From positions 124,001 through 188,000 of the forward strand of contig CAIMRY010000008.1 in assembly GCA_903843965.1 (NCBI GenBank): 64,000 nt of DNA, written 5' to 3'. Shown piece after piece: positions 1-64,000 of this stretch. The notes beneath the pieces are model-generated. The model was given only the letters and a program-made list of their open reading frames with translations, ran no database searches and was not told where the DNA came from. The position numbers were made by a program, and so were the translations under genes. Source of the stretch: an uncultured delta proteobacterium (GTDB lineage Bacteria; Desulfobacterota; Desulfovibrionia; Desulfovibrionales; Desulfovibrionaceae). Position 1 is the first letter of the stretch; every line of letters starts with the position of its first letter.

Positions 1-16
1 TCTTGTCTTCAGCCAT
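1..16 (-). CDS. Unknown protein, first five codons only
   Basis: Only MAEDK is in the window, read leftward from an ATG at 14-16 and running off the edge. A strong Shine-Dalgarno (AAGGAGGAAG, minus strand of 23-32) sits just upstream, and a promoter with a candidate operator lies at 81-114. The good ribosome binding site is why I call it a gene. Nothing can be said about its function. Confidence 0.5.
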
Positions 17-80
17 GGGAATCTTCCTCCTTGCCTGGCGCGGATGCCGCTGCCAGGGTGTCATCGTAAAAATTAGAGAG

Positions 81-114
81 AGGGTGTTTATGCATACGCA
101 CCCTGGTTTGTCAA
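81..114 (-). promoter_or_regulatory. Promoter with near-palindromic operator for the gene at the left edge
   Basis: On the minus strand a perfect -35 (TTGACA, 109-114) is followed after 18 bp by a -10-like TAAACA (85-90). A 24-bp near-perfect palindrome centred on TGCA spans 81-104 and covers the -10 and part of the spacer, as expected for a repressor site. The same palindrome followed by minus-strand T-rich sequence (about 65-76) could instead end the mtnP transcript. Both readings are inferred from sequence only. Confidence 0.45.
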
Positions 115-150
115 GCCCGCCCGGTCCGGAAATCGCTGGCCGGTCCGGGT

Positions 151-900
151 TCAGGCAAACGCCTTGATGGTCCGGATGAGCACATCCGTGACCTTCTGGG
201 CGTTCTGCGTGAAGATGGCCATGATCTCGTCCCAGGTCACCGGGGCCTCGTCGGTCTTCCAGCAGTCGTAGTCCGTTGACATGGCCACGGAGGCATACGG
301 GATGCCCGCCTCGCCCGCAAGGATGGCCTCGGGCGCGATGCTCATGTTGATCACGTCCGCGCCCCAGAGGCGGAACATGTTCGATTCCGCGCGGGTGGAG
401 AAGCGTGGCCCCTCGATGGTGACCACCGTGCCTTTTGTGTGGTGGGCTATGCCCAGCTCCTGGCAGGAGGCGTTGAGCAGGGCGCGCAGCTTCTCGTCAA
501 AGGGATCGGCCAGGGGCGTGTGCATCGGGTCGTGCGGGGCAAAGGTCTCGTGGAAGGTGGTGATGCGGTGCTTTGTGAAGTCGATGAACTGGTCCAGGAC
601 CACGAGGTCGCCCCGGCGGATATCCTCGCGCAGGGAGCCCACGGCCGTGGTGGTCAGGATGCAGTCGCAGCCCAGGTCTTTCAGCACCGAGATGTTGGCG
701 CGGTAGTTGACCTGGGTGGGCGGGATGGTGTGCTCGCGGCCGTGCCGGGCCAGCAGGTGGACCGTGTGCGCGCCCATGCGGCCCGTGCGCACGGGAGAAG
801 AGGGCGCGCCGTACCGGGTGCCGAGCTTGATGTCCTTGGGGTCGTGCAGGATGTCCGGGTTGTCCAGGCCGCTGCCGCCGATGATGCCGATGTTCGCCAT
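151..900 (-). CDS. mtnP: S-methyl-5'-thioadenosine phosphorylase
   Basis: Predicted cytosolic enzyme that splits methylthioadenosine with phosphate into adenine and methylthioribose-1-phosphate, salvaging adenine and methionine carbon. The 249 residues match the family length. Visible motifs are the phosphate-binding GIIGGSG (5-11), ARHGREH (51-57), TTAVGS (84-89), the EGPRFSTRAE segment (163-172) and STDYDCWK (208-215). The Asp pair in TDYD is typical of enzymes preferring 6-aminopurines over hypoxanthine or guanine. It lies 15 bp downstream of apt on the same strand, and Apt would recapture the adenine released, so the pair works as a salvage unit. A methylthioinosine phosphorylase is the main alternative. 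Confidence 0.93.
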   Translation of the reverse strand: MANIGIIGGSGLDNPDILHDPKDIKLGTRYGAPSSPVRTGRMGAHTVHLLARHGREHTIPPTQVNYRANISVLKDLGCDCILTTTAVGSLREDIRRGDLVVLDQFIDFTKHRITTFHETFAPHDPMHTPLADPFDEKLRALLNASCQELGIAHHTKGTVVTIEGPRFSTRAESNMFRLWGADVINMSIAPEAILAGEAGIPYASVAMSTDYDCWKTDEAPVTWDEIMAIFTQNAQKVTDVLIRTIKAFA

Positions 901-915
901 TGTGCCTGCCCGCGT

Positions 916-1425
916 CTAGAGCTTGAGCAGGTACTGGTGGGGAATGCCCTCAAGCTTGCTCGGGCCGTCGAGGAAGCCCAGCTCGATGAGGAAGCCGATG
1001 CCGGCCACGTCGCCGCCGGACTGCTTCACCAGCTGGATCATGCCGCCCGTGGTGCCGCCGGTGGCCAGCAGGTCGTCGATGATCAGCACCTTGTCGCCCG
1101 GGACCACTGCGTCCACATGCATGCTCAGGGTGTCTGTGCCGTACTCCAGTTCGTAGGTGACGGAGGTGGTCTTGTAGGGCAGCTTGCCGGGCTTGCGCAC
1201 GGGGATGAAGCCGATGTTCAGCTTGTAGGCCAGGGGCGCGCCGAAGATGAAGCCGCGCGCCTCCGCCGCCAGGATCTTGTTGGCGCCGCTGTCCTTGTAG
1301 CGCTCGGCCAGGGCGTCGATGCTGTAGCTGAAGGCCTTGGGGTCGGCCAAAAGCGGGGTGATGTCGAAGAAGGTGATGCCGGGCTTGAAATCAAGAACGT
1401 CGCGGATGTATTTGCGCAGGTCCAT
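916..1425 (-). CDS. apt: Adenine phosphoribosyltransferase
   Basis: Converts adenine and PRPP to AMP in the cytosol. The 169-residue protein has the type I PRTase PRPP loop VLIIDDLLATGGT at about 113-125 and the upstream EARGFIFG segment typical of Apt. The ATG at 1423-1425 is preceded by AAGGAG on the minus strand. It is the first gene of a two-gene unit with mtnP. A TTGACA promoter lies at 1456-1485, back to back with the rsmA promoter. Confidence 0.95.
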   Translation of the reverse strand: MDLRKYIRDVLDFKPGITFFDITPLLADPKAFSYSIDALAERYKDSGANKILAAEARGFIFGAPLAYKLNIGFIPVRKPGKLPYKTTSVTYELEYGTDTLSMHVDAVVPGDKVLIIDDLLATGGTTGGMIQLVKQSGGDVAGIGFLIELGFLDGPSKLEGIPHQYLLKL

Positions 1426-1455
1426 GCTTGGGGCTCCTTATGTGAATGATATGGG

Positions 1456-1507
1456 GTTCTACTGAGTCTCTAAAGGAGTTGTCAACCGTCTGGGCAGTTG
1501 CTACGAT
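1456..1507. promoter_or_regulatory. Overlapping divergent sigma-70-type promoters for apt and rsmA
   Basis: Minus strand, towards apt: -35 TTGACA at 1480-1485, 18-bp spacer, -10 TAGAAC at 1456-1461. Plus strand, towards rsmA: -35 TTGTCA at 1479-1484, 17-bp spacer, -10 TACGAT at 1502-1507. The two -35 boxes occupy the same bases, so polymerase could not fire both at once. Assigned from consensus only. Confidence 0.5.
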
Positions 1508-1530
1508 GAAAGGATGACAGGAACACGCAC

Positions 1531-2346
1531 ATGCCCCTAGGCGGGCCCGAGGGCAGGGGACGGAACGCGTCCGCCAAGCGCAGCCTGGGGCAGAATTTCC
1601 TCACCGACGCCAACATCGCCCGCAAGATCGTGGACAGCCTGGACATCCGCCCCGGCGACAATGTCTTGGAGATCGGGCCGGGACGCGGCGCGCTCACGCG
1701 GCACATCCTGGACCGGCAGCCGGGGCGGCTGGTGGTGCTGGAAAAGGACGACGACCTGGCCCAGGCCCTGGTCGAGCGCTGCCCCACCATTGAATTGATC
1801 GCGGGCGACGCCCTGCGCTTCCCCTGGCCGACCCTGGAGCCCGGGGCCGGCTGGAAGATCGTCGGCAACCTGCCGTACAACATCGCCTCGCCGCTCATCT
1901 GGGACATCGTGAGCCAGGCCCGGTTCGCCTCGGCTGTGTTCATGGTGCAGCTTGAGGTGGGGCAGCGGATCAAGGCCCCGTACGGGGGCAAGGAATACGG
2001 CGCGCTCAGCGTCTGGGTGCAGAGCCATGCCCGGGTGGAGCTTCTGTTCAAGGTGCCGCCGCAGGTTTTTCAGCCCAGGCCCAAGGTCACCTCGGCCGTG
2101 ATGCGATTTTTTTTGCTGCCGCAGCCGCCGGAGCCACAGGCCGCCCAGGCCCTTGCGGCAACGTTGCGCATGTGCTTCCAGCAGCGGCGTAAGCAGCTGG
2201 CTACCATATTGAAATCAAAAGAAATTGAAGGTGCGGACAAGCTTCTCCTGGAGCTTGGCATCCAGCCCTCCCAAAGGCCGGAGACGCTTGGGCCGGAACG
2301 GTTTCAGGTACTCTCAAATCGTCTGCGGAACAAATTTGGCTCTTGA
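1531..2346 (+). CDS. rsmA: 16S rRNA (adenine1518/1519-N6)-dimethyltransferase
   Basis: Predicted KsgA/RsmA enzyme, which dimethylates two adjacent adenines near the 3' end of 16S rRNA late in 30S assembly, using SAM. The 271 residues show the family start KRSLGQNFLTD (16-26), SAM motif I EIGPGRGALT (about 47-56) and the catalytic NLPYN (about 113-117) used by N6-adenine methyltransferases. The start at 1531 has a modest AGGA-type ribosome site and a promoter at 1479-1507. The gene stands alone, divergent from apt. Confidence 0.95.
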   Translation: MPLGGPEGRGRNASAKRSLGQNFLTDANIARKIVDSLDIRPGDNVLEIGPGRGALTRHILDRQPGRLVVLEKDDDLAQALVERCPTIELIAGDALRFPWPTLEPGAGWKIVGNLPYNIASPLIWDIVSQARFASAVFMVQLEVGQRIKAPYGGKEYGALSVWVQSHARVELLFKVPPQVFQPRPKVTSAVMRFFLLPQPPEPQAAQALAATLRMCFQQRRKQLATILKSKEIEGADKLLLELGIQPSQRPETLGPERFQVLSNRLRNKFGS

Positions 2347-2553
2347 CTTGGGTTTTGCTTTGGTGTTTATCCAGGTTCAGTTGCAGATCAAGGTGGCCGT
2401 GAAGAAAAATCTGGTCCCTATGAAACCGTGAATGCGGGTACTGGCAGGAGAGCTTACGTCGGTCGACGGGCGACATTCGCAACACTGAATTTCATCGCAA
2501 GTTTGGGATGACCGAGAAGCAAACAGTGACTCACCAATGAGGAGGAAGGAAAC

Positions 2554-2826
2554 ATGACGAAGGCTGAGCTGGTTGTCAAAATCGCAGAGAAGGCCAACTT
2601 GACCAAGGCCAATGCTGAGCGCGCCCTGAACGCTTTCATCGGGGCCGTCGAGGACGTCCTGGTGAAGGAAGGCAAGCTCACCCTCACTGGCTTTGGCACC
2701 TTCCAGGTTGAGAAGCGCAAGGCGCGTGTGGGCCGCAACCCCCGCACCGGCAAAGAGATCAAGATCCCGGCCACCAAGGTCGTCAAGTTCCGTCCTGGCA
2801 AGCTCCTGAAGGATGCCGTAAAGTAA
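2554..2826 (+). CDS. hup: HU-family DNA-binding protein
   Basis: Small basic nucleoid protein that binds and bends DNA as a dimer. At 90 residues it has standard HU length, with the N-terminal helical dimerisation region, the [18 protein letters not shown] turn and arm entry (about 47-64), and the C-terminal FRPGK segment. A strong GAGGAGGAAGG ribosome site precedes the ATG. The 207-bp gap upstream holds only a poor -35/-10 pair (TTGACT at 2343-2348, TTTATC at 2366-2371). A small membrane protein gene follows 15 bp downstream and is probably co-transcribed. Confidence 0.96.
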
Positions 2827-2841
2827 ATCTGGAGGCCTCCC

Positions 2842-3021
2842 ATGTTGCACGGCGAAACTGTTCACAGCCCCTTGCCTCAGGATCTGCCCTGGTTCCAGGC
2901 GGACCACGCCATTTTCTTCGGCGTTCTGTACATCGTGCTGATCGTCATCAGTATCGGCATGGGGTATTGCATCATGAAGTCCTGGTGGGACTGCCGCAGC
3001 GGTTCGCACACGGACCACTAG
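2842..3021 (+). CDS. Small single-pass membrane protein of unknown function
   Basis: A 59-codon frame beginning MLHGETVHSP starts 15 bp after hup with GGAGG at 2831-2835. Residues about 24-45 are strongly hydrophobic and would form one membrane helix, preceded by a polar, His-containing stretch and followed by KSWWDC and a short basic/His tail ending THTDH-like (SHTDH). It has two cysteines (in GYC and WWDC) flanking the inner side of the helix. A terminator follows at 3055-3092, so it closes the hup transcript. I recognise no family; I call it real because of the ribosome site, the spacing and the coherent membrane segment. Confidence 0.7.
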   Translation: MLHGETVHSPLPQDLPWFQADHAIFFGVLYIVLIVISIGMGYCIMKSWWDCRSGSHTDH

Positions 3022-3054
3022 ACCAAGGCTTCAGGGCCTTTGTTTTGAGCAAAG

Positions 3055-3092
3055 CGGACCCATCCGGGCAAACCTGGGTGGGTCCGTGTTTT
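3055..3092 (+). terminator. Rho-independent terminator after hup and the small membrane gene
   Basis: A 14-bp stem (3055-3068 with 3073-3086) has a CAAA loop and is followed by TGTTTT. It separates the hup transcript from rpsU. Confidence 0.85.
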
Positions 3093-3181
3093 GCCCTGTC
3101 TTCACCGCTTGCAATCCGCAGGCGCATGAGGTAGGCACACTTTTCCGTTGAGCTGATTTCCATAGAGGGGAGGTGATTCAT

Positions 3182-3382
3182 TTGCCCGGTATTTTGTTGG
3201 ATGAAAGTGACAACTTCGAAATCGCCCTGCGCCGTTTCAAGAAGCAGGTCGAAAAGGCCGGGGTCCTCTCCGAACTGAAGAAGCGTCAGCACTACGAGAA
3301 ACCCAGCGTCCAGGAAAAAAAGAAGAAGGCTGCCGCCAAGAAGCGCCTGATCAAAAAGATGCGCAAGTCCAGGGTCGAATAA
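3182..3382 (+). CDS. rpsU: 30S ribosomal protein S21
   Basis: Small basic 30S protein needed for translation initiation. From a TTG at 3182 the product is 66 residues, starting [21 protein letters not shown] after the initiator Met, which matches S21 closely; the tail is KK/KR-rich. An upstream GTG at 3173 would add MIH but lies inside the GGAGGTGA Shine-Dalgarno (3168-3176), so I chose TTG with a 7-nt spacing. It is the first gene of the rpsU-yqeY-mutS2-dnaG-rpoD operon. Confidence 0.93.
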
Positions 3383-3828
3383 TGAGCATCCAGGGACGCA
3401 TCGAGTCCGACTATATTGTGGCCTACAAGGCCAAAGACACGGTTCGGCTGGCTGTCTTGAGACACCTCAAGACAGCAGCCAAGAACCGTGAGGTTGAACT
3501 TTTGCGCCCGCTCACCGACGACGACCTGCTGGACCTCGTTTCGCGCCAGCTCAAGCAGCGCAAGGACTCCATCGAGCAGTACGAGAAGCATGGGCGGGAC
3601 GATCTCGCCGCAGTGGAGAAGGCCGAGTTGGCCGTGCTGCTCGACTACATGCCCAAGCCCCTTTCCGACGCCGAGCTGGCCGAGGCCATCGAGCGTCTTG
3701 TGGCCGAAACCGGCGCACAGGGGCCAAAGGACATGGGCAAGGTCATGGCCGCTCTGACCCTGGGCTTCAAGGGCCGCTACGACGGCAAAAAGGCCAGCGA
3801 AGCCGTCCGTTCCAGATTGTCCTCCTAA
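3382..3828 (+). CDS. yqeY: GatB/YqeY domain protein
   Basis: A 148-residue stand-alone relative of the tRNA-binding tail domain of GatB, the subunit of tRNA-dependent amidotransferase. Visible family features are the N-terminal helix with AVLRHLKTAAKNREVE (about 24-39), the SIEQYEKHGRDDLA region, the YMPKPLSDAEL core and the closing MGKVMAALTLGFKGRYDGK. Its ATG overlaps the rpsU stop by one base, so the two are translationally coupled. The precise role is not established for the family; a tRNA-related activity is inferred. Confidence 0.9.
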   Translation: MSIQGRIESDYIVAYKAKDTVRLAVLRHLKTAAKNREVELLRPLTDDDLLDLVSRQLKQRKDSIEQYEKHGRDDLAAVEKAELAVLLDYMPKPLSDAELAEAIERLVAETGAQGPKDMGKVMAALTLGFKGRYDGKKASEAVRSRLSS

Positions 3829-3841
3829 CCAACGGCAGTTC

Positions 3842-6142
3842 ATGGAACCGAGAACCCTGCATCTGCTGGAGTTCCCGAAGATCCTCAAGGAACTGTCGGG
3901 CTTCGCCGTCTCCGAACCTGGAGCCTCGGCCTGTCTTTTGGTGCGCCCCTACACCGACGTTTTGTCCGTGCGGCTGCAGCTGGCCCTGCTGGACCAGGCC
4001 CTGCGCTGGGTGCGCGAATCCGGCTTCCGGCTGGCCCCCTTTCCCGATTTCGGCGGGTTTTTCCCGGTGCTGGACAACCCCACCCGCATCCTCGACCTGG
4101 ACGCCCTGTTCGCCCTGTCGGCCACGCTGGAGCAGGGCAGGAACGCCCGCGACCTGCTGGAGCCCTATGCCGATCGCGGTTGGGACGAGCTCAGTGCGGC
4201 TGTCGGCGGCGCGCCCTGGCCGGCCTCCACCTGGTCGGCGCTGAGGCGCTGCCTGAGCCAGGAAGGGCACCTGAAGGACGAGAGCTCGCCCGGCCTGTTC
4301 TCCGTGCGCCAGGAGATACGCTCCATCCACCAGAAGTGCACCAAGCGCGTGAAGGACTTTGTCCTGTCCGAGAACATCGCCCAGTACCTCCAGGACGATT
4401 TCGTCACCGTGTCCTCGGACCGCTACGTGCTGCCGCTCAAGGTGAACTTCAAGAACCGCTTTCCGGGCATCATCCACGACTATTCCCAGACCGGGGAGAC
4501 CTGCTACTTCGAGCCCATGTTCCTGGTGGAGATCAACAACGCCCTCCAGGAGCTGAAGCGCGAGGAGCGCGTCGAGGAACGCAAGGTGTTCGAATATCTC
4601 ACCGGCCTGGTGCGCCAGGAGCGCGAGGGCATCGAGGCCAGCTACCGCGGCCTGGTGCAGCTCGACCTGCTCATGGCCAAGGCCCGCCTGGCCGAGGCCA
4701 TCCAGGCCCGACCGCTCGACGTGGGCCCCGGCCTGCCCGCCCGGCTCATCCAGGCCCGGCACCCGCTTCTGGCCCTGCAGGGCGGCGCCACCCAGCCGCT
4801 GGACATCAAGCTGCGCGAGGGCCAGCAGGCGCTCATCGTCAGCGGCGGCAACGCCGGCGGCAAGACCGTGTGCCTGAAGACCATGGGCCTGGTGGCGCTC
4901 ATGGCCTTTTCCGGCCTGCCCGTGCCCGTGGCCGAGGGCAGCTCGCTGCCCCTGTGGACCGAGGTCTTCGTGGTCCTGGGCGACGAGCAGAGCATCGAGG
5001 AGCACGTGAGCACCTTCACGGCGCAGATCCAGTACTTTTCGCGGGTCTGGGAGCAGGTGGGCCCGCAGACGCTGTTTTTGCTCGACGAGTTCGGCGCTGG
5101 CACGGACCCGACGCAGGGCGCGGCCCTGGCCCAGGCGGTCATCGACGGGCTGCTGGAGCGCGGGGCCAGCACCTTTGCGGCCACGCATTTCCCGGCGCTC
5201 AAGGCCTATGCCTTGGCCACGGACAAGGTCCGCGCCGCCAGCGTGCTCTTTGACCCCAAGACCAAGAAGCCGCTGTTCCGCCTGGCCTACGACCAGGTGG
5301 GGGCGAGCATCGCGCTCGACGTGGCCCGTGAGCACGGTCTGCCGCACGCCATCCTCTCGCGCGCGGAGCAGTACCTGCTGCTGGACGGCACGGACACCAG
5401 CGCCGTGCTCGACCGCCTGAACGAGCTTGCCGTGCAGCGTGAGCGCGAGAACGACGCCCTGGCCGAGGAGAAAAAGGCCCTGCGCAAGAAGCGCGACGGG
5501 CTGGAGGCCCGCTTCGAGAAAGAGCGCGTGCGCGTGCTCGCCGAGGTGCGCGAGCTGGCCCAGGGCGTGCTGCGCGACTGGAAGACCGAGCGCATCGGCC
5601 GCAAGATGGCGCTGAAGAAGCTCTCCGAGGCGCGCGAACGCCTGGAGCCGACCCCGGATGCCGAGGCCGAGGCCGTTGTGGCCGCCCTGGACTTCTCGGA
5701 GCTCGGGCCTGGGGCGCGCGTGTCGTACCGGGCCTGGAACAAGACCGGGCAGGTGGTGGAAAAGGACGAGCGCAAGGGCCAGGTCAAGGTGGATTTCGAC
5801 GGGGTGGCCATGTGGGTGCCCTTCACCGAGCTTAGTCTGGATGGCCGCGCCCCGCGTGAGCAGAAAAAGACCGTGCAGGGCTCTGCCGCTGATCTCGGCT
5901 TTGCCCCGCGCCTGGACCTGCGCGGCCTGCGCGCGGACGAGGCCCTGGGTGAACTGGCGAAGTTTCTCGACGCCTCGCTTTTGCGCGGGGCCAGCCAGGT
6001 GGAGGTCATCCATGGCCGGGGCACCGGCGCTCTGCGCAAGGAGATCCACGCCTACCTGCGCACGCAGCCCTCGGTGGCCTCGTTCGTCCTGGCCAACGAG
6101 GACCGGGGCGGAGACGGCATGACCGAGGTGACGCTCAAGTAA
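3842..6142 (+). CDS. mutS2: MutS2-family ATPase with Smr domain
   Basis: MutS paralogue not dedicated to mismatch repair; in studied bacteria MutS2 suppresses homologous recombination or acts on stalled and collided ribosomes. The 766 residues carry the MutS-type core without the mismatch-reading N-terminal domain, Walker A GGNAGGKT (about 336-343), Walker B FLLDEFGAGTD (about 411-421), a long basic coiled region (about 520-610) and a C-terminal Smr nuclease-like domain with LDLRGLRADEA and VIHGRGTGAL. Walker A has GGN where GPN is usual. The true MutS is a separate gene at 45049-47730. Confidence 0.94.
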   Translation: MEPRTLHLLEFPKILKELSGFAVSEPGASACLLVRPYTDVLSVRLQLALLDQALRWVRESGFRLAPFPDFGGFFPVLDNPTRILDLDALFALSATLEQGRNARDLLEPYADRGWDELSAAVGGAPWPASTWSALRRCLSQEGHLKDESSPGLFSVRQEIRSIHQKCTKRVKDFVLSENIAQYLQDDFVTVSSDRYVLPLKVNFKNRFPGIIHDYSQTGETCYFEPMFLVEINNALQELKREERVEERKVFEYLTGLVRQEREGIEASYRGLVQLDLLMAKARLAEAIQARPLDVGPGLPARLIQARHPLLALQGGATQPLDIKLREGQQALIVSGGNAGGKTVCLKTMGLVALMAFSGLPVPVAEGSSLPLWTEVFVVLGDEQSIEEHVSTFTAQIQYFSRVWEQVGPQTLFLLDEFGAGTDPTQGAALAQAVIDGLLERGASTFAATHFPALKAYALATDKVRAASVLFDPKTKKPLFRLAYDQVGASIALDVAREHGLPHAILSRAEQYLLLDGTDTSAVLDRLNELAVQRERENDALAEEKKALRKKRDGLEARFEKERVRVLAEVRELAQGVLRDWKTERIGRKMALKKLSEARERLEPTPDAEAEAVVAALDFSELGPGARVSYRAWNKTGQVVEKDERKGQVKVDFDGVAMWVPFTELSLDGRAPREQKKTVQGSAADLGFAPRLDLRGLRADEALGELAKFLDASLLRGASQVEVIHGRGTGALRKEIHAYLRTQPSVASFVLANEDRGGDGMTEVTLK

Positions 6143-6143
6143 G

Positions 6144-6220
6144 CCGGGCGACGACAGGAAAACGACTGGACAGCGACCGGACGACAACCGAACGACAACC
6201 GGACAACGACCGGACAACGA
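6144..6220 (+). repeat. Seven-unit 11-nt degenerate tandem repeat in the dnaG leader
   Basis: The gap between mutS2 and dnaG consists of seven units of exactly 11 nt (starts 6144, 6155, 6166, 6177, 6188, 6199, 6210), consensus CCGGACAACGA. The last two units are identical. The array runs up to the weak ribosome site of dnaG. Rotated and complemented, the consensus matches that of the array at 19073-19149 at 9 of 11 positions. Confidence 0.85.
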
Positions 6221-6230
6221 CAGGGCAGGC

Positions 6231-7984
6231 ATGGACAACCAGATCATCCAGACGCTCAAGCAGCGGGTGAACATCGTCGACGTGGTGCGTCGCTATGTGG
6301 CCCTGCGCCCGGCCTCTGGACGTCAGGTGGGCCTGTGCCCCTTCCACCAGGAAAAGACGGCCTCCTTCAGCGTCAACGAGGCCGAGGGGTTTTATTACTG
6401 CTTCGGCTGCCAGGCCGGGGGCGACGTGCTGGACTTCTACATGCGCATCAACGGCCTGGAGTTCAAAGACGCGCTGACCCAGCTGGCCGAGGAGGCGGGC
6501 ATTGAGCTCAAGGAGTTTCGGCCCGACCCGCAGTTTGACGAGCGCCAGAAGCTCAAGAAGGTCTGCTTGGACATGCACGCCCAGGCCCAGGACTATTACC
6601 GGCGCAACCTGGACCAGGTCACGGGCGACGCGGCCCGGTCCTATTTGCGCAAACGCGGCGCAAGCCCGGAGATTGTGGTCGGCTTCGGCCTGGGCGCAAG
6701 CCCGGAGGACTGGCACGGGCTCATGAACCACCTGGTGGGGCGGGGCTTCACCCCGGAGCAGGGCGTTGTGGCCGGGCTTTTGTCGAAAAATGAAAAAGGC
6801 AAGATTTACGACCGGTTCCGTGGAAGATTGATCTTCCCCATACAGAATATATCGGGCCAGGTCATTGCCTTTGGCGGCAGAATAATTACAGAGGGTGAAC
6901 CCAAGTACTTAAACAGCAGCGATACGCCCATTTACAAGAAGGGCGAGCACCTCTACGGACTGCACCAGGCCAGGCAGGCCATGACCCGCAGCAAGAGGGC
7001 GATCCTGACTGAAGGCTACATGGATGTTCTTTCCCTGGCCCAGTTCGGCTACGCCGACAGCTGCGGCGTGCTGGGAACCGCCCTGACCCAGGACCAGGTG
7101 AAGCGCCTGGCCGGTTTCTGCTCGCGCATCGACCTGATCTTTGACGGCGACGGCGCCGGGCGCAAGGCGGGCCTGCGCAGCGCGGAGATGATCCTGCACC
7201 AGGGCGTGGCCTGCCGGGTGCTGCTCATGCCCGAGGGTGAGGATGTGGACAGCCTGCTGCACAAACAGGGGCGCGACGGCCTGGAGGCCTGTTTCGAGCA
7301 GGCGGCGGACGGGCTGGACTACTGCTTGGCCACGGTCCGAAAGGACTTTGCGCCCAGGGAAATTGTGGCCTGGGCCACTGGATTTTTGGGACATTTGTCC
7401 GATAATGCCTTGCGGGCGTATTACCTGCCGCGCCTGGCCGACGGCCTGGGCCTGTCCGAGGAGGACCTGCGCAGGCAGGGCGGCCAGCAGGGCGGAGGTT
7501 CATATGCCGGTGGGGCAGGGCGTCAGGATGCGCGCAAGGCCGCGCAACAGCACGTCAAGACGAGGCGGTCCGTTGGCAGCGATGAGGCCAATGACCGCAA
7601 ATTTATTGAGTTTTCGATTCAGTATCCAGACTACATTCCACACTTGGCAAAGCGTGGGCTGTGGAACGTTCTTTCCACGGATTGGGGCAGAACGTTATGG
7701 CAGCGTTTGTCACTAGAGCGCTTCAATGATGTCGCCGCTACCCTTGGTGAAGATGATGCCAAAATGTGGCGCAATGCTATCGAAAAGCATCCTCAACTGA
7801 CAGGGGAAGAGTTGGCGGACCACTGGGAGAGCCTATGCACCTGGATAGACAAGCAACATAAGGAAGTTAGACGCAAGGAACTTATGCAGAGCCTCGCGGA
7901 GCTGAGCTTGGCGGGCGATGTTGAAGAAGTGAAGAAAGTGCAATTGGCGATTCAAGAATTGAATGCCCCCAGCAGGGAGGAAGA

Positions 7985-7988
<4 letters not shown>
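6231..7988 (+). CDS. dnaG: DNA primase
   Basis: Makes RNA primers at the replication fork. The 585 residues show the CHC2 zinc finger (C36, H39, C57, C60, within [11 protein letters not shown] and YYCFGCQ), the RNA polymerase core region, the Toprim EGYMD (about 261-265) with DGDGAGRKA (about 304-312), and a C-terminal helicase-binding region. Base composition turns clearly A/T-richer from about 7590 to the end, the least constrained part of primases. The start lies just past the 11-nt repeat array with only GGGCAGG as ribosome site. It overlaps rpoD by 4 nt. Confidence 0.96.
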
Positions 7989-9745
<1,757 letters not shown>

Positions 9746-9758
9746 AAAGCCCCTTGCG

Positions 9759-9793
9759 GGCGGGGATGGCGCGGTCGCTGTCCCCGCCTTTTT
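9759..9793 (+). terminator. Rho-independent terminator after rpoD
   Basis: Stem GGCGGGGA (9759-9766) with TCCCCGCC (9781-9788), a 14-nt loop and five T residues. It ends the rpsU-to-rpoD operon before cbiB. Confidence 0.85.
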
Positions 9794-9814
9794 CTTTTCA
9801 AACAGGAGCGCCCC

Positions 9815-10765
9815 ATGCAGAAGATCCTGGTGCTGACCCTGTTCAGCCTTCCTGTCATCGCCACGGCCCTGGACCTTTTGCTGGGCGACCCGCAGCGCCT
9901 GCCGCATCCGGTCAGGCTCATCGGGAAATGGCTGGACTGGCTGGAGCGCCATGCGCGCGCCTGGGTGCTGGGGCCAAGGGTCTCGGGCGCCTTGTGCGTG
10001 CTGCTCACCGCCGGTGGCGTCTGGGCCGTGGTGGAGTTTTTCACCGGGCTGCACTACGTCGGCATGCTGGCCTCGCTGTATTTCGCCTTTGCCGGGCTGG
10101 CCCTGGGCCAACTCGTCGACGAAGGCAAGGACGCCCTGGAGCTTTTAGACGAGGGCAGGCTGGACGAGGCCCGCGAGGTCGTGGGCGGGCTGGTCAGCCG
10201 CGAGACCACGGCCATGGACGCGGCCGATCTGCGCAAGACCCTGGCCGAGACCCTGAGCGAGAACCTGTGCGACGGCTATGTGGCCCCGCTGTTCTACCTG
10301 GTGCTGGGCGGACCGGCGCTGATGTGGACGTACAAGGCCGTGAGCACCATGGACTCCATGTGGGGCTACAAGACCGAGCAGTACCGCGATCTGGGCTGGG
10401 CCGCAGCCAAGGCCGACGACATCCTGGCCTGGCTTCCGGCGCGGCTCACAGCGCTGCTGCTGCTCGTGGCCGGGGCGCTGCTGCGCCTGCCCTGGCGCGA
10501 GGCCGCACGGCGCATCCCGGCGGAGGCGAGGACCATGGACAGCCCCAACGCCGGTTGGCCCATGAGCGCCTGCGCCTGGCTTCTGGAAGGGAGCATGGGC
10601 GGGGTGGCCATCTACTTCGGTGAGGCCAAAATGAAGCCCGAACTGGGTCCAAAAGGGCAGGACTGGAGTGTAGAGAAAATCACGAAAATTTTTAGACTCA
10701 TCGTGATTGCTGCCTTGCTGGGCCTTTTTGTGTTTCAGGCCCTGCGGGTGAGCGCAACTTTCTAG
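9815..10765 (+). CDS. cbiB: Adenosylcobinamide-phosphate synthase
   Basis: Membrane enzyme of cobalamin synthesis that attaches the aminopropanol arm to adenosylcobyric acid. The 316 residues show family signatures: DLLLGDP near the N-terminus with PHPVRLIG, GLVSRET, AETLSENLCDGYVAPLFY, the YKAVSTMDSMWGYK block and SPNAGWP. Several hydrophobic helices fit an integral membrane protein. No other cobalamin gene is in the window, so the pathway is dispersed in this genome. AGGAG precedes the ATG at 9815. A bidirectional terminator separates it from convergent proC. Confidence 0.93.
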   Translation: MQKILVLTLFSLPVIATALDLLLGDPQRLPHPVRLIGKWLDWLERHARAWVLGPRVSGALCVLLTAGGVWAVVEFFTGLHYVGMLASLYFAFAGLALGQLVDEGKDALELLDEGRLDEAREVVGGLVSRETTAMDAADLRKTLAETLSENLCDGYVAPLFYLVLGGPALMWTYKAVSTMDSMWGYKTEQYRDLGWAAAKADDILAWLPARLTALLLLVAGALLRLPWREAARRIPAEARTMDSPNAGWPMSACAWLLEGSMGGVAIYFGEAKMKPELGPKGQDWSVEKITKIFRLIVIAALLGLFVFQALRVSATF

Positions 10766-10798
10766 ACAAAGTCAAACCAGGCTGGCGGGCACGAAAAG

Positions 10799-10831
10799 GC
10801 CGCCCGGAAAGCGCAATGTGTTCCGGGCGGC
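10799..10831. terminator. Bidirectional terminator between cbiB and proC
   Basis: A perfect 11-bp stem (10799-10809 with 10821-10831) is followed by TTTGTG on the plus strand and by CTTTTCG on the minus strand, serving both convergent genes. Confidence 0.85.
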
Positions 10832-10877
10832 TTTGTGTTGAACTGCTGGTCGGGTGGGGATGCGCCGGTCGGGACGG

Positions 10878-11672
10878 CTAGCCCAGCTCCACGTTGCGAT
10901 CAAAGGCCTCGCCCACGGCGTCGATGATGTTGCCGCGCACGGCCGTGCGGTCCATGTGGATGATGGCCCGGATGGTGGACCCGGCGGGTGAGGAGACCAT
11001 CTCCCGCAGCTCGGCCAGGTGCAGGGGGCTCTGTTCAGCCAGCTTGGCCGAGCCGCTGAACAGGGCCTTGACGATCTGCGTGGACTGCGCCCTGTTCAGG
11101 CCCAGGTTGACCCCGGACTCGACAAGGGCGTCCATGAAGTAGAACACGTAGGCCGGGCCGCAGCCCGCCACAGAGGTGAAGGCGTCGAAGAGCTTCTCGG
11201 GCAGCTCGTGCACCTGGCCCAGCGGGGCGTGCATGGCGCGCACAAAGTCCTTGCGCTCGTCGTCCAGGGCCGGATCGTCGAAGCACAGGGCGAACACGCC
11301 TGCGCCCACCAGGGCCGCAGTGTTGGGCATGATGCGCAGCACCGGGCAGCGCCCGCCGGACAGGCTGTGCAGCGTGGCCTGGGTCACCCCGGCGGCGATG
11401 GACATGAGGCAGTGCCCAGGGGTCAGCTCCGCTGCGATGTCCTCGACCACAGCGGCCAGGTGCTGGGGCTTCACGGCCAGGATGACGTAGCGGCAGGCGT
11501 GCACGAGATCCTTTGGCGTGGCCTCTGCCTTCAGGCCCACCTCTGCGGCCAGGGCCTCAAGGTTGGCCGTGTTCAGGTCGCAGCCGTGCACTTTGAGATT
11601 TTGCGCGGCCAGGCCCTTGATGATGGCCGAGCCCATGTTGCCGACGCCGATGAAACCGACGCTCCTGTTCAT
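10878..11672 (-). CDS. proC: Pyrroline-5-carboxylate reductase
   Basis: Last step of proline synthesis: reduces 1-pyrroline-5-carboxylate with NAD(P)H. From the ATG at 11670-11672 the product is 264 residues, opening with the Rossmann motif GFIGVGNMGSAI, followed by AVKPQ and the C-terminal signature (about 220-245) containing LREMVSSPAGSTIRAI. A TTG seven codons upstream would also be in frame, but it would start inside ndk; the ATG lies 4 nt past the ndk stop and fits the family start. Co-transcribed with ndk. Confidence 0.94.
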   Translation of the reverse strand: MNRSVGFIGVGNMGSAIIKGLAAQNLKVHGCDLNTANLEALAAEVGLKAEATPKDLVHACRYVILAVKPQHLAAVVEDIAAELTPGHCLMSIAAGVTQATLHSLSGGRCPVLRIMPNTAALVGAGVFALCFDDPALDDERKDFVRAMHAPLGQVHELPEKLFDAFTSVAGCGPAYVFYFMDALVESGVNLGLNRAQSTQIVKALFSGSAKLAEQSPLHLAELREMVSSPAGSTIRAIIHMDRTAVRGNIIDAVGEAFDRNVELG

Positions 11673-11676
11673 GCTG

Positions 11677-12096
11677 CTACCCCACGATTTCAAGGGAGCT
11701 GAAGAAGTACGACACTTCGACCCTGGCGGTGTCCGGGCCGTCGGACCCGTGGCAGGCGTTGGCCTCGATGCTCTTGCCGAAGTTCTTGCGGATGGTGCCT
11801 TCTGCGGCCTTGGCCGGGTCCGTGGCGCCCATGAGGTCGCGGTAGCGGGCGATGGCGTTGTCGCCCTCCAGGCAGGAGACCACCACCGGGCCGGAGATCA
11901 TGTACTCCACCAGGTCCTTGAAAAAGGGGCGCGCGTTGTGCACGGCGTAGAAGCCCTGGGCCTGCTCGCGGGTCAGGCGGATCATCTTCATGGCCTTGAC
12001 GCTCAGGCCCGCGTCCAGGATCATCTGGATGATGGCGCCGGTCTGTTTGGCGGCCACGGCATCGGGCTTGATGATGGAAAAGGTGCGCTCGCTCAT
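11677..12096 (-). CDS. ndk: Nucleoside diphosphate kinase
   Basis: Balances NTP pools by transferring the gamma phosphate between nucleotides via a phosphohistidine. The 139 residues have family length, start [12 protein letters not shown] and carry the active site NACHGSDG with His116. An in-frame upstream extension exists, but GGAGG seven bases before the ATG at 12094-12096 decides the start. The 150-bp gap upstream to fliM contains no convincing promoter. Confidence 0.96.
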
Positions 12097-12246
12097 TGGT
12101 TTTGTCCTCCAAAGTGTGTGTGGGGAGCCGCGCGGGGCGGCGGTTGTTCGCGTGCAGGGCAAATCACCTGAAACAGGCCCGAAGTCAAGGGGCAACGAAA
12201 AGCGGGCCGCGCCGGGCGGTCCGCAAAAAGTGCGCGGGACTGGGGG

Positions 12247-13224
12247 CTAGAAGCGGATCTGCTCGTCCTTCATGATCTTGAAGCTCTTGTTGCCCTTGAC
12301 CCTGCCGGGCAGGCCGTAGAACTTGCGCACGCCCTCGATGTCGACCTCAATCAGGTCCTCGGCGTCGGTGTCGAGCAGCATGATGTCGCCGACCTCCAGG
12401 TTCAGGAGCTGGCGGCCGGTGATGCGCGTATTACCCAGACGCACCACGAACTCCACAGGCGTCTCGAACAGGCGCTCCTTGAAGCGGTTGATCCAGATGT
12501 GGTCCACTTCCAGGCGTTCGGACTGGAAGGAGGCGTGCAGCTTGGAGCGGATGGGCTCCATGGTGGCGTACGGCAGGCAGCAGATGAGCGAGCCGATGGC
12601 GTTCTCCAGCTCCACCTCGAAGGTGATGACGATGACCACGTCGCTCGGGGGCACGATGGCCGCGAACTGCGGGTTGACCTCGGAGCGCACCACCTCGATG
12701 TGCACCTCGTGCACGGGCTTCCAGGACTCCTCCATGTTGGCCAGGCAGATCTTGACCACCTTGTCCACGATGGCCTGCTCGATGGGCGTGAAGTCGCGGC
12801 CTTCGACCTTGGGCTGGGAGCCCGCGCCGCCAAAGAAATTCTCCACCAGGGCGAAGACCAGGCGCGAGTCCACCACGAGCAGGGCGTTGCCGCGCAAGGG
12901 CTCCATCTTGAAAATGGAGATGCTGGTGGGCACGGGCAGCGAACGCATGAAGTCGCCGAACTTGCTCATGTCGATGGAGATGGGGTTGATGTCCACGCGC
13001 TTGCGCATGGTGTTGGCCAGGGCGTTGGTGCAGAGCCGCGCGAAGCGGTCGTTGACGATTTCCAGGACCGGCATGCGGCCGCGGATGATGCGGTCCTGGT
13101 TGGTCAGGTCAAAGGGCACAATGCCGGAGTCGTCCTCCGGCAGGTCCGGCGTGGTTTCCACCTCGCCGCCGGAAAGACCGCGCAACAACGCATCAACTTC
13201 ATCTTGTTCAAGAATTTTGCTCAT
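12247..13224 (-). CDS. fliM: Flagellar motor switch protein FliM
   Basis: C-ring protein that binds CheY-P and sets flagellar rotation direction. The 325 residues begin with the CheY-binding peptide region KILEQDEVDALLRG (3-16), followed by the middle FliM domain and a C-terminal SpoA/FliN-like domain with VRLGNTRITGRQLLNLEVGD. AAGGAA precedes the ATG. No other flagellar gene is present in the window, so fliM is detached from the main motility clusters. Confidence 0.96.
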   Translation of the reverse strand: MSKILEQDEVDALLRGLSGGEVETTPDLPEDDSGIVPFDLTNQDRIIRGRMPVLEIVNDRFARLCTNALANTMRKRVDINPISIDMSKFGDFMRSLPVPTSISIFKMEPLRGNALLVVDSRLVFALVENFFGGAGSQPKVEGRDFTPIEQAIVDKVVKICLANMEESWKPVHEVHIEVVRSEVNPQFAAIVPPSDVVIVITFEVELENAIGSLICCLPYATMEPIRSKLHASFQSERLEVDHIWINRFKERLFETPVEFVVRLGNTRITGRQLLNLEVGDIMLLDTDAEDLIEVDIEGVRKFYGLPGRVKGNKSFKIMKDEQIRF

Positions 13225-13404
13225 GTCCGCGTTTCCTTGCCAGAAATGTGTGCGCCTGGGAGCATGGGAGCCGTCCGCTCAAGCTTGAAGCAAGAATCGG
13301 ACCGCAGCACCCAGGGCTCTCGTCCGCCGATCGCTTCCGCCTGCCTGCTGTGCAGACTACAGCCATTGCCCGGCCATTGGCAAGCTGAAGCGGCCAGGGC
13401 GCTG

Positions 13405-14640
13405 TCAGCGCGCGGGAAGCGCCGCCAGGGGCACGACGCTGACGCTGTCGTCCTTTTCCTTCAGCCATTTCTTGATGGCGGCAAGGGTTTCCTGGTGCGG
13501 GTGGCCGATGGCGATGGCATGGCCCCTGGAGCGGGCCAGGGCCTCGGCCTTGCGCAGCTGGAGCAGAACGGCGGTGACGTTCTGCTCGTTGTCCAGGAAC
13601 ACGTCGCGCTTGTGGAAGCGCAGGCCCACGCGCTGAGCCTCGCCCTCGCCCACGGTGTCCGCTGTGGTGCGGCTGTCGAGAAAGAACAGGCCCTTGGCCT
13701 TGATGGCCGCAAGCGCTGCGTGCATGCCGCGGACGTTTTCCGTGAACTGGGAGCCCATGTGGTTGTTCAGCCCGATGGCTCCGGGAACCCGTTCGATGGC
13801 CCGGCGCACGGTCTCCTGCACCTGGTCCGCAGTCATGGTCACGAGCAGGGGGTGTTTGCCCGGATCGACCTTGGGATAGCCCTTGGGCTGCATGGGCAGG
13901 TGGATGAGCACCTCGCGGCCATGCGCCTTGGCGATCTTGAGCACGGCCTCGCGGTTGGCGCTGTCCGGCCAGATGGAGAAAGCCACGGGCACGTCCAGGG
14001 AGGCCAGGCTGCGGGCGATGCCCACGTCCTCGCCCATGTCGTCGATGATCAGGGCCAGATGGCCCTTGGGTGCGGCCTGGGGCCGTTCGGGTCTGGCGGG
14101 CTTTTCCGCCTCGACCGGCAGGAGCAGCTGGTGGGTGGGCGCGCCATCGATTGTGATGTCCCATTGCGTGGGCGAGGGTTGGGTCAGCTGCGCGCCCGGC
14201 ACCAGGATGGCCAGGTCCTTGACCAGGTGGCGGGCAAAGGCGGCCTTGTCGCCGGGGGCCAGGGGCAGGCGGATGGTCTGGTGGAAATATTCGCGGCCCT
14301 TGTGCTCGCGGCTTTCCACGGCCTGGACGTTGAGCCTGTCGGCCTCGGGCTTGACCGCGCGCAGGCTGCGGAACAGGGCGCTGTCCACGAGCTTGATGCG
14401 GTTCTCCAACTCGCCCGCGTGGTATTCCTCGTAGGTGGCGTTGGCCTGCTGAGGCTTTTGCGGGGCGGGCGCGGGGCCCGGCAACTGGCGCGCCACGAAG
14501 ATGCCGAGGAGCACCCCGAGGCCCAGGGCCAGCGCAATCCACGCGCCCACCGGAAGGCAGCGGAAAAGCTTGCCCAGGGGGGAAGAAAAAGCGGACCGGT
14601 GTGACCCGGTCCGCTTGCTGTCGGTCTTCTTGGCAGGCAT
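13405..14640 (-). CDS. Divergent polysaccharide deacetylase family protein, membrane-anchored
   Basis: The 411-residue product has a cytosolic basic N-terminus, one membrane helix (GAWIALALGLGVLLGIFVA, about 31-49), a periplasmic linker rich in Pro/Gln, and a C-terminal YibQ-type deacetylase-like domain with LALIIDDMGEDVGIARSL, FSIWPDS, EVLIHLPMQP, GLNNHMGSQF and FFLDSRTT. The paired Asp in IIDDMG and the NNHMGS His are retained, so a metal site is plausible. It lies 16 bp after ctp and close to envC, a common neighbourhood for this family and the reason to place it in cell-wall remodelling. The natural substrate is not known. An upstream in-frame extension inside ctp was rejected. Confidence 0.88.
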   Translation of the reverse strand: MPAKKTDSKRTGSHRSAFSSPLGKLFRCLPVGAWIALALGLGVLLGIFVARQLPGPAPAPQKPQQANATYEEYHAGELENRIKLVDSALFRSLRAVKPEADRLNVQAVESREHKGREYFHQTIRLPLAPGDKAAFARHLVKDLAILVPGAQLTQPSPTQWDITIDGAPTHQLLLPVEAEKPARPERPQAAPKGHLALIIDDMGEDVGIARSLASLDVPVAFSIWPDSANREAVLKIAKAHGREVLIHLPMQPKGYPKVDPGKHPLLVTMTADQVQETVRRAIERVPGAIGLNNHMGSQFTENVRGMHAALAAIKAKGLFFLDSRTTADTVGEGEAQRVGLRFHKRDVFLDNEQNVTAVLLQLRKAEALARSRGHAIAIGHPHQETLAAIKKWLKEKDDSVSVVPLAALPAR

Positions 14641-14656
14641 GCGGAAGCTGCTCCGG

Positions 14657-15976
14657 CTAGCGGATTTCCCTGATCTTGGGCAGCGTCTTGACCATTTCCA
14701 GGGCCAGGCGCATCTGGTTGTCCTTTTCAATCATGGTCCGGGCTTCCTCAGCCTTGTCAGCCTTGTCGGAGACCGTGGCCTTGGCGTTTTTCTTGGCCTT
14801 CTTTGCGCTGGTGTTCTCCAGGTGGCGGTTCAGGTCCTTCTCGCGGAAGGTGAAGCGGTCCTTGAGGGTCTTGTCCTCGTCCGTGGGCGGGGCCACAAAG
14901 GGGATCTCCAGGTCCGGCACGATGCCCTCGGCCTGGATGGAGCGGCCACTCGGCGTGTAGTAGAGCGCGGTGGTGAGCTTGATGCCCGAGCCGTCGGGCA
15001 GGGAGACCACGGTCTGCACCGAGCCCTTGCCAAAGGTCTTCTCGCCGATCAGAAGCGAGCGCTTGCGGTCCTGCAGGGCCCCGGCCACGATCTCCGCCGC
15101 CGAGGCGGACCCGGCGTTGATGAGCGTGACGATGGGCACGTCGATCAGGTCATCGGCCTCCTTGCGGCCATTGAAGTCGCGGCGGGACTGCGGGTCCTTG
15201 CCCTGGATGTAGACGATGAGGCCGTCGGACAGGAAGGTGTCGGACACGCTCACGGCCTGGTCCAGAAGCCCGCCGGGGTTGTTGCGCAGGTCGAGCACGA
15301 TGCCCTTGATGGGCGTCTTCTTGGAGTATTCGGCCAGCTTGTCGCGCAGCTCCTTGGTGGTGTGCTCGTTGAAGCGCGTGATGCGGCACATGAGGTAGCC
15401 CTTTTCCAGCTCCTGGGTCTTGACGCTGACGATGGGGATGGTGCCCCGGGCGATGGTCACGTCAATGGGCTGCTGCGCGCCCTTGTGCAGGATGGTCAGG
15501 GTCACGCTGGTGCCCTGGGGTCCGCGTATCTTCTTGACAGCGTCGTTCAGGCCCAGCTCCATGGTCGATTCCCCGTCGATCTCCATGATGATGTCGCCGG
15601 TCTTGAGGCCAGCCTTGAAGGCCGGGGTGTCCTCAATGGGCGAGACCACGATGAGCCGCCCGTTCTCGGAGCTGATCTCGATGCCGATGCCGTGGAAGGC
15701 GCCGCTGGACGAGTCCTGCAGCTCCTTGAAGTCGTCGGCGGAGAGAAAGGCCGAGTGCGGGTCGAGCTGTTCGAGCATGCCCTTGATGGAGTTCTGGATG
15801 AGCTCGGCCTTGGTGACCTTCTTGACATAGTGGGTCTCCACCATGTCCACCACCTGGCTGAACCGGCGCAGGGCTTCGAATTGGTCATCCTTGCCAGGTG
15901 CCGCCCCCAGGGGCGCGGGGGCGATGGTCAGGGTCAGGAGCATGACAAAACAAACAAACCAGATGCCAGTGCGCAT
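14657..15976 (-). CDS. ctp: S41-family C-terminal processing protease
   Basis: Exported serine protease that trims or degrades envelope proteins. From the ATG at 15974-15976 (GGAGG 4 nt upstream) the product is 439 residues: signal peptide (about 1-26, ending LGAAPG), an N-terminal helical region, a PDZ domain (GIGIEISSENGRL to GDIIMEIDGES) and the S41 core with LDLRNNPGG, the nucleophile in NAGSASAAE and the general-base Lys in GEKTFGKGS. A Lys/Ala-rich tail follows. It sits between envC and the deacetylase gene, a conserved trio in proteobacteria. Confidence 0.94.
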   Translation of the reverse strand: MRTGIWFVCFVMLLTLTIAPAPLGAAPGKDDQFEALRRFSQVVDMVETHYVKKVTKAELIQNSIKGMLEQLDPHSAFLSADDFKELQDSSSGAFHGIGIEISSENGRLIVVSPIEDTPAFKAGLKTGDIIMEIDGESTMELGLNDAVKKIRGPQGTSVTLTILHKGAQQPIDVTIARGTIPIVSVKTQELEKGYLMCRITRFNEHTTKELRDKLAEYSKKTPIKGIVLDLRNNPGGLLDQAVSVSDTFLSDGLIVYIQGKDPQSRRDFNGRKEADDLIDVPIVTLINAGSASAAEIVAGALQDRKRSLLIGEKTFGKGSVQTVVSLPDGSGIKLTTALYYTPSGRSIQAEGIVPDLEIPFVAPPTDEDKTLKDRFTFREKDLNRHLENTSAKKAKKNAKATVSDKADKAEEARTMIEKDNQMRLALEMVKTLPKIREIR

Positions 15977-16017
15977 AATTCCTCCGTGAAGCCGCAAACG
16001 CCTATAGGATTTGGCGC

Positions 16018-17160
16018 TTACTGGGCGGGCATGAGCCACAGCAGGGGATTAATAGGTTTCTGGTGGAAACGCAATTCGAAATACACCCCGTTGCCATGTG
16101 CTTCCGGGTAGTAGCCCGCGTGGCCGATGGGCTCGTCCTTCTCCACTTCCTGGCCAGGCTGGACCGTCACATCCGACAGGTAGGCATACAGACTGTAATA
16201 ATCGCCGCCGTGGAACAGGATCACGACCTTGCCCAGGCCGCGCAGCACGTCGTTGTGCACCACCTTGCCCCAGAACACGCTGCGCACGGTGGATCCCTCG
16301 CCCGTGGCGATGCCGATGCCCCGGCGCGAGGGCCGTCCCTCCGGACTGAAGGACGCGACCACCCTTCCGGCCACCGGCCAGGGCAGGGCGGCCTTGTAGG
16401 AGTCGAACTTGCGGCTGCGCTGGCTGGAAAGCTGATAATTAAGCTGCTGGATGGTCTTCAGGATCATCTGCAGCTCACCCTCAAGATCCTGGCGCTGGGT
16501 GTTCACCTGGCCCATGCGCGCGTTCACGGCCAGACGGTCACGCAAGAGCGCGTCCTTGTCCGCGTTGATGACCGCCAACTGCTGGTCCACCTGGGCCTCC
16601 AGCTCTTTCTGGCGGGCCAGCACCCCGGCCAGCTCCTGCTCCTGGCGGCGCACAATCTCCAGGGCCGCGCGGGTCTTGGCGTAGACCGCGCCGGTCCACT
16701 GGAAGCGCCGGTCCGCAGCGTCCCAGCTGTCCGCCGAGCGGGAGCCCTCGTGCATGCCCTGGGCGCTGATGGGCCAGAGCAGGTCGAGCAGCCGCCGGAG
16801 CTCGCGCACGGCCTGTTCGCGCTTCACGCGCACGGCGTCGTACAGCTGGGCGTAGCGGGTCTCCTCCTGGCGGATGAGCTCCAGGGCGGCCTCCTGTTTC
16901 TCGATGCGCGCCTCGGCGGCCTGCATGCGCGCCTCGATGACCGTGAGGCGGCCTTGCAGGGCCTTTTCGCGTTCGGCCAGCTGGCGCACCACGCCCTTGT
17001 GCTCTGCGGCCTTCTGGTGCTCGCGCTGCAGGGCCTTTTCGATCTGGCCGGACTGGGCCAGGGCTGCGGGCGCAAGGCCGAGCACGAGAGCCAGAACAAG
17101 GGCCAGAGAGTGGGCCGGAGAGTAGACCGGGATGAAGGCCGGGACCGGGCTGCGGGTCAT
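16018..17160 (-). CDS. envC: EnvC-like murein hydrolase activator with degenerate LytM domain
   Basis: The 380-residue exported protein has a signal peptide (about 1-35), a long coiled coil (about 40-230, EKALQREHQKAAEHK and similar) and a C-terminal M23/LytM domain. Where active endopeptidases have HxGxD, this protein reads RRGIGIA, and HxH is replaced in YFELRFH, so zinc is probably not bound. That is the EnvC pattern: it activates cell-wall amidases at division rather than cutting itself. The ATG overlaps the stop of the upstream nth-like gene (ATGA). Its signal peptide is encoded by a 12-nt repeat (17081-17152). Confidence 0.9.
   Translation of the reverse strand: MTRSPVPAFIPVYSPAHSLALVLALVLGLAPAALAQSGQIEKALQREHQKAAEHKGVVRQLAEREKALQGRLTVIEARMQAAEARIEKQEAALELIRQEETRYAQLYDAVRVKREQAVRELRRLLDLLWPISAQGMHEGSRSADSWDAADRRFQWTGAVYAKTRAALEIVRRQEQELAGVLARQKELEAQVDQQLAVINADKDALLRDRLAVNARMGQVNTQRQDLEGELQMILKTIQQLNYQLSSQRSRKFDSYKAALPWPVAGRVVASFSPEGRPSRRGIGIATGEGSTVRSVFWGKVVHNDVLRGLGKVVILFHGGDYYSLYAYLSDVTVQPGQEVEKDEPIGHAGYYPEAHGNGVYFELRFHQKPINPLLWLMPAQ
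17081..17152 (-). repeat. 12-nt tandem repeat encoding the EnvC signal peptide
   Basis: Six units of exactly 12 nt (starts 17081, 17093, 17105, 17117, 17129, 17141), most ending GCC on the plus strand, give a four-residue periodicity in the N-terminus (PVPA, FIPV, YSPA, HSLA, LVLA, LVLG). Confidence 0.7.
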
Positions 17161-17852
17161 GACGGCAGCTCGTCCGGGTTGGGCAGCAGGGCGCGGGCCG
17201 GGCAGAGGCTGCACAAAGGCTTGCTCTTGCGGCACCACTGCTTGGCCGCGCGCACGATGAGCGCATGGAACTCGTTGTAGTCCGCCGCGTTGGCGCTGTC
17301 GTCCTGCACGGCGGAGGCGATGGCCGACTGGGCGATGTCCTGCACCTCGTGGTAGTCCGTGACCTCCGGGATCAGGCCGTGGCGGGAGAACATGCGCACG
17401 GTGTAGGCGTCGACCACGAAGGTTGGCTTGCCCAGGGCGTAGAGCAGGATCGAGTCCGCCGTTTCCGGCCCGATGCCGCGCACGGCCAGGAGCTTTTCCC
17501 GCAACGAGTACAGATCCTGGTGGCCAAGGGCCTCGATTTCCAGCCCGGACTCCTGCTCAAGAAAGTCGAGAAAATCTGTCAACCGTTTGGTTTTGATGCG
17601 GAAGTACCCGGCAGGGCGGATGAGCTCCTCCATCTGCTCCGGGGCCAGGGCGCGCAGGCCCCGGGCCGTGAGCGCACCGGCCGCCTTCAGGTTGGCGATG
17701 GCCTTCTCGACGTTTTTCCAGTTGGTGTTCTGGGTCAGAATGGCTCCGACAGCCACCTCGAAGGGGGTCTCTCCGGGCCACCAGCGGCTCGGACCCAGCG
17801 CCCCGGAAAAGGCGCGAAAGAGGCCCTGGATGGTCTCGGAGGGTTTGGTCAT
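17157..17852 (-). CDS. Endonuclease III-like HhH-GPD DNA glycosylase
   Basis: Base-excision repair protein of 231 residues. It has the family opening with TPFEVAVGAILTQNTNW (29-45), a helix-hairpin-helix (LLAVRGIGPETADSILL, 121-137) and the catalytic Asp in FVVDAYTVRM (Asp148). The Lys that gives endonuclease III its lyase activity is Glu here (GPETAD). The Fe-S ligands C207, C214 and C217 are present but the fourth position is Leu223. This pattern fits the COG2231/MagIII-like alkyl-base glycosylases, probably monofunctional. The start overlaps the prmA stop by one base. Confidence 0.85.
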   Translation of the reverse strand: MTKPSETIQGLFRAFSGALGPSRWWPGETPFEVAVGAILTQNTNWKNVEKAIANLKAAGALTARGLRALAPEQMEELIRPAGYFRIKTKRLTDFLDFLEQESGLEIEALGHQDLYSLREKLLAVRGIGPETADSILLYALGKPTFVVDAYTVRMFSRHGLIPEVTDYHEVQDIAQSAIASAVQDDSANAADYNEFHALIVRAAKQWCRKSKPLCSLCPARALLPNPDELPS

Positions 17853-18757
17853 CAGTCCCTCTGGCCTTCTTCCGGAGACGCCGCTGCGGGCAGGGCGGGC
17901 AGGTTCGTCCAGAGCAGGGCGCACCAGTCGCCGCTCACGCGCAGCTCCGGCTCGGGCAGGCCCAGGCGCACGTAGGCGCGGACTACATCCGGGGCCTGCT
18001 CCACCAGGATGCCGGACAGGGCCAGGCAGCCGCCGGGCGCGATGCGGCGCACGATGTCCGGGGCCATGAAGATCAGCGGCTTGGACAAGATGTTGGCGAC
18101 AACGACCTGGAAGCTGACGCCCTCGGCCACGGTGTTGATGCCGCCGGTGGCGATGCGCAGCTGGTCGGCCACGTTGTTGATCTGGGCGTTCTCCGTAGCA
18201 CAGGCCGTGGCCTGGGGGTCGATGTCCAGGCCCAGGCCCGTGAGCCCGAGCTTGGCCAAGCCGATGCCCAGGATGCCCGAGCCGGTGCCCAGGTCCAAAA
18301 ACTCCATGCCTGCGGCCAAGTGGCCCGCGCGGAACAGGTCGGCCAGGCAGGCCAGGCACAGGGCCGTGGTGGGGTGGTGCCCGGTGCCGAAGGCCATCTT
18401 GGGCTCGATGATGATGGGCGTCAGATTCTCGTGGCCCTCATCAGACAGCCAGGGCGGCAGTATCTCGAACCGGCCCCCGCATTCGATGGGCGTGAAGAAC
18501 TCGCGCCAGCTCTCGGCCCAGTCCTGGCTCATGGACTCCTCAGTGCGGATGCCCGAATCCGGCCAGAGCGCCTTGATTTGGCGGGCCACATCCAGCCCGG
18601 CCTCGTGGTTCTCCAGATAGGTGCTGAAGTGGGTGGTGCCGTCCTGGGCCTGGGATTCCTCCCAGCCGTGCTGGATGGCGCCGGACAGGAAGACCACCGC
18701 GTCGTCGTAGTCTGCGGGGGGCAGGGAGAATTCGATCTTGAGCAGGGACACGGTCAT
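17852..18757 (-). CDS. prmA: Ribosomal protein L11 methyltransferase
   Basis: SAM-dependent enzyme that methylates ribosomal protein L11. The 301 residues show the substrate-binding N-terminal domain, the linker with WREFFTPIECGGRFEILP, the signature EPKMAFGTGHHPTT (about 118-131), SAM motif I FLDLGTGSGIL and the NPPY-like VVANILSKPL. The start lacks a recognisable Shine-Dalgarno, and a six-codon frame (MEPHQP) ends on the prmA start (CCATGA). It is translationally linked to the downstream nth-like gene. Confidence 0.92.
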   Translation of the reverse strand: MTVSLLKIEFSLPPADYDDAVVFLSGAIQHGWEESQAQDGTTHFSTYLENHEAGLDVARQIKALWPDSGIRTEESMSQDWAESWREFFTPIECGGRFEILPPWLSDEGHENLTPIIIEPKMAFGTGHHPTTALCLACLADLFRAGHLAAGMEFLDLGTGSGILGIGLAKLGLTGLGLDIDPQATACATENAQINNVADQLRIATGGINTVAEGVSFQVVVANILSKPLIFMAPDIVRRIAPGGCLALSGILVEQAPDVVRAYVRLGLPEPELRVSGDWCALLWTNLPALPAAASPEEGQRD

Positions 18758-18804
18758 GGCTGGTGCGGTTCCATTGGTGTGTTGGAGTGTTGTCGGGGTC
18801 GAGA

Positions 18805-19059
18805 TCAGGCGATGGCGTCCACAATGACGCCGGTGCCGGTGATCTCGGCCCGGGCCTGGGTGGCCCGCAGGCGCAGGGCCTGGTCGTCCAGCACCGGCCT
18901 GGGCTCCTCTGCCGGGCTGTTCGACGTCAAGGGCGCGGGCAGGGGCTGTACCGTGCGCAGGGGCTTTCCGGCGGGCAGGCGCGCCTCCAGGGGCAGGCCC
19001 GTGTGGCCCTGCTCCCCGGAGTCCAGCTGTTGCTGGCCCATGGCGTCGACAACGCTCAT
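18805..19059 (-). CDS. Small protein of unknown function (84 aa)
   Basis: I do not recognise this gene. It starts at ATG 19057-19059 behind AGGAG (spacing 6) and lies between argD and prmA on the same strand. The product has a Gln/Gly/Pro-rich, probably disordered first half and a more ordered tail (QALRLRATQARAEITGTGVIVDAIA, 60-84) that could form a helix and a strand. No signal peptide or membrane segment. The upstream gap is the 11-nt repeat array at 19073-19149. Confidence 0.6.
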   Translation of the reverse strand: MSVVDAMGQQQLDSGEQGHTGLPLEARLPAGKPLRTVQPLPAPLTSNSPAEEPRPVLDDQALRLRATQARAEITGTGVIVDAIA

Positions 19060-19072
19060 GCCGCGCTCCTGT

Positions 19073-19149
19073 TTCGCTTATGGTCCGATCGTAATCCGAT
19101 CGTGGCCTATTCGTGGTTCTCTCGTGTTCCGATCCGTGGTCCTCTCGTC
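19073..19149 (-). repeat. Seven-unit 11-nt degenerate tandem repeat upstream of the 84-aa gene
   Basis: Units start at 19073, 19084, 19095, 19106, 19117, 19128 and 19139; plus-strand consensus TCCGATCGTGG. The reverse complement of the dnaG-leader consensus, rotated, is TCCGGTCGTTG, identical at 9 of 11 positions. In both places the array ends just upstream of a ribosome site, in the same orientation relative to the gene. Confidence 0.8.
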
Positions 19150-19180
19150 GTCCGCCCCTGCGCCCGTTCAGGCAGAGCCC

Positions 19181-20398
19181 TTATCCGTTCTGCTTCAGAA
19201 TATCCTCCAGAGCAGCCGCAAAGGCAAGCAGATCATCCGCGCTGATGACCAGGGGCGGCAGAAGCCGCAGCACCCTGCCGTGGGCCAAGTTGCAGATGAA
19301 GCCGCGCTCGCGCAGCTCCGCATGCACGGCCTCGCCCGGACCGGCAAGCTCGATGCCGATCATCAGCCCCAGGCCGCGCACGGTCTTGATTTTGTCCGGC
19401 ATTGCGGTTTGGATTTTCCGGAAGGCGACGAGCGCCAGGTTGCCCAGGTCCCGGGCGCGTCCGGCCAGGTCGTCGCGCAGCATGATGTCCACGACCTTGG
19501 AGGCCACGGCGGAGAGCACCCCGCCCCCGCCAAAGGTGGTGGCGTGGGAGCCCGGCGCAAAACCGCGGGCCACATGCTCCTTGACCAGCATGGCGCCCAT
19601 GGGCAGGCCGTTGGCTAGGCCCTTGGCCGTGGTGATCACGTCCGGCTCCAGGCCGAAGTGCTGGTGCGCCCAGAAGCGCCCGGTGCGGCACAGGCCGGTC
19701 TGGATCTCGTCGACCATGAACAGGCAGTTGGCCTCGTGGCACAGGTCGCGCACCTGCAGCACGTAGTCCTCGGGCAGGGGCAGCACGCCGCCCTCGCCCT
19801 GGACCATCTCGATGAGCACGGCGGCGGTTTTGGGGCCCACGGCGGCGCGCATGGCATTGATGTCGCCGAAGGGCACGGTGACGAAGCCCTCGGGCAGGGG
19901 GTCGAAGCCGTCCTTGATCCGCCCGCCCTGGCCCGTGGCCGTGAGGGTGGCCAGGGTGCGGCCATGGAAGGAGCCGGTGAGCGTGATGATCTCGAAGGCG
20001 TCCTTGTAGCGCACGCTGCGCATGTACCGCCGGGCGAGCTTGATGGCCGCCTCGTTGGCCTCGGCCCCGGAGTTGCAAAAGAAGACCCGGTCGCAGGCGC
20101 AGGTGGCGATGAGCTTTTCGGCCAGCTCCACCTGCCTGGGCTGGTAGAACAGGTTGCTGATGTGGATGAGGTTTTGGGCCTGGCTGGACATGACCTCCAG
20201 CAGCTCCGGGTGGCTGTGGCCCAGGTTGGCCACGGCGATGCCCGCGAGCAGGTCCACGTATTCCCTGCCGTCCAGATCAAACAAACGCGAGCCCACCGCC
20301 CGTTCAATGGCCAGGGGATAGCGGCCGTAGGTCTGGCAGAGCACCTTCCTGTCCCGGCTGACGAGGCTGTTGTATGCTTGGCTTGGCGCTTTGGTCAT
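19181..20398 (-). CDS. argD: Acetylornithine aminotransferase
   Basis: PLP enzyme of arginine synthesis converting N-acetylglutamate semialdehyde to N-acetylornithine with glutamate; in many bacteria ArgD also serves diaminopimelate synthesis, though DapL is present here. The 405 residues show LDLLAGI-like DLLAGIAVANLGHSHP (49-64), FFCNSGAEANEAAIK (106-120), the MVDEIQTG block (228-235) and the PLP lysine in TTAKGLANG (Lys259). AAGGAG precedes the ATG. It follows dut by 21 bp. Confidence 0.94.
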   Translation of the reverse strand: MTKAPSQAYNSLVSRDRKVLCQTYGRYPLAIERAVGSRLFDLDGREYVDLLAGIAVANLGHSHPELLEVMSSQAQNLIHISNLFYQPRQVELAEKLIATCACDRVFFCNSGAEANEAAIKLARRYMRSVRYKDAFEIITLTGSFHGRTLATLTATGQGGRIKDGFDPLPEGFVTVPFGDINAMRAAVGPKTAAVLIEMVQGEGGVLPLPEDYVLQVRDLCHEANCLFMVDEIQTGLCRTGRFWAHQHFGLEPDVITTAKGLANGLPMGAMLVKEHVARGFAPGSHATTFGGGGVLSAVASKVVDIMLRDDLAGRARDLGNLALVAFRKIQTAMPDKIKTVRGLGLMIGIELAGPGEAVHAELRERGFICNLAHGRVLRLLPPLVISADDLLAFAAALEDILKQNG

Positions 20399-20419
20399 GA
20401 CGCTCTCCTTGATGCTTGG

Positions 20420-20899
20420 CTAAATCTTTCCGGTATGGCCGAAACCGCCCGCGCCGCGCAGTGTGGCGCCAAGCTCGTCGACCGCAATGAGACGCGCGGT
20501 GAAGCAGGGCAGGAACACGAGCTGCGCGATGCGCTGCCCGCGTTCCACGCTTCGCGGCGCGCCGGAGGTGTTCAGCAGGGACACGATGATCTGGCCCCGG
20601 TAGTCCGGGTCGATGACGCCCACGCCCTGGCTCACGGTCAGGCCGTCCTTGGCCCCCAGGCCGCTGCGCGAAAAGATGAACCCGGCAATGCCCGGCGCGC
20701 CGATCTCGATGGCGATGCCGGCCGGAATGGCGGCGCGGCCTCCGGCGGGGATGTCCAGGCGCTCGGCGTCGATGCAGGCGCGCAGGTCCAGCCCGGCGCT
20801 GTGGTCCGTGGCGTAGGCCAGCTTGTGCTCGTCCCACACGGGATGCAGAAAGCGCACGCGCACATCAAGGTGCAATGCGGTCGCCGGGTTCGTGTTCAT
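20420..20899 (-). CDS. dut: dUTP diphosphatase
   Basis: Hydrolyses dUTP to dUMP, keeping uracil out of DNA and feeding thymidylate synthesis. From the ATG at 20897-20899 (GGAGG upstream) the product is 159 residues, trimeric dUTPase type. The motifs are visible in order: AGLDLRA, FSRSGLGAKDGL, VGVIDPDYRGQI with LLN, RGQRIAQLV and the C-terminal RGAGGFGHTGK. An in-frame start seven codons upstream was rejected because it overlaps the ribosome site. Divergent from the glucan phosphorylase gene. Confidence 0.95.
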   Translation of the reverse strand: MNTNPATALHLDVRVRFLHPVWDEHKLAYATDHSAGLDLRACIDAERLDIPAGGRAAIPAGIAIEIGAPGIAGFIFSRSGLGAKDGLTVSQGVGVIDPDYRGQIIVSLLNTSGAPRSVERGQRIAQLVFLPCFTARLIAVDELGATLRGAGGFGHTGKI

Positions 20900-20975
20900 G
20901 GCTGTTCCTCCATCATGCAAAGAGCCTTCCTTTCTCTGGAAATGCCCGCCCTGTCAATGCTGGAAAGGGCGCTGG

Positions 20976-21030
20976 TCCAGCCAATCAAGAGCCAACCAAG
21001 AGCCAGCCGGGGGCCAGCCGGGGACAAGGA
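20976..21030 (+). repeat. Five-unit 11-nt tandem repeat upstream of the glucan phosphorylase gene
   Basis: Units start at 20976, 20987, 20998, 21009 and 21020; core AAGAGCCAGCC, with units two and three differing at one base. The period is the same as at 6144 and 19073 but the consensus is different. It lies about 80 bp before the start codon, within the 212-bp dut/phosphorylase gap. Confidence 0.7.
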
Positions 21031-21111
21031 AGGGCGCTTGCTTTTTCTTTGCAGCCTTTATACGCTGCTTGCTTCGAAAGCCACCCCCCCCCGTTCAATC
21101 AAGGAGTCCCA

Positions 21112-23682
21112 ATGCAGGCCCTGCGCGTATTCAGCGTTGTCCCCAAATTGCCGCCCAAGCTGGAGCCCTTGTGGGACATAGCGACCAACCTCTGGTTCTC
21201 CTGGAACAATGACCTGACGAACATCTTCACCACCATCGACCACAACCTCTGGGTGAGCTGCCAGCAGAACCCGGTGCTGCTGTTGAACCGCCTGCCCCAG
21301 CGGCGCATCGAGGAGCTGGCGCGCGACGATTTCTTCATCCAGCGCCTGGCCGACGCAAAACGCGCCCTGGAGCACTATCTGGCGCGCAAGCACTCGGCCT
21401 TCAAGTTCCCGGTCGGACACGAGGCCTCGCCCAGCATCGCCTACTTCAGCCTGGAATACGGCATCGCCATGTGCCTGCCCATCTATTCCGGCGGCCTGGG
21501 CATCCTGGCGGGCGACCATTTGAAGTCCGCCAGCGACCTGAACATCCCGCTCGTCGGCGTGGGGCTCTTGTACCGCGAAGGCTACTTCCGCCAGTACATG
21601 ACCCCCGACGCCTGGCAGCAGGAGCGCTACCCGGGCCACGAGTTCGAGCAGATGCCCATGCGCCCGGCCAGGGACGTGAACGGCGACCCCTGCGTGGTCT
21701 GCGTGGACTGCCAGGGGCAGCCCCTGCATGCCCGGGTCTGGGAGGTGCACGTGGGCAAGGTGCGCCTGTACCTGCTGGACTCCAACGTGCCGGAGAACCC
21801 GCCGCATCTGCGCTCCGTCACCTCGCGCCTGTACGGCGGCGGCCTGGAGATGCGCCTGCAGCAGGAGATCCTGCTCGGCATCGGCGGCATCCGGGCCCTG
21901 GCTCGCCTGGGCATCGAGCCCATGGTCATCCATATGAATGAGGGGCACTCGGCCTTTGCGGGCTTAGAGCGCATCCGCGTGTACATGCAGGACCACGGCC
22001 TGTCCTTTGAGGCCGCATCCGAGCTCACGGCCTCGTCCAGCGTGTTCACCACGCACACCCCGGTTCCCGCGGGCAACGACCGCTTCCCGCCGGAGCTGAT
22101 GCACACCTATTTCGAGGACTATGCGCGCAAGCTGAATCTGGCCTTCAAGGTCTTCATGGCCCTGGGCCGGGAAGACCCGCGCGACGAGGGCGAGCAGTTC
22201 TGCATGACCGTGCTGGCGCTGCGCCTCTCGCGCTTCTCCAACGGCGTGTCGCGTCTGCACGGCGAGGTCTCCCGCCGCATGTGGCAGAAGGTGTGGCCCC
22301 AGAACCCGGTGGAGGACGTGCCCATCGGGTCCATCACCAACGGCGTGCACACGCCGACCTGGGTGGCCACGGACATGGCCATCCTGTACGACCGCTACCT
22401 GGGCAACTGGCGCGAGGACTCGGACTGCGTGCGCGTGTGGAACCAGGCCGAGGGCATCCCCGACGCCGAGCTCTGGCGCACCCACGAACGCCTGCGCGAG
22501 CGGCTGGTGGACTTCGTGCGCAAGCGTCTGCGCAAGCAGCTCATGGACAAGGGCGCGCGACACAAGGAGCTGCAGCAGGCCGACGAGGTGCTGGACCCCC
22601 AGGCCCTGACCATCGGCTTCGCCCGGCGCTTCGCCACCTACAAGCGGGCCAACCTGCTCCTGCTGGACAAGGAGCGCCTGGTGCGCCTGTTGACCAACAC
22701 CGAGCGGCGCGTGCAGTTCATCTTCGCGGGCAAGGCGCACCCCAACGACAACGAGGGCAAGAAGATCATCCAGGATCTGGTGCAGCTGTGCCGCCGCGAG
22801 GACTGCCGCCTGACCATGGTCTTTCTTGAGGACTACGACATGAAGATCGCCAGCCGCATGGTGCAGGGCTGCGACGTGTGGCTGAACAATCCCCGCCGCC
22901 CCCTGGAGGCCTGCGGCACCAGCGGCATGAAGGCCCTGGCCAACGGCGTGCTCCAGGTCTCCACCCTGGACGGCTGGTGGGACGAGGCCTACCGCCAGGA
23001 CAACAGCCTGGGCTGGGCCATCGGCCGGGGTGAGGAGTATGAGGACAGCGTGTACCAGGACTTCGTGGAAAGCCAGACGCTGTTCAACATTCTGGAAAAC
23101 GACGTGCTGACCGAGTTCTACGACCGGGGCCACGGCAACCTGCCGCGCACCTGGATCCGCAAGATGAAGAGCGCCCTGCGCGAGCTGGGGCCCATCTACA
23201 ACGCCCACCGCATGGTCGAGGACTACACCGAGAAGGCCTACCTGCCCTCCTGCCGCAACTACCAGAGCCTGGTGCGCGAGGACTTCCGCGCGGCCAAGGA
23301 CCTGGCCCAGTGGCGCATGAAGCTCATGACCAGCTGGAACAAGCTCGCCATCCGCGACATCCGCACCGAGACCCACGAAAAGGTCTTTGTGGAGGAGCCG
23401 GTGCTGGTGGAGGCCCAGGTCCAGCTCGACGGGCTGACCCCGCTGGACGTGCAGGTGGAGATCTACTACGGGCCCGTGGCCCAGGACTCGGCCTTCGTCA
23501 AGCGCAAGACCTCGGTCATGTCGCCGGAAAAGGACCTGGGCGACGGCTGGCACCTGTACCGGGGCGAGGTGCTGCCTGCGGAGGCGGGCCGCTTCGGCTT
23601 CACCGTGCGCATTCTGCCGCACCACCCGTTGCTGCTCGACTCCCACGCCCTGGGCCTGCTGCACTGGGCCACGGAAGTCTGA
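21112..23682 (+). CDS. glgP: Alpha-glucan phosphorylase
   Basis: Phosphorolysis of storage or malto-oligosaccharide glucan to glucose-1-phosphate, PLP dependent. The 856 residues belong to the archaeal/bacterial type with an N-terminal DUF3417-like segment (ATNLWFSWNNDLTNIF, about 24-39). Further signatures are SGGLGILAGDHLKSASDLN, YREGYFRQ, the PLP site ACGTSGMKALANG and TLDGWWDEAY. AAGGAG at 21101-21106 fixes the ATG at 21112; a longer in-frame extension upstream runs over the 11-nt repeat. It stands alone, so glycogen metabolism genes are elsewhere. Confidence 0.93.
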   Translation: MQALRVFSVVPKLPPKLEPLWDIATNLWFSWNNDLTNIFTTIDHNLWVSCQQNPVLLLNRLPQRRIEELARDDFFIQRLADAKRALEHYLARKHSAFKFPVGHEASPSIAYFSLEYGIAMCLPIYSGGLGILAGDHLKSASDLNIPLVGVGLLYREGYFRQYMTPDAWQQERYPGHEFEQMPMRPARDVNGDPCVVCVDCQGQPLHARVWEVHVGKVRLYLLDSNVPENPPHLRSVTSRLYGGGLEMRLQQEILLGIGGIRALARLGIEPMVIHMNEGHSAFAGLERIRVYMQDHGLSFEAASELTASSSVFTTHTPVPAGNDRFPPELMHTYFEDYARKLNLAFKVFMALGREDPRDEGEQFCMTVLALRLSRFSNGVSRLHGEVSRRMWQKVWPQNPVEDVPIGSITNGVHTPTWVATDMAILYDRYLGNWREDSDCVRVWNQAEGIPDAELWRTHERLRERLVDFVRKRLRKQLMDKGARHKELQQADEVLDPQALTIGFARRFATYKRANLLLLDKERLVRLLTNTERRVQFIFAGKAHPNDNEGKKIIQDLVQLCRREDCRLTMVFLEDYDMKIASRMVQGCDVWLNNPRRPLEACGTSGMKALANGVLQVSTLDGWWDEAYRQDNSLGWAIGRGEEYEDSVYQDFVESQTLFNILENDVLTEFYDRGHGNLPRTWIRKMKSALRELGPIYNAHRMVEDYTEKAYLPSCRNYQSLVREDFRAAKDLAQWRMKLMTSWNKLAIRDIRTETHEKVFVEEPVLVEAQVQLDGLTPLDVQVEIYYGPVAQDSAFVKRKTSVMSPEKDLGDGWHLYRGEVLPAEAGRFGFTVRILPHHPLLLDSHALGLLHWATEV

Positions 23683-23773
23683 AACAGCTTTTCCACAATC
23701 GCTGCAATGCCATAACTTCATAATTCTTCAGCTGTTGGGCCCTGCTTCTCCACAGTTAATCTCGGGCTGAAGC

Positions 23774-23862
23774 ACAATATTGTCAATTTTCACGTTTTTG
23801 CAGAAACATTTGTTGACAGCCCGTTGACCTTGTGATTTTCTGGCGACCCGTTCCTGGTCGCC
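23774..23862 (+). promoter_or_regulatory. Candidate control region of the glutamate synthase operon
   Basis: The 255-bp gap after glgP is visibly A/T-rich. It holds a perfect 10-bp palindrome ACAATATTGT (23774-23783), a perfect -35 TTGACA (23813-23818) with only a poor -10 (TTTTCT, 23836-23841), a second CGTTGAC copy at about 23823, and a 7-bp inverted repeat GGCGACC/GGTCGCC with 7-nt loop (23842-23862). I infer promoter and operator or leader hairpin; no known regulator is identified. Confidence 0.4.
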
Positions 23863-23937
23863 TTGGAATCTTTCCTGGGCCGGGGGTGGTGGTACAGAGG
23901 CGCATACAGCCAAACCATTTGGAGCGAGGTAACGGTT

Positions 23938-25467
<1,530 letters not shown>

Positions 25468-25482
25468 GGGGGACTCCAGATC

Positions 25483-25929
25483 ATGAAACGCGTCTACCCC
25501 AACAAGGACTACTGCATCGGCTGCCATATCTGCGAGCTGGCCTGCATCACCGCGCACTCCAAGAGCAAGGACCTGATCCTGGCCTACACCGTGGAGCGCA
25601 CGGGCGAGGGCCTGAGCTCCTGCAAGCGCGTGCACGAGGGCGGCCCCACCTGCGTGGCCCTGTCCTGCCGCCACTGCGACGAGCCCGCCTGTGTGGCCGC
25701 CTGCATCTCCGGCGCCTTGCAGAAGGACCCCGAGTCCGGCCGCACCACCTACGACCGCGAAAAGTGCGTGGGCTGCTGGTCCTGCCTCATGGCCTGCCCC
25801 TTCGGCGCCATTGCCCGGCACCCGCTGGAGAACAAAATAGTCAAGTGCGACCTGTGCTTTGATCGCCCCGGCGGCCCGGCCTGCGTGGCTGCCTGCCCCA
25901 ATCAGGCGCTGAAGCAAGAGGAACGCTAG
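25483..25929 (+). CDS. Polyferredoxin-type electron-transfer subunit (four Cys clusters)
   Basis: A 148-residue 4Fe-4S protein of the HycB/dicluster type with 16 cluster-type cysteines: CIGCHICELAC (11-21), a CRHCDEPACVAAC group, CVGCWSCLMACP and CDLCFDRPGGPACVAACP. It lies 15 bp after the FMN subunit and 9 bp before the FAD oxidoreductase gene, so it most likely carries electrons between those two. No signal peptide, hence cytosolic. Confidence 0.88.
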   Translation: MKRVYPNKDYCIGCHICELACITAHSKSKDLILAYTVERTGEGLSSCKRVHEGGPTCVALSCRHCDEPACVAACISGALQKDPESGRTTYDREKCVGCWSCLMACPFGAIARHPLENKIVKCDLCFDRPGGPACVAACPNQALKQEER

Positions 25930-25938
25930 GAGGGGCAT

Positions 25939-27264
25939 ATGCCCGCCACGAAACGCAAAGCTCATGAGGATGCTATGACCTACGTGATCATCGGCAACGG
26001 CGTGGCCTCCATCGGCGCCATCGAGGGCATCCGGCGGCACGACCAGAAAGGAAAGATCGTCGTCATCGGCGCGGAAGAAGCCGCCGCCTATGGCCGTCCG
26101 CTCATCTCCTACTTCCTGGCCGGAAAGATCGGCGCGGACCAGTTGGCCCTGCGCGGCGACGACTATTACGTCAAGAACAACGTGGAGCTGAAGCTCGGCA
26201 CCACGGTCACCAGTATCGACACCGCCAAGAAGGCCGTGGCCACGGACAAGGGCGAGACCATCGCCTTTGACCGCCTGCTCATCGCCACCGGCGGCATCCC
26301 CTTCATACCGCCCATTCCCGGCGTGCAGGGCGCGGACATTTACAGCTTCACCACCCTGGCCCACGCCCAGACGCTGATCGAACTCTCGGCCAAGATCAAG
26401 CGCGCCGTGGTCATCGGCGGCGGGCTCATCGGGCTCAAGGCCGCCGAGAGCCTGCACGACCGCGGCGTGGCCGTGACCATCGTGGAGCTGGCCCCGCGCA
26501 TCCTCTCCGCCGGTTTTGACGAGAAGGCCGGAGCCCTGGCCGCCAACCGGTTGAAGAACGTCGGCATCGCGGTCAACTGCGGCGTCACCGCCAAGGAGAT
26601 CCAGCGCGACACCAAGGGCCGGGTCAAGGGCGTGCTGTTGACCGACGGCCGCTTCCTGGAGACCGAGGTGGTGGTGGTGGCCATCGGCGTGGTGCCGCAC
26701 AGCGCCATCGCCAAGGAGGCCGGGATCAAGGTCGAGCGCGGCATCATGGTCGACGCCAAGCTGATGACCAGCGCCAAGGACGTGTACGCCGCAGGCGACG
26801 TGGCCCAGGCCCTGGACCAGTTGTCCGGCGAGCACCGCGTGGTGCCCATCTGGCCCAACGCGTACAACCAGGGCTACGCCTCCGGCCGGAACATGGCCGG
26901 GGCCAAGGAGCCCTACCAGGGCGGCCTGCCCATGAACTCCATCAGCTTCTACGGGCTGCCCACCATCTCCGTCGGCGTGGTCAACCCGCCCGAGGGCGAC
27001 CCGAACTTCGAGGTCCACGCCCTGTTGGACGAGGCCAAGGAGACCTACCGCAAGCTGGTGTTCCGCGACGAGAAGCTGGTGGGCTACGTCCTGGTGGGCG
27101 ACATCGACAAGGCCGGCATGTTCACGGCCTTCATCAAGTTCGAGATGGCGCTTGCTGGCGAGGCCAAGGACAAGCTCATTAACGCCGGTCCCGAGGTCTT
27201 CCTCTGGCCCGAAAAGCTGTTCGACGAGACCTGGAACCCGGCCCCGGCCAAGGCCGCCCGCTAG
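25939..27264 (+). CDS. FAD-dependent pyridine nucleotide oxidoreductase
   Basis: A 441-residue flavoprotein with the FAD-binding motif [17 protein letters not shown] near the N-terminus, [10 protein letters not shown], a second dinucleotide fold [16 protein letters not shown] for NAD(P)H, and the FAD-pyrophosphate motif [10 protein letters not shown]. The C-terminal domain is of the nitrite reductase/NADH oxidase type. In this operon it probably feeds NAD(P)H electrons through the polyferredoxin to the synthase. Two starts are possible: 25939 (AGGAGG 5 nt upstream, used here) or ATG 25975 (GAGG upstream), which fits the conserved fold start better. Confidence 0.87.
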
Positions 27265-27313
27265 GGCCCTGGGCCCCACGGCTGGCGCAATATCCCGCAG
27301 GAGCATAGAGCAG

Positions 27314-28411
27314 ATGAAAGCACCTGAACGTTATTACGACTTCCAGAAGGACATCTCCGGATGCGGCGTCTTCGGAGTGATCCACAAGACGCGCGGCCTC
27401 ATCCCCGGCGACATCCCCATCCGCGCCATGACCTGCATGCACGACCGCGGAAACGGTCTGGGCGGCGGTTTCGCGGCCTATGGCATCTATCCCGACCTGG
27501 CCGACAAGTACGCCTTCCACCTCATGTGCGACACCCAGGCCGCCCTGGACAACGCCGAAGAGGTGATCAAGCACTACTTCACCGTGCACCTGGCCGAGCC
27601 CATTCCGACCCGCAAGAACCTGGCCATCGTGGACCCGCCCATCGTGACCCGCTACTTTTTGACCCCCAAGAAGGACCGCCCGCACGAGGGCCGCGACCTG
27701 GGCGAGCAGGACTACGTGGTCAGCGCGGTCATGCACATCAACCACAAGGTTGCGGGCGCGTTCGTCTTCTCCAGCGGCAAGAACATGGGCGCGTTCAAGG
27801 GCGTGGGCTTTCCGGAGGACATCGCCGACTTCTTCCGCCTGGAGGAATACTCGGCCTACATCTGGACCGGCCACAACCGCTTTCCCACCAACACCCCGGG
27901 CTGGTGGGGCGGGGCGCACCCCTTCACCCTGCTGGACTGGTCCATCGTGCACAACGGTGAGATCTCCTCCTACGGCATCAACCGCCGCTACCTCTGCGAG
28001 CACGGCTACCTGTGCACGCTGATGACCGACACCGAGGTCGTGGCCTATGAACTTGACATGCTCATCCGCAAGCATGGCCTGTCCAAGGAAATGGCCTGCA
28101 AGGTCTTCGCCCCGCCCTTCTGGGACGAGATCGCGCGCATGCCCAAGCAGGAGAAGGAAGCCTACACTGCGCTGCGCATGGTCTACGGCCAGGCGCTGTT
28201 GAACGGCCCCTTCGCCATCCTCGTGGCCGACAACACCGGGCTTTTCGGCTTGAACGACCGCATCAAGCTGCGTCCGCTGGTGGTGGCCGAAAAGGACGAC
28301 ATGGTCTTCATGTCGAGCGAGGAAAGCTCCATCCGCGAAGTGCAGCCCGAGCTGGACCGCGTGTGGATGCCCAAGGCTGGCGAACCGGTCATCGTGCATC
28401 TGGAGGCATAG
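27314..28411 (+). CDS. Glutamate synthase glutaminase subunit (class II amidotransferase)
   Basis: Releases ammonia from glutamine for the synthase subunit. The 365 residues show the Ntn amidotransferase start SGCGVFGVI, with the nucleophile Cys at position 17, plus [19 protein letters not shown] and [10 protein letters not shown]. Class II enzymes need a free N-terminal Cys, so a 16-residue propeptide must be cleaved, as in large GOGATs. An in-frame extension into the upstream gene was rejected in favour of ATG 27314. It lies between the FAD gene and the GXGXG subunit. Confidence 0.9.
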
Positions 28412-28417
28412 AGGACA

Positions 28418-29170
28418 ATGGCGAAGCATATCACCCTGGACGCGAGCGGCATCTACTACCGCCAGCTCAATGAGCAGATCCGCGAGGCCGTGGCCGGTGG
28501 CGCCACGGACATCGTTTTGAAGAATGTGAACGGCCAGCGCTATCTTGTGGGCGCCGTGGAAGGCGAGCTCAACGTCGAGATCCAGGGCGTGCCCGGCCAG
28601 GACATGTGCTCCTTCATGCGCGGGCCCAAGGTCCGCGTGAAGGCCAACGCCCAGGACGGCGTGGGCAACACCATGGACGACGGCACCGTCATCATCGAGG
28701 GCCTGGCCGGAGACGTTGTCGGCTACGCCATGCGCGGCGGCAAAATCTTCATCAAGGGCGACGTTGGCTACCGCGTGGGCATCCACATGAAGGCCTACAT
28801 GGAGAAGCTCCCGATCATCGTCATCGGCGGCAAGGCCGGGGACTTTTTGGGCGAATACATGGCTGGCGGAATCATTTTGCTTCTTGGAATGTTTTCTGAT
28901 AAGCCGACTGAACCCATTGCTGGTCGCAGCCTGGGAACGGGCATGCACGGCGGCGTCATTTACGTGCGCGGCGACGTTCCCAGGGAGCAGATCGGCCCCG
29001 GCTTGGCCACTCAGCCTCTGGATGAGTCGGATCTGCTGGTGGTTCAGGGCATCGTCAAGGACTATGCCAGGGAACTTGGGCTGGACGCCAAGGCGATCCT
29101 TGCGTCTGATTTCGTCAAGATCAAGCCCTTCTCCCACCGCCCCTACGGCAACCTGTACGTTCCGGCGTAG
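28418..29170 (+). CDS. Glutamate synthase GXGXG-domain subunit
   Basis: A 250-residue beta-helix protein equivalent to the C-terminal structural domain of the large glutamate synthase subunit. Repeated Gly-rich turns are visible (DDGTVIIEGLAGDVVGYAMRG, GKIFIKGDVGYRVGIHM, VIGGKAGDFLGEYMAGG, GTGMHGGVIYVRGDVP). It probably holds the glutaminase and synthase subunits together. The ATG follows the glutaminase stop by 6 bp with GAGGAC upstream. It closes the five-gene operon; yajC follows 53 bp later. Confidence 0.9.
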   Translation: MAKHITLDASGIYYRQLNEQIREAVAGGATDIVLKNVNGQRYLVGAVEGELNVEIQGVPGQDMCSFMRGPKVRVKANAQDGVGNTMDDGTVIIEGLAGDVVGYAMRGGKIFIKGDVGYRVGIHMKAYMEKLPIIVIGGKAGDFLGEYMAGGIILLLGMFSDKPTEPIAGRSLGTGMHGGVIYVRGDVPREQIGPGLATQPLDESDLLVVQGIVKDYARELGLDAKAILASDFVKIKPFSHRPYGNLYVPA

Positions 29171-29223
29171 GCAGGGGAGGGCTGGCGCAAAGTTTGCGCC
29201 TCCAAACTCAGGAGGATTCCAGG

Positions 29224-29577
29224 ATGTTTGATAATCTCGCACTCGCAATGGGCGGACTCGGCGGCGGCAGTGCCGGCGGCCAGGGCAATCCCCTTGGCGC
29301 CTTTGTTCCGCTCATCCTCATGTTCGCCATCTTCTACTTCCTGCTCATCCGGCCCCAGCAGAAAAAGGCCAAGGAGCACAAGGCGATGCTCGGAAGCCTG
29401 AAGGTGGGCGACGCCATCGTCACCAACGGCGGCATCTACGGCAGCATCGTGCGCTTCAACGACAAGAAAAGCACCATCGTCATTGAAATTGCCGAAAAGG
29501 TTCAGGTCGAAATGCTGCGCAACACTGTTGCAGACCTGCAGTCATCCTTCGACAAGCTGGAAAAGAAGGCCAAGTAA
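29224..29577 (+). CDS. yajC: Preprotein translocase subunit YajC
   Basis: Small inner-membrane partner of SecDF. From ATG 29224 (AGGAGG about 10 nt upstream) the product is 117 residues: a Gly-rich start, one membrane helix (FVPLILMFAIFYFLLIRP, about 21-38) and a cytosolic domain with LKVGDAIVTNGGIYG. A hairpin at 29612-29641 lies between it and secD and may reduce read-through. Confidence 0.95.
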   Translation: MFDNLALAMGGLGGGSAGGQGNPLGAFVPLILMFAIFYFLLIRPQQKKAKEHKAMLGSLKVGDAIVTNGGIYGSIVRFNDKKSTIVIEIAEKVQVEMLRNTVADLQSSFDKLEKKAK

Positions 29578-29611
29578 TCTTTTCCTTTGATTTTCAGCCG
29601 AAAGGCAGATA

Positions 29612-29650
29612 CGCGGACCTGGGAAAGCGCCTGGGTCCGCGCTTGTCTTT
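29612..29650 (+). terminator. Hairpin between yajC and secD, possible partial terminator
   Basis: Perfect 8-bp stem CGCGGACC (29612-29619) with GGTCCGCG (29634-29641), a 14-nt loop and a T-containing tail (CTTGTCTTT). Probably an attenuator within the yajC-secD-secF unit rather than a full stop. Confidence 0.6.
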
Positions 29651-29693
29651 CGCATCAATTCCCACGTGAAGCGTTATCGTCAAGGGAGAGTAC

Positions 29694-31298
29694 ATGAATC
29701 GGAATCTGCGTTGGCGCGTTCTGCTTACACTGGCGGTTATGGTCGTGGCCCTGTGCCTGGTCCTGCCCTCGGTGCCGGGCATCAAGAACACCCTGCTGGG
29801 AAAAATCCTGCCCGACACCGCCATCAACCTCGGCCTGGACCTCAAGGGCGGCATCCACCTGACCCTCGGGGTCGACGTGGACAAGGCCATTGAAAACAAC
29901 ATGTCCAACATGGGGCAGGAAATCAAGGCCAGCGCCCGCGAGGACGATCTGGCCGTGCTCAAGCCCACCCTGCTGCCAGGCCTGCGCCTGGAGGCCGTGC
30001 TCGTCGGCGCGGCCAAGCAGGAGGCCTTTGAGAAGATCCTGAGCAAGCAGTTCCCGAACGTGCGTGTGGACGGCAAGGAAACCTTGCCCGAGGACCGCGT
30101 CAAGTACCTGCTCTCCATGACGCCGGACTACAAAAAATATTTGGCCAAGCTGACCCTGGACCAGGCGGTGAAGACCATAAGAAACCGCATTGACGAGTTC
30201 GGCGTGGCCGAGCCCGACATCCGCCGCCAGGAAGGCAACCGCATCCAGGTGCAGCTGCCGGGCCTGCACGACCCGGAGCGCGCCATCGCCGTCATCGGCA
30301 AGACCGCGCACCTGGAGTTCAAGATCGTCGACGACAGCGTCGACCCGACTGCGGTCCAGCAAGGCTTACTCGGCCCGGGCCGCGAGCTCACCACCATGGT
30401 GCAGCACGGGCCCAAGAGCGGCTCCAGGGAAATTCCCATCGTGCTCAAGAAAGAGGCGGTGATGACGGGCGAGCACATCACCGACGCCCGCGCCACCATC
30501 GAGCAGAACAACAACCAGTTCGCCGTGAGCATGACCTTCAATGCGCGCGGGGCCAAGATATTCGAGCGCGTGACCGGGGAGAACCTGAAGAAGCGCCTGG
30601 CCATCGTGCTCGACGGCAAGTGTTACTCCGCCCCGGTGATCCAGGACAAGATCTCCGGCGGCAAGGCCCAGATCACCGGCAGCTTCAGCCAGGAGGAGGC
30701 CCGCGACCTGGCCATCGTCCTGCGCGCCGGCGCCCTGCCTGCGCCGGTCAACATCCTTGAGCAGCGCACCGTGGGCCCCACCCTGGGGCAGGAGTCCATC
30801 GACGCGGGCATGATGGCCACCGGCATCGCCGCCATCGCCATCATCCTGTTCATGGCCGTCTACTACAGCCTGGCCGGCATCTTCGCCGACATCGTGCTGC
30901 TTTTGAACATCGTGCTGACCATGGCCGGTCTGGCTGCCTTTGGCGCGACCCTGACCCTGCCCGGCATAGCGGGCATCATCCTGACCATCGCCATGGCCGT
31001 GGACGCCAACGTGCTCATCTACGAGCGCATCCGCGAGGAGCTGCGCAAGGGCGTGAAGCCCCTCGAGGCCGTGGAAAAGGGCTACGGCAAGGCCACCCTG
31101 ACCATCCTGGACTCCAACACCACCAACGTCATCGTGGCCATCATCCTGTACCAGTTCGGCACCGGGCCCATCCGCGGCTTCGCCGTCACCCTGGTCCTGG
31201 GCATCATCATGAGCATGTTCACGGCCATCTTCGTCTCACGCATCATGTTCGACCTGTACATGTCCAAACGCAAGGCCGACGCGCCCGTGAGCATCTAA
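29694..31298 (+). CDS. secD: Protein translocase subunit SecD
   Basis: Proton-driven accessory subunit of SecYEG that helps pull preproteins into the periplasm. The 534 residues show a first membrane helix (about 8-26), the LGLDLKGGIHLTLGVD motif (about 43-58), a large periplasmic domain, and a C-terminal five-helix RND bundle with ALPAPVNILEQRTVGPTLGQ, MAVDANVLIYERIREEL and FGTGPIRGFA. The Asp in AVDAN is the proton-relay residue. It lies 9 bp before secF. Confidence 0.97.
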   Translation: MNRNLRWRVLLTLAVMVVALCLVLPSVPGIKNTLLGKILPDTAINLGLDLKGGIHLTLGVDVDKAIENNMSNMGQEIKASAREDDLAVLKPTLLPGLRLEAVLVGAAKQEAFEKILSKQFPNVRVDGKETLPEDRVKYLLSMTPDYKKYLAKLTLDQAVKTIRNRIDEFGVAEPDIRRQEGNRIQVQLPGLHDPERAIAVIGKTAHLEFKIVDDSVDPTAVQQGLLGPGRELTTMVQHGPKSGSREIPIVLKKEAVMTGEHITDARATIEQNNNQFAVSMTFNARGAKIFERVTGENLKKRLAIVLDGKCYSAPVIQDKISGGKAQITGSFSQEEARDLAIVLRAGALPAPVNILEQRTVGPTLGQESIDAGMMATGIAAIAIILFMAVYYSLAGIFADIVLLLNIVLTMAGLAAFGATLTLPGIAGIILTIAMAVDANVLIYERIREELRKGVKPLEAVEKGYGKATLTILDSNTTNVIVAIILYQFGTGPIRGFAVTLVLGIIMSMFTAIFVSRIMFDLYMSKRKADAPVSI

Positions 31299-31307
31299 GG
31301 AGACGAC

Positions 31308-32408
31308 ATGAGCTTTTCCTTCATCAAGCACGAAACGAACATCGACTTTATCGGCTTCAGGTACATCGCCTTCGCCATCTCGGCGCTCATGATCATCATC
31401 GGCGGCATCTCGCTGGTCATGAAGGGCGGCCCGCGCTACGGCATCGACTTCGCGGGCGGCGTGATCCTCCAGACCAAGTTCGCCACCCCAACGGACCTGG
31501 ACACGCTGAAGAAGGTCCTGGAGGGCAAGAACCTGCCTGGGCTCGTGGTGCAGCAGATGGGCAAAGAGAAGGACAATGAGTTTCTGGTCCGCACCTCCAC
31601 CACGGACGACTCCAGCGCGAGCATCCAGAAGACCGTGACCCAGGCCCTGGATGAGGGCATGAACGGCGCCAAGTACGAGTTCAAGCGCATCGAGATGGTC
31701 GGGCCCAAGGTGGGCGAGGACCTGCGCGGCAAGGCCCTGGAGGCCATGTACTTCGCCATCCTGATCATCGCCATCTACATCTCCGGCCGCTTCGAGCACC
31801 GCTGGATGGCCGCCGGGCTCATGGCCGCAGGCCTGTTCGCGGGCATCACGACCTTGCAGTACTTCCAGGCCCCGCAGGTCTGGCTCGTTCTGGGCGCGCT
31901 TGTGCTCACCCTGGCCCTATGCTTCGTCTTGCGGCTGAACTACGCTCTGGGGGCCATTGTAGCGCTTATTCACGACGTTCTGACAACCGTCGGCATCTTC
32001 TCCATCCTGAACAAGGAATTCGACCTGACCATCATCGCGGCGCTCCTGACGCTCATCGGCTTCTCGCTCAACGACACGATCATCGTCTATGACCGCATCC
32101 GCGAGACCCGCGGGCTCAAAACAGGCGACACCCTGCCGGTGATCATCAACAAGAGCGTGAACCAGACCCTGTCGCGCACCATTCTGACCTCGGGCCTGGC
32201 CTTTTTGGCCGTGCTCAGCCTGTTCCTGTTCGGCGGCGCGGTCATCCACGACTTCGCCCTGGCCATGCTCATCGGCATCGTGGTGGGCACCTATTCCTCC
32301 ATCTACGTCGCGGCTCCGTTCATCATCAGCCTGAGCAAGCCCTACGCCGACGAGCCCGCGCCGGTCGCGCCCAAGGGCAAGGCCAGGCTCAAGGCCAAGG
32401 CCGCGTAG
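31308..32408 (+). CDS. secF: Protein translocase subunit SecF
   Basis: Partner of SecD. The 366 residues carry an N-terminal helix, the GIDFAGGVILQTKF motif (about 45-58), the ALEAMYFAILIIAIYIS helix and the C-terminal bundle with SLNDTIIVYDRIRETRG and LSRTILTSGLAFLAVLSLFLFGG. The Arg/Lys-rich tail is cytosolic. The gene ends at a strong terminator shared with convergent adk. Confidence 0.97.
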   Translation: MSFSFIKHETNIDFIGFRYIAFAISALMIIIGGISLVMKGGPRYGIDFAGGVILQTKFATPTDLDTLKKVLEGKNLPGLVVQQMGKEKDNEFLVRTSTTDDSSASIQKTVTQALDEGMNGAKYEFKRIEMVGPKVGEDLRGKALEAMYFAILIIAIYISGRFEHRWMAAGLMAAGLFAGITTLQYFQAPQVWLVLGALVLTLALCFVLRLNYALGAIVALIHDVLTTVGIFSILNKEFDLTIIAALLTLIGFSLNDTIIVYDRIRETRGLKTGDTLPVIINKSVNQTLSRTILTSGLAFLAVLSLFLFGGAVIHDFALAMLIGIVVGTYSSIYVAAPFIISLSKPYADEPAPVAPKGKARLKAKAA

Positions 32409-32431
32409 CTGCCGGGCCCAGCCCAAAAGAG

Positions 32432-32467
32432 AAGGCCCCCTTCCGCAAGGAGGGGGGCCTTTGTCTT
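32432..32467. terminator. Bidirectional terminator between secF and adk
   Basis: A 13-bp stem with one G-U pair (32432-32444 with 32449-32461) and a GCAA tetraloop, T-rich tail TTTGTCTTT on the plus strand and CTCTTTT on the minus strand. Confidence 0.9.
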
Positions 32468-32485
32468 TGAGTGCGTAGGCTTGCG

Positions 32486-32563
32486 GCCTACAGCTGGTTC
32501 ACTCCAGCAGATCAGCCTACAGCTGGTTCACTCCAGCAGATCAGCCTACAGCTGATCCAGCAG
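32486..32563 (-). repeat. 29-bp tandem duplication of the adk 3' end
   Basis: Copies begin at 32486, 32515 and 32544. The first two are identical over 29 bp; the third, partial, is the real end of adk. Each copy carries the same CAGCTGTAG, so each has a stop codon. Confidence 0.9.
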
Positions 32564-33214
32564 GGTCTTCTTGATGGAGTCGATGGTGCCTTCGCCGTTG
32601 AGCTCGATGTACTTGCAGGCGCCCTTGGCGGCCAGGGCCTTGTAGAAGTACGCGGCGGCGATGGTGCCGGTCTTGTCATCGTAGTAGATGTCGTGGCGCT
32701 TGTCGATGGCGCCCTCGTCAATATCGTCGGCGCGGGCGGTCAGCGCGCCGCCGCACACGCGGCAGACGTCGCCGTTGGGCTTGATGGCGTCGATGAAGAT
32801 GTTGTTCGGGTGGTTGTTGTCATTGGCGCACAGGCGGCGGCCCATGATGCGGTTCTTGGCCACCTTGCGGGGCAGCAGGATCTCGATGACGAAATCGAGC
32901 TTGACGCCGCCCTTCTGCAGGGCTTCCCACAGCTTCTCGGACTGGACCAGGCTGCGCGGGAAGCCGTCCAGCAGCCAGCCGTTCGGGCTGGCGTTCTTCA
33001 GCACGTCGAGCACCATGGGGATGGTGATGTCATCGGGCACCAGCTCGCCGCGGTTGATGAACTCCTTGGCCTTCATGCCAAGCTCGGTGCCGCCGCCGAT
33101 GTGCTTGCGGAAGATGGCGCCGGACTCGATGTGGTCCAGGTTGTACTTGGCCTTCACCAGGGTGCCCTGGGTGCCTTTGCCGCTGCCGTTGGGTCCGAAC
33201 ATGAGAATATTCAT
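32546..33214 (-). CDS. adk: Adenylate kinase
   Basis: Interconverts ATP + AMP and 2 ADP. From ATG 33212-33214 (GGAGG upstream) the product is 222 residues. It has the P-loop GPNGSGKGTQ (7-16, with N for the usual P), NGWLLDGFPRS, RRLCAND and a LID region with CRVCGG that leaves a possible metal site. The sequence is more like the divergent long adenylate kinases of deltaproteobacteria than E. coli Adk. The last codons fall in the 29-bp repeat. Confidence 0.93.
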   Translation of the reverse strand: MNILMFGPNGSGKGTQGTLVKAKYNLDHIESGAIFRKHIGGGTELGMKAKEFINRGELVPDDITIPMVLDVLKNASPNGWLLDGFPRSLVQSEKLWEALQKGGVKLDFVIEILLPRKVAKNRIMGRRLCANDNNHPNNIFIDAIKPNGDVCRVCGGALTARADDIDEGAIDKRHDIYYDDKTGTIAAAYFYKALAAKGACKYIELNGEGTIDSIKKTLLDQL

Positions 33215-33264
33215 TGTGCCTCCAAAGGTGATTTTTTTTGCTTGTGCAAAAGATTCACAAGGTC

Positions 33265-34308
33265 TTAGCCGCACTCTTTTTTCCTGTCAATGACCTGCAC
33301 GGCTATGCCTGACCGCGTGATGCGCGCCTCCTTGTCGCCCGGAAAGCGCACGCTCTTGCCGGTGGCGCGCTTGAGCCACAGCTCGTCCAGGCGCAGCAGG
33401 GCGTCGCACAGGGGCTGTCCCGGCCCGGCGGCCTCCAGCACGGCCTTGCACAGGCGCAGGCGCAGCGGGGCAGGGCTGGCGTGGAGCACGTCCGCCGGAA
33501 TCAGCCGCTGCGGGGGGGCGAGCACGACCCTGGGCAGGACATCGGCCAGGGCCTGGTCCCAGTGCGTGGCGTCCATGCGCGCCTGCCGCCAAAGCCTGGC
33601 CGCGCTGTCCAGGTAGCAGGGGTTGTTGCGCAAAAGTTCCGGCAGGATATCGTGCCGGACCCGGTTGCGCGTTGTTGCGCGATCGAAATTGCTGGGATCG
33701 TCGCGCCAGGGCTGCCGTGAGATTTTCAAGAAATTTTCCAAGTCCTTGCGAGGACTGAGTAAAAGCGGGCGCAGCAGGAATCGGGCCGGATCGGCCCCGC
33801 CCATGCCGCCCAGGGCAGGCCAACCCGTGCCGCGCATGAGCCGCAGCAACTGGTCCTCGGCCAGGTCGTTCAGCTGGTGTGCTACGAGGATGATGTCCGC
33901 GCCGGTCTGCTGGCGGATGCGCTCCAGAAATTCATAGCGCGCCACGCGCCCGGCTTCCTCCAGCCCGGTGCCCGCAGTTCGCGCCTGTGCCGCGATGTCC
34001 TGGCGTTCGGTATGCACGGCAATGCCCAGGCCTTGGCAAAGCTCCGCCACGAACCGGGCGTCGTTTGGGGAATCCTGGCGCAGGGAGTGGTCCAGGTGCG
34101 CGGCGATGACAGACCCGCCCTTGGCCTGGCAGAGCAGGTGTGCGATCAGCAGCAGGGCTGTGGAGTCCGCGCCGCCGGAGCAGGCCACCAGACAACGCAG
34201 GGTGGGGAAGTCGCGCTCAAGCTCGCGCGTGGCGAATGCGCCGATGCCGAGGCAGAACCGGGCCGCCCTGGGCGGAAGGTCCTGCAAGCGCAGCGCTTTT
34301 TTGTCCAT
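33265..34308 (-). CDS. tilS: tRNA(Ile)-lysidine synthase
   Basis: Modifies C34 of the minor tRNA-Ile to lysidine so that it reads AUA; uses ATP and lysine. The 347-residue product has the PP-loop CSGGADST (43-50), HLDHSLR and VAHQLNDLAEDQLLRLMRG with the N-type ATPase signatures. The C-terminal TilS domain is short. ATG 34306-34308 lies 2 nt after the stop of the 112-aa gene; an in-frame extension through that gene was rejected. Confidence 0.9.
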   Translation of the reverse strand: MDKKALRLQDLPPRAARFCLGIGAFATRELERDFPTLRCLVACSGGADSTALLLIAHLLCQAKGGSVIAAHLDHSLRQDSPNDARFVAELCQGLGIAVHTERQDIAAQARTAGTGLEEAGRVARYEFLERIRQQTGADIILVAHQLNDLAEDQLLRLMRGTGWPALGGMGGADPARFLLRPLLLSPRKDLENFLKISRQPWRDDPSNFDRATTRNRVRHDILPELLRNNPCYLDSAARLWRQARMDATHWDQALADVLPRVVLAPPQRLIPADVLHASPAPLRLRLCKAVLEAAGPGQPLCDALLRLDELWLKRATGKSVRFPGDKEARITRSGIAVQVIDRKKECG

Positions 34309-34310
34309 GT

Positions 34311-34649
34311 CTAGACGTGGATCCCCATCCCGCGCAGGAGATCGTCCATGTAGTCCATGATGTGGGCGCGCTGCCCGGCGGTGGCGTAGGCCACGCAGGA
34401 GCAGCGCAGCTTGCCCTGGGCGCGCACCAGGAGCTCCAGCTTGAGGCTGGTTTCGCCCGCGACCTCCAGCACGAAGATGTATGGCCCGCATTCGGCGTGG
34501 TGCTGGCGCTGTTCGTCCGTCAAAAGGTCCAGCGGCAAGGGCAGGTAGTAGATGCCGTCCAGCGAGCCGGACAGGCCCATTTCGGCCAAGTTGCGGCACA
34601 CCTGCTCCAGCTGTTCGGGCAGGAAGTCTTCGATGAGATAGGTGCGCAT
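34311..34649 (-). CDS. Conserved-looking small protein of unknown function (112 aa)
   Basis: I do not recognise it. It starts behind GGAGA and lies 12 bp after hemA and 2 bp before tilS, so it is tightly inside the operon. The product begins MRTYLIEDFLPEQLEQVC and reads like a small alpha/beta cytosolic protein: a predicted N-terminal helix, then strands with PYIFVLEVAG and LKLELLVRAQGKLRCSC, then a C-terminal helix (HIMDYMDDLLRGMGI). Four cysteines, no signal peptide or membrane helix. Confidence 0.75.
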   Translation of the reverse strand: MRTYLIEDFLPEQLEQVCRNLAEMGLSGSLDGIYYLPLPLDLLTDEQRQHHAECGPYIFVLEVAGETSLKLELLVRAQGKLRCSCVAYATAGQRAHIMDYMDDLLRGMGIHV

Positions 34650-34661
34650 GTGCTCTCCGGC

Positions 34662-36155
34662 CTAGTTCTTGGCTTTCTGGTCTTTCTGGCCGCTGTGGGC
34701 CTGGACGGCGTCCGCGCGGCAGCATTCGCAGTCCAGGGCCTCGTCGTCGCGGGGGGGGGAGTCCACCACAACGGTGGTGTCCACGGGAACGCAGTCCAGC
34801 CCGTCGCCCAGTTCGTCATCCACGGTCCGCCGGTCCAGGTGCGCGTCCTCGATGACCGCGTCGGCGTCGAGGTTGAAGATGCGCCGGGTCATGTCGATGA
34901 AGCGTTCGGCCGTGCCTTCCTCGCGCGTGCGGCGCTTGAGGAAGCTGATGGGTTCGTGCAGCAGCTTGCGGCTCACAGAGGCCACCAGCACCTCCAGGGC
35001 GGCCCGGGTCTCGTCATCGACCTCGCCCAGGCGCTTCAAGGTCTTGGCCAGCTCGCGTCCGGCCACGTCCTCGGCCCGGTGCAAAAGGTCAGTGATGGTG
35101 GGCTGCAGGGCCAGGGACTTGAGCCAGGTGGCGAAGGCCTGGGTCTCCACCTCGACGATGGCCCGGGCCTTGACCGCCTCGCCTTGGCGAGCGCTCATGT
35201 TCTCCTCCACGACCTCCTTCAGGTCGTCGATGTCGTAGAGGTAGACGTTGTCCAGCGCGTTCACGTCCGGGTCGATGTCGCGCGGGACAGCGATGTCGAT
35301 GAAGAACATGGCGCGGTTGCGGCGCTTCTTGATGACCTCGCGGATGTCCTTGGCGCGGATGATGGCCGTGGGCGAGCCGGTGGAGCTGATGACGATGTCC
35401 ACCTCGCGTAGCTGGTCCACCATGCACTCGAAGAGGATGGCCTCGCCGTGCATGGTCTTGGCCAGCTCCTGGGCGCGGGAGAAGGTGCGGTTGGTGATGT
35501 AGAGCTTTTCGATGCCCGAGGCCAAGAGGTGCGTGGCGGCCAGCTCGGCCATTTCGCCCGCGCCCACGAGCAGGGCGGTTTTACCCGCCAGCTCGCCGAA
35601 GATCTTCTTGGCCAGCTCCACTGCGGCATAGCTGATGGACACGGCGCTGCTCGCGATGGCCGTCTCGGTGCGCACGCGCTTGGCCACGGAAAAGGACTTG
35701 TGCAGCAGCCGGTTGATGATGACGCGCGCGGTGCCGGTCTCCACGGCCTTGCGGTAGCTGGTCTTGAGCTGGCCCAGGATCTGCGGCTCGCCCATGATCA
35801 TGGAGTCCAGGCTGGCGGCCACGCAGAACAGGTGCGTCACGGCCTCCAGGCCGGTGTGGCGGTACGTGTGCGCGCGCAGGGCGTCCAGCGGCCCGGCGCA
35901 GGTTTCGGCCCAGTGGCGCAGCACGGCCTCGGCCAGGTCGACGACAACGCCGTTCTGGCCTGTGCAGCGGTCGCTGTCGGCCACCACGAGGATCTCCACG
36001 CGGTTGCAGGTGGACAGGGCCATGACCTCGCGCAGGGGGCAGGCGGCCAGCAGGCTCTTTTCAAAGTCCGCCACGCTGGTCAGGGCGAATTTTTCGCGCA
36101 CATCCACACCGGCACAGCGGTGATTGAGTCCGACAAGGAAGATGGTTTTTTCCAT
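34662..36155 (-). CDS. hemA: Glutamyl-tRNA reductase
   Basis: First committed step of tetrapyrrole synthesis by the C5 route: reduces Glu-tRNA to glutamate-1-semialdehyde with NADPH. The 497 residues have the catalytic Cys50 in LSTCNRVEIL, the NADPH fold ALLVGAGEMAELAATHLL (about 194-211), SSTGSP and the C-terminal dimerisation helices. About 70 residues beyond the usual end form an acidic, Cys-rich tail (ALDCECCRADAVQ). Downstream of ccsA and sirC; heme and siroheme share this supply. Confidence 0.95.
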   Translation of the reverse strand: MEKTIFLVGLNHRCAGVDVREKFALTSVADFEKSLLAACPLREVMALSTCNRVEILVVADSDRCTGQNGVVVDLAEAVLRHWAETCAGPLDALRAHTYRHTGLEAVTHLFCVAASLDSMIMGEPQILGQLKTSYRKAVETGTARVIINRLLHKSFSVAKRVRTETAIASSAVSISYAAVELAKKIFGELAGKTALLVGAGEMAELAATHLLASGIEKLYITNRTFSRAQELAKTMHGEAILFECMVDQLREVDIVISSTGSPTAIIRAKDIREVIKKRRNRAMFFIDIAVPRDIDPDVNALDNVYLYDIDDLKEVVEENMSARQGEAVKARAIVEVETQAFATWLKSLALQPTITDLLHRAEDVAGRELAKTLKRLGEVDDETRAALEVLVASVSRKLLHEPISFLKRRTREEGTAERFIDMTRRIFNLDADAVIEDAHLDRRTVDDELGDGLDCVPVDTTVVVDSPPRDDEALDCECCRADAVQAHSGQKDQKAKN

Positions 36156-36162
36156 GACGCCG

Positions 36163-36996
36163 TTACGGTTTGAATCCGTGGAAGGTTGTGGGAACCAGGA
36201 AGTTGATGCCGAGCATGGAGACCACGGTCAGCAGGAACACGCAGATGGCCATGACCGCAGGCTTGCGGCCCCGCCAGCCCATGGCCAGGCGTTGGTGGAA
36301 CAGGTAGGCGTAGAGCGTGAGCACGAGGAGCGCCACGATCTCCTTGGGGTCCAGCGAAAACACGCGCCGGGCCGAGAGCCAGGCCCAGACATAGCCCGAG
36401 GCCAGGCCGAGCGTGTACAGCGGGAAGCCGCACAAAGCGGCGAAGTGGTTCACCCGGTCAAAGGTGTCCAGTGAGGGCATGTCCTTCTGGAACTGCCTTA
36501 AGCCCGCCTTGGTCTTGATGCGCTTTTCCAGGTGCAGAAAGGCCAGCCCCGCGCCAAAGGCCATGGCCAGAAGCGCCATGCTGGAAAACAGCGTGCCGAT
36601 GTGCAGGAAGAAGAACAGGCCCGAGAGCGTGGGCGGCAGCTTGGCGTTCACGCCCACGGTCGCATTGGCCGCGAGGTAGAGCATCAGCGCGAGCGGCATG
36701 GCCACCACGGCCAGGAACTTGAGCTTCAAGCGCCACCAGAGCAGCAGGAAGATGAACAGGATGCCCCAGCCCAGCAGGCAGAACAGAAAGCGCCCGGCGG
36801 TGAGCCCCTGGGCCGCGTCCGTCCCGGTCAGGATGTGCGCCAGGTCGAACGTGTGCAGGGCGAAGCCCAGGGCCGCCAGGACCAGGGCCCCGTTCTTCAG
36901 GCCTTCGTTGCGCAGGGCCGAGCCCACGACAAAGAGCACGGTCCCCAGAAAGTACAGGGCGATGACGAGGATCGGGAGCAGTTCAGGCAGGGCCAT
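36163..36996 (-). CDS. CcsA/HemX-type cytochrome c assembly membrane protein
   Basis: Integral membrane protein of 277 residues with about eight hydrophobic segments. It has a His in the second helix region (FALHTFDLAHIL), GLFFFLHIGTLFSSMALLAMAFG, and a reduced tryptophan motif (GYVWAWLSARRVFSLDPKEI) followed by a His-containing helix (YAYLFHQRLAMGW), as in heme-handling CcsA/CcmC relatives. Next to hemA such proteins are often called HemX. The gene overlaps sirC by 14 nt. Role in heme delivery or HemA control is inferred. Confidence 0.85.
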   Translation of the reverse strand: MALPELLPILVIALYFLGTVLFVVGSALRNEGLKNGALVLAALGFALHTFDLAHILTGTDAAQGLTAGRFLFCLLGWGILFIFLLLWWRLKLKFLAVVAMPLALMLYLAANATVGVNAKLPPTLSGLFFFLHIGTLFSSMALLAMAFGAGLAFLHLEKRIKTKAGLRQFQKDMPSLDTFDRVNHFAALCGFPLYTLGLASGYVWAWLSARRVFSLDPKEIVALLVLTLYAYLFHQRLAMGWRGRKPAVMAICVFLLTVVSMLGINFLVPTTFHGFKP

Positions 36997-37720
36997 GCAG
37001 GATCTCCGTGATCAATTCAAGGATTGGGTCGTGCCGTTGGTCAAGTATTTGGTCATGCAGTTGGGCGTGCAGTTGGGAAGTCAAATCCTCTGGCAGGTGC
37101 GCGGCCAGTTCCGCCTGGGCCAGGGCCGCGTCGCCCAGCCGCAAGGCCTCCAGCAGGCGCGAGCCCACCAGGGAGCGGAAGATTTCGGTGTTGGCCGCCG
37201 TGTCCAGGCCCATGGACAGAACCAGGGGCCGCAGCCGCCCCATGAGCTCCAGGAACAGGCCATACTCCGGACCATAGGCCTCCTGCAAGTCTTTGCGGAT
37301 GCGCTTGGCCAGGGCCGGGCTCCGGCCCCCGGTGGACACGGCCAGGGTCAGCTCGCCCCGGCGCACCAGGGCCGGGACGATGAACGAGCAGGCCTCGGGC
37401 TGGTCCACGATGTTGCAGAGCACTCCGCGCGCGCGGCACAGGTCGCTGATGCGCTGGTTCACCGCCGGGCTGCTGGTGGAGGCGATGGCCAGGAACACCC
37501 CGTCCAGGTCGCTGTCTTGGAAGCCGCGCCGGGCAACGGCCAGGCCGGGCCGGGCGAGCAGGGCGGCCAGGTCCGCGTCCGGCGGGCTCTGGTCCACCAC
37601 CAGGATGCTGGCGGCCCCGCAGTCGGCCAGGGTCTCGATCTTGCGCAGGCCCACCTGGCCCGCGCCCACCACAAGGCAGGCCCGGCCCGCGAGGCTGACG
37701 AACATGGGATAGGTGCGCAT
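36983..37720 (-). CDS. Precorrin-2 dehydrogenase / siroheme synthase N-terminal-type protein
   Basis: A 245-residue relative of Met8p and the CysG N-terminal half, which oxidises precorrin-2 to sirohydrochlorin and can insert iron. Visible are YPMFVSLAGRACLVVGAGQVG (NAD fold, about 4-24), CNIVDQPEACSFIVPA with the key Asp, and LTLAVSTGGRSPALAKRIR. The uroporphyrinogen methylase half is absent. Residues about 207-235 come from a 12-nt repeat. The ATG has no Shine-Dalgarno and lies 7 nt past a candidate -10, suggesting a leaderless mRNA. First gene of the operon to adk. Confidence 0.9.
   Translation of the reverse strand: MRTYPMFVSLAGRACLVVGAGQVGLRKIETLADCGAASILVVDQSPPDADLAALLARPGLAVARRGFQDSDLDGVFLAIASTSSPAVNQRISDLCRARGVLCNIVDQPEACSFIVPALVRRGELTLAVSTGGRSPALAKRIRKDLQEAYGPEYGLFLELMGRLRPLVLSMGLDTAANTEIFRSLVGSRLLEALRLGDAALAQAELAAHLPEDLTSQLHAQLHDQILDQRHDPILELITEILHGPA
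37018..37077 (-). repeat. 12-nt tandem repeat in the 3' end of the siroheme gene
   Basis: Five units of 12 nt (starts 37018, 37030, 37042, 37054, 37066), plus-strand consensus CRTGCAGTTGGK, encode the four-residue pattern QLHA, QLHD, QILD, QRHD, PILE. Frame is kept because 12 is a multiple of three. Confidence 0.75.
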
Positions 37721-37726
37721 CCGAAT

Positions 37727-37756
37727 AGCATAGCAAATCCGTGCCCGGTCTGTAAA
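37727..37756 (-). promoter_or_regulatory. Candidate promoter for a leaderless sirC mRNA
   Basis: Minus strand: -35 TTTACA (37751-37756), 18-bp spacer, -10 TATGCT (37727-37732). The start codon begins 6 nt beyond the -10, about where transcription would start, and no ribosome site precedes it. Confidence 0.45.
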
Positions 37757-37836
37757 ATGGCAATGCGGCCATTCTTGCCAGATTCACCAGCCCTGGGATA
37801 GGGTGGGGCAGACCAAGAAGAGGAGCGCCCCCGGCC

Positions 37837-39213
37837 ATGAACGCCTATCTCGTGATCCAGCTTGCCCGCTTCGGCGACCTTGTGCAGACCAAGCGTCTGC
37901 TCCTGTCGCTTCAAGCCCAGCCGGACAGCGAGGTCCACCTTTGTCTGGACGAGTCCCTGGCGCCCCTGGCGCGGCTTTTGTACCCCTGGGCGCGGCTGCA
38001 CCCGGTGTGCGCCCACGGAACCGCCCTGGCCAAGCTCCCGCCCGCCGAACAGGCCAGGGCGGTGCTGGAAAAGAATGTTCCGGTCTTCCGCACCCTGGCG
38101 GCCGCCTCCTTCACCCTGGTCTACAACCTGAACTTTTCGCCCCTGAACTACCGCCTGGCGAGCCTGTTCGACCCGTCGCAGGTGCGCGGGCACGTCTGGC
38201 AAGACGGCCAGGAGGCCGTGGGCCAGTGGACCCGGCTGGCCATGCGCTGGTCGTCCATGCGCCGCCTGGGGCTGAACATCGCCGATTTCTGGGCCTGGCA
38301 CCACCCCGCGCCCGTGCCTGCGGCCCTGGTCAACCCCGTGGCCCAGGGCAGGGGCGGGGGCCTGGGCGTGGTCCTGGCCGGACGCGAGTCCAGGCGCTCC
38401 CTGCCGCCCAAGGTTCTGGCCGCGCTGGCCGGTGGCCTGCTCGACTTGCGCCCTGGCGGCCAGGCGGGCGCAGCGCTGACGCTTCTGGGCAGCCGGTCCG
38501 AGGCGCAGGCCGCACGGCGACTGGAGCGCGAGCTGCCGCCCCGACACGCCCGGAGCGTGCGCAACCTTTGCGGCGCAACGGACTGGGCCGCGTTGGCGGA
38601 GGTGGTGGCTGGCCTGGACCTGGTCCTGACCCCGGACACCGGCACCATGCACCTCGCTGCGCACCTGGGTGTGCCGGTGCTGGCGACCTTTCTGTCCTCG
38701 GCCTGGTGCTTCGAGACCGGACCGTACGGCCAGGGGCATCTGGTCCTGCAGGCCAACCTGGACTGCGCGCCGTGCCTGGAGTCCCAGCCCTGCACGTCGC
38801 TTGTGGCGGAGCCGGCCAGGGGCCAAACGGCTGGGCAGCCCGCCTGCCTGCGGCCCTTCAGCGCGCCTGGGCTGGTGCGCTATCTCTCCACGCGCGAGGC
38901 CGGGCACCTGCCGCCGGGGCTCACGGCCTTCGGCTCGGACACAGACAGGCTGGGCCAGACCTATGCGGCCCTGGCCGGACCCGACCCCCAGGCAGCCCTG
39001 CGCGGGCATTTCCGCGAGTTTCTGTCAGCGCATCTCGGAGCCGGGGGCCTGGGGGCCGAGCCGGGCCCGCCCGCCATGGTTTCCCATGAGCTGGCCGAGC
39101 GCCTGTACACAGAACGCGACTGGCTGGTCCCGGACCCGGAATCCTCTGCGGGCAGATTGTGGCAGTTTGCCTGTGTATTTGAGCAGAATGATGACATTCC
39201 TGCAGGTTACTGA
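37837..39213 (+). CDS. Glycosyltransferase family 9 (heptosyltransferase-like) protein
   Basis: The 458-residue product resembles ADP-heptose:LPS heptosyltransferases: QLARFGDLVQTKRLL near the N-terminus for the first Rossmann domain, and the donor-site signature TPDTGTMHLAAHLGVPVLATFLSS with FETGPYGQGH in the second. A Cys pair (LDCAPCLESQPC) follows, seen in many of these enzymes. Its target could be lipopolysaccharide, flagellin or another glycan. The last six codons (IPAGY and stop) lie in the first copy of an 80-bp repeat. The ribosome site GAGGAG is 12 nt from the ATG, rather far. Confidence 0.85.
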   Translation: MNAYLVIQLARFGDLVQTKRLLLSLQAQPDSEVHLCLDESLAPLARLLYPWARLHPVCAHGTALAKLPPAEQARAVLEKNVPVFRTLAAASFTLVYNLNFSPLNYRLASLFDPSQVRGHVWQDGQEAVGQWTRLAMRWSSMRRLGLNIADFWAWHHPAPVPAALVNPVAQGRGGGLGVVLAGRESRRSLPPKVLAALAGGLLDLRPGGQAGAALTLLGSRSEAQAARRLERELPPRHARSVRNLCGATDWAALAEVVAGLDLVLTPDTGTMHLAAHLGVPVLATFLSSAWCFETGPYGQGHLVLQANLDCAPCLESQPCTSLVAEPARGQTAGQPACLRPFSAPGLVRYLSTREAGHLPPGLTAFGSDTDRLGQTYAALAGPDPQAALRGHFREFLSAHLGAGGLGAEPGPPAMVSHELAERLYTERDWLVPDPESSAGRLWQFACVFEQNDDIPAGY

Positions 39214-39274
39214 AAGTCTAGAACCTTGCATGACGATAGTTTTTGCGGATATCGTATTGAAAACAGCAGGAATG
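39195..39274 (+). repeat. 80-bp repeat, copy A (overlaps the GT9 3' end)
   Basis: Begins and ends with a perfect 9-bp inverted repeat, CATTCCTGC (39195-39203) and GCAGGAATG (39266-39274). It is identical to copy B at 63 of 80 positions by hand count, with no gaps. It includes the stop codon of the GT9 gene. Confidence 0.85.
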
Positions 39275-39436
39275 CGCAGGGCACAACGGGCCAGACTCCT
39301 GGCTGTTGCGCCGGGTTGCGGCGGAATGCCGCTCCAATGCCGGGAAAGGGCGGCGGCGAAGCCGTCTGGCGAGGTATGGGGCAGGGCCTGCGCAGGTTTT
39401 CGCCCACATAGACCGGCGAAAAAAGCCTGATGATAT

Positions 39437-39516
39437 GATTCCGGCAGGTTATGAATAGTTTAGAGTATCGCATGACGATAGTTTTTGTGGATGTTCCATC
39501 GAAAACAGCAGGAATG
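39437..39516 (+). repeat. 80-bp repeat, copy B
   Basis: Same length as A and C without gaps; starts GATTCCGGCAGG and ends with the same GCAGGAATG as A, so its inverted ends are imperfect. Contains MIPAGYE-stop and, downstream, an ATG followed by TIVFVD in the frame shared with copy A (TIVFAD). Confidence 0.85.
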
Positions 39517-39690
39517 CGCGGGCTGGGCAGGTCACGACCCTGGGCCGAACAGTGGGCCTGCGGCGAAAGTCCGGAAATAAAGTCCTCGGAAGCCGACTTC
39601 GCAACCGATATTGCAGTCGGCAGGAGCTTTTTCGCACCGGCATGCGGCCCTTGACGCCTGCGCAGACAGGGCGCATCAGGCTGATGAAAC

Positions 39691-39770
39691 GATTCCGGCA
39701 GGTTACGAATAGTCTAGAGGCGAGCATGGTCATCGGTTTTGCGGAGTGCCTATTCAAAACAAGGCGAATG
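39691..39770 (+). repeat. 80-bp repeat, copy C
   Basis: The most diverged copy; starts GATTCCGGCAGG and ends AAGGCGAATG. It stops 44 bp before the start of the next glycosyltransferase gene. Contains TIPAGYE-stop. Confidence 0.8.
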
Positions 39771-39814
39771 CGCGGGGTGCCATGCACTGGCCGCAGGGCC
39801 GCAAGGGGGCGAGG

Positions 39815-41089
39815 GTGAGGATACTGGTGGTGCTGCCGCTGTATGGCGGCTCCCTGCCCATCGGCAGGTACTGTACGGCGGCCCTGGGCCAGCTGGGGCA
39901 TCTGGTGGAGGTGTTCGAGGCCCCGGCCTTCTACCCCAGCTACAAGGCCCTACAGGGGCTCAAGGTGGGTGCCGACCGCCTTCAATACCTGGAGAACAGC
40001 TATCTGCAGGTGCTCTCTCAGGCCGTGTTGGCCAAGGTCGAGACCTTTGAGCCGGACCTGGTGCTGGCCCAGGCCCAGGCCCCACTGTCCATCCAGGCCC
40101 TGAAGCGGCTGAAGCGCGACGGCGTGCCCACGGCCATGTGGTTTGTGGAGGACTTCCGGCTGTTCACCTACTGGAAGGGCTTCGCCCCGCACTACGACTT
40201 CTTCGCCGTCATCCAGCGGGACCAGATCTTCGAGGAATTGCAGGCCATCGGCGTGCAGAACAGCCTGTACCTGCCCCTGGCCGCCCAGCCGGACGTGCAC
40301 CAGCCCCTGGAGCTGTCCGCAGCGGAGCAGCGCAAGTTCGGCTCGGACGTGTCCTTCATGGGCGCGGGCTACCCCAACCGCCGCGTGGCCTTCCGCGAGC
40401 TCATCCGCCACGACTTCAAGCTCTGGGGCACGGAGTGGGAGGGCGACAGCGTGCTGGAGCCCTACGTGCAGCTGGCCGGGGCGCGGGTGTCCAGCGCGGA
40501 CTGCGTGCGCATCTTCAACGCCACCAGGGTCAACATCAACCTGCACTCCAGCATCCAGGGCAAGGAGCTGGTCACCGGCGGGGACTTCATCAACCCGCGC
40601 ACCTTTGAGATCGCAGCCTGCCGGGCCTTCCAGCTGGTGGACCGGCGCGGGCTCATGCCCGAGGCCTTTGCCGCAGACGAGCTGGCGACCTTCGGCTCCA
40701 TGGACGAGCTGCAGGAAAAGATCGTGTATTTCCTGGCGCACCCAGACGAGCGCGAGGCCATTGCCCGGCGCGGCCAGGAGCGGGTGCTGCGCGAGCACAC
40801 CTATGCCGCGCGCATGCAGACCCTGCTGGACTTCGTGGCCGCGCGTCTGCCCGGCTGGCCCAAACCCCGCTCCGTTGTCCAGGCGGCGGACGGCCTGCCG
40901 CCGGAGCTGGCCGGAGACATCGCGGCCTTGCTGGACAGGCTGGCCCTTCCGGCGGGCACCAGCTTCGAGGATCTGGTCTGGGCCATCCGCCAGCAGCACG
41001 GCAAGCTGGGCGAACTCGACGCCGCCGTCCTGTTCCTGGACGAGTGGCGCAAGCTCTATGACAAGCGCCAGGGTGGACAGGGGGCTTAG
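39815..41089 (+). CDS. CgeB-like family glycosyltransferase
   Basis: From GTG 39815 the 424-residue product begins VRILVVLPLYGGSLPIGRY, a Rossmann start. It continues with a GT-B fold: PTAMWFVEDFRLFTYWKG, DVSFMGAGYPNRRVAFREL and the C-terminal donor region TFEIAACRAFQLVDRR with ELATFGSMDEL, matching the glycosyltransferase/CgeB family that modifies spore, flagellar or surface proteins. GGGGG upstream supports GTG; an ATG at 39782 is a possible longer start. Same strand as the GT9 gene and probably part of the same glycan pathway. Confidence 0.8.
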   Translation: MRILVVLPLYGGSLPIGRYCTAALGQLGHLVEVFEAPAFYPSYKALQGLKVGADRLQYLENSYLQVLSQAVLAKVETFEPDLVLAQAQAPLSIQALKRLKRDGVPTAMWFVEDFRLFTYWKGFAPHYDFFAVIQRDQIFEELQAIGVQNSLYLPLAAQPDVHQPLELSAAEQRKFGSDVSFMGAGYPNRRVAFRELIRHDFKLWGTEWEGDSVLEPYVQLAGARVSSADCVRIFNATRVNINLHSSIQGKELVTGGDFINPRTFEIAACRAFQLVDRRGLMPEAFAADELATFGSMDELQEKIVYFLAHPDEREAIARRGQERVLREHTYAARMQTLLDFVAARLPGWPKPRSVVQAADGLPPELAGDIAALLDRLALPAGTSFEDLVWAIRQQHGKLGELDAAVLFLDEWRKLYDKRQGGQGA

Positions 41090-41117
41090 GGTCTATTTCC
41101 AGAAGATGGATTTGGTT

Positions 41118-41151
41118 CCCTGGCCGGGAGAGAGTCTATTGGGGGCCAGGG
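41118..41151. other. Inverted repeat in the CgeB-like/rarA convergent gap
   Basis: CCCTGGCC (41118-41125) pairs with GGCCAGGG (41144-41151) around an 18-nt loop. No T-tract follows on either strand, so termination by this hairpin is doubtful. The remaining 159-bp gap holds nothing else I can name. Confidence 0.4.
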
Positions 41152-41248
41152 GGTGCACGCATGCTGTACAGCCCTGGGCCAAACCCGGCTCGCGACGGCA
41201 TCCCGGGTGGGGGGCAAAAGACGCTTTGAGAAACAAGCCCTTGGCGGA

Positions 41249-42487
41249 TTACGGCTTGCGGGGCGTGCGCTTGCGCGAGGCCAGCCAGGTGTGCAGCCGG
41301 GCCTCCGCGCCCTCGGTTTTCGGGAAATAGAACTGGGCCTTGCGCTGGGCCAGCTCGTGCGGCAGGTATTCCTGCTCCACCCAGGCCTGGGGGAAGGCGT
41401 GCGGGTACTTGTAGCCCCGGCCATAGCCCCATTCCTTGTGCAGGGTGGTGCTGGCGTTGCGCAGGTGCAGGGGCACGGGCAAAAGGCCGTTCTCGCGGAC
41501 CTCCTTCAACGCATTCAAGTACGCGGCATAGCTGGCGTTGCTCTTTGGGGCCAGGGCCAGATAGACCACGGTCTCGGCCAGGGGGATGAAGCCCTCGGGC
41601 ATGCCCACGAACTCCACGGCCTGCTGGCAGGCCACGGCCAGAGGCAGGGCCTGCGGGTCGCCCAGGCCGATGTCCTCGGACGACGAGAGCACCAGCCTGC
41701 GGCAGATGAAGCGCGGGTCCTCGCCGCTTTCCAGCAGGCAGGCCAGGTAGTACAGGGCCGCGTCCGGGTCGCTGCCGCGGATGGACTTGATCAGCGCCGA
41801 GGCCAGCTCGTAGTGCGAGTCCCCGTCGCGGTCGCCCCGGATGACCACCTCGGGCAGGGCCTGGCGCAGATCCTCGATGCCCAGCTTGTCCTTGGGCATT
41901 GCCGCCACATGCTCCACGAGGTTCAAGAGCGCGCGGCCGTCGCCTGCGGACATGTCCGCCAGCAGGTCGAAGACCTCGTCCGGCCACTCTACCCCCAGGA
42001 CCTTGGCCCCGCGCCGGGCCATGCGCGAGAGCTCCTCGCGCGTCAGCGAGCGGAAGCGCAGCACGTGCAGCCGCGAGAGCAGCTGCCGCGTGACGGAAAA
42101 GGACGGGTTCTCCGTGGTGGTGGCCAAAAGCACGATCTCGCCGCTTTCGAGGATGGGCAGGAAGAAGTCCTGCTGGGCCTTGGAAAAGCGGTGTATCTCG
42201 TCCAGGATGAGCACCTCGGCCCCTTCCAGGTGCTTGCGCAGGGCGGCCAGGCCAGCCTCGGGCGCGCTTACGCGGACCCATTTCTTGCCTGCGGCCTTGG
42301 CCATGAGCATGGCCAGGGTCGACTTGCCGCAGCCCGGCGGGCCGAAGAACAGCAGGCTTGGCAGGCGCGGGCCCTGGGCAAAGGCCGCAATGCGCTCCAG
42401 CAGATGGCTCTGCCCCACGAATTCGTCCAGGGTCTGGGGCCGGATCTTGTCGGCCAGGGGCTGTTTTTCGGTGATCTCGATGCGCAT
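41249..42487 (-). CDS. rarA: Replication-associated recombination protein A (RarA/MgsA)
   Basis: AAA+ ATPase related to clamp loaders and to eukaryotic WRNIP1; acts at stalled replication forks. The 412 residues show LADKIRPQTLDEFVGQSHLL, Walker A GPPGCGKS (49-56), Walker B LILDEIHRFSKAQQD, sensor 1 LLATTTENPSF and the C-terminal tetramerisation domain with SSEDIGLGDPQAL. The ATG overlaps the rsmE stop by one base. Last gene of the run from HIT to rarA. Confidence 0.95.
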   Translation of the reverse strand: MRIEITEKQPLADKIRPQTLDEFVGQSHLLERIAAFAQGPRLPSLLFFGPPGCGKSTLAMLMAKAAGKKWVRVSAPEAGLAALRKHLEGAEVLILDEIHRFSKAQQDFFLPILESGEIVLLATTTENPSFSVTRQLLSRLHVLRFRSLTREELSRMARRGAKVLGVEWPDEVFDLLADMSAGDGRALLNLVEHVAAMPKDKLGIEDLRQALPEVVIRGDRDGDSHYELASALIKSIRGSDPDAALYYLACLLESGEDPRFICRRLVLSSSEDIGLGDPQALPLAVACQQAVEFVGMPEGFIPLAETVVYLALAPKSNASYAAYLNALKEVRENGLLPVPLHLRNASTTLHKEWGYGRGYKYPHAFPQAWVEQEYLPHELAQRKAQFYFPKTEGAEARLHTWLASRKRTPRKP

Positions 42488-43302
42488 CAGGTCCTCGAAT
42501 GCTCACGTGTGCGCGCCGCAAAGTGCGCCAGCCCCAGGCAGTACAGGGCCGCCGTTTCCCAGCGCAGGGGGCGCGGACCAAGGCTCAAGGCCTGGAACCC
42601 GGCCCGGGCCAAGCGCTCGGCCTCGCGGCGCTCCAGCCCGCCCTCGGGCCCGATGACCACGAGGTTTTTGCCCGTTGCCAGGCGCAGGGGGTCGGGCAGG
42701 GCGTCTACGGAGTCCAGGGGCGCGGCCTCGTCCAGCATGTACAGGCCAGCATAGCCTCCATCATAGCCTATGCCGGGCTCCGCCGCAACGCGCACCAGCC
42801 CCTCCACACCCCCGGCCACAATGCCCAGCTCCGGCAGCCAGGCCGAACCGCACTGCTTGGCCGCCTGCACGCACTTCTCGCGCCAGGAGTCCTTGACCAC
42901 GGGCGGGGGCTCGCCCTGGCTGCGCGCGGCAGCCCAGAACAAGAGGCCCAGCGCGTCCAGCTCCACGGCCTTTTCCAGCACCCAGTCACGCCGGGACGAC
43001 TTGTTCCAGCCTAGGGCCAGCACCAGACCCGAGGTCGGCCTGGGCTCGCTGTCCAGGGACTGGGCCAGGAGATCGGCCCTGTCCTTGCCGATTGCTGAGG
43101 CGAGGGTGAACAGGCCGAAGCGCCCCTGGCCGTCGAAGAGGCGCAGGGTGTCGCCCGGCTTGGCGCGCAGGACGCCCAGCAGGTGCCTGGCCTCCGGGCC
43201 TTCGAGCCTTGCGTGCGGGGACTCCGGTCCGGGCCAGAGGCCGGGGGGCAGGTGATAGGAGTTCAGGCGCGGCATGCGTGTGTCGGAAAGGGGGCCGGAC
43301 AC
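42487..43302 (-). CDS. rsmE: 16S rRNA (uracil1498-N3)-methyltransferase
   Basis: SPOUT-class methyltransferase. The 271 residues have an N-terminal PUA-like domain (EARHLLGVLRAKPGDTLRLFDG), KSSRRDWVLEKAVELDALGL, RSQGEPP in place of the usual Ser/Arg loop, QCGSAWLPEL, and the SAM knot signature VVIGPEGGLERREAE followed by LSLGPRPLRWETAAL. The GTG at 43302 is used; an ATG nine codons later (43275) is an alternative, and neither has a good ribosome site. It lies 21 bp after lysA. Confidence 0.92.
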   Translation of the reverse strand: MSGPLSDTRMPRLNSYHLPPGLWPGPESPHARLEGPEARHLLGVLRAKPGDTLRLFDGQGRFGLFTLASAIGKDRADLLAQSLDSEPRPTSGLVLALGWNKSSRRDWVLEKAVELDALGLLFWAAARSQGEPPPVVKDSWREKCVQAAKQCGSAWLPELGIVAGGVEGLVRVAAEPGIGYDGGYAGLYMLDEAAPLDSVDALPDPLRLATGKNLVVIGPEGGLERREAERLARAGFQALSLGPRPLRWETAALYCLGLAHFAARTREHSRT

Positions 43303-43323
43303 TGCGCCCAGCCCCCGGACCGG

Positions 43324-44562
43324 CTAGAGTTCCTGGGCGACCAGGGATTCGAAGGATTCGCGCCTGCGGGCCACGATGACCTGCTCGCCGTCCACGAGGA
43401 TTTCGGCGGCGCGGGGGCGGGAGTTGTAGTTGGAGGACATGGTGAAGCCGTAGGCCCCGGCGGAGTACACGGCCAGGCGTTCGCCCTGGCGCACCTCGGG
43501 CAGCTGGCGGTCCTTGGCCAAAAAGTCGCCGGACTCGCAGATGGGGCCGACCACGTCCACGTCGAGCGCCGGGCGGCCCTGGGGCGCCACTTCCTCGATG
43601 CGGTGGAACGAGCCGTACAGCGAGGGCCGCACCAGATCGTTCATGCCCGCGTCCACGATGACGAAGCTCTTGCTGGCGCTCTGCTTGGTGTACAAAACCT
43701 CGGTCACGAGGATGCCCGCATTGCCCACGATGACGCGGCCGGGCTCCAGGATGACCTTCAGCGGCAGCTTGCCCAGGGCCTTGGTCAGGGCCGCGCCGAA
43801 CTCCGCCGGGTTCGGCGGCTGCTCCTCGTCGTAATTGATGCCCAGGCCTCCGCCCAGGTCGAGGTAGCGGATGTCCAGGTTCATGGCCTTGAGCTTGTCG
43901 TGGAAGATGAGCAGCTTGTCCAGGGCCTCCAGGAAGGGGTCGATGCTGGTGAGCTGCGAGCCGATGTGGCAGTCGATGCCCACGGCCTCGACATTGGGCA
44001 GGTCCCGGGCCAGGGCGTAGGCCTCCAGGGACAGGTCGATGTTCAGGCCGAACTTGTTCTTTTTCAGACCGGTGGAGATGTACGGGTGGGTCTTGGGGTC
44101 CACGTCCGGGTTGATGCGGAAGCTGACCTGGGCCACCTTGCCCATCTCGCGCGCCACGTCGTTGATGCGCACCAGCTCCTGCATGGACTCCACGTTGAAC
44201 ATGAGGATGCCTGCGCCAAGGGCCTGCCTGATCTCCGCAGGCTTTTTGCCCACGCCGGAGTAGACGATCTTCGTGGCCGGAACCCCGGCCAGGAGCGCGC
44301 GGTACAGCTCGCCGCCGGAGACGATGTCCATGCCCGCGCCGAGCGAGCCCAGCAGGCGCAGCACATGCAGGTTGGAGTTGGCCTTCACGGAATAGCAGGT
44401 CAGATGCTCCATGGAGGCGAACGCCGTGTCAAAGGCCTCGAAATGGCGCTTCAGCGTGGCCGTGGAATAGACGTAGAGCGGGGTGCCGAAGCGCTCCGCA
44501 AGGTCCGTGACGCTGACGCCTTCCGCGTACAGGGTGCCGTTTTTCTGCTCAAAATGATGCAT
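43324..44562 (-). CDS. lysA: Diaminopimelate decarboxylase
   Basis: Last step of lysine synthesis: PLP-dependent decarboxylation of meso-diaminopimelate. From ATG 44560-44562 the product is 412 residues, with the PLP lysine in YSVKANSN (Lys60), DIVSGGELYRAL, HIGSQL, LDLGGGLGINY, EPGRVIVGNAG and the substrate motif GPICESGDFLA. It fits with dapL at 56414, which supplies LL-diaminopimelate. An AGGAG lies 12 nt upstream of the start, slightly distant. The preceding gene is a small lipoprotein. Confidence 0.96.
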   Translation of the reverse strand: MHHFEQKNGTLYAEGVSVTDLAERFGTPLYVYSTATLKRHFEAFDTAFASMEHLTCYSVKANSNLHVLRLLGSLGAGMDIVSGGELYRALLAGVPATKIVYSGVGKKPAEIRQALGAGILMFNVESMQELVRINDVAREMGKVAQVSFRINPDVDPKTHPYISTGLKKNKFGLNIDLSLEAYALARDLPNVEAVGIDCHIGSQLTSIDPFLEALDKLLIFHDKLKAMNLDIRYLDLGGGLGINYDEEQPPNPAEFGAALTKALGKLPLKVILEPGRVIVGNAGILVTEVLYTKQSASKSFVIVDAGMNDLVRPSLYGSFHRIEEVAPQGRPALDVDVVGPICESGDFLAKDRQLPEVRQGERLAVYSAGAYGFTMSSNYNSRPRAAEILVDGEQVIVARRRESFESLVAQEL

Positions 44563-44593
44563 GGGGGATTGCTTCTCCTGTGCCAGGGGGTGA

Positions 44594-45052
44594 CTATTTC
44601 GGGGCGCTGAGCACAAGCTCCGACGCCACAGGGGCAATGCGGGCGAAGACGTTGAAGCCTATGAGCTGCAGGCGGTAGGTCTTGGCCGGGTCCAGGCCGC
44701 AGGCGGTGATCGCGATGCGGTTCATGTCCTTGCGCATGCCTGCCGAGCCGAGATCGAAGGACAGGGTGGTGCGCGGGGCAAAGGGGCATTTGGCGCAGCC
44801 GTCGTCTGGGCCCTCGCCGATGGGCTCCAGCAGGACCTTCACCGCGTCGACGTTCTCCCAGTTGCCGGTGAGCTCGCAGTTGAGGATGATGCAGCCCTGA
44901 TTGCGCTGCACGTCCACGCTGCGCCAGCGGAACTTGTCCTCGCTGGCGACGGGGATGGGCCATTCGCGCTTGGCGCAGGCGGCCAAGCAAAGCACAGCTA
45001 AGAGCGCCAGGGCGGCGCAACGGAACAGGGACTGGCGGGCATGCTTGTTCAT
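44594..45052 (-). CDS. Small lipoprotein of unknown function
   Basis: A 152-residue product with a lipoprotein signal peptide: basic start NKHARQSLFR, hydrophobic core and lipobox LAAC with Cys26. The mature part has four more cysteines (GCIILNC and CAKC), so two disulfides are possible, and a beta-rich look. Its ATG overlaps the mutS stop (ATGA). Proteins of this type often precede lysA in related bacteria, but I know no function. Confidence 0.8.
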   Translation of the reverse strand: MNKHARQSLFRCAALALLAVLCLAACAKREWPIPVASEDKFRWRSVDVQRNQGCIILNCELTGNWENVDAVKVLLEPIGEGPDDGCAKCPFAPRTTLSFDLGSAGMRKDMNRIAITACGLDPAKTYRLQLIGFNVFARIAPVASELVLSAPK

Positions 45053-47730
45053 TGCGGGGTCACGCTCTTTTTCCATTCATGCAGCAGGGTCAGGGCCGCC
45101 AGGGGCGACAGGCCGTTCACGTCCAATCGTCGGAGTTCTATCAGCACCGGGCTTTCAGGCTCCGGGGACGTCGGCTCCGGGCCAGTCGCCAAGCCAGTTG
45201 CCAGGCCGGGCAGCAGGGTCTGCCGGGCCAAAATGGCCTGGGAAGCGCCCGTGCGCTCACTTTGCGATTTTTCCTCGAGAGACGCAAGGATTTCTCTTGC
45301 ACGCTGGACAACGCCCTGGGGCACCCCGGCCAGGCGCGCCACCTCAATGCCGTAGCTCTTGTCCGCCGGGCCGGGCACCAGTTTGCGCAAGAACACGATC
45401 TCACCCTTCCACTCGCGCACCGCGATGTTCAGGTTGCGCAAGCCGGGGATGCGGCCCTCCAGGGCGGTCAGCTCGAAATAGTGCGTGGCGAAGAGCGTGC
45501 GCACCTGGCTGCGGCCGCGCCGGGACAGCTCCTCCACCACGGCCCAGGCCAGGGCCAGGCCGTCGAAGGTGCTGGTGCCCCGGCCGATCTCGTCCAGGAT
45601 GACCAGGCTGCGCGAGGTGGCCTGGCGCAGGATGCGCGCGGTCTCCATCATCTCGACCATGAAGGTGCTCTGGCCGCGGGCCAGGTTGTCCGAGGCCCCC
45701 ACGCGGGAGAACACGCGGTCCACCAAGCCCAGCCGCGCGCTTTTGGCCGGAACAAACGAGCCCATCTGGGCCAGGATGGTGATCAGCGCGGCCTGGCGCA
45801 GCACGGTGGACTTGCCCGCCATGTTCGGTCCGGTGATGAGCAGGATGCGCCGGGTTTCGTCCAGGCGCAGGTCGTTGGGGATGTAGTTGGCCGCGCCGCT
45901 GGCGGCCTCCACCACCGGGTGGCGGCCCTGGATGATCTCGGTTTCGATGCCCTCGTGCAGCTCCGGGCGGTTCCAGTCGTTCTGGCGCGCGGCCTCGGCC
46001 AAGCCCTGCCAGTAGTCCAGCCCGGCCAGGCCCCCGGCCATGAACATGAAGCGTGTGCGAAGGTTCGCCAAGCGCTCACGCAATTCGTTAAACAATCGGT
46101 ATTCCAGCGACTTGCGTTCATCCGCTGCGGTGATCAAGCGATCTTCGAGCTCTTTGAGCTCATTTGTGATGTAGCGTTCGCAGTTGACCAGGGTCTGGCG
46201 GCGGATGAAATGCTCCGGCACCTGGCCCTGGTAGGCGTGGGAGATCTCCATGTAATAGCCGAAAATTTTGTTGTAGCCGAGCTTGAGCTTGGGGATGCCG
46301 CAGGCGTCGCGTTCGCGCTCCAGCATGGCCTGGATGCGCGCCTCGCCGTGCTCGGTGAGGGAGATGAGTTCGTCCAGGGCCGGGTCATAGCCGGGCAGGA
46401 ACAGGCCGCCGTCGGTGATGACCAGGGGCGGGGCGTCGACCAGGGCGCGCGAAAGCAGCTCGGCCACGTCGGTCATGGAGTCCCAGGACGCGAGGAGGTT
46501 GTTGAGCTCGGTTGGGGTGGCTGTCTCGCCGCCGCCAACAGTGCCGCCAACAGCCTGCCGGAGCACTTCCAGCAGGCCGGGCAGCCGGGCCAGGCTTTCG
46601 CGCACGGCCACGAGATCTCTGGGCGTGGCGCGGGAAAGGGCGATGCGCGTGGCCAGGCGCTCCAGGTCGCGCACCTCGGCGAGCTGGCGGCGCAGGTCCT
46701 GGCGCAGGGAGTCGCGCCGGAACAGAAAGTCAACCACATCGAGCGTGCGCGCGACAGGGGCCAGCTCGCGCCAGGGCTGGCGCAGGCGGGACTCCAGCAG
46801 GCGTCCGCCCATGGCTGTCTGGGTGAAGTCGAGCACCTGCCAGAGGGTGCCCGGCCCGGGGCGGCCGTCCAGCCTGCGGAAGATCTCCAGGTTGCGCTCG
46901 GTGAGCTCGTCGAGCACCAAATGGCGCGAGAGGTCGAGCAGTTGGAACTCGCCCAGGGGCGGGAAGTCCGTCATCTGGGTGCGCCGCAGGTAGCCCAGCA
47001 GCGCGCCGAGCGCGCGCACCAGCTCCGGCTTGTCGGCCAGGGCCAGGGTGGCCAGCTCCGGGGCGTTCTGCGCGCGCAGCACGGACTCTGTGGCGGCGGA
47101 CAGGTCAAAGGTGCTGGGGCTGGGCAGCTGCGTCACCTGAGCGCCCAGCTCGGCGTACTGCTGCGGAACCTTGGCGCCTGGCGGCAGGAGCAGCTCGCGC
47201 GGGGCGATCTTCATGGCCCATTGCCAGAGGTCGCTCTCGCGCCGGGAGTACAGGCCCGACCACTCCGCGGTGGAGATGTCCGCCCAACCCAGGCCGCCAG
47301 CGCCCTTGCCCTCGTCCCAGAAGAGCGCGGCAAGGTAGTTATGGGTCTTTGCGGTGAGCGAGAGGTCCTCAACAACGGTGCCGGGGGTAAGCACGCGGGT
47401 CACGGCGCGCTTCACCAGCCCCTTGGCCAGGCGCGGATCCTCAATCTGGTCGCATATGGCGATTTTATAGCCTTTCTCCAGAAGCTGCGCCAGGTAACCC
47501 TCCACGGCGTGGTGGGGCACGCCGCACATGGGCACCTTGGCCTCGGCGCCGGGGTTGCGGGAGGTCAGGGTGATGGAGAGCTCGCGCGCGGCGGTCTCGG
47601 CGTCGTCGAAGAACAGCTCGAAGAAGTCGCCCATGCGGAAGAACAGCAGGGCATCCGGGTGCTCGGCCTTGACCTGCATGTACTGCTCGAACATGGGGGT
47701 GAGCTTCGGGGCGTTCATGCGGGTGTCCAT
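45049..47730 (-). CDS. mutS: DNA mismatch repair protein MutS
   Basis: Recognises mispairs and small loops and recruits the repair machinery. The 893 residues show the mismatch-reading motif GDFFELFFDDA (the Phe-x-Glu of MutS, FFE here), the clamp and lever helices, Walker A ITGPNMAGKST (about 630) and Walker B LVILDEIGRGTSTFDG, ending with a tail containing RLDVNGLSPLAALTLLHEWK. Just before that, a 12-nt repeat gives LATGLATGPEPTSPEPES. No mutL is present in the window. It follows the lapB-like gene by 28 bp. Confidence 0.97.
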   Translation of the reverse strand: MDTRMNAPKLTPMFEQYMQVKAEHPDALLFFRMGDFFELFFDDAETAARELSITLTSRNPGAEAKVPMCGVPHHAVEGYLAQLLEKGYKIAICDQIEDPRLAKGLVKRAVTRVLTPGTVVEDLSLTAKTHNYLAALFWDEGKGAGGLGWADISTAEWSGLYSRRESDLWQWAMKIAPRELLLPPGAKVPQQYAELGAQVTQLPSPSTFDLSAATESVLRAQNAPELATLALADKPELVRALGALLGYLRRTQMTDFPPLGEFQLLDLSRHLVLDELTERNLEIFRRLDGRPGPGTLWQVLDFTQTAMGGRLLESRLRQPWRELAPVARTLDVVDFLFRRDSLRQDLRRQLAEVRDLERLATRIALSRATPRDLVAVRESLARLPGLLEVLRQAVGGTVGGGETATPTELNNLLASWDSMTDVAELLSRALVDAPPLVITDGGLFLPGYDPALDELISLTEHGEARIQAMLERERDACGIPKLKLGYNKIFGYYMEISHAYQGQVPEHFIRRQTLVNCERYITNELKELEDRLITAADERKSLEYRLFNELRERLANLRTRFMFMAGGLAGLDYWQGLAEAARQNDWNRPELHEGIETEIIQGRHPVVEAASGAANYIPNDLRLDETRRILLITGPNMAGKSTVLRQAALITILAQMGSFVPAKSARLGLVDRVFSRVGASDNLARGQSTFMVEMMETARILRQATSRSLVILDEIGRGTSTFDGLALAWAVVEELSRRGRSQVRTLFATHYFELTALEGRIPGLRNLNIAVREWKGEIVFLRKLVPGPADKSYGIEVARLAGVPQGVVQRAREILASLEEKSQSERTGASQAILARQTLLPGLATGLATGPEPTSPEPESPVLIELRRLDVNGLSPLAALTLLHEWKKSVTPQ
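45157..45204 (-). repeat. 12-nt tandem repeat in the mutS linker
   Basis: Four units of 12 nt in two pairs (starts 45157, 45169, 45181, 45193) encode LATG LATG PEPT SPEP, a flexible linker before the C-terminal segment. Confidence 0.65.
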
Positions 47731-47758
47731 GCTGCGGCTCTAGGTGTCTGGCCGGGCG

Positions 47759-48898
47759 TCAGGAGAATTCCTGCCGGAACAGGATGCTGTGCCAGGAGCG
47801 GCAGCGCGGGCAGACGAAGAAGGTCTTGTCCCAGCGGAACCCGCAGGCCTGGCAGACAAAGCGCTTGGATTTGCGCGCGTGGCAGATGAAGTAGGCCATC
47901 TGGTCGCGCAGGAAATGCGTCAGCTCCTGGTCCGTCAAGACCAGGGTCACCAGCTCCAGCCGGGCCAGCCAGAAGTCGGCGTTGAGCACCAGGGCCTTTT
48001 CCAACCAGTGCTTGGCGTTCTCCAGGTCGGCCTCGAAGAGAAACAGCTTGGCGCAGTAGTAGCACAACAGGGTGTCCGGCGGGAAGGCCGCCAGCGCCTG
48101 CACCGAGGCCTGGACCAGTTCGCTGATGCGCTCACGGGGCAGGGACGCTGCGCCGCTGCCGCCGCCATTCTCCACGCGCGAGGCGGACAGGGCCTCCAGC
48201 AGGCCCTCCAGCAGCAGGAAGCGCTGCGGGGCCGGGATGGCGGCGCAGGCGCTGTGCAGTGTCGCCCGCAGCTGCTCGCTGTTGCCGGACAGGGTGGCCT
48301 GGACCACGCTGGCCAGCCAGGCTTCCGGCGAAGCCGGGAAGGCCGCCAGGGCCTGCCGGATGAACTTTTCGCCCTGGACCGGGTCGCCCTGGCGGAAGTG
48401 CTCGCCAGCCTGGCGCGCCAGGAAGTGGGCCTCGGCCATGGCGCGGCCCATGCGGCCGTAGTGCTCGGCCGCGCGCTCGAATTCGCCGGAATCCGCAGCC
48501 AGGCGGGCCAGCTCCAGCTCGATCTCCTCGGTGCGGCCCAGGACCGCGCTGGCGTCCTCAAAGGCCTGGCGCGACTTGTCGAGCATGCCGCCGCGGCGGA
48601 AGTCACGGCCCAGCTCGAACTGGCTGCGCGCCTTGAGCGCCGGGTCCAGCCCGGGCCGGGCGATGAGGCTGTTGCGGATGTGGATGGCCCGCTCGATCTC
48701 GCCCTGGGAGCGGTAGAGATTGCCCAGGGCCAAGTAGATTTCGACGGATTCCGGGTTGTTGCGGACGGCCTGTGAGAGTTCCTCAATGGCCGCGCGGGTG
48801 TCCTGGAGCGTGTGTTGTTCGCCCGCGCCAGAGGGGCCGGGCAGGGAATGCGGCTTGGACTTGCGGCGTCCGAGGCGGAAGAGCTCGTTCCAGGGCAC
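47759..48898 (-). CDS. LapB-like TPR protein with C-terminal zinc ribbon
   Basis: The 379-residue product contains successive TPR-like helical repeats (for example NPESVEIYLALGNLYRSQGE at about 48-67) and ends in a rubredoxin-like zinc ribbon, FVCQACGFRWDKTFFVCPRC, as in LapB/YciM, the E. coli protein controlling LpxC turnover and LPS synthesis. The N-terminal membrane anchor of E. coli LapB is missing; the start is polar and basic (MPWNELFRLGRRKSK). The next gene upstream encodes a LapA-like membrane protein, which could tether it. Confidence 0.8.
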   Translation of the reverse strand: MPWNELFRLGRRKSKPHSLPGPSGAGEQHTLQDTRAAIEELSQAVRNNPESVEIYLALGNLYRSQGEIERAIHIRNSLIARPGLDPALKARSQFELGRDFRRGGMLDKSRQAFEDASAVLGRTEEIELELARLAADSGEFERAAEHYGRMGRAMAEAHFLARQAGEHFRQGDPVQGEKFIRQALAAFPASPEAWLASVVQATLSGNSEQLRATLHSACAAIPAPQRFLLLEGLLEALSASRVENGGGSGAASLPRERISELVQASVQALAAFPPDTLLCYYCAKLFLFEADLENAKHWLEKALVLNADFWLARLELVTLVLTDQELTHFLRDQMAYFICHARKSKRFVCQACGFRWDKTFFVCPRCRSWHSILFRQEFS

Positions 48899-48912
48899 GG
48901 CGGTTTTGCCCG

Positions 48913-49254
48913 TTACGCGCCGGGCTGCTGCTGCTTGTTCTCAGGTTGGTTCAGGGGAAGGGTGCGCAGGGCCAGGGCCTCGTCCTCAAGGGTGGCGTGC
49001 TGCCTGCGCAGGGCCTTGAGCTCCAGGCCGAGGCGGATGCGCTCCACCAGCAGGAACCCCAGCGCGAAGACCACGCCCAGCAGAAAGGCCGCCAGCACGA
49101 ACAGGTACATGGGCAGCGGAACAGAGATCAGGTGCAGGGTGACGAGATTGAACTCCAACTGCAGGCTTGTGGACATGGGCCCATTGTTCTGCACAAAGAA
49201 GAGCATGGACACGACAAAAAGTAGGGCGAGCATGAGGGCCTTGAGGTAGCGCAT
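48913..49254 (-). CDS. LapA-family (DUF1049) membrane protein
   Basis: A 113-residue protein with two membrane helices (about 4-22 and 48-70) separated by a short periplasmic loop, with the family QNN motif after helix one, then a cytosolic coiled coil (RIRLGLELKALRRQH). That is the LapA layout. AAGGAG precedes the ATG. Pairing with the lapB-like gene supports a role in envelope biogenesis. Confidence 0.85.
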   Translation of the reverse strand: MRYLKALMLALLFVVSMLFFVQNNGPMSTSLQLEFNLVTLHLISVPLPMYLFVLAAFLLGVVFALGFLLVERIRLGLELKALRRQHATLEDEALALRTLPLNQPENKQQQPGA

Positions 49255-49275
49255 TGGGACTCCTTTCTGCCTGGA

Positions 49276-49761
49276 TCAGCCCAGGGCGTCGAAATGGGGC
49301 TTGAGGCGGTTGTAGGTGGAGCGCAGGTGCTCCGGCATGACTCTGGTCTCGCTGAACACGGCCATGAACGAGGCGTCGCCGTTCCAGCGCGGCACGATCT
49401 GGAGGTGGATGTGCGCGGCGATGCCCGAGCCCGCCGCCTCGCCCAGGTTCAGCCCGGCGTTGATGCCGTGCGGCTTGAAGACCTGCCCCAGGATGCGCAC
49501 GCAGGACTGCAGCAGGTCCATGTTCTCGTGCGCCTCCTCCGGGGCCAGGTCGGTCAGGCAGCTCACGTGGCGGTAAGGCGTCACCATGAGGTGGGCGTTG
49601 TTGTAAGGGAAGCGGTTCATGATGACGTAGTTGTGGCGGCCACGGCGCAGGATGAGGCGTTCCGCGTCCTCGCCCGTGTGGGTTGGGACGCAAAACACGC
49701 ACTCATCCGGCTTCGGGCCGAGTATGTAGTCAAGCCGCCAGGGGGCCCATAAAACGTCCAT
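49276..49761 (-). CDS. HIT-family nucleotide hydrolase or transferase
   Basis: A 161-residue histidine triad protein: CVFC (21-24), NRFPYNNAHLMVTPYRHV, and the active site AAHIHLQIVPRW, in which the triad's last His is Gln as in AP4A phosphorylase-like members. The substrate is probably a dinucleoside polyphosphate or AMP ester. First gene of the run to rarA. Upstream 92 bp to the permease stop have no evident terminator. Confidence 0.88.
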   Translation of the reverse strand: MDVLWAPWRLDYILGPKPDECVFCVPTHTGEDAERLILRRGRHNYVIMNRFPYNNAHLMVTPYRHVSCLTDLAPEEAHENMDLLQSCVRILGQVFKPHGINAGLNLGEAAGSGIAAHIHLQIVPRWNGDASFMAVFSETRVMPEHLRSTYNRLKPHFDALG

Positions 49762-49853
49762 GCCGCATTCACCTGCCCAGGATGTCTGGCCTCAAGCCAG
49801 CTGCAGGAACATTCTACAGCGGGCTTCGGATCAGGGCAAGGCCTGCCCGTATT

Positions 49854-51176
49854 CTAGCCAAAGGAGTAATATCGAACGTATATGTACAGCGATGAAATGG
49901 CAAGGGTGAGCATGGTGACCGGAATGCCGTACTTCATGAAGCGCAGGAAGGTGATGGGTTTGCCCGCCTTTTCGGCCATGCCCACGATGATGACGTTGGC
50001 CGAGGCGCCGATGGCCGTGCCGTTTCCGCCCAGGCATGCGCCCAGGGACAGCGCCCACCAGACCGGCAGCATCTTGGCGTGCTGCAGGGCGTTCACCCCT
50101 GTGCCGCCGAAGATCTTTTCGGCCATTTCAACCAGCAGCGGGTTCATGGTGGCCACGAAGGGGATGTTGTCCACGATGGCGGAGGCGAAGCCCGAGAACC
50201 AGACCATGACCATGCTGAGCACCAGGGTGTTGTCGGCCGTGGGCGCGGTGAGCGCGATCATCTGCTGGGACATGAAGGAGATCATTCCGGCCTTCACCGT
50301 GCCGCCGATGATGATGAACAGGCCGATGAAGAAGAAGATCGTGGGCCACTCCACCTCCACCAGGACCTGGTGGGGATCTTCGCCGCTGATCAGCAGCAGC
50401 GTGGCGGCGCCCGCCAGGGCGATGGTGGCCGGCTCAAAGTGCAGGAAGCCGTGGATCACGAAGCCGCAGATGGTCAGGCACATGATGATGCCGGACTTCA
50501 TGAGCAGCTTGGGGTCTTTGATCATCTCGCGCTCGTTCATGGCCATGACGCGGACCTTGTTCTCCTCGCTGACATGGAGCCTTTTCCCGAACACGATCTT
50601 CCAGAAGAGCATCCAGACGATCATGATGATGATGATGACCGGGGTCAGGTGGATGATGAAATCCATGAAGTTCAGCCCGGCCTTGGACGCGATCATGATG
50701 TTGGGCGGATCGCCGATGAGGGTTGCAGTGCCGCCGATGTTCGAGGCCATCGCCTCGGTGATCAAAAAGGGGATCGGGTCGATCTCCAGTTCGTCGGCGA
50801 TGAGCAGGGTGACCGGCGCGAGCAGAAGCACCGTGGTCACGTTGTCCAGAAAGGCCGAGGCCACGGCTGTGATCACGGCGAAAATGACCATGATCGAGAA
50901 CGGATTGCCCCGGCCCAGCTTGGCGGCCTTGATCGCAATATACTGAAACACGCCGGTCTTGCTCATAATATTGACCATGATCATCATGGAGATGAGCAGA
51001 AAGATGACGTTCCAGTCAACGCCCAGGTCGACGCTGTGAAACGCGTCATCCTGGGTGAGCACCTTGAGCACCAGGGTCAGCGCTGCGCCGACCAGGGCCA
51101 CCTTGGTCTTGTGAATTTTTTCCGAGACGATGGCGGCGTAACAGACAAGAAAAATGCACGTGGCAACCCAGAACAT
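49854..51176 (-). CDS. ArsB/NhaD-type ion transporter (SLC13-like permease)
   Basis: Integral membrane protein of 440 residues with about eleven hydrophobic segments. It has AFLDNVTTVLLLAPV in the first half, EAMASNIGGTATLIGDPPN, and the repeat-related ASAIVDNIPFVATMNPL and GNGTAIGASANVI in the second, the paired signatures of the ArsB/NhaD superfamily. The ion cannot be told from sequence: sodium/proton exchange or an organic or inorganic anion is possible. ATG 51174-51176 follows AGGGAGA. It is co-transcribed with a CBS-pair protein and a flavin reductase, suggesting redox- or nucleotide-linked control. Confidence 0.88.
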   Translation of the reverse strand: MFWVATCIFLVCYAAIVSEKIHKTKVALVGAALTLVLKVLTQDDAFHSVDLGVDWNVIFLLISMMIMVNIMSKTGVFQYIAIKAAKLGRGNPFSIMVIFAVITAVASAFLDNVTTVLLLAPVTLLIADELEIDPIPFLITEAMASNIGGTATLIGDPPNIMIASKAGLNFMDFIIHLTPVIIIIMIVWMLFWKIVFGKRLHVSEENKVRVMAMNEREMIKDPKLLMKSGIIMCLTICGFVIHGFLHFEPATIALAGAATLLLISGEDPHQVLVEVEWPTIFFFIGLFIIIGGTVKAGMISFMSQQMIALTAPTADNTLVLSMVMVWFSGFASAIVDNIPFVATMNPLLVEMAEKIFGGTGVNALQHAKMLPVWWALSLGACLGGNGTAIGASANVIIVGMAEKAGKPITFLRFMKYGIPVTMLTLAISSLYIYVRYYSFG

Positions 51177-51186
51177 GATGTCTCCC

Positions 51187-51651
51187 TCAAACCGTAGCGG
51201 GAAGTCCGCAGATTTCGACAGCGATATGCTTAAGAATTTCCTTGCGGCCGACATCGCCGACAAGGATGCCGGCGGCGTCGACCACGGGCAGCGCGTTGTA
51301 CCGGCTCTCTTGAAGCCGGACATCGGCCTCGATGAGGGTGTCCTCGGGATTCAGGAGCAGAAGGTCGTGCTGCATGATGTCTGCTGCGGTGAGGTGCTGG
51401 CATTCTTCAAAACGTTTGCGGATGAGCTCCGCTCCATCTGAAATGGAGGCGGCAAGACCAGCTGTGAGGTAGGAGGGCACCAGTTTCTTCATCATGTCCA
51501 GGTTGGCGACGACCCCGAGCAGTTTCCCTGCTTCATCCGTGACGTAGGTGTGGCGGGTTTCCGTGCTGGCGTGTGTGGCCAGCAGCGTTGGAAAGTCCGT
51601 GTCCGGGGCGACACGGGTGAGTTCCGTGTTCATGAACCGTATGATCTTCAT
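51187..51651 (-). CDS. CBS-pair protein
   Basis: The 154-residue product consists of two CBS motifs: one around THASTETRHTYVTDEAGKLLG, the other around MQHDLLLLNPEDTLIEAD through NALPVVDAAGILVGDV. Such pairs bind adenosine nucleotides and regulate partner proteins. The partner is probably the permease 10 bp downstream. ATG 51649-51651 is preferred because AGGAGG lies 5 nt upstream; a GTG seven codons earlier would overlap that site. Confidence 0.88.
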   Translation of the reverse strand: MKIIRFMNTELTRVAPDTDFPTLLATHASTETRHTYVTDEAGKLLGVVANLDMMKKLVPSYLTAGLAASISDGAELIRKRFEECQHLTAADIMQHDLLLLNPEDTLIEADVRLQESRYNALPVVDAAGILVGDVGRKEILKHIAVEICGLPATV

Positions 51652-51668
51652 GCGCTCCTCCTCGGGGC

Positions 51669-52433
51669 TCACGACTTTTTGGAACTGAATACAAAGGCTT
51701 CCCTATCCACTGTGCTCGGGTCCACGCCAGTTTGCGAAAGCTCCGCCAGGACGGCCTGCTGCATCTCGGGCGGGCCGCACAGGTAGAAGGAGGCGTTCGT
51801 GGAGGTGATGTGGCGAGCAAAAACATCCTGACTCAACCGACCGTATTCGTGCGAAATTTTTCCCTTGCGGCCATCGGCGAAGACCGGGGCGGGCTGCTGG
51901 TCGCCGGGCGCCACGCGGCTGAAGGCGTGGACCACATGCAGCTTGAGGCTTTTGGTCAAGTCCTCCAGCTCCTTCGCGGCAAAGGCGTCCTGCGGGGTCT
52001 TGTTGGCCCAGAACAGGGTGATCTCATTGTCCGCAGCGGTCTCCTTGAAGTGCCGCAGCACGCTCAAGAACGGGGTGATGCCGACCCCGCCGGCGATCAT
52101 GACGATCTGCTTGCTGGCGTCGATGTCCTTGCAGAACTGGCCAAAGGGGCCGTTGCACTGGATGGGGGTGCCGGGCTGGATTTCCGGAATGGAGGAGGTG
52201 AAGGCCCCGGATTTCTTGATGGTCATGCGCAGGGTGTCTTCGCCCGGGGCGCTGGACAGGGTGAAGGGGTGCGGAGCGGACCACTGCCCGTCCTTGAAGA
52301 TGCGGATGGAGGCGTACTGGCCGGGCTTGCGGTTCTTGAACCGCTCCATGTCCGGTCCGGAAAAGGAGATCGTGGTCGTGTCTTCGTTTTCCTTCTCAAC
52401 CTTGATGATCTTGAGAGTCGTGTCCTCGGTCAT
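51669..52433 (-). CDS. Ferredoxin reductase-type FAD/NAD(P)-binding oxidoreductase
   Basis: A 254-residue protein of the ferredoxin-NADP reductase fold: KPGQYASIRI and HPFTLSSAP for flavin binding, CNGPFGQF, the NAD(P) motif MIAGGVGITPFLS and a C-terminal YLCGPPEMQQAV. There is no fused ferredoxin domain, so it needs an external partner. GGAGG precedes ATG 52431-52433. The link to the permease and CBS gene is positional. Confidence 0.85.
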   Translation of the reverse strand: MTEDTTLKIIKVEKENEDTTTISFSGPDMERFKNRKPGQYASIRIFKDGQWSAPHPFTLSSAPGEDTLRMTIKKSGAFTSSIPEIQPGTPIQCNGPFGQFCKDIDASKQIVMIAGGVGITPFLSVLRHFKETAADNEITLFWANKTPQDAFAAKELEDLTKSLKLHVVHAFSRVAPGDQQPAPVFADGRKGKISHEYGRLSQDVFARHITSTNASFYLCGPPEMQQAVLAELSQTGVDPSTVDREAFVFSSKKS

Positions 52434-52490
52434 GCGCACCTCCCGGCAAAAAGGCAACCGGTGTTGTCAAGCTCAGAAAAGGAATGCACG

Positions 52491-55199
52491 CTACTTCTGG
52501 CCGCGCCTGGCGCGATGCGGCGGGAAGTTCGCCAAAACGTCGTCACCTATCGACTGCATGGTGCTCTTGGCAAGCTCCAATTGCTTTTCCCGTGTTGTGG
52601 CCTCGCCGTCCACCAGGGCCGCGCGCACCTTATTCAGGATGTGGGCGAACACGGGCCCGCTTTGCAGGCCGAGTGACTTCAGGTCATCGCCGTCGATGAA
52701 CAGCTCCTGGGTGCGCATGCGCGTGAGGAACAACGAGATGTTCTTGCGGATGGCCTCGCGGCGGCTGCGGGCCATGAGGAAGAGCACGGCCTCCACCGGC
52801 AGGGGGGCCAGGGTGAAGTAGATCTCGCTTAAGGCCGACTGGCCTTCCTGCCAGACCATGAGCCTGGCCAGGGCATCGCCCAGCAGGTCGCGCTGGGCCA
52901 GGAACTCGCGCTGCTCGCGCTCCGGGTAGCGCAGCCGTCGGCACACCAGCTCCAGCTGGTCGCGCTCCAGGCCCATGGTCAGGCCCAGCATGAACAGCCG
53001 CCAGGAGTTGGCCTTTGGCTCCAGGTACAGCAGCTTGTACCAGGTGTGGACCTTGTGCACTTCGCTCAAGACGCGCATGCGGTCGGCGTCGAGCGCCAAC
53101 AGCGGGTGGATGGCCGCCATGAGCTTGAGTTCATGTAGACGATTCAAGCATTCCAGGACGTTGTCCTCATCCATGATCAACTGAAGCTCATGGGTCAATC
53201 GCGCGCCGGAGAGCTTGTGGAACAGCTTCAGCTGCACGGCGTTCTTGATGAGCCGGTGGGTCTGGCCGTCGATGCGGAAGTTGAAGCGCTGCTCGAAGCG
53301 GATGGCCCGCAGGATGCGCGTGGGGTCTTCCACGAAACTCAAGGAGTGCAGGACGCGGATGATCTTTTCCTTGATGTCGCGCTGGGCGCCGAAAAAGTCC
53401 ATGAGCTGGCCGAAGTCGCCCGGATTGAGCTGCAAAGCCAGGGCGTTGACCGTGAAGTCGCGGCGGTACAGGTCCATCTTGATGGACGAGAGTTCCACCG
53501 TGGGCAGGGCCGTGGGGTATTCGTAGTATTCCAGCCGGGCCGTGGCCACGTCGATGCGCTGGCCGTCCGGGAAGACCACAACAGCGGTCTTGAACTTCAA
53601 GTGTTCCTTGACCCGGCCCTGGCGCAGGGCGGCCAGCTCCCGCGCGAATTGGATGCCGTCGCCCTCCACAACAAGGTCGATGTCCAGGTTGGGTCGGGCG
53701 ATGAGGATGTCGCGCACGAAGCCGCCCACGGCATAGACCTTGTACCCCAGCTGCTGGCCCAGGTGCCCGGCCTGCTCCAGCAGGGCGATGACCGAGCCGG
53801 GCAGGCGGGTGCGCATCACCGGCCGGATGTTGCGCTCCTTCTTGCGGTCCGGCAGCACCACCTCGGAGATCCGCGCCGACTGCTCGACCATCTGGTTCAC
53901 CAGGTCCGTGCGCGTGACCACGCCCACGACCTCATCGCTCCGGATCACCGGCAAGAGCCGCTGGCGCTTGCCGATGATGATCTCCATGACCTGATACAGG
54001 TCCGCCTCCGGGGCCAGCTGCGCGTAGTCGGACAGCATGTACACGCCCAGGGCGGCTTCGCCCAGGCCATGGCTCAGGGCCTTGTCCGCGATCTTGCGCT
54101 CCATGAGCCCCACGCAGCGCATGCTCCCCGGTTCCACCACGGGCACGCCCTTGAGGCCGAAGCGCGTCATCAGCTCGGCCGCGTCGGACATGCTGCGGTT
54201 GGACTCGATGACCACGGGCGGCGTGGACATGAGCGTGGCCGCCACCAGCTGGGGGTTGATGTGCGAGTAAAGCAGGGCCAAAAGCTCGTCGCGCACCTGG
54301 CTTAAGGTCTTGTCCTTGATGGTGGCCGAGGCCGCGTAGGCGTGCCCGCCGCCGCCGAAAAAGGTGCAGATATGCCCCACGTTGACCTCGGCGGTGCGGG
54401 AGCGCGCCACCAGGTGGATGCGGTCGTTCATGCGGCCAAGGGCGAACATCACCCGGACATTCTCCATGTCAATGTACTTATGCACCAGGTACGCGAAGTC
54501 GCTGATGAAGTCTTCGGTGCTGACCTCGGCGATGACGACCTCGATGCCGTGGAAGTCGTGGATCTTGGCCGATTCGATAAGCGCGCTTAGGATGGTGATC
54601 TGTTCCGAGGACATGTCGCGCGCCAAAAGGTCGGAGATGACGTCCAGGTCCATGCCGTTCTTGCGCAGCCAGGCTGCGGCGCTGAAGTCCTCCGGCGTGG
54701 TGGAGGCGAAGCTGAAGGAGCCCGTGTCCTCGAAGATGCCCAGGCCAAGGACCGTGGCCTCCTCGATGTTGGGGACCACATCCTTGGCGATCATCTCGTG
54801 CACGAGGATGGTGGTGGTGGAGCCCCAGGACTCCACGCGGGAGAAATCGGCCTTGAGGTCCTCGTCGGTGTCCGGGTGGTGGTCGTAGACATGGATCTGG
54901 ATGCCCGGCAGGTCCAGCAGGGGCGCGATGTGCGGCAGGCGGGACTTCTGCCGGGTGTCCACAACCACCAACAGCTCCACGGCCTCGGGGTCGATGTCTT
55001 TGAAGTGCTTGAAATTGAAGAGATAGGTCGTGCTCTGGATGTAGAAGTTGCGCAGGTTCTTTTCCTGGCTGCCGGGAAAGATGAGCGTTGCGTCGGGGTA
55101 CAGGCGGCTGGCCGCGATCATGGCCGCCAGGGCGTCAAAGTCCGCGTTGGCATGGGCCGTGATGACCGTGCGCGCCTGGATCAGTACGGGTTTGTTCAC
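52491..55199 (-). CDS. DHH-CBS-poly(A) polymerase/tRNA nucleotidyltransferase fusion
   Basis: A 902-residue multidomain protein. Residues about 1-310 are a DHH/DHHA1 phosphoesterase domain (HANADFDALAA, VVVDTR, YDHHPDTD and GGGGHAYAAS). About 318-440 are a CBS pair. From about 490 there is a class II nucleotidyltransferase head (VYAVGGFVRDILIARPNLDIDLVVEG), then the neck RDFTVNALAL and FVEDPTRILRAIRFEQR. This long architecture is known for A-adding tRNA enzymes in Aquifex- and Geobacter-like bacteria, where a separate CC-adding enzyme exists. It starts at GTG, overlapping the xerD stop (GTGA). Confidence 0.92.
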   Translation of the reverse strand: MNKPVLIQARTVITAHANADFDALAAMIAASRLYPDATLIFPGSQEKNLRNFYIQSTTYLFNFKHFKDIDPEAVELLVVVDTRQKSRLPHIAPLLDLPGIQIHVYDHHPDTDEDLKADFSRVESWGSTTTILVHEMIAKDVVPNIEEATVLGLGIFEDTGSFSFASTTPEDFSAAAWLRKNGMDLDVISDLLARDMSSEQITILSALIESAKIHDFHGIEVVIAEVSTEDFISDFAYLVHKYIDMENVRVMFALGRMNDRIHLVARSRTAEVNVGHICTFFGGGGHAYAASATIKDKTLSQVRDELLALLYSHINPQLVAATLMSTPPVVIESNRSMSDAAELMTRFGLKGVPVVEPGSMRCVGLMERKIADKALSHGLGEAALGVYMLSDYAQLAPEADLYQVMEIIIGKRQRLLPVIRSDEVVGVVTRTDLVNQMVEQSARISEVVLPDRKKERNIRPVMRTRLPGSVIALLEQAGHLGQQLGYKVYAVGGFVRDILIARPNLDIDLVVEGDGIQFARELAALRQGRVKEHLKFKTAVVVFPDGQRIDVATARLEYYEYPTALPTVELSSIKMDLYRRDFTVNALALQLNPGDFGQLMDFFGAQRDIKEKIIRVLHSLSFVEDPTRILRAIRFEQRFNFRIDGQTHRLIKNAVQLKLFHKLSGARLTHELQLIMDEDNVLECLNRLHELKLMAAIHPLLALDADRMRVLSEVHKVHTWYKLLYLEPKANSWRLFMLGLTMGLERDQLELVCRRLRYPEREQREFLAQRDLLGDALARLMVWQEGQSALSEIYFTLAPLPVEAVLFLMARSRREAIRKNISLFLTRMRTQELFIDGDDLKSLGLQSGPVFAHILNKVRAALVDGEATTREKQLELAKSTMQSIGDDVLANFPPHRARRGQK

Positions 55200-56140
55200 G
55201 TTTTCGTCTCCGCCGCAAGCGGCGGCAGGCCCCCGTTGGAGCGTGGGTGGTACTGTTCGTGGATGCGCATGAGCCGACCGGACTGGATGTGGGTGTAGAT
55301 CTCGGTGGCGTTGATGGACGCGTGCCCGAGCAGGATCTGCACGGTGCGCAGGTCGGCCCCGCCTTCAAGCAGGTGCGTGGCGAAGGAGTGGCGGAAGGTG
55401 TGCGGCGAGATGCTGCGCCGGATGTCCGCCGCCTCGGCGTAGCGCTTGACCAGCTTCCACACGCCCTGGCGCGTCAGGCCCTGGCCGGAGCGGTTCAGGA
55501 AGATCTGCTTCTGCACGGGCTTGAACGCGGCGCGCTTGTGCTCCAGGTAGTCGCAGAGCAGGCGCTGGGCGGCATAGTGCACGGGCACCAGGCGCTCCTT
55601 GGCCCGCTTGCCGAAGACGCGCAGGATGCCGGTCTGGGCGTCGAAGTCGCCCAGCACGAGGCCGATGAGCTCGGAGATGCGCAGGCCGCAGGCGTACAAG
55701 AGCTCCAGCATGACCCGGTCGCGGAAGCCCAGGGCCGTGCCTGGGTCCGGCTGCTGGAGCAGGCGGTCCATCTCGGCCAGGGTCAAAAATTCCGGGAGCT
55801 GGGCCGGGAGTTTGGGGCTTTCCAGCAGGACCGAGGGGTCCTCGGCCAGCAGCCCGGCCTGGACCGCAAAGGCGAACAGCCCGCGCACGCTGGACAGGTG
55901 CCTGGCCAGGCTGGTGGCCGCCATTTTCCGGGCGCGCAGGTGGGTCAGGAACAGGAACAGGTGCCGCTGGGTGCAGGTTTCCAGGCTGGCGCCGATGGTG
56001 TCGAGGAAGGCGAGCAGGGCGGAAATGTCGGCTGCGTAAGCCTGGGTGGTGTTTTCAGACAGACCGCGAACCACAACAAGGTGTTCGAGGTAGCGGTCGG
56101 CAACCGGGTGCGAGGCGTATGGGCTGGCGTCGTCAAACAT
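55196..56140 (-). CDS. xerD: Tyrosine recombinase XerD
   Basis: Resolves chromosome dimers at dif with XerC and FtsK. The 314 residues have an N-terminal SAM-like DNA-binding domain and the catalytic set Arg154 (ACGLRISEL), Lys179, His247-x-x-Arg250 (SPHTFRHSF), His273 (LLGHAS) and Tyr282 (EIYTHI). SPKLPAQLPEFL and the ending EQYHPR favour XerD over XerC. ATG 56138-56140 follows GGTGAG; a GTG three codons earlier is possible. Confidence 0.9.
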   Translation of the reverse strand: MFDDASPYASHPVADRYLEHLVVVRGLSENTTQAYAADISALLAFLDTIGASLETCTQRHLFLFLTHLRARKMAATSLARHLSSVRGLFAFAVQAGLLAEDPSVLLESPKLPAQLPEFLTLAEMDRLLQQPDPGTALGFRDRVMLELLYACGLRISELIGLVLGDFDAQTGILRVFGKRAKERLVPVHYAAQRLLCDYLEHKRAAFKPVQKQIFLNRSGQGLTRQGVWKLVKRYAEAADIRRSISPHTFRHSFATHLLEGGADLRTVQILLGHASINATEIYTHIQSGRLMRIHEQYHPRSNGGLPPLAAETKT

Positions 56141-56352
56141 TATGCTCACCGGATCATCACGGTCAATCGGGGCAGGGGAGTCTGCTCCGTCTTGAGTTCG
56201 GGCCTGTGCCGGCCCAAAAGTCTCAACCGGAAACTAAACGTTTTCTCGGCCCCCGGCAAGAGCGGTCGACCCCGCGCGCCAGGTCTGGGAGTTGGTCCGG
56301 GCGTTGGCCCTGATGTCGCCCGGGCCGCCACAGGCGACCGGCACACGCCAGA

Positions 56353-56382
56353 TTGACAGAAGCGGGGCCGAACAATTACACA
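56353..56382 (+). promoter_or_regulatory. Candidate promoter for dapL
   Basis: Perfect -35 TTGACA (56353-56358), 18-bp spacer and a weak -10 TACACA (56377-56382), 31 bp before the start codon. The rest of the 273-bp xerD/dapL gap is GC-rich, with a short 12-nt pattern near 56291-56326. Confidence 0.4.
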
Positions 56383-56413
56383 GGCGTTTCCAATCGCACC
56401 AAAGGAGCACTTT

Positions 56414-57580
56414 ATGCCTGATTTCCAGCTTGCACAGCGCCTTGCGAGCCTGCCCCCGTATCTGTTCGCCGCCATTGACAAGGCCAAGGAGGAAGTCCGC
56501 GCCAAGGGCCTGGACATCATCAGCCTGGGCATCGGCGATCCCGACCTGCCCACCCCGGACTTCATCATCGACGCCCTGTGCGCTGCCGCGCGCAAGCCCG
56601 AGAACCACCAGTACCCGTCCTACGTCGGTTTGCTGTCCTTCCGCCAAGCCGTGGCCGACTGGTACCTGCGCCGTTTCGGCGTCGCGCTCGACCCGAACAA
56701 TGAGGTCGTGAGCCTCATCGGCTCCAAAGAGGGCATCGCGCACTTCCCGCTGGCCTTCGTCAATCCCGGCGACCTGGTGCTCATCGCCACGCCCAACTAT
56801 CCGGTCTACGGCGTGACCACGGAGTTCGTGGGCGGCGTGCCCATGTACCTGCCGCTGACCGACGAGAATGACTTTTTGCCCGACCTGGACGCCATCGACA
56901 ACGACACCTGGAAGCGGGCCAAGGCCATCTACGTCAACTACCCGAACAACCCCACGGCGGCCATGGCCCCGCGCTCGTTTTATGAGAAACTTATAGCCAA
57001 GGCGCTGGAATTTGAAGTCATCGTGGTGCACGACGCGGCCTACACCGAGATGTACTTCAACGAGGCCAACAAGCCGCTGTCGATCCTGGAGATCCCCGGC
57101 GGACGCGAGGTGGCCATCGAGTTCCACTCCCTGTCCAAGACCTACAACATGACCGGCTGGCGCATCGGCATGGCCGTGGGCAACGCCTCGTTGGTCAAGG
57201 GCCTGGGCAAGGTGAAGGAAAATATGGACTCCGGCATCTTCCAGGCCGTGCAGGAAGCTGGTATCGTGGCCCTGAACCAGGGCGACCCGTACACCGCAGA
57301 GCTGCGCGGCATCTACCGCGAGCGGCGCGACGTGGTCATCGAGGCCCTCAAGAAGGCGGGCATATCCTGCCGCGTGCCCGAGGCCACCTTCTATGTATGG
57401 TCCAAGGTTCCCCAGGGCATCAGCTCTTCGGACTTCGTGACCAAGGTTCTGAAACAGACCGGCGTGGTGACCACCCCGGGCAACGGCTTTGGCGTTCCGG
57501 GCGAGGGCTATTTCCGCATCTCGCTCACGGTGAACACGGATCGACTGAAGGAGGCGGTGTTACGGATTTCCCAACTCTAA
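56414..57580 (+). CDS. dapL: LL-diaminopimelate aminotransferase
   Basis: Converts tetrahydrodipicolinate directly to LL-diaminopimelate with glutamate, bypassing the acylated intermediates. The 388 residues are a fold-type I aminotransferase: SLGIGDPDLPTP (37-48), PNYPVYG, YVNYPNNPT (173-181), HDAAYTEMYF and the PLP lysine in SLSKTYNMTGWRIG (Lys242). Length and the GIGDPDLPTP start match DapL. Together with lysA it gives the aminotransferase route to lysine and peptidoglycan, known in Desulfovibrio. AAAGGAG precedes the ATG. Its 3' end overlaps folK. Confidence 0.92.
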   Translation: MPDFQLAQRLASLPPYLFAAIDKAKEEVRAKGLDIISLGIGDPDLPTPDFIIDALCAAARKPENHQYPSYVGLLSFRQAVADWYLRRFGVALDPNNEVVSLIGSKEGIAHFPLAFVNPGDLVLIATPNYPVYGVTTEFVGGVPMYLPLTDENDFLPDLDAIDNDTWKRAKAIYVNYPNNPTAAMAPRSFYEKLIAKALEFEVIVVHDAAYTEMYFNEANKPLSILEIPGGREVAIEFHSLSKTYNMTGWRIGMAVGNASLVKGLGKVKENMDSGIFQAVQEAGIVALNQGDPYTAELRGIYRERRDVVIEALKKAGISCRVPEATFYVWSKVPQGISSSDFVTKVLKQTGVVTTPGNGFGVPGEGYFRISLTVNTDRLKEAVLRISQL

Positions 57581-58080
57581 CCACCTATGTCGCGCTGGGC
57601 GCTAACATCGGCGACCCCGAGGCGAACATCAACGAGGCCCTGGCCCTGCTGGAGAACTACGGACACGACATCAGTTATGAGGCCCAGTCCGAGATCTACC
57701 GCACCGAGCCCCAGGGCCAGGTCAAGGACCAGCCCTGGTTTTACAACGCTGTGGTGCGCCTGCAGGTGGCCTCGGATGTCTGGGCACCGGCTGGGCTGTT
57801 GTCCACGCTGCAAGCCATCGAGACCCAGATGGGCCGCATGCATGGCGGAACCGCGGGCGGCCCGCGCGTCATCGACCTGGATCTGCTGATGTACGGCGAC
57901 ACGGAGATGGAGTCGGACTACCTGACCCTGCCGCACCCGCGCATGCTGGAGCGCGCCTTTGTGCTCGTGCCCCTGCGCGACGTGGCCCCGAAGCTGGTGT
58001 TCAAGGATGGCCGCAACATCGACCAGGTGCTGGCAGGGCTTGCATATACCCTGGACGGCCAGACCATAACGCAGAAATAG
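57562..58080 (+). CDS. folK: 2-amino-4-hydroxy-6-hydroxymethyldihydropteridine pyrophosphokinase, start codon unclear
   Basis: Folate pathway enzyme that pyrophosphorylates hydroxymethyldihydropterin. The frame shows YVALGANIGDPEANI, YRTEPQGQVKDQPWFYNAVV, GRMHGGTAGGPRVIDLDLLMYGD and LPHPRMLERAFVLVPL, all classical. The anomaly is the start: after AAGGAGG (57548-57554, inside dapL) no ATG, GTG or TTG occurs in this frame before the conserved core. The codon at best spacing is ACG (57562). The next upstream canonical start, ATG 57397, would overlap dapL by 184 bp. I place the start provisionally at 57562. Confidence 0.85.
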   Translation, partial: TDFPTLTTYVALGANIGDPEANINEALALLENYGHDISYEAQSEIYRTEPQGQVKDQPWFYNAVVRLQVASDVWAPAGLLSTLQAIETQMGRMHGGTAGGPRVIDLDLLMYGDTEMESDYLTLPHPRMLERAFVLVPLRDVAPKLVFKDGRNIDQVLAGLAYTLDGQTITQK

Positions 58081-58142
58081 GCACCCCAAGCAGGGCGTTC
58101 GCGCGCCCGCAACAAGCCAGCCTGAACAGGAGGCGTCGGAAC

Positions 58143-58421
58143 ATGACCAAGCTGCTTATCGCCATCATCTGCGGATTTGTCGTGTGGAAGCTCTTCATGG
58201 GCGACAAACGCTACAAGCAGAACAAGTCTGAAGAAAAGACAGAGAATCTCAAGGCCTCCGGAGAAATGGTCAGGGACCCTGTTTGCGGGGCCTATGTTTC
58301 CAAAAACAGCGACATCCGCGTGCGTCAGGGCGACGTGGTCCTCAACTTCTGCTCCTACGATTGCCGCGAGACCTACCTTAAGCGCATCCAGGGTCCGGGA
58401 GAGGGCGACGGCCAGGCCTGA
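58143..58421 (+). CDS. Membrane-anchored TRASH/YHS-type metal-binding small protein
   Basis: A 92-residue protein with an N-terminal membrane helix (TKLLIAIICGFVVWKLFM, 2-19), a charged linker, then a TRASH/YHS-like fold: MVRDPVCGAYV followed by FCSYDCRETYL, giving three cysteines (C-x(n)-C-x3-C) suited to a single metal ion. Similar small proteins in sulfate reducers are annotated loosely as metallothionein-like. AGGAGG precedes the ATG. Metal sensing, storage or delivery at the membrane is inferred. It lies between folK and the transaldolase. Confidence 0.8.
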   Translation: MTKLLIAIICGFVVWKLFMGDKRYKQNKSEEKTENLKASGEMVRDPVCGAYVSKNSDIRVRQGDVVLNFCSYDCRETYLKRIQGPGEGDGQA

Positions 58422-58461
58422 TTTATTTCTCACCAGTGCACGAAGCCCCTCGGGAGGCTGC

Positions 58462-59100
58462 ATGAAAATCTTTCTCGACACGGCGAACATCGAGCAGATC
58501 CGTCAGGCCAATGCCCTGGGCGCCATTGAAGGGGTGACCACCAATCCGAGCCTGTTGTCCAAGGAGCAGGGGGACTGGAAAAAGATCATCCGCCAGATCT
58601 GCAAGGAGATCGACGGGCCGGTGAGCGTCGAGGTTATCGCCACGGAATCACCGGCCATGCTGGCCGAAGCGCGTGATCTGGTGAAGATCGCCCCGAACAT
58701 CGTGGTTAAAGTTCCAGTAACGCTTGAGGGTTTGAAGACAATCAAGGAGCTGCACCTGCGCGGCATCGAGACCAACGCCACGCTGGTGTTCTCCGCGAAC
58801 CAGGCGCTGCTGGCGGCCAAGGCCGGGGCCACGTATGTCAGCCCGTTCATCGGCCGGCTCGACGACATCGGCCAGGACGGCATGCAGCTCGTCCAGGACC
58901 TTATGTCCATCTTCCGCAACTATGATTTGCCCACACAGGTGCTGGCGGCCAGCATCCGCAACAGCAGCCATTTCTTCCAGGCGGCGCTGCTCGGGGCCGA
59001 CGCCATTACAATCCCGCTTGGCGTTTTGTTCGAACTTGTCAGGCATCCGCTCACAGACAGCGGTCTGGCCAAGTTTCTGGCCGACTGGGCCAAGAAGTAA
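58462..59100 (+). CDS. Transaldolase / fructose-6-phosphate aldolase family protein
   Basis: Small-type transaldolase of 212 residues starting KIFLDTANIEQIRQAN, with GVTTNPSLL (24-32), the Schiff-base lysine in NIVVKVPVT (Lys83) and ASIRNSSHF. It transfers dihydroxyacetone units in the non-oxidative pentose phosphate pathway, or acts as a fructose-6-phosphate aldolase (FSA); the two are hard to separate by sequence. GGGAGG precedes ATG 58462. Confidence 0.93.
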   Translation: MKIFLDTANIEQIRQANALGAIEGVTTNPSLLSKEQGDWKKIIRQICKEIDGPVSVEVIATESPAMLAEARDLVKIAPNIVVKVPVTLEGLKTIKELHLRGIETNATLVFSANQALLAAKAGATYVSPFIGRLDDIGQDGMQLVQDLMSIFRNYDLPTQVLAASIRNSSHFFQAALLGADAITIPLGVLFELVRHPLTDSGLAKFLADWAKK

Positions 59101-59296
59101 CAACCAGCCGGGCGGCTCCAGGGCCACCCCCGGCGCAACCGCTTCTTGTCTCATAATGTAAATTATGTAAACTTTGCAATGTGGCGAATGGCCCTTCTTC
59201 TTTCTATGGTGCGTATTTTGTGGCGCGAAAGCCTGTGTCTGTTGCAACCCTGACCGCCTTGAGCCCAAGGCGAGATGCTTTTAGAGGCGAACCAGC

Positions 59297-61540
59297 ATGT
59301 CGAACCATTCCCGCGTGACCGGAATCTCCGGCGCGATCGCGCTTTTCCCAGTGCTCCTGGTCCTGCTCCTGGTCCCGGATTCCTTGTTCGCGGCGCGAAA
59401 GGCCCCGGCAAAGGCCGTGAAAACAGCCAATGCCGACAGCCAGCCTGCGAACAAGGCCGCGCCAACCGACGCAGCCTTCGAGCAATGGCTGAAGAAATAC
59501 GGTGCCTATGACCGCATCGTGCTCCCGGAGCCCGAGCAACCCGGCCAGGACGGCGACGCCAACGCCTTGAAACGCGCCGAAGGGCTGATCATGCAGGGCT
59601 CGTCCCGGGAGGCCCTGGCGCTCATCGAGGCCCAGCCCGCCTTTGAAGACCCGGCGGTCGAGACGCAGCGGCTCTGGCTCGGCGCCCAGGCCCACCGCGC
59701 CCTCGGCGACGCTTACAAGGCCGTCATCTGGTACAGCCAGGCGGCCAAGCTCATGGACGCCAAGGCCATCAAGGAGCGGCTCGCCGCAGAACCCGGCCTG
59801 GAGCCCCTCTGGGTCGATGTGTGGCGCCGCCAGTTCTGGGCCTATGTGGGCGTCTCCTCGGCCTCCAGCGAGGCCCTGGAGGCCAATCTGCGCAGTTTGC
59901 TGGACCAGGCCGAAAGCGCCTGGGGCGCCCAGAACTTCTGGGTCAGATCCAAGGAGGCGCTGGCCCAGGCCACCCCTGATCCTTCGGATGAGCCTTCGGA
60001 CGAGGCGAAGGCTGATACAAAAGCTGAGCCCAAGGTCACGGCCAAGAAGCTGGTCAAGACCTCGGCCAAGGCCAAGAACGGACCGCTCAGCGTCACGGAT
60101 TCCGACCGCCAGCACATCGCCGAAGCCCTTTCCGCAGCCAGTCTGGAGGACTACGAGCACGCCCGGACCGCCCTGGCGGACCTGTCCGACGCGGCCCTCA
60201 AGGACTTCTGGCTGGCCATGGTCACCTTCATGGAGACCGGCAAGCCCCACGACACCAAGGTCCTGCGCGCAGCCGGATACGCCAAGGCCGCTGGGTTCTG
60301 GAGCGCCAACCTTCTGGCCCCCTTTGCCGCGAACCGCGAAATCTGGTTCCTGGGCAGCTCCAGCTCGGCTTCCTGGACGAAATTTCGCAACAATGTTTTA
60401 CAGTTGTCGAACAAGGACGCCCTTGGAACCGTGGACAAGGAGTTGCAGTCGCTCCTGCTGTCTGATGACATGTCGCGGCTGCTGCGGTCCCTCAAGTTCG
60501 TGCTGCTGGTTGAAAATGGCGACCTGGACGCCGCCCGCGAGACCTGGGAGGGCCTGGACAAGCGCAAGCTGCCCTTGAGCCTGCGCCTGGCCGGGGGCCT
60601 GCTCACCCAGGAGGACGTGAAGAACCTCCTGCCCCAGGAGATCGGCGCCGCCGCAAAGCTCGCACCTGCCCTGCGCAGCCTGCTGGCCGCTGGCGGCACA
60701 GGTTCGGCGCTCATCGCCGAGGCGCCCTTTTGGACCAAGGCCGAGGTTGGCCGCTCCGGCAACGTGAACAAGGTCTGGCCCCTGGACCGGCTGCTAGTCC
60801 TGGCCGACTGGCAGGCCCGCTGGGATGCCGCTCCTGGCCCAGAATTGGCCCGACGCTCGGCCTTTCTGTTCCCGGATACGGCCTACGGCTATGAATGTCT
60901 GACATACCTGACGGAAAAGGCCATTGAAGGGCGCTATTTCCAGTTAGCCGGGACCTACCTGCATAGAATGACGGATATGTCATCTGACAAAATTAGTCAA
61001 GCGACACGGCTGGGGTTGAAGGCTCGCATGGAGCGGGAGTCTGGCAAGGACGCCGAGGCCCTGGAGACCTACCGGGCCCTGACTGACCTTGGCGTGGACC
61101 TTCCCCCCAAGACGCGCCTGGACATGGCCACCTTCCTGCAGCTCAAGAACGACTTTGAGGGTGGCCGCAAGCAGCTGCTCATCCTGTGGGAACAGCGCGA
61201 GAGCCTGCCCAGGCCCATGCAGGCCGAAATCCTGTTCTGGCTGGGCGAAGGCGAACATTCCATGCGCAACTATGATGCCGCGTTGGACTTTTATCTACGT
61301 TTGGCTTACGAATACCCGAAAGAACCCATGTGGCCCACTGTGTCCATGTATCGGGCAGCCATGATTTATGAGCTCAAAGGCAATTTTGAGCCGGCGAAGA
61401 AGTTCTTGCGCGCTGTCATCGAGACGGCGGACACCAAAGAAGCCAAAGAGGCGGCGCGAAATCGCCTCAATGCCCTGGAGGCCAAGTCCGGGAGGCCGAC
61501 CTCGGCCAAGGACGGTCCAGAGGCCATCTATCCCTTCTAA
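59297..61540 (+). CDS. Exported TPR-containing protein
   Basis: The 747-residue product has a signal peptide (about 1-32, ending DSLFA), a Lys/Ala-rich low-complexity segment (about 33-55 and again 225-260), then mostly helical repeats. Recognisable TPR units near the C-terminus include AEILFWLGEGEHSMRNYDAALDF and YRAAMIYELKGNFEPAKKFL. That layout fits a periplasmic scaffold, as in outer-membrane assembly or cell-envelope complexes. No catalytic domain is visible. The 196-bp gap upstream is A/T-rich with two ATGTAAA copies (59156-59172). Confidence 0.8.
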   Translation: MSNHSRVTGISGAIALFPVLLVLLLVPDSLFAARKAPAKAVKTANADSQPANKAAPTDAAFEQWLKKYGAYDRIVLPEPEQPGQDGDANALKRAEGLIMQGSSREALALIEAQPAFEDPAVETQRLWLGAQAHRALGDAYKAVIWYSQAAKLMDAKAIKERLAAEPGLEPLWVDVWRRQFWAYVGVSSASSEALEANLRSLLDQAESAWGAQNFWVRSKEALAQATPDPSDEPSDEAKADTKAEPKVTAKKLVKTSAKAKNGPLSVTDSDRQHIAEALSAASLEDYEHARTALADLSDAALKDFWLAMVTFMETGKPHDTKVLRAAGYAKAAGFWSANLLAPFAANREIWFLGSSSSASWTKFRNNVLQLSNKDALGTVDKELQSLLLSDDMSRLLRSLKFVLLVENGDLDAARETWEGLDKRKLPLSLRLAGGLLTQEDVKNLLPQEIGAAAKLAPALRSLLAAGGTGSALIAEAPFWTKAEVGRSGNVNKVWPLDRLLVLADWQARWDAAPGPELARRSAFLFPDTAYGYECLTYLTEKAIEGRYFQLAGTYLHRMTDMSSDKISQATRLGLKARMERESGKDAEALETYRALTDLGVDLPPKTRLDMATFLQLKNDFEGGRKQLLILWEQRESLPRPMQAEILFWLGEGEHSMRNYDAALDFYLRLAYEYPKEPMWPTVSMYRAAMIYELKGNFEPAKKFLRAVIETADTKEAKEAARNRLNALEAKSGRPTSAKDGPEAIYPF
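59978..60037 (+). repeat. 12-nt tandem repeat in the TPR protein linker
   Basis: Five 12-nt units (starts 59978, 59990, 60002, 60014, 60026), the first two nearly identical, encode DPSD EPSD EAKA DTKA EPKV. Confidence 0.65.
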
Positions 61541-61575
61541 TGTGAAGCAACCTTAAAGCCCCAGGAGACGACAGC

Positions 61576-61989
61576 ATGGCCGAGGACTTCCGTACGTTAT
61601 TAAAGGAAAAGTTGAAGAATTCCCAGACCGGTGAACGCTGGTTTGAGGATCTGGATATCGGCGGGATCTTTTATCTTTCCATCCAGGCCAGCTCCCTGCA
61701 CGCCAGCACGCCGTCGGAGCTGCTGGATGACGTGAATGCCTACGAGGCCTTCCAGGTGATTTTGCAGACGAAGCAGGGCGTGTTCAGCTGCGGCAAGAAA
61801 GGCGCCTGGGAGCATCTGGCCTCCTGTGACTGGATGTCTCTGTTTGCTGAAGAATCCCCCATTTTGCGCGAGGCGGACAATGTACCGACGTCTGTTGTGC
61901 AGAAAATCTTTGAGGACGTGACCGCCAGCGCCATCGCGCACCCTGAATCCCTTGTTAAAAAGCGCGAATGCGGCGTCAAGCTGCTTTGA
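61576..61989 (+). CDS. Small cytosolic protein of unknown function (137 aa)
   Basis: I do not recognise it. It starts behind AGGAGA, 35 bp after the TPR gene. The product begins MAEDFRTLLKEKLKNSQ, has a compact alpha/beta look with WFEDLDIGGIFYLSIQASS and FQVILQTKQGVFSCGKKG, and a Glu/Asp-rich helical second half. Three cysteines, no signal peptide or membrane helix. A perfect 19-bp terminator follows at 62051-62102. Confidence 0.75.
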   Translation: MAEDFRTLLKEKLKNSQTGERWFEDLDIGGIFYLSIQASSLHASTPSELLDDVNAYEAFQVILQTKQGVFSCGKKGAWEHLASCDWMSLFAEESPILREADNVPTSVVQKIFEDVTASAIAHPESLVKKRECGVKLL

Positions 61990-62050
61990 TATCAGCCTGA
62001 TTCGCCAAGAAAAGCCACCTCTTGTAAGAACGATCCGGCTCACGATGCGA

Positions 62051-62102
62051 GCCAACGAAAACGGCCACCCTGCCCAGAAGCAAGGTGGCCGTTTTCGTTG
62101 GC
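62051..62102. terminator. Bidirectional terminator, 19-bp perfect stem
   Basis: 62051-62069 pairs perfectly with 62084-62102 around a 14-nt loop. The A and T runs lie within the stem (GAAAACGG / CCGTTTTC), so it works for both the plus-strand gene ending at 61989 and the minus-strand gene ending at 62123. Confidence 0.85.
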
Positions 62103-62122
62103 CTGTCAATGTTGTCAGATGA

Positions 62123-62827
62123 CTATTTCCACCAGAACAGCTCCCGCAGGAACTGGAAGTAATAGGCCGCTCCCCAGCGCAGGACCTGGAGCTTGCGCTC
62201 GCCGCCGATGCGCGGGGGCTCGTCGCCGGGAATCTCCGCAATCTTCAGCTTGCGTTTGGCTGCCCGGCACGACAACAGGGGCTCCCAGCTGATCTTGGTG
62301 CCAAAAAGCCTCTCTGGGGTGCTGTAGGCCTCATCGTCGAGCAGGCCGAGATCGTACACCAACTGTTTCTTGTACGCCCGGTAGATCACCATGACGTCCG
62401 TGTAGCGGCCGCCATGAAGGATGTTTATGGTCTTGGTGAACAGCCAGTTGCCGAAGGCGGTCACGATGTCGTCATCCGCACTTTGTGCCGAGCCGAGATA
62501 GCGCGAGGCGATGACCATGTCATAGCCCTCCCGCATCTTGGCGATGAGGTCCGGGAGCAGTTCGGCAATGGAATTGCCGTCAGGGCTGAAGGTGATGAGC
62601 ACATCCCCCTTGACCAGGGGCATGACCTCCTCATATGCGTGGCGGAAGCCCCGCTGCTTCTGCACATAGACTTCATATCCCTGCGCGCGGGCCCATTCTA
62701 TGGTGCCGTCTGTGGAGCCGCCATCGACCACGATGATCTGATCCACCCAGTCGGAGTGGATCTTGGGCATGATGGCTTTCATGCCCTCCAGCTCGTTCAA
62801 GGTCATTACCAACAGCGTTGTTTCCAT
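62123..62827 (-). CDS. Family 2 glycosyltransferase, paralogue 1
   Basis: A 234-residue GT-A fold enzyme: LLVMTLNELEGM at the start, IIVVDGGSTDGT (about 31-42), KGDVLITFSPDGNSI with the metal-binding D-x-N region, MVIASRYLG and a C-terminal region with KLKIAEIPGDEPPRIGG. Closest in style to dolichyl- or polyprenyl-phosphate sugar synthases, but without membrane helices. The paralogue at 63182-63886 has exactly the same length. The sugar and acceptor are unknown. AAAGGAT precedes the ATG. Confidence 0.88.
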   Translation of the reverse strand: METTLLVMTLNELEGMKAIMPKIHSDWVDQIIVVDGGSTDGTIEWARAQGYEVYVQKQRGFRHAYEEVMPLVKGDVLITFSPDGNSIAELLPDLIAKMREGYDMVIASRYLGSAQSADDDIVTAFGNWLFTKTINILHGGRYTDVMVIYRAYKKQLVYDLGLLDDEAYSTPERLFGTKISWEPLLSCRAAKRKLKIAEIPGDEPPRIGGERKLQVLRWGAAYYFQFLRELFWWK

Positions 62828-63181
62828 GAATCATCCTTTGAAAGACATTTCAGTGCGGTCCGTCCGATGCAGGCATGGCATCATGTCGTGACGAAACACG
62901 AAAGCATTGTTGTGAAATCATAGCCATAAAATGGCATTACCGACTGCACGGATTGTTTCGGCCTGTGAACACAACTGCGTGTGCTTGACGCTGTCCACAT
63001 TCGCCAAGTGAATCTGCAGGTCGTTTTTTGCTACAGCGTAAATAAACGTCAACCCAACCGTTGGTCATATGGCATCAAGATAATCCGGCGAGACAGTCAA
63101 AAAAATGCGTATGCTTGTGATTCCAAGGAGAAAAAACACCTCAGCGCTGCCGAGGAGGCGTTCCATGCATGCGCGCGAAGG
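62828..63181 (-). other. 354-bp low-GC gap between the two glycosyltransferase genes
   Basis: Clearly A/T-richer than the rest of the window. It holds the terminator of paralogue 2 (63131-63155) and no reading frame with a ribosome site that I would call a gene. A promoter for paralogue 1 must lie here, since the two are separated by a terminator, but I see no good -35/-10 pair. Confidence 0.5.
63131..63155 (-). terminator. Rho-independent terminator after glycosyltransferase paralogue 2
   Basis: Minus strand: a stem with one mismatch, CCTCGGCAGCGCTGAGG (63155-63139), followed by TGTTTTTT (63138-63131). Confidence 0.7.
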
Positions 63182-63886
63182 CTATCTCCAGAAGAAAAGG
63201 TCGTGCAGAATCTGGTACAGGAAGGTTGCCCCCCAGCGAATGATCTGCAGCTTGCGCACTCCGCCGATGCGCACCGGCTCATCGCCCGGGATCTCCGTAA
63301 TCTTGAGCTTGCGGCGAGCAGCGCGAATGGACAAGAGCGGCTCCCAGCTGACCTTGGTGTTGAACAGCTTCTCCGGAGTGCGGAAGGCGCTGTCGCCCGC
63401 AAGTTCCAGGTCAAAGGCGAGCGTCGTCTTGTATGCCCTGTAGATGACCATTGCATCGGTGTAGTGGCCGCCGTGCAGTATGTTGATAGTTTTTGTGAAC
63501 ATCCAATTGCCGAAGGCGGTAATGATGTCGTCGTCATCGCTCTTGGCGTTGCCAAGGTAGCGCGATGCGATGACCATGTCATAGCCTTCCTTCATCTTCT
63601 CAACCAGCTCAGGAATCAGTTCCGGAACGGAGTTGCCGTCAGGGCTGAATGTAATGACGACATCGCCGATCATCATGGGCCAGATCTCTTCATATGCATG
63701 GCGGAATCCCTTCTGCTTCTGCACATAGGTCTGATAGTCATTCTCCTGGGCCCACTCGATGGTGCCGTCCGTCGAACCGCCATCCACAACGATTATCTGA
63801 TCCACCCATTCTCTTTTGATGAGCGGCATAATGGCTTTCATGCCTTCGATCTCGTTCAATGTCATGACCAGCAATGTCGTTTTCAT
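63182..63886 (-). CDS. Family 2 glycosyltransferase, paralogue 2
   Basis: 234 residues, the same length as paralogue 1 and alignable without obvious gaps: LLVMTLNEIEGM, IIVVDGGSTDGT, TFSPDGNSV, EGYDMVIASRYLG, FGNWMFTKTINILHGG and ITEIPGDEPVRIGG. Differences concentrate in the middle (about 50-75 and 175-190) and at the C-terminus (ILHDLFFWR against FLRELFWWK). AAGGAG precedes the ATG. A tandem duplication with divergence is inferred; the two may use different acceptors. Confidence 0.88.
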   Translation of the reverse strand: MKTTLLVMTLNEIEGMKAIMPLIKREWVDQIIVVDGGSTDGTIEWAQENDYQTYVQKQKGFRHAYEEIWPMMIGDVVITFSPDGNSVPELIPELVEKMKEGYDMVIASRYLGNAKSDDDDIITAFGNWMFTKTINILHGGHYTDAMVIYRAYKTTLAFDLELAGDSAFRTPEKLFNTKVSWEPLLSIRAARRKLKITEIPGDEPVRIGGVRKLQIIRWGATFLYQILHDLFFWR

Positions 63887-63957
63887 TCAGACTCCTTTGC
63901 CTAATGCATTTTCAGCGGCGGCTGCATGTGATCTTGCAAACGATGAGTTTGAAGCGT

Positions 63958-64000
63958 TTACACGATGGAGAATTCCCTGTACAGGGTCTTTTCGGTCATG
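63958..64000 (-). CDS. C-terminal end of an unknown gene entering from the right
   Basis: The minus strand from the window edge reads MTEKTLYREFSIV and a TAA stop at 63958-63960. It is probably the tail of a gene upstream of the glycosyltransferase pair; the internal Met need not be a start. Too short to identify. Confidence 0.3.
   Translation of the reverse strand, partial: MTEKTLYREFSIV

Follow-up and report, generated by a model that had tools for sequence, protein, structure and literature searches.

Between two glycosyltransferase genes of an uncultured member of the Desulfovibrionaceae, three short sequences resembling one another follow each other head-to-tail, each apparently containing the last codons of the upstream gene. 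This arrangement raises the question of whether glycosyltransferase genes have been lost, or are still exchanged, between the copies, whether a small mobile element has settled there, or whether the intergenic region itself has been multiplied. The locus lies in a 64,000-nucleotide stretch of genomic DNA, referred to here as the window, and the nearest named relatives of the genome are Humidesulfovibrio sp. and other Desulfovibrionaceae, the latter known from metagenome genomes.

Three repeat copies between two glycosyltransferase genes

Both flanking genes are on the forward strand. The upstream open reading frame (37837–39213) encodes a GT9-family, heptosyltransferase-like protein (Pfam PF01075, E=3.4e-14), whose orthologues in 13 same-genus genomes are 63–77% identical. 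The downstream gene (39815–41089) encodes a GT4-like glycosyltransferase that combines DUF3880 and Glyco_trans_1_2 domains (PF12996, 1.4e-12; PF13524, 9e-37) and has orthologues, up to 88% identical, that also adjoin GT9. Its likely GTG start at 39815 follows a conserved ribosome-binding region, AAGGGGGCGAGG (39803–39817 together with the start codon), and the same AAGGGGGCGAGGGTGAGGATACTGG occurs in the genus members L038, L041 and L042.

A repeat search of the window recovers the three gap-free copies described by the first-pass annotation, with start-to-start spacings of 242 and 254. The exact length of 80 bp given there proves to be an arbitrary limit, as ungapped similarity covers 93 bp in copies A (39188–39280), B (39430–39522) and C (39684–39776), all on the forward strand. 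Pairwise identity is 71–78%, copy B being 78% identical to A and copy C 71–73% identical to both. Over the original 80 bp, recounting gives the same 63/80 identical positions for A and B, and 57/80 for both A–C and B–C. Elsewhere in the window, no ungapped 80-bp stretch matches copy A at more than 37/80 positions, which excludes a chance origin of the repeats. The copies contain 43–52% GC (43% in copy A), compared with 64% for the window, 67% for the 149-bp spacer 1 (39281–39429) and 63% for the 161-bp spacer 2 (39523–39683). Relative to the 3′ end of GT9, copy A occupies the ancestral place, copy C adjoins the native GT4 leader, and each contains a TCTAGA core (39217–39222 in copy A, within AAAGTCTAGA, at a site conserved in the genus; 39713–39718 in copy C). 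The core of copy B is degenerate (TTTAGA, 39459–39464).

The GT9 reading frame does end inside copy A, as had been noticed, with IPAGY and a stop (ATT CCT GCA GGT TAC TGA). The same ending had been ascribed to all three copies, but B and C read one residue further, IPAGYE-stop (ATT CCG GCA GGT TAT/TAC GAA TAG). Differences among the copies show no codon-phase bias, and the recurrence of IPAGY follows from the inclusion of the last GT9 codons in the multiplied unit, with no need for selection on the peptide. A small open reading frame within the copies (MTIVFADIV.../MTIVFVDVP...) was considered and rejected, since differences are not in excess at third codon positions (8/7/5 by phase between A and B) and the corresponding frame of L038 contains a stop. 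Scans of the locus returned no credible Rfam family, no sigma-70-like promoter and a single terminator match, located inside GT9 and at chance level.

The repeat is confined to a single locus

The genome (3.56 Mb, 46 contigs) was searched for further copies, such as a REPIN- or MITE-like element, proposed earlier for these repeats, would have left. BLAST with copy A returned copies A and B and otherwise only chance-level matches. A profile built from seven sequences (the repeat copies and their counterparts in relatives) retrieved A, B and C with E values of 1.9e-23 to 2.1e-18, the next best match having E=0.25. Neither search found another copy outside the locus; with three local copies only, the repeat is not a dispersed element.

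What recalls a REPIN or MITE is the shortness of this repeated non-coding sequence and the structure of copy A, which has perfect 9-bp inverted ends (CATTCCTGC...GCAGGAATG), as first reported, and folds as RNA with moderate stability (z −2.7 against shuffles). These properties are not conserved. The inverted ends are broken in copy B (GATTCCGGC...GCAGGAATG), in copy C (GATTCCGGC...AGGCGAATG) and likewise in the relatives' counterparts, copies B and C fold no better than shuffles (z −0.35 and +0.85, respectively), and alignment of the seven sequences yields a consensus structure of 0 pairs. Moreover, what corresponds to the repeat in relatives is an intergenic region fixed at one orthologous position. 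This orthology, together with the absence of copies elsewhere in the genome, refutes the mobile-element reading, and three insertions of such an element are extremely improbable.

Relatives carry a single-copy counterpart

Orthologues of GT9 and of GT4/DUF3880 are both present and adjacent in 13 of the 14 other same-genus genomes, the exception being an 81% complete genome (G011) without a close GT9. In these 13 genomes, the distance from the GT9 stop to the start of the GT4 alignment is 46–124 bp, and alignment identifies this gap as a single-copy counterpart of the repeat. Gap-free matches link copy A to L038 (73% over 88 bp) and L037 (71% over 93 bp), and copy B to L037 (77% over 66 bp). 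Three copies are seen in the window's species only, where the GT4 leader is ~600 bp long, compared with about 90–120 bp in relatives.

The TCTAGA core at the GT9–GT4 site is retained in 12 of the 13 genus members, L038 having TTTAGA. In the counterpart, the core takes the form TTAAAnAAAGTCTAGA-N5-TCTA and, in the nearest relatives, overlaps with the stop codon of GT9. Conservation across the genus is highest in the block TTAAA(G/T)AAAGTCTAGA, whose TTAA shares nucleotides with that stop codon in the closest relatives, and in many members a further TCTA lies 11 bp after the first. In the window's species, all three copies have lost the TTAAA part as well as the second TCTA half of this core.

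None of the 13 same-genus genomes carries an extra gene between GT9 and GT4. The suggestion that the copies act as recombination sites for gain or loss of glycosyltransferase genes, which had called for a comparison of inserted genes in sister strains, is therefore not supported: in these 13 genomes the two genes directly adjoin each other with nothing in between.

The spacers bear no trace of glycosyltransferase genes

The repeats had also been interpreted as relics of a tandem array of glycosyltransferase cassettes, in which additional genes between the copies were deleted and only gene ends and intergenic regions were left. Two observations speak for this reading: GT9-like last codons (I-P-A-G-Y) stand directly upstream of the intergenic part in each copy, and the GC content of the spacers (0.63–0.67) is coding-like. 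However, neither spacer resembles the DNA of GT9 or GT4, whichever strand is compared (p 0.28–0.94), nor does either match the GT9 3′ end or the GT4 5′ end, so that decayed GT9 or GT4 coding sequence was rejected as their source. Comparison with the remaining genome gave only short, weak, GC-rich matches and no relative of the spacers, the related genomes have no spacer-like sequence at the GT9–GT4 site, and, as described above, no genus member has an additional glycosyltransferase gene there. With the spacers devoid of any trace of either gene, nothing indicates that complete glycosyltransferase cassettes once stood there. The array reading thus survives weakly and is improbable: a unit holding the last GT9 codons was indeed tandemly multiplied, but what was copied is the GT9–GT4 intergenic region.

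Aligned end-to-end, the two spacers are weakly similar (p 0.003–0.03 by shuffling, depending on the scoring scheme), as expected if the multiplied unit measured ~240–250 bp; local alignment shows no significant similarity between them (p=0.67). No RNA fold of spacer parts is better than shuffles, copy A alone beating them among everything folded. In spacer 2, a GC-rich stem of 7 bp (GCCGACT...AGTCGGC) precedes AGGAGCTTTTT (39575–39640), forming a possible weak terminator (z −1.84).

A probable tandem triplication and its age

The repeats probably represent an old, diverged, lineage-specific tandem triplication of the ancestral GT9–GT4 intergenic region together with the last GT9 codons, and they are best explained as a small and fairly ordinary tandem duplication rather than as a mobile element. 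They share with other small bacterial duplications of promoter or intergenic sequence the head-to-tail arrangement of non-coding copies, the inclusion of an upstream gene end and the single-copy state in relatives. Unlike typical cases, the copies are old and diverged (71–78% identity), and the intervening 149–161 bp have no identifiable source.

The duplicated unit would have begun within the last GT9 codons and extended across the AT-rich stretch in front of GT4. It may have been ~240–250 bp long, the spacers being what is left of it after divergence beyond recognition, or the spacers may have been inserted later. Six positions common to A, B and C occur in none of the four relatives aligned, and B and C have six further derived positions in common. 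Such shared derived positions fit a duplication after the split of the lineage, and copies B and C perhaps stem from a later duplication step. The copies differ among themselves by 22–29%, a divergence comparable to the 29–31% that separates copy A or B from the counterpart in the related genome G003, which indicates either an old event or a fast-evolving region.

A possible regulatory role of the multiplied region

From sequence comparison, we infer a regulatory role for the region upstream of GT4, and the intergenic segment multiplied here is probably regulatory. It would regulate GT4 from upstream or serve as its promoter, a putative protein recognizing the TCTAGA core, and copies A and B would then be surplus or additional versions of this region in the long GT4 leader. 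The core is conserved at this site across the genus and in part in all three copies; the lack of a sigma-70-like promoter match and the loss of core parts in this species speak against such a role. A stronger proposal, that the three tandem operator or promoter copies were retained for a stimulating or tuning effect on GT4 expression, seems unlikely. In its favour, columns invariant in A, B and C are, more often than by chance, also invariant among relatives (30 columns, p=0.009), the copies have remained gap-free and their core is one instance of a periodic motif found in intergenic regions of the genus. However, the copies have diverged by 22–29%, half of the motif is lost and copy B has TTTAGA, whereas the excess of shared columns may merely reflect common ancestry. 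With the TTAAA part and the second TCTA half lost, constraint on the copies may have been relaxed in part or altogether.

A periodic TCTAGA motif beyond the locus

The pattern TCTAGA-N(0–25)-TCTA occurs at 105 places in 15 genus genomes. Two spacings stand out, N=5 (41 places) and N=16 (15 places), corresponding to periods of 11 and 22 bp, the others accounting for 0–4 places each. In a sister genus within the Desulfovibrionaceae, that of G018, a genome that matches Pseudodesulfovibrio pelocollis, N=5 is found in 60 and N=16 in 14 among 126 listed places. Since TCTAGA is its own reverse complement, these tallies include some places on both strands. Genus-wide examples of the motif include L141, L142, L147 and L168 (positions 1501–1517 in each), beside the core at 39217–39222 in the window.

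Individual sites are found again at orthologous intergenic positions in several species, some of them upstream of a gene and others between convergent genes. These recurrent sites, with gene names read from translations rather than assigned by family search, precede a pseudouridine synthase gene adjoining lolA or a SPOR-type lipoprotein gene, lie near motA or behind a paaK-like gene, or fall between the convergent pairs serS/rimO and gpmI/tadA. In the window's own genome, two motif-like sites, AGTCTAGACTTGATCTG and AGTCTAGACATGGTCTT, precede a MiaB-like gene at a distance of 97 bp from each other (L153 and L165; contig C25:32149–32262). A search for tRNAs and Rfam RNAs at the other motif sites found none at the motif itself. 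One of the relatives' loci, L169, carries a guanidine-II riboswitch (512–558; Rfam RF01068, 37.6 bits) just ahead of a gene resembling small multidrug-resistance (SMR) genes, as well as one doubtful tRNA call away from the motif.

The motif looks like a putative binding site for a protein. It is conceivable, though less likely than not, that the repeat core is a site for a widely acting putative DNA-binding protein of Humidesulfovibrio and of the G018 genus, which would recognize TCTAGA-N5-TCTA with its 11-bp period and whose site would be tripled here upstream of a glycosyltransferase gene. The TCTA(GA) direct repeat of the relatives, with this period, can be likened to OmpR/PhoB-type operator boxes, in which direct repeats lie about one helical turn apart. 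Two direct-repeat response-regulator sites have been described in D. vulgaris, where the PhoB box is reported to be a 6-bp repeat spaced by 4 bp (PMC3333781). The present motif differs from boxes of this type in sequence, in having no regulator assigned and in occurring also between convergent genes; the string CTAG is absent from the main text of that study. Literature searches turned up nothing relevant on a TCTAGA motif of Desulfovibrio or on promoter duplications linked to glycosyltransferases.

The repeat itself carries little weight, documenting a small intergenic tandem duplication and the reason why gene-end codons can seem repeated. The TCTAGA motif is the more interesting outcome: conserved and periodic at orthologous intergenic sites throughout the genus, it offers a concrete lead to an uncharacterized regulator or chromosome-organizing protein in sulfate reducers.
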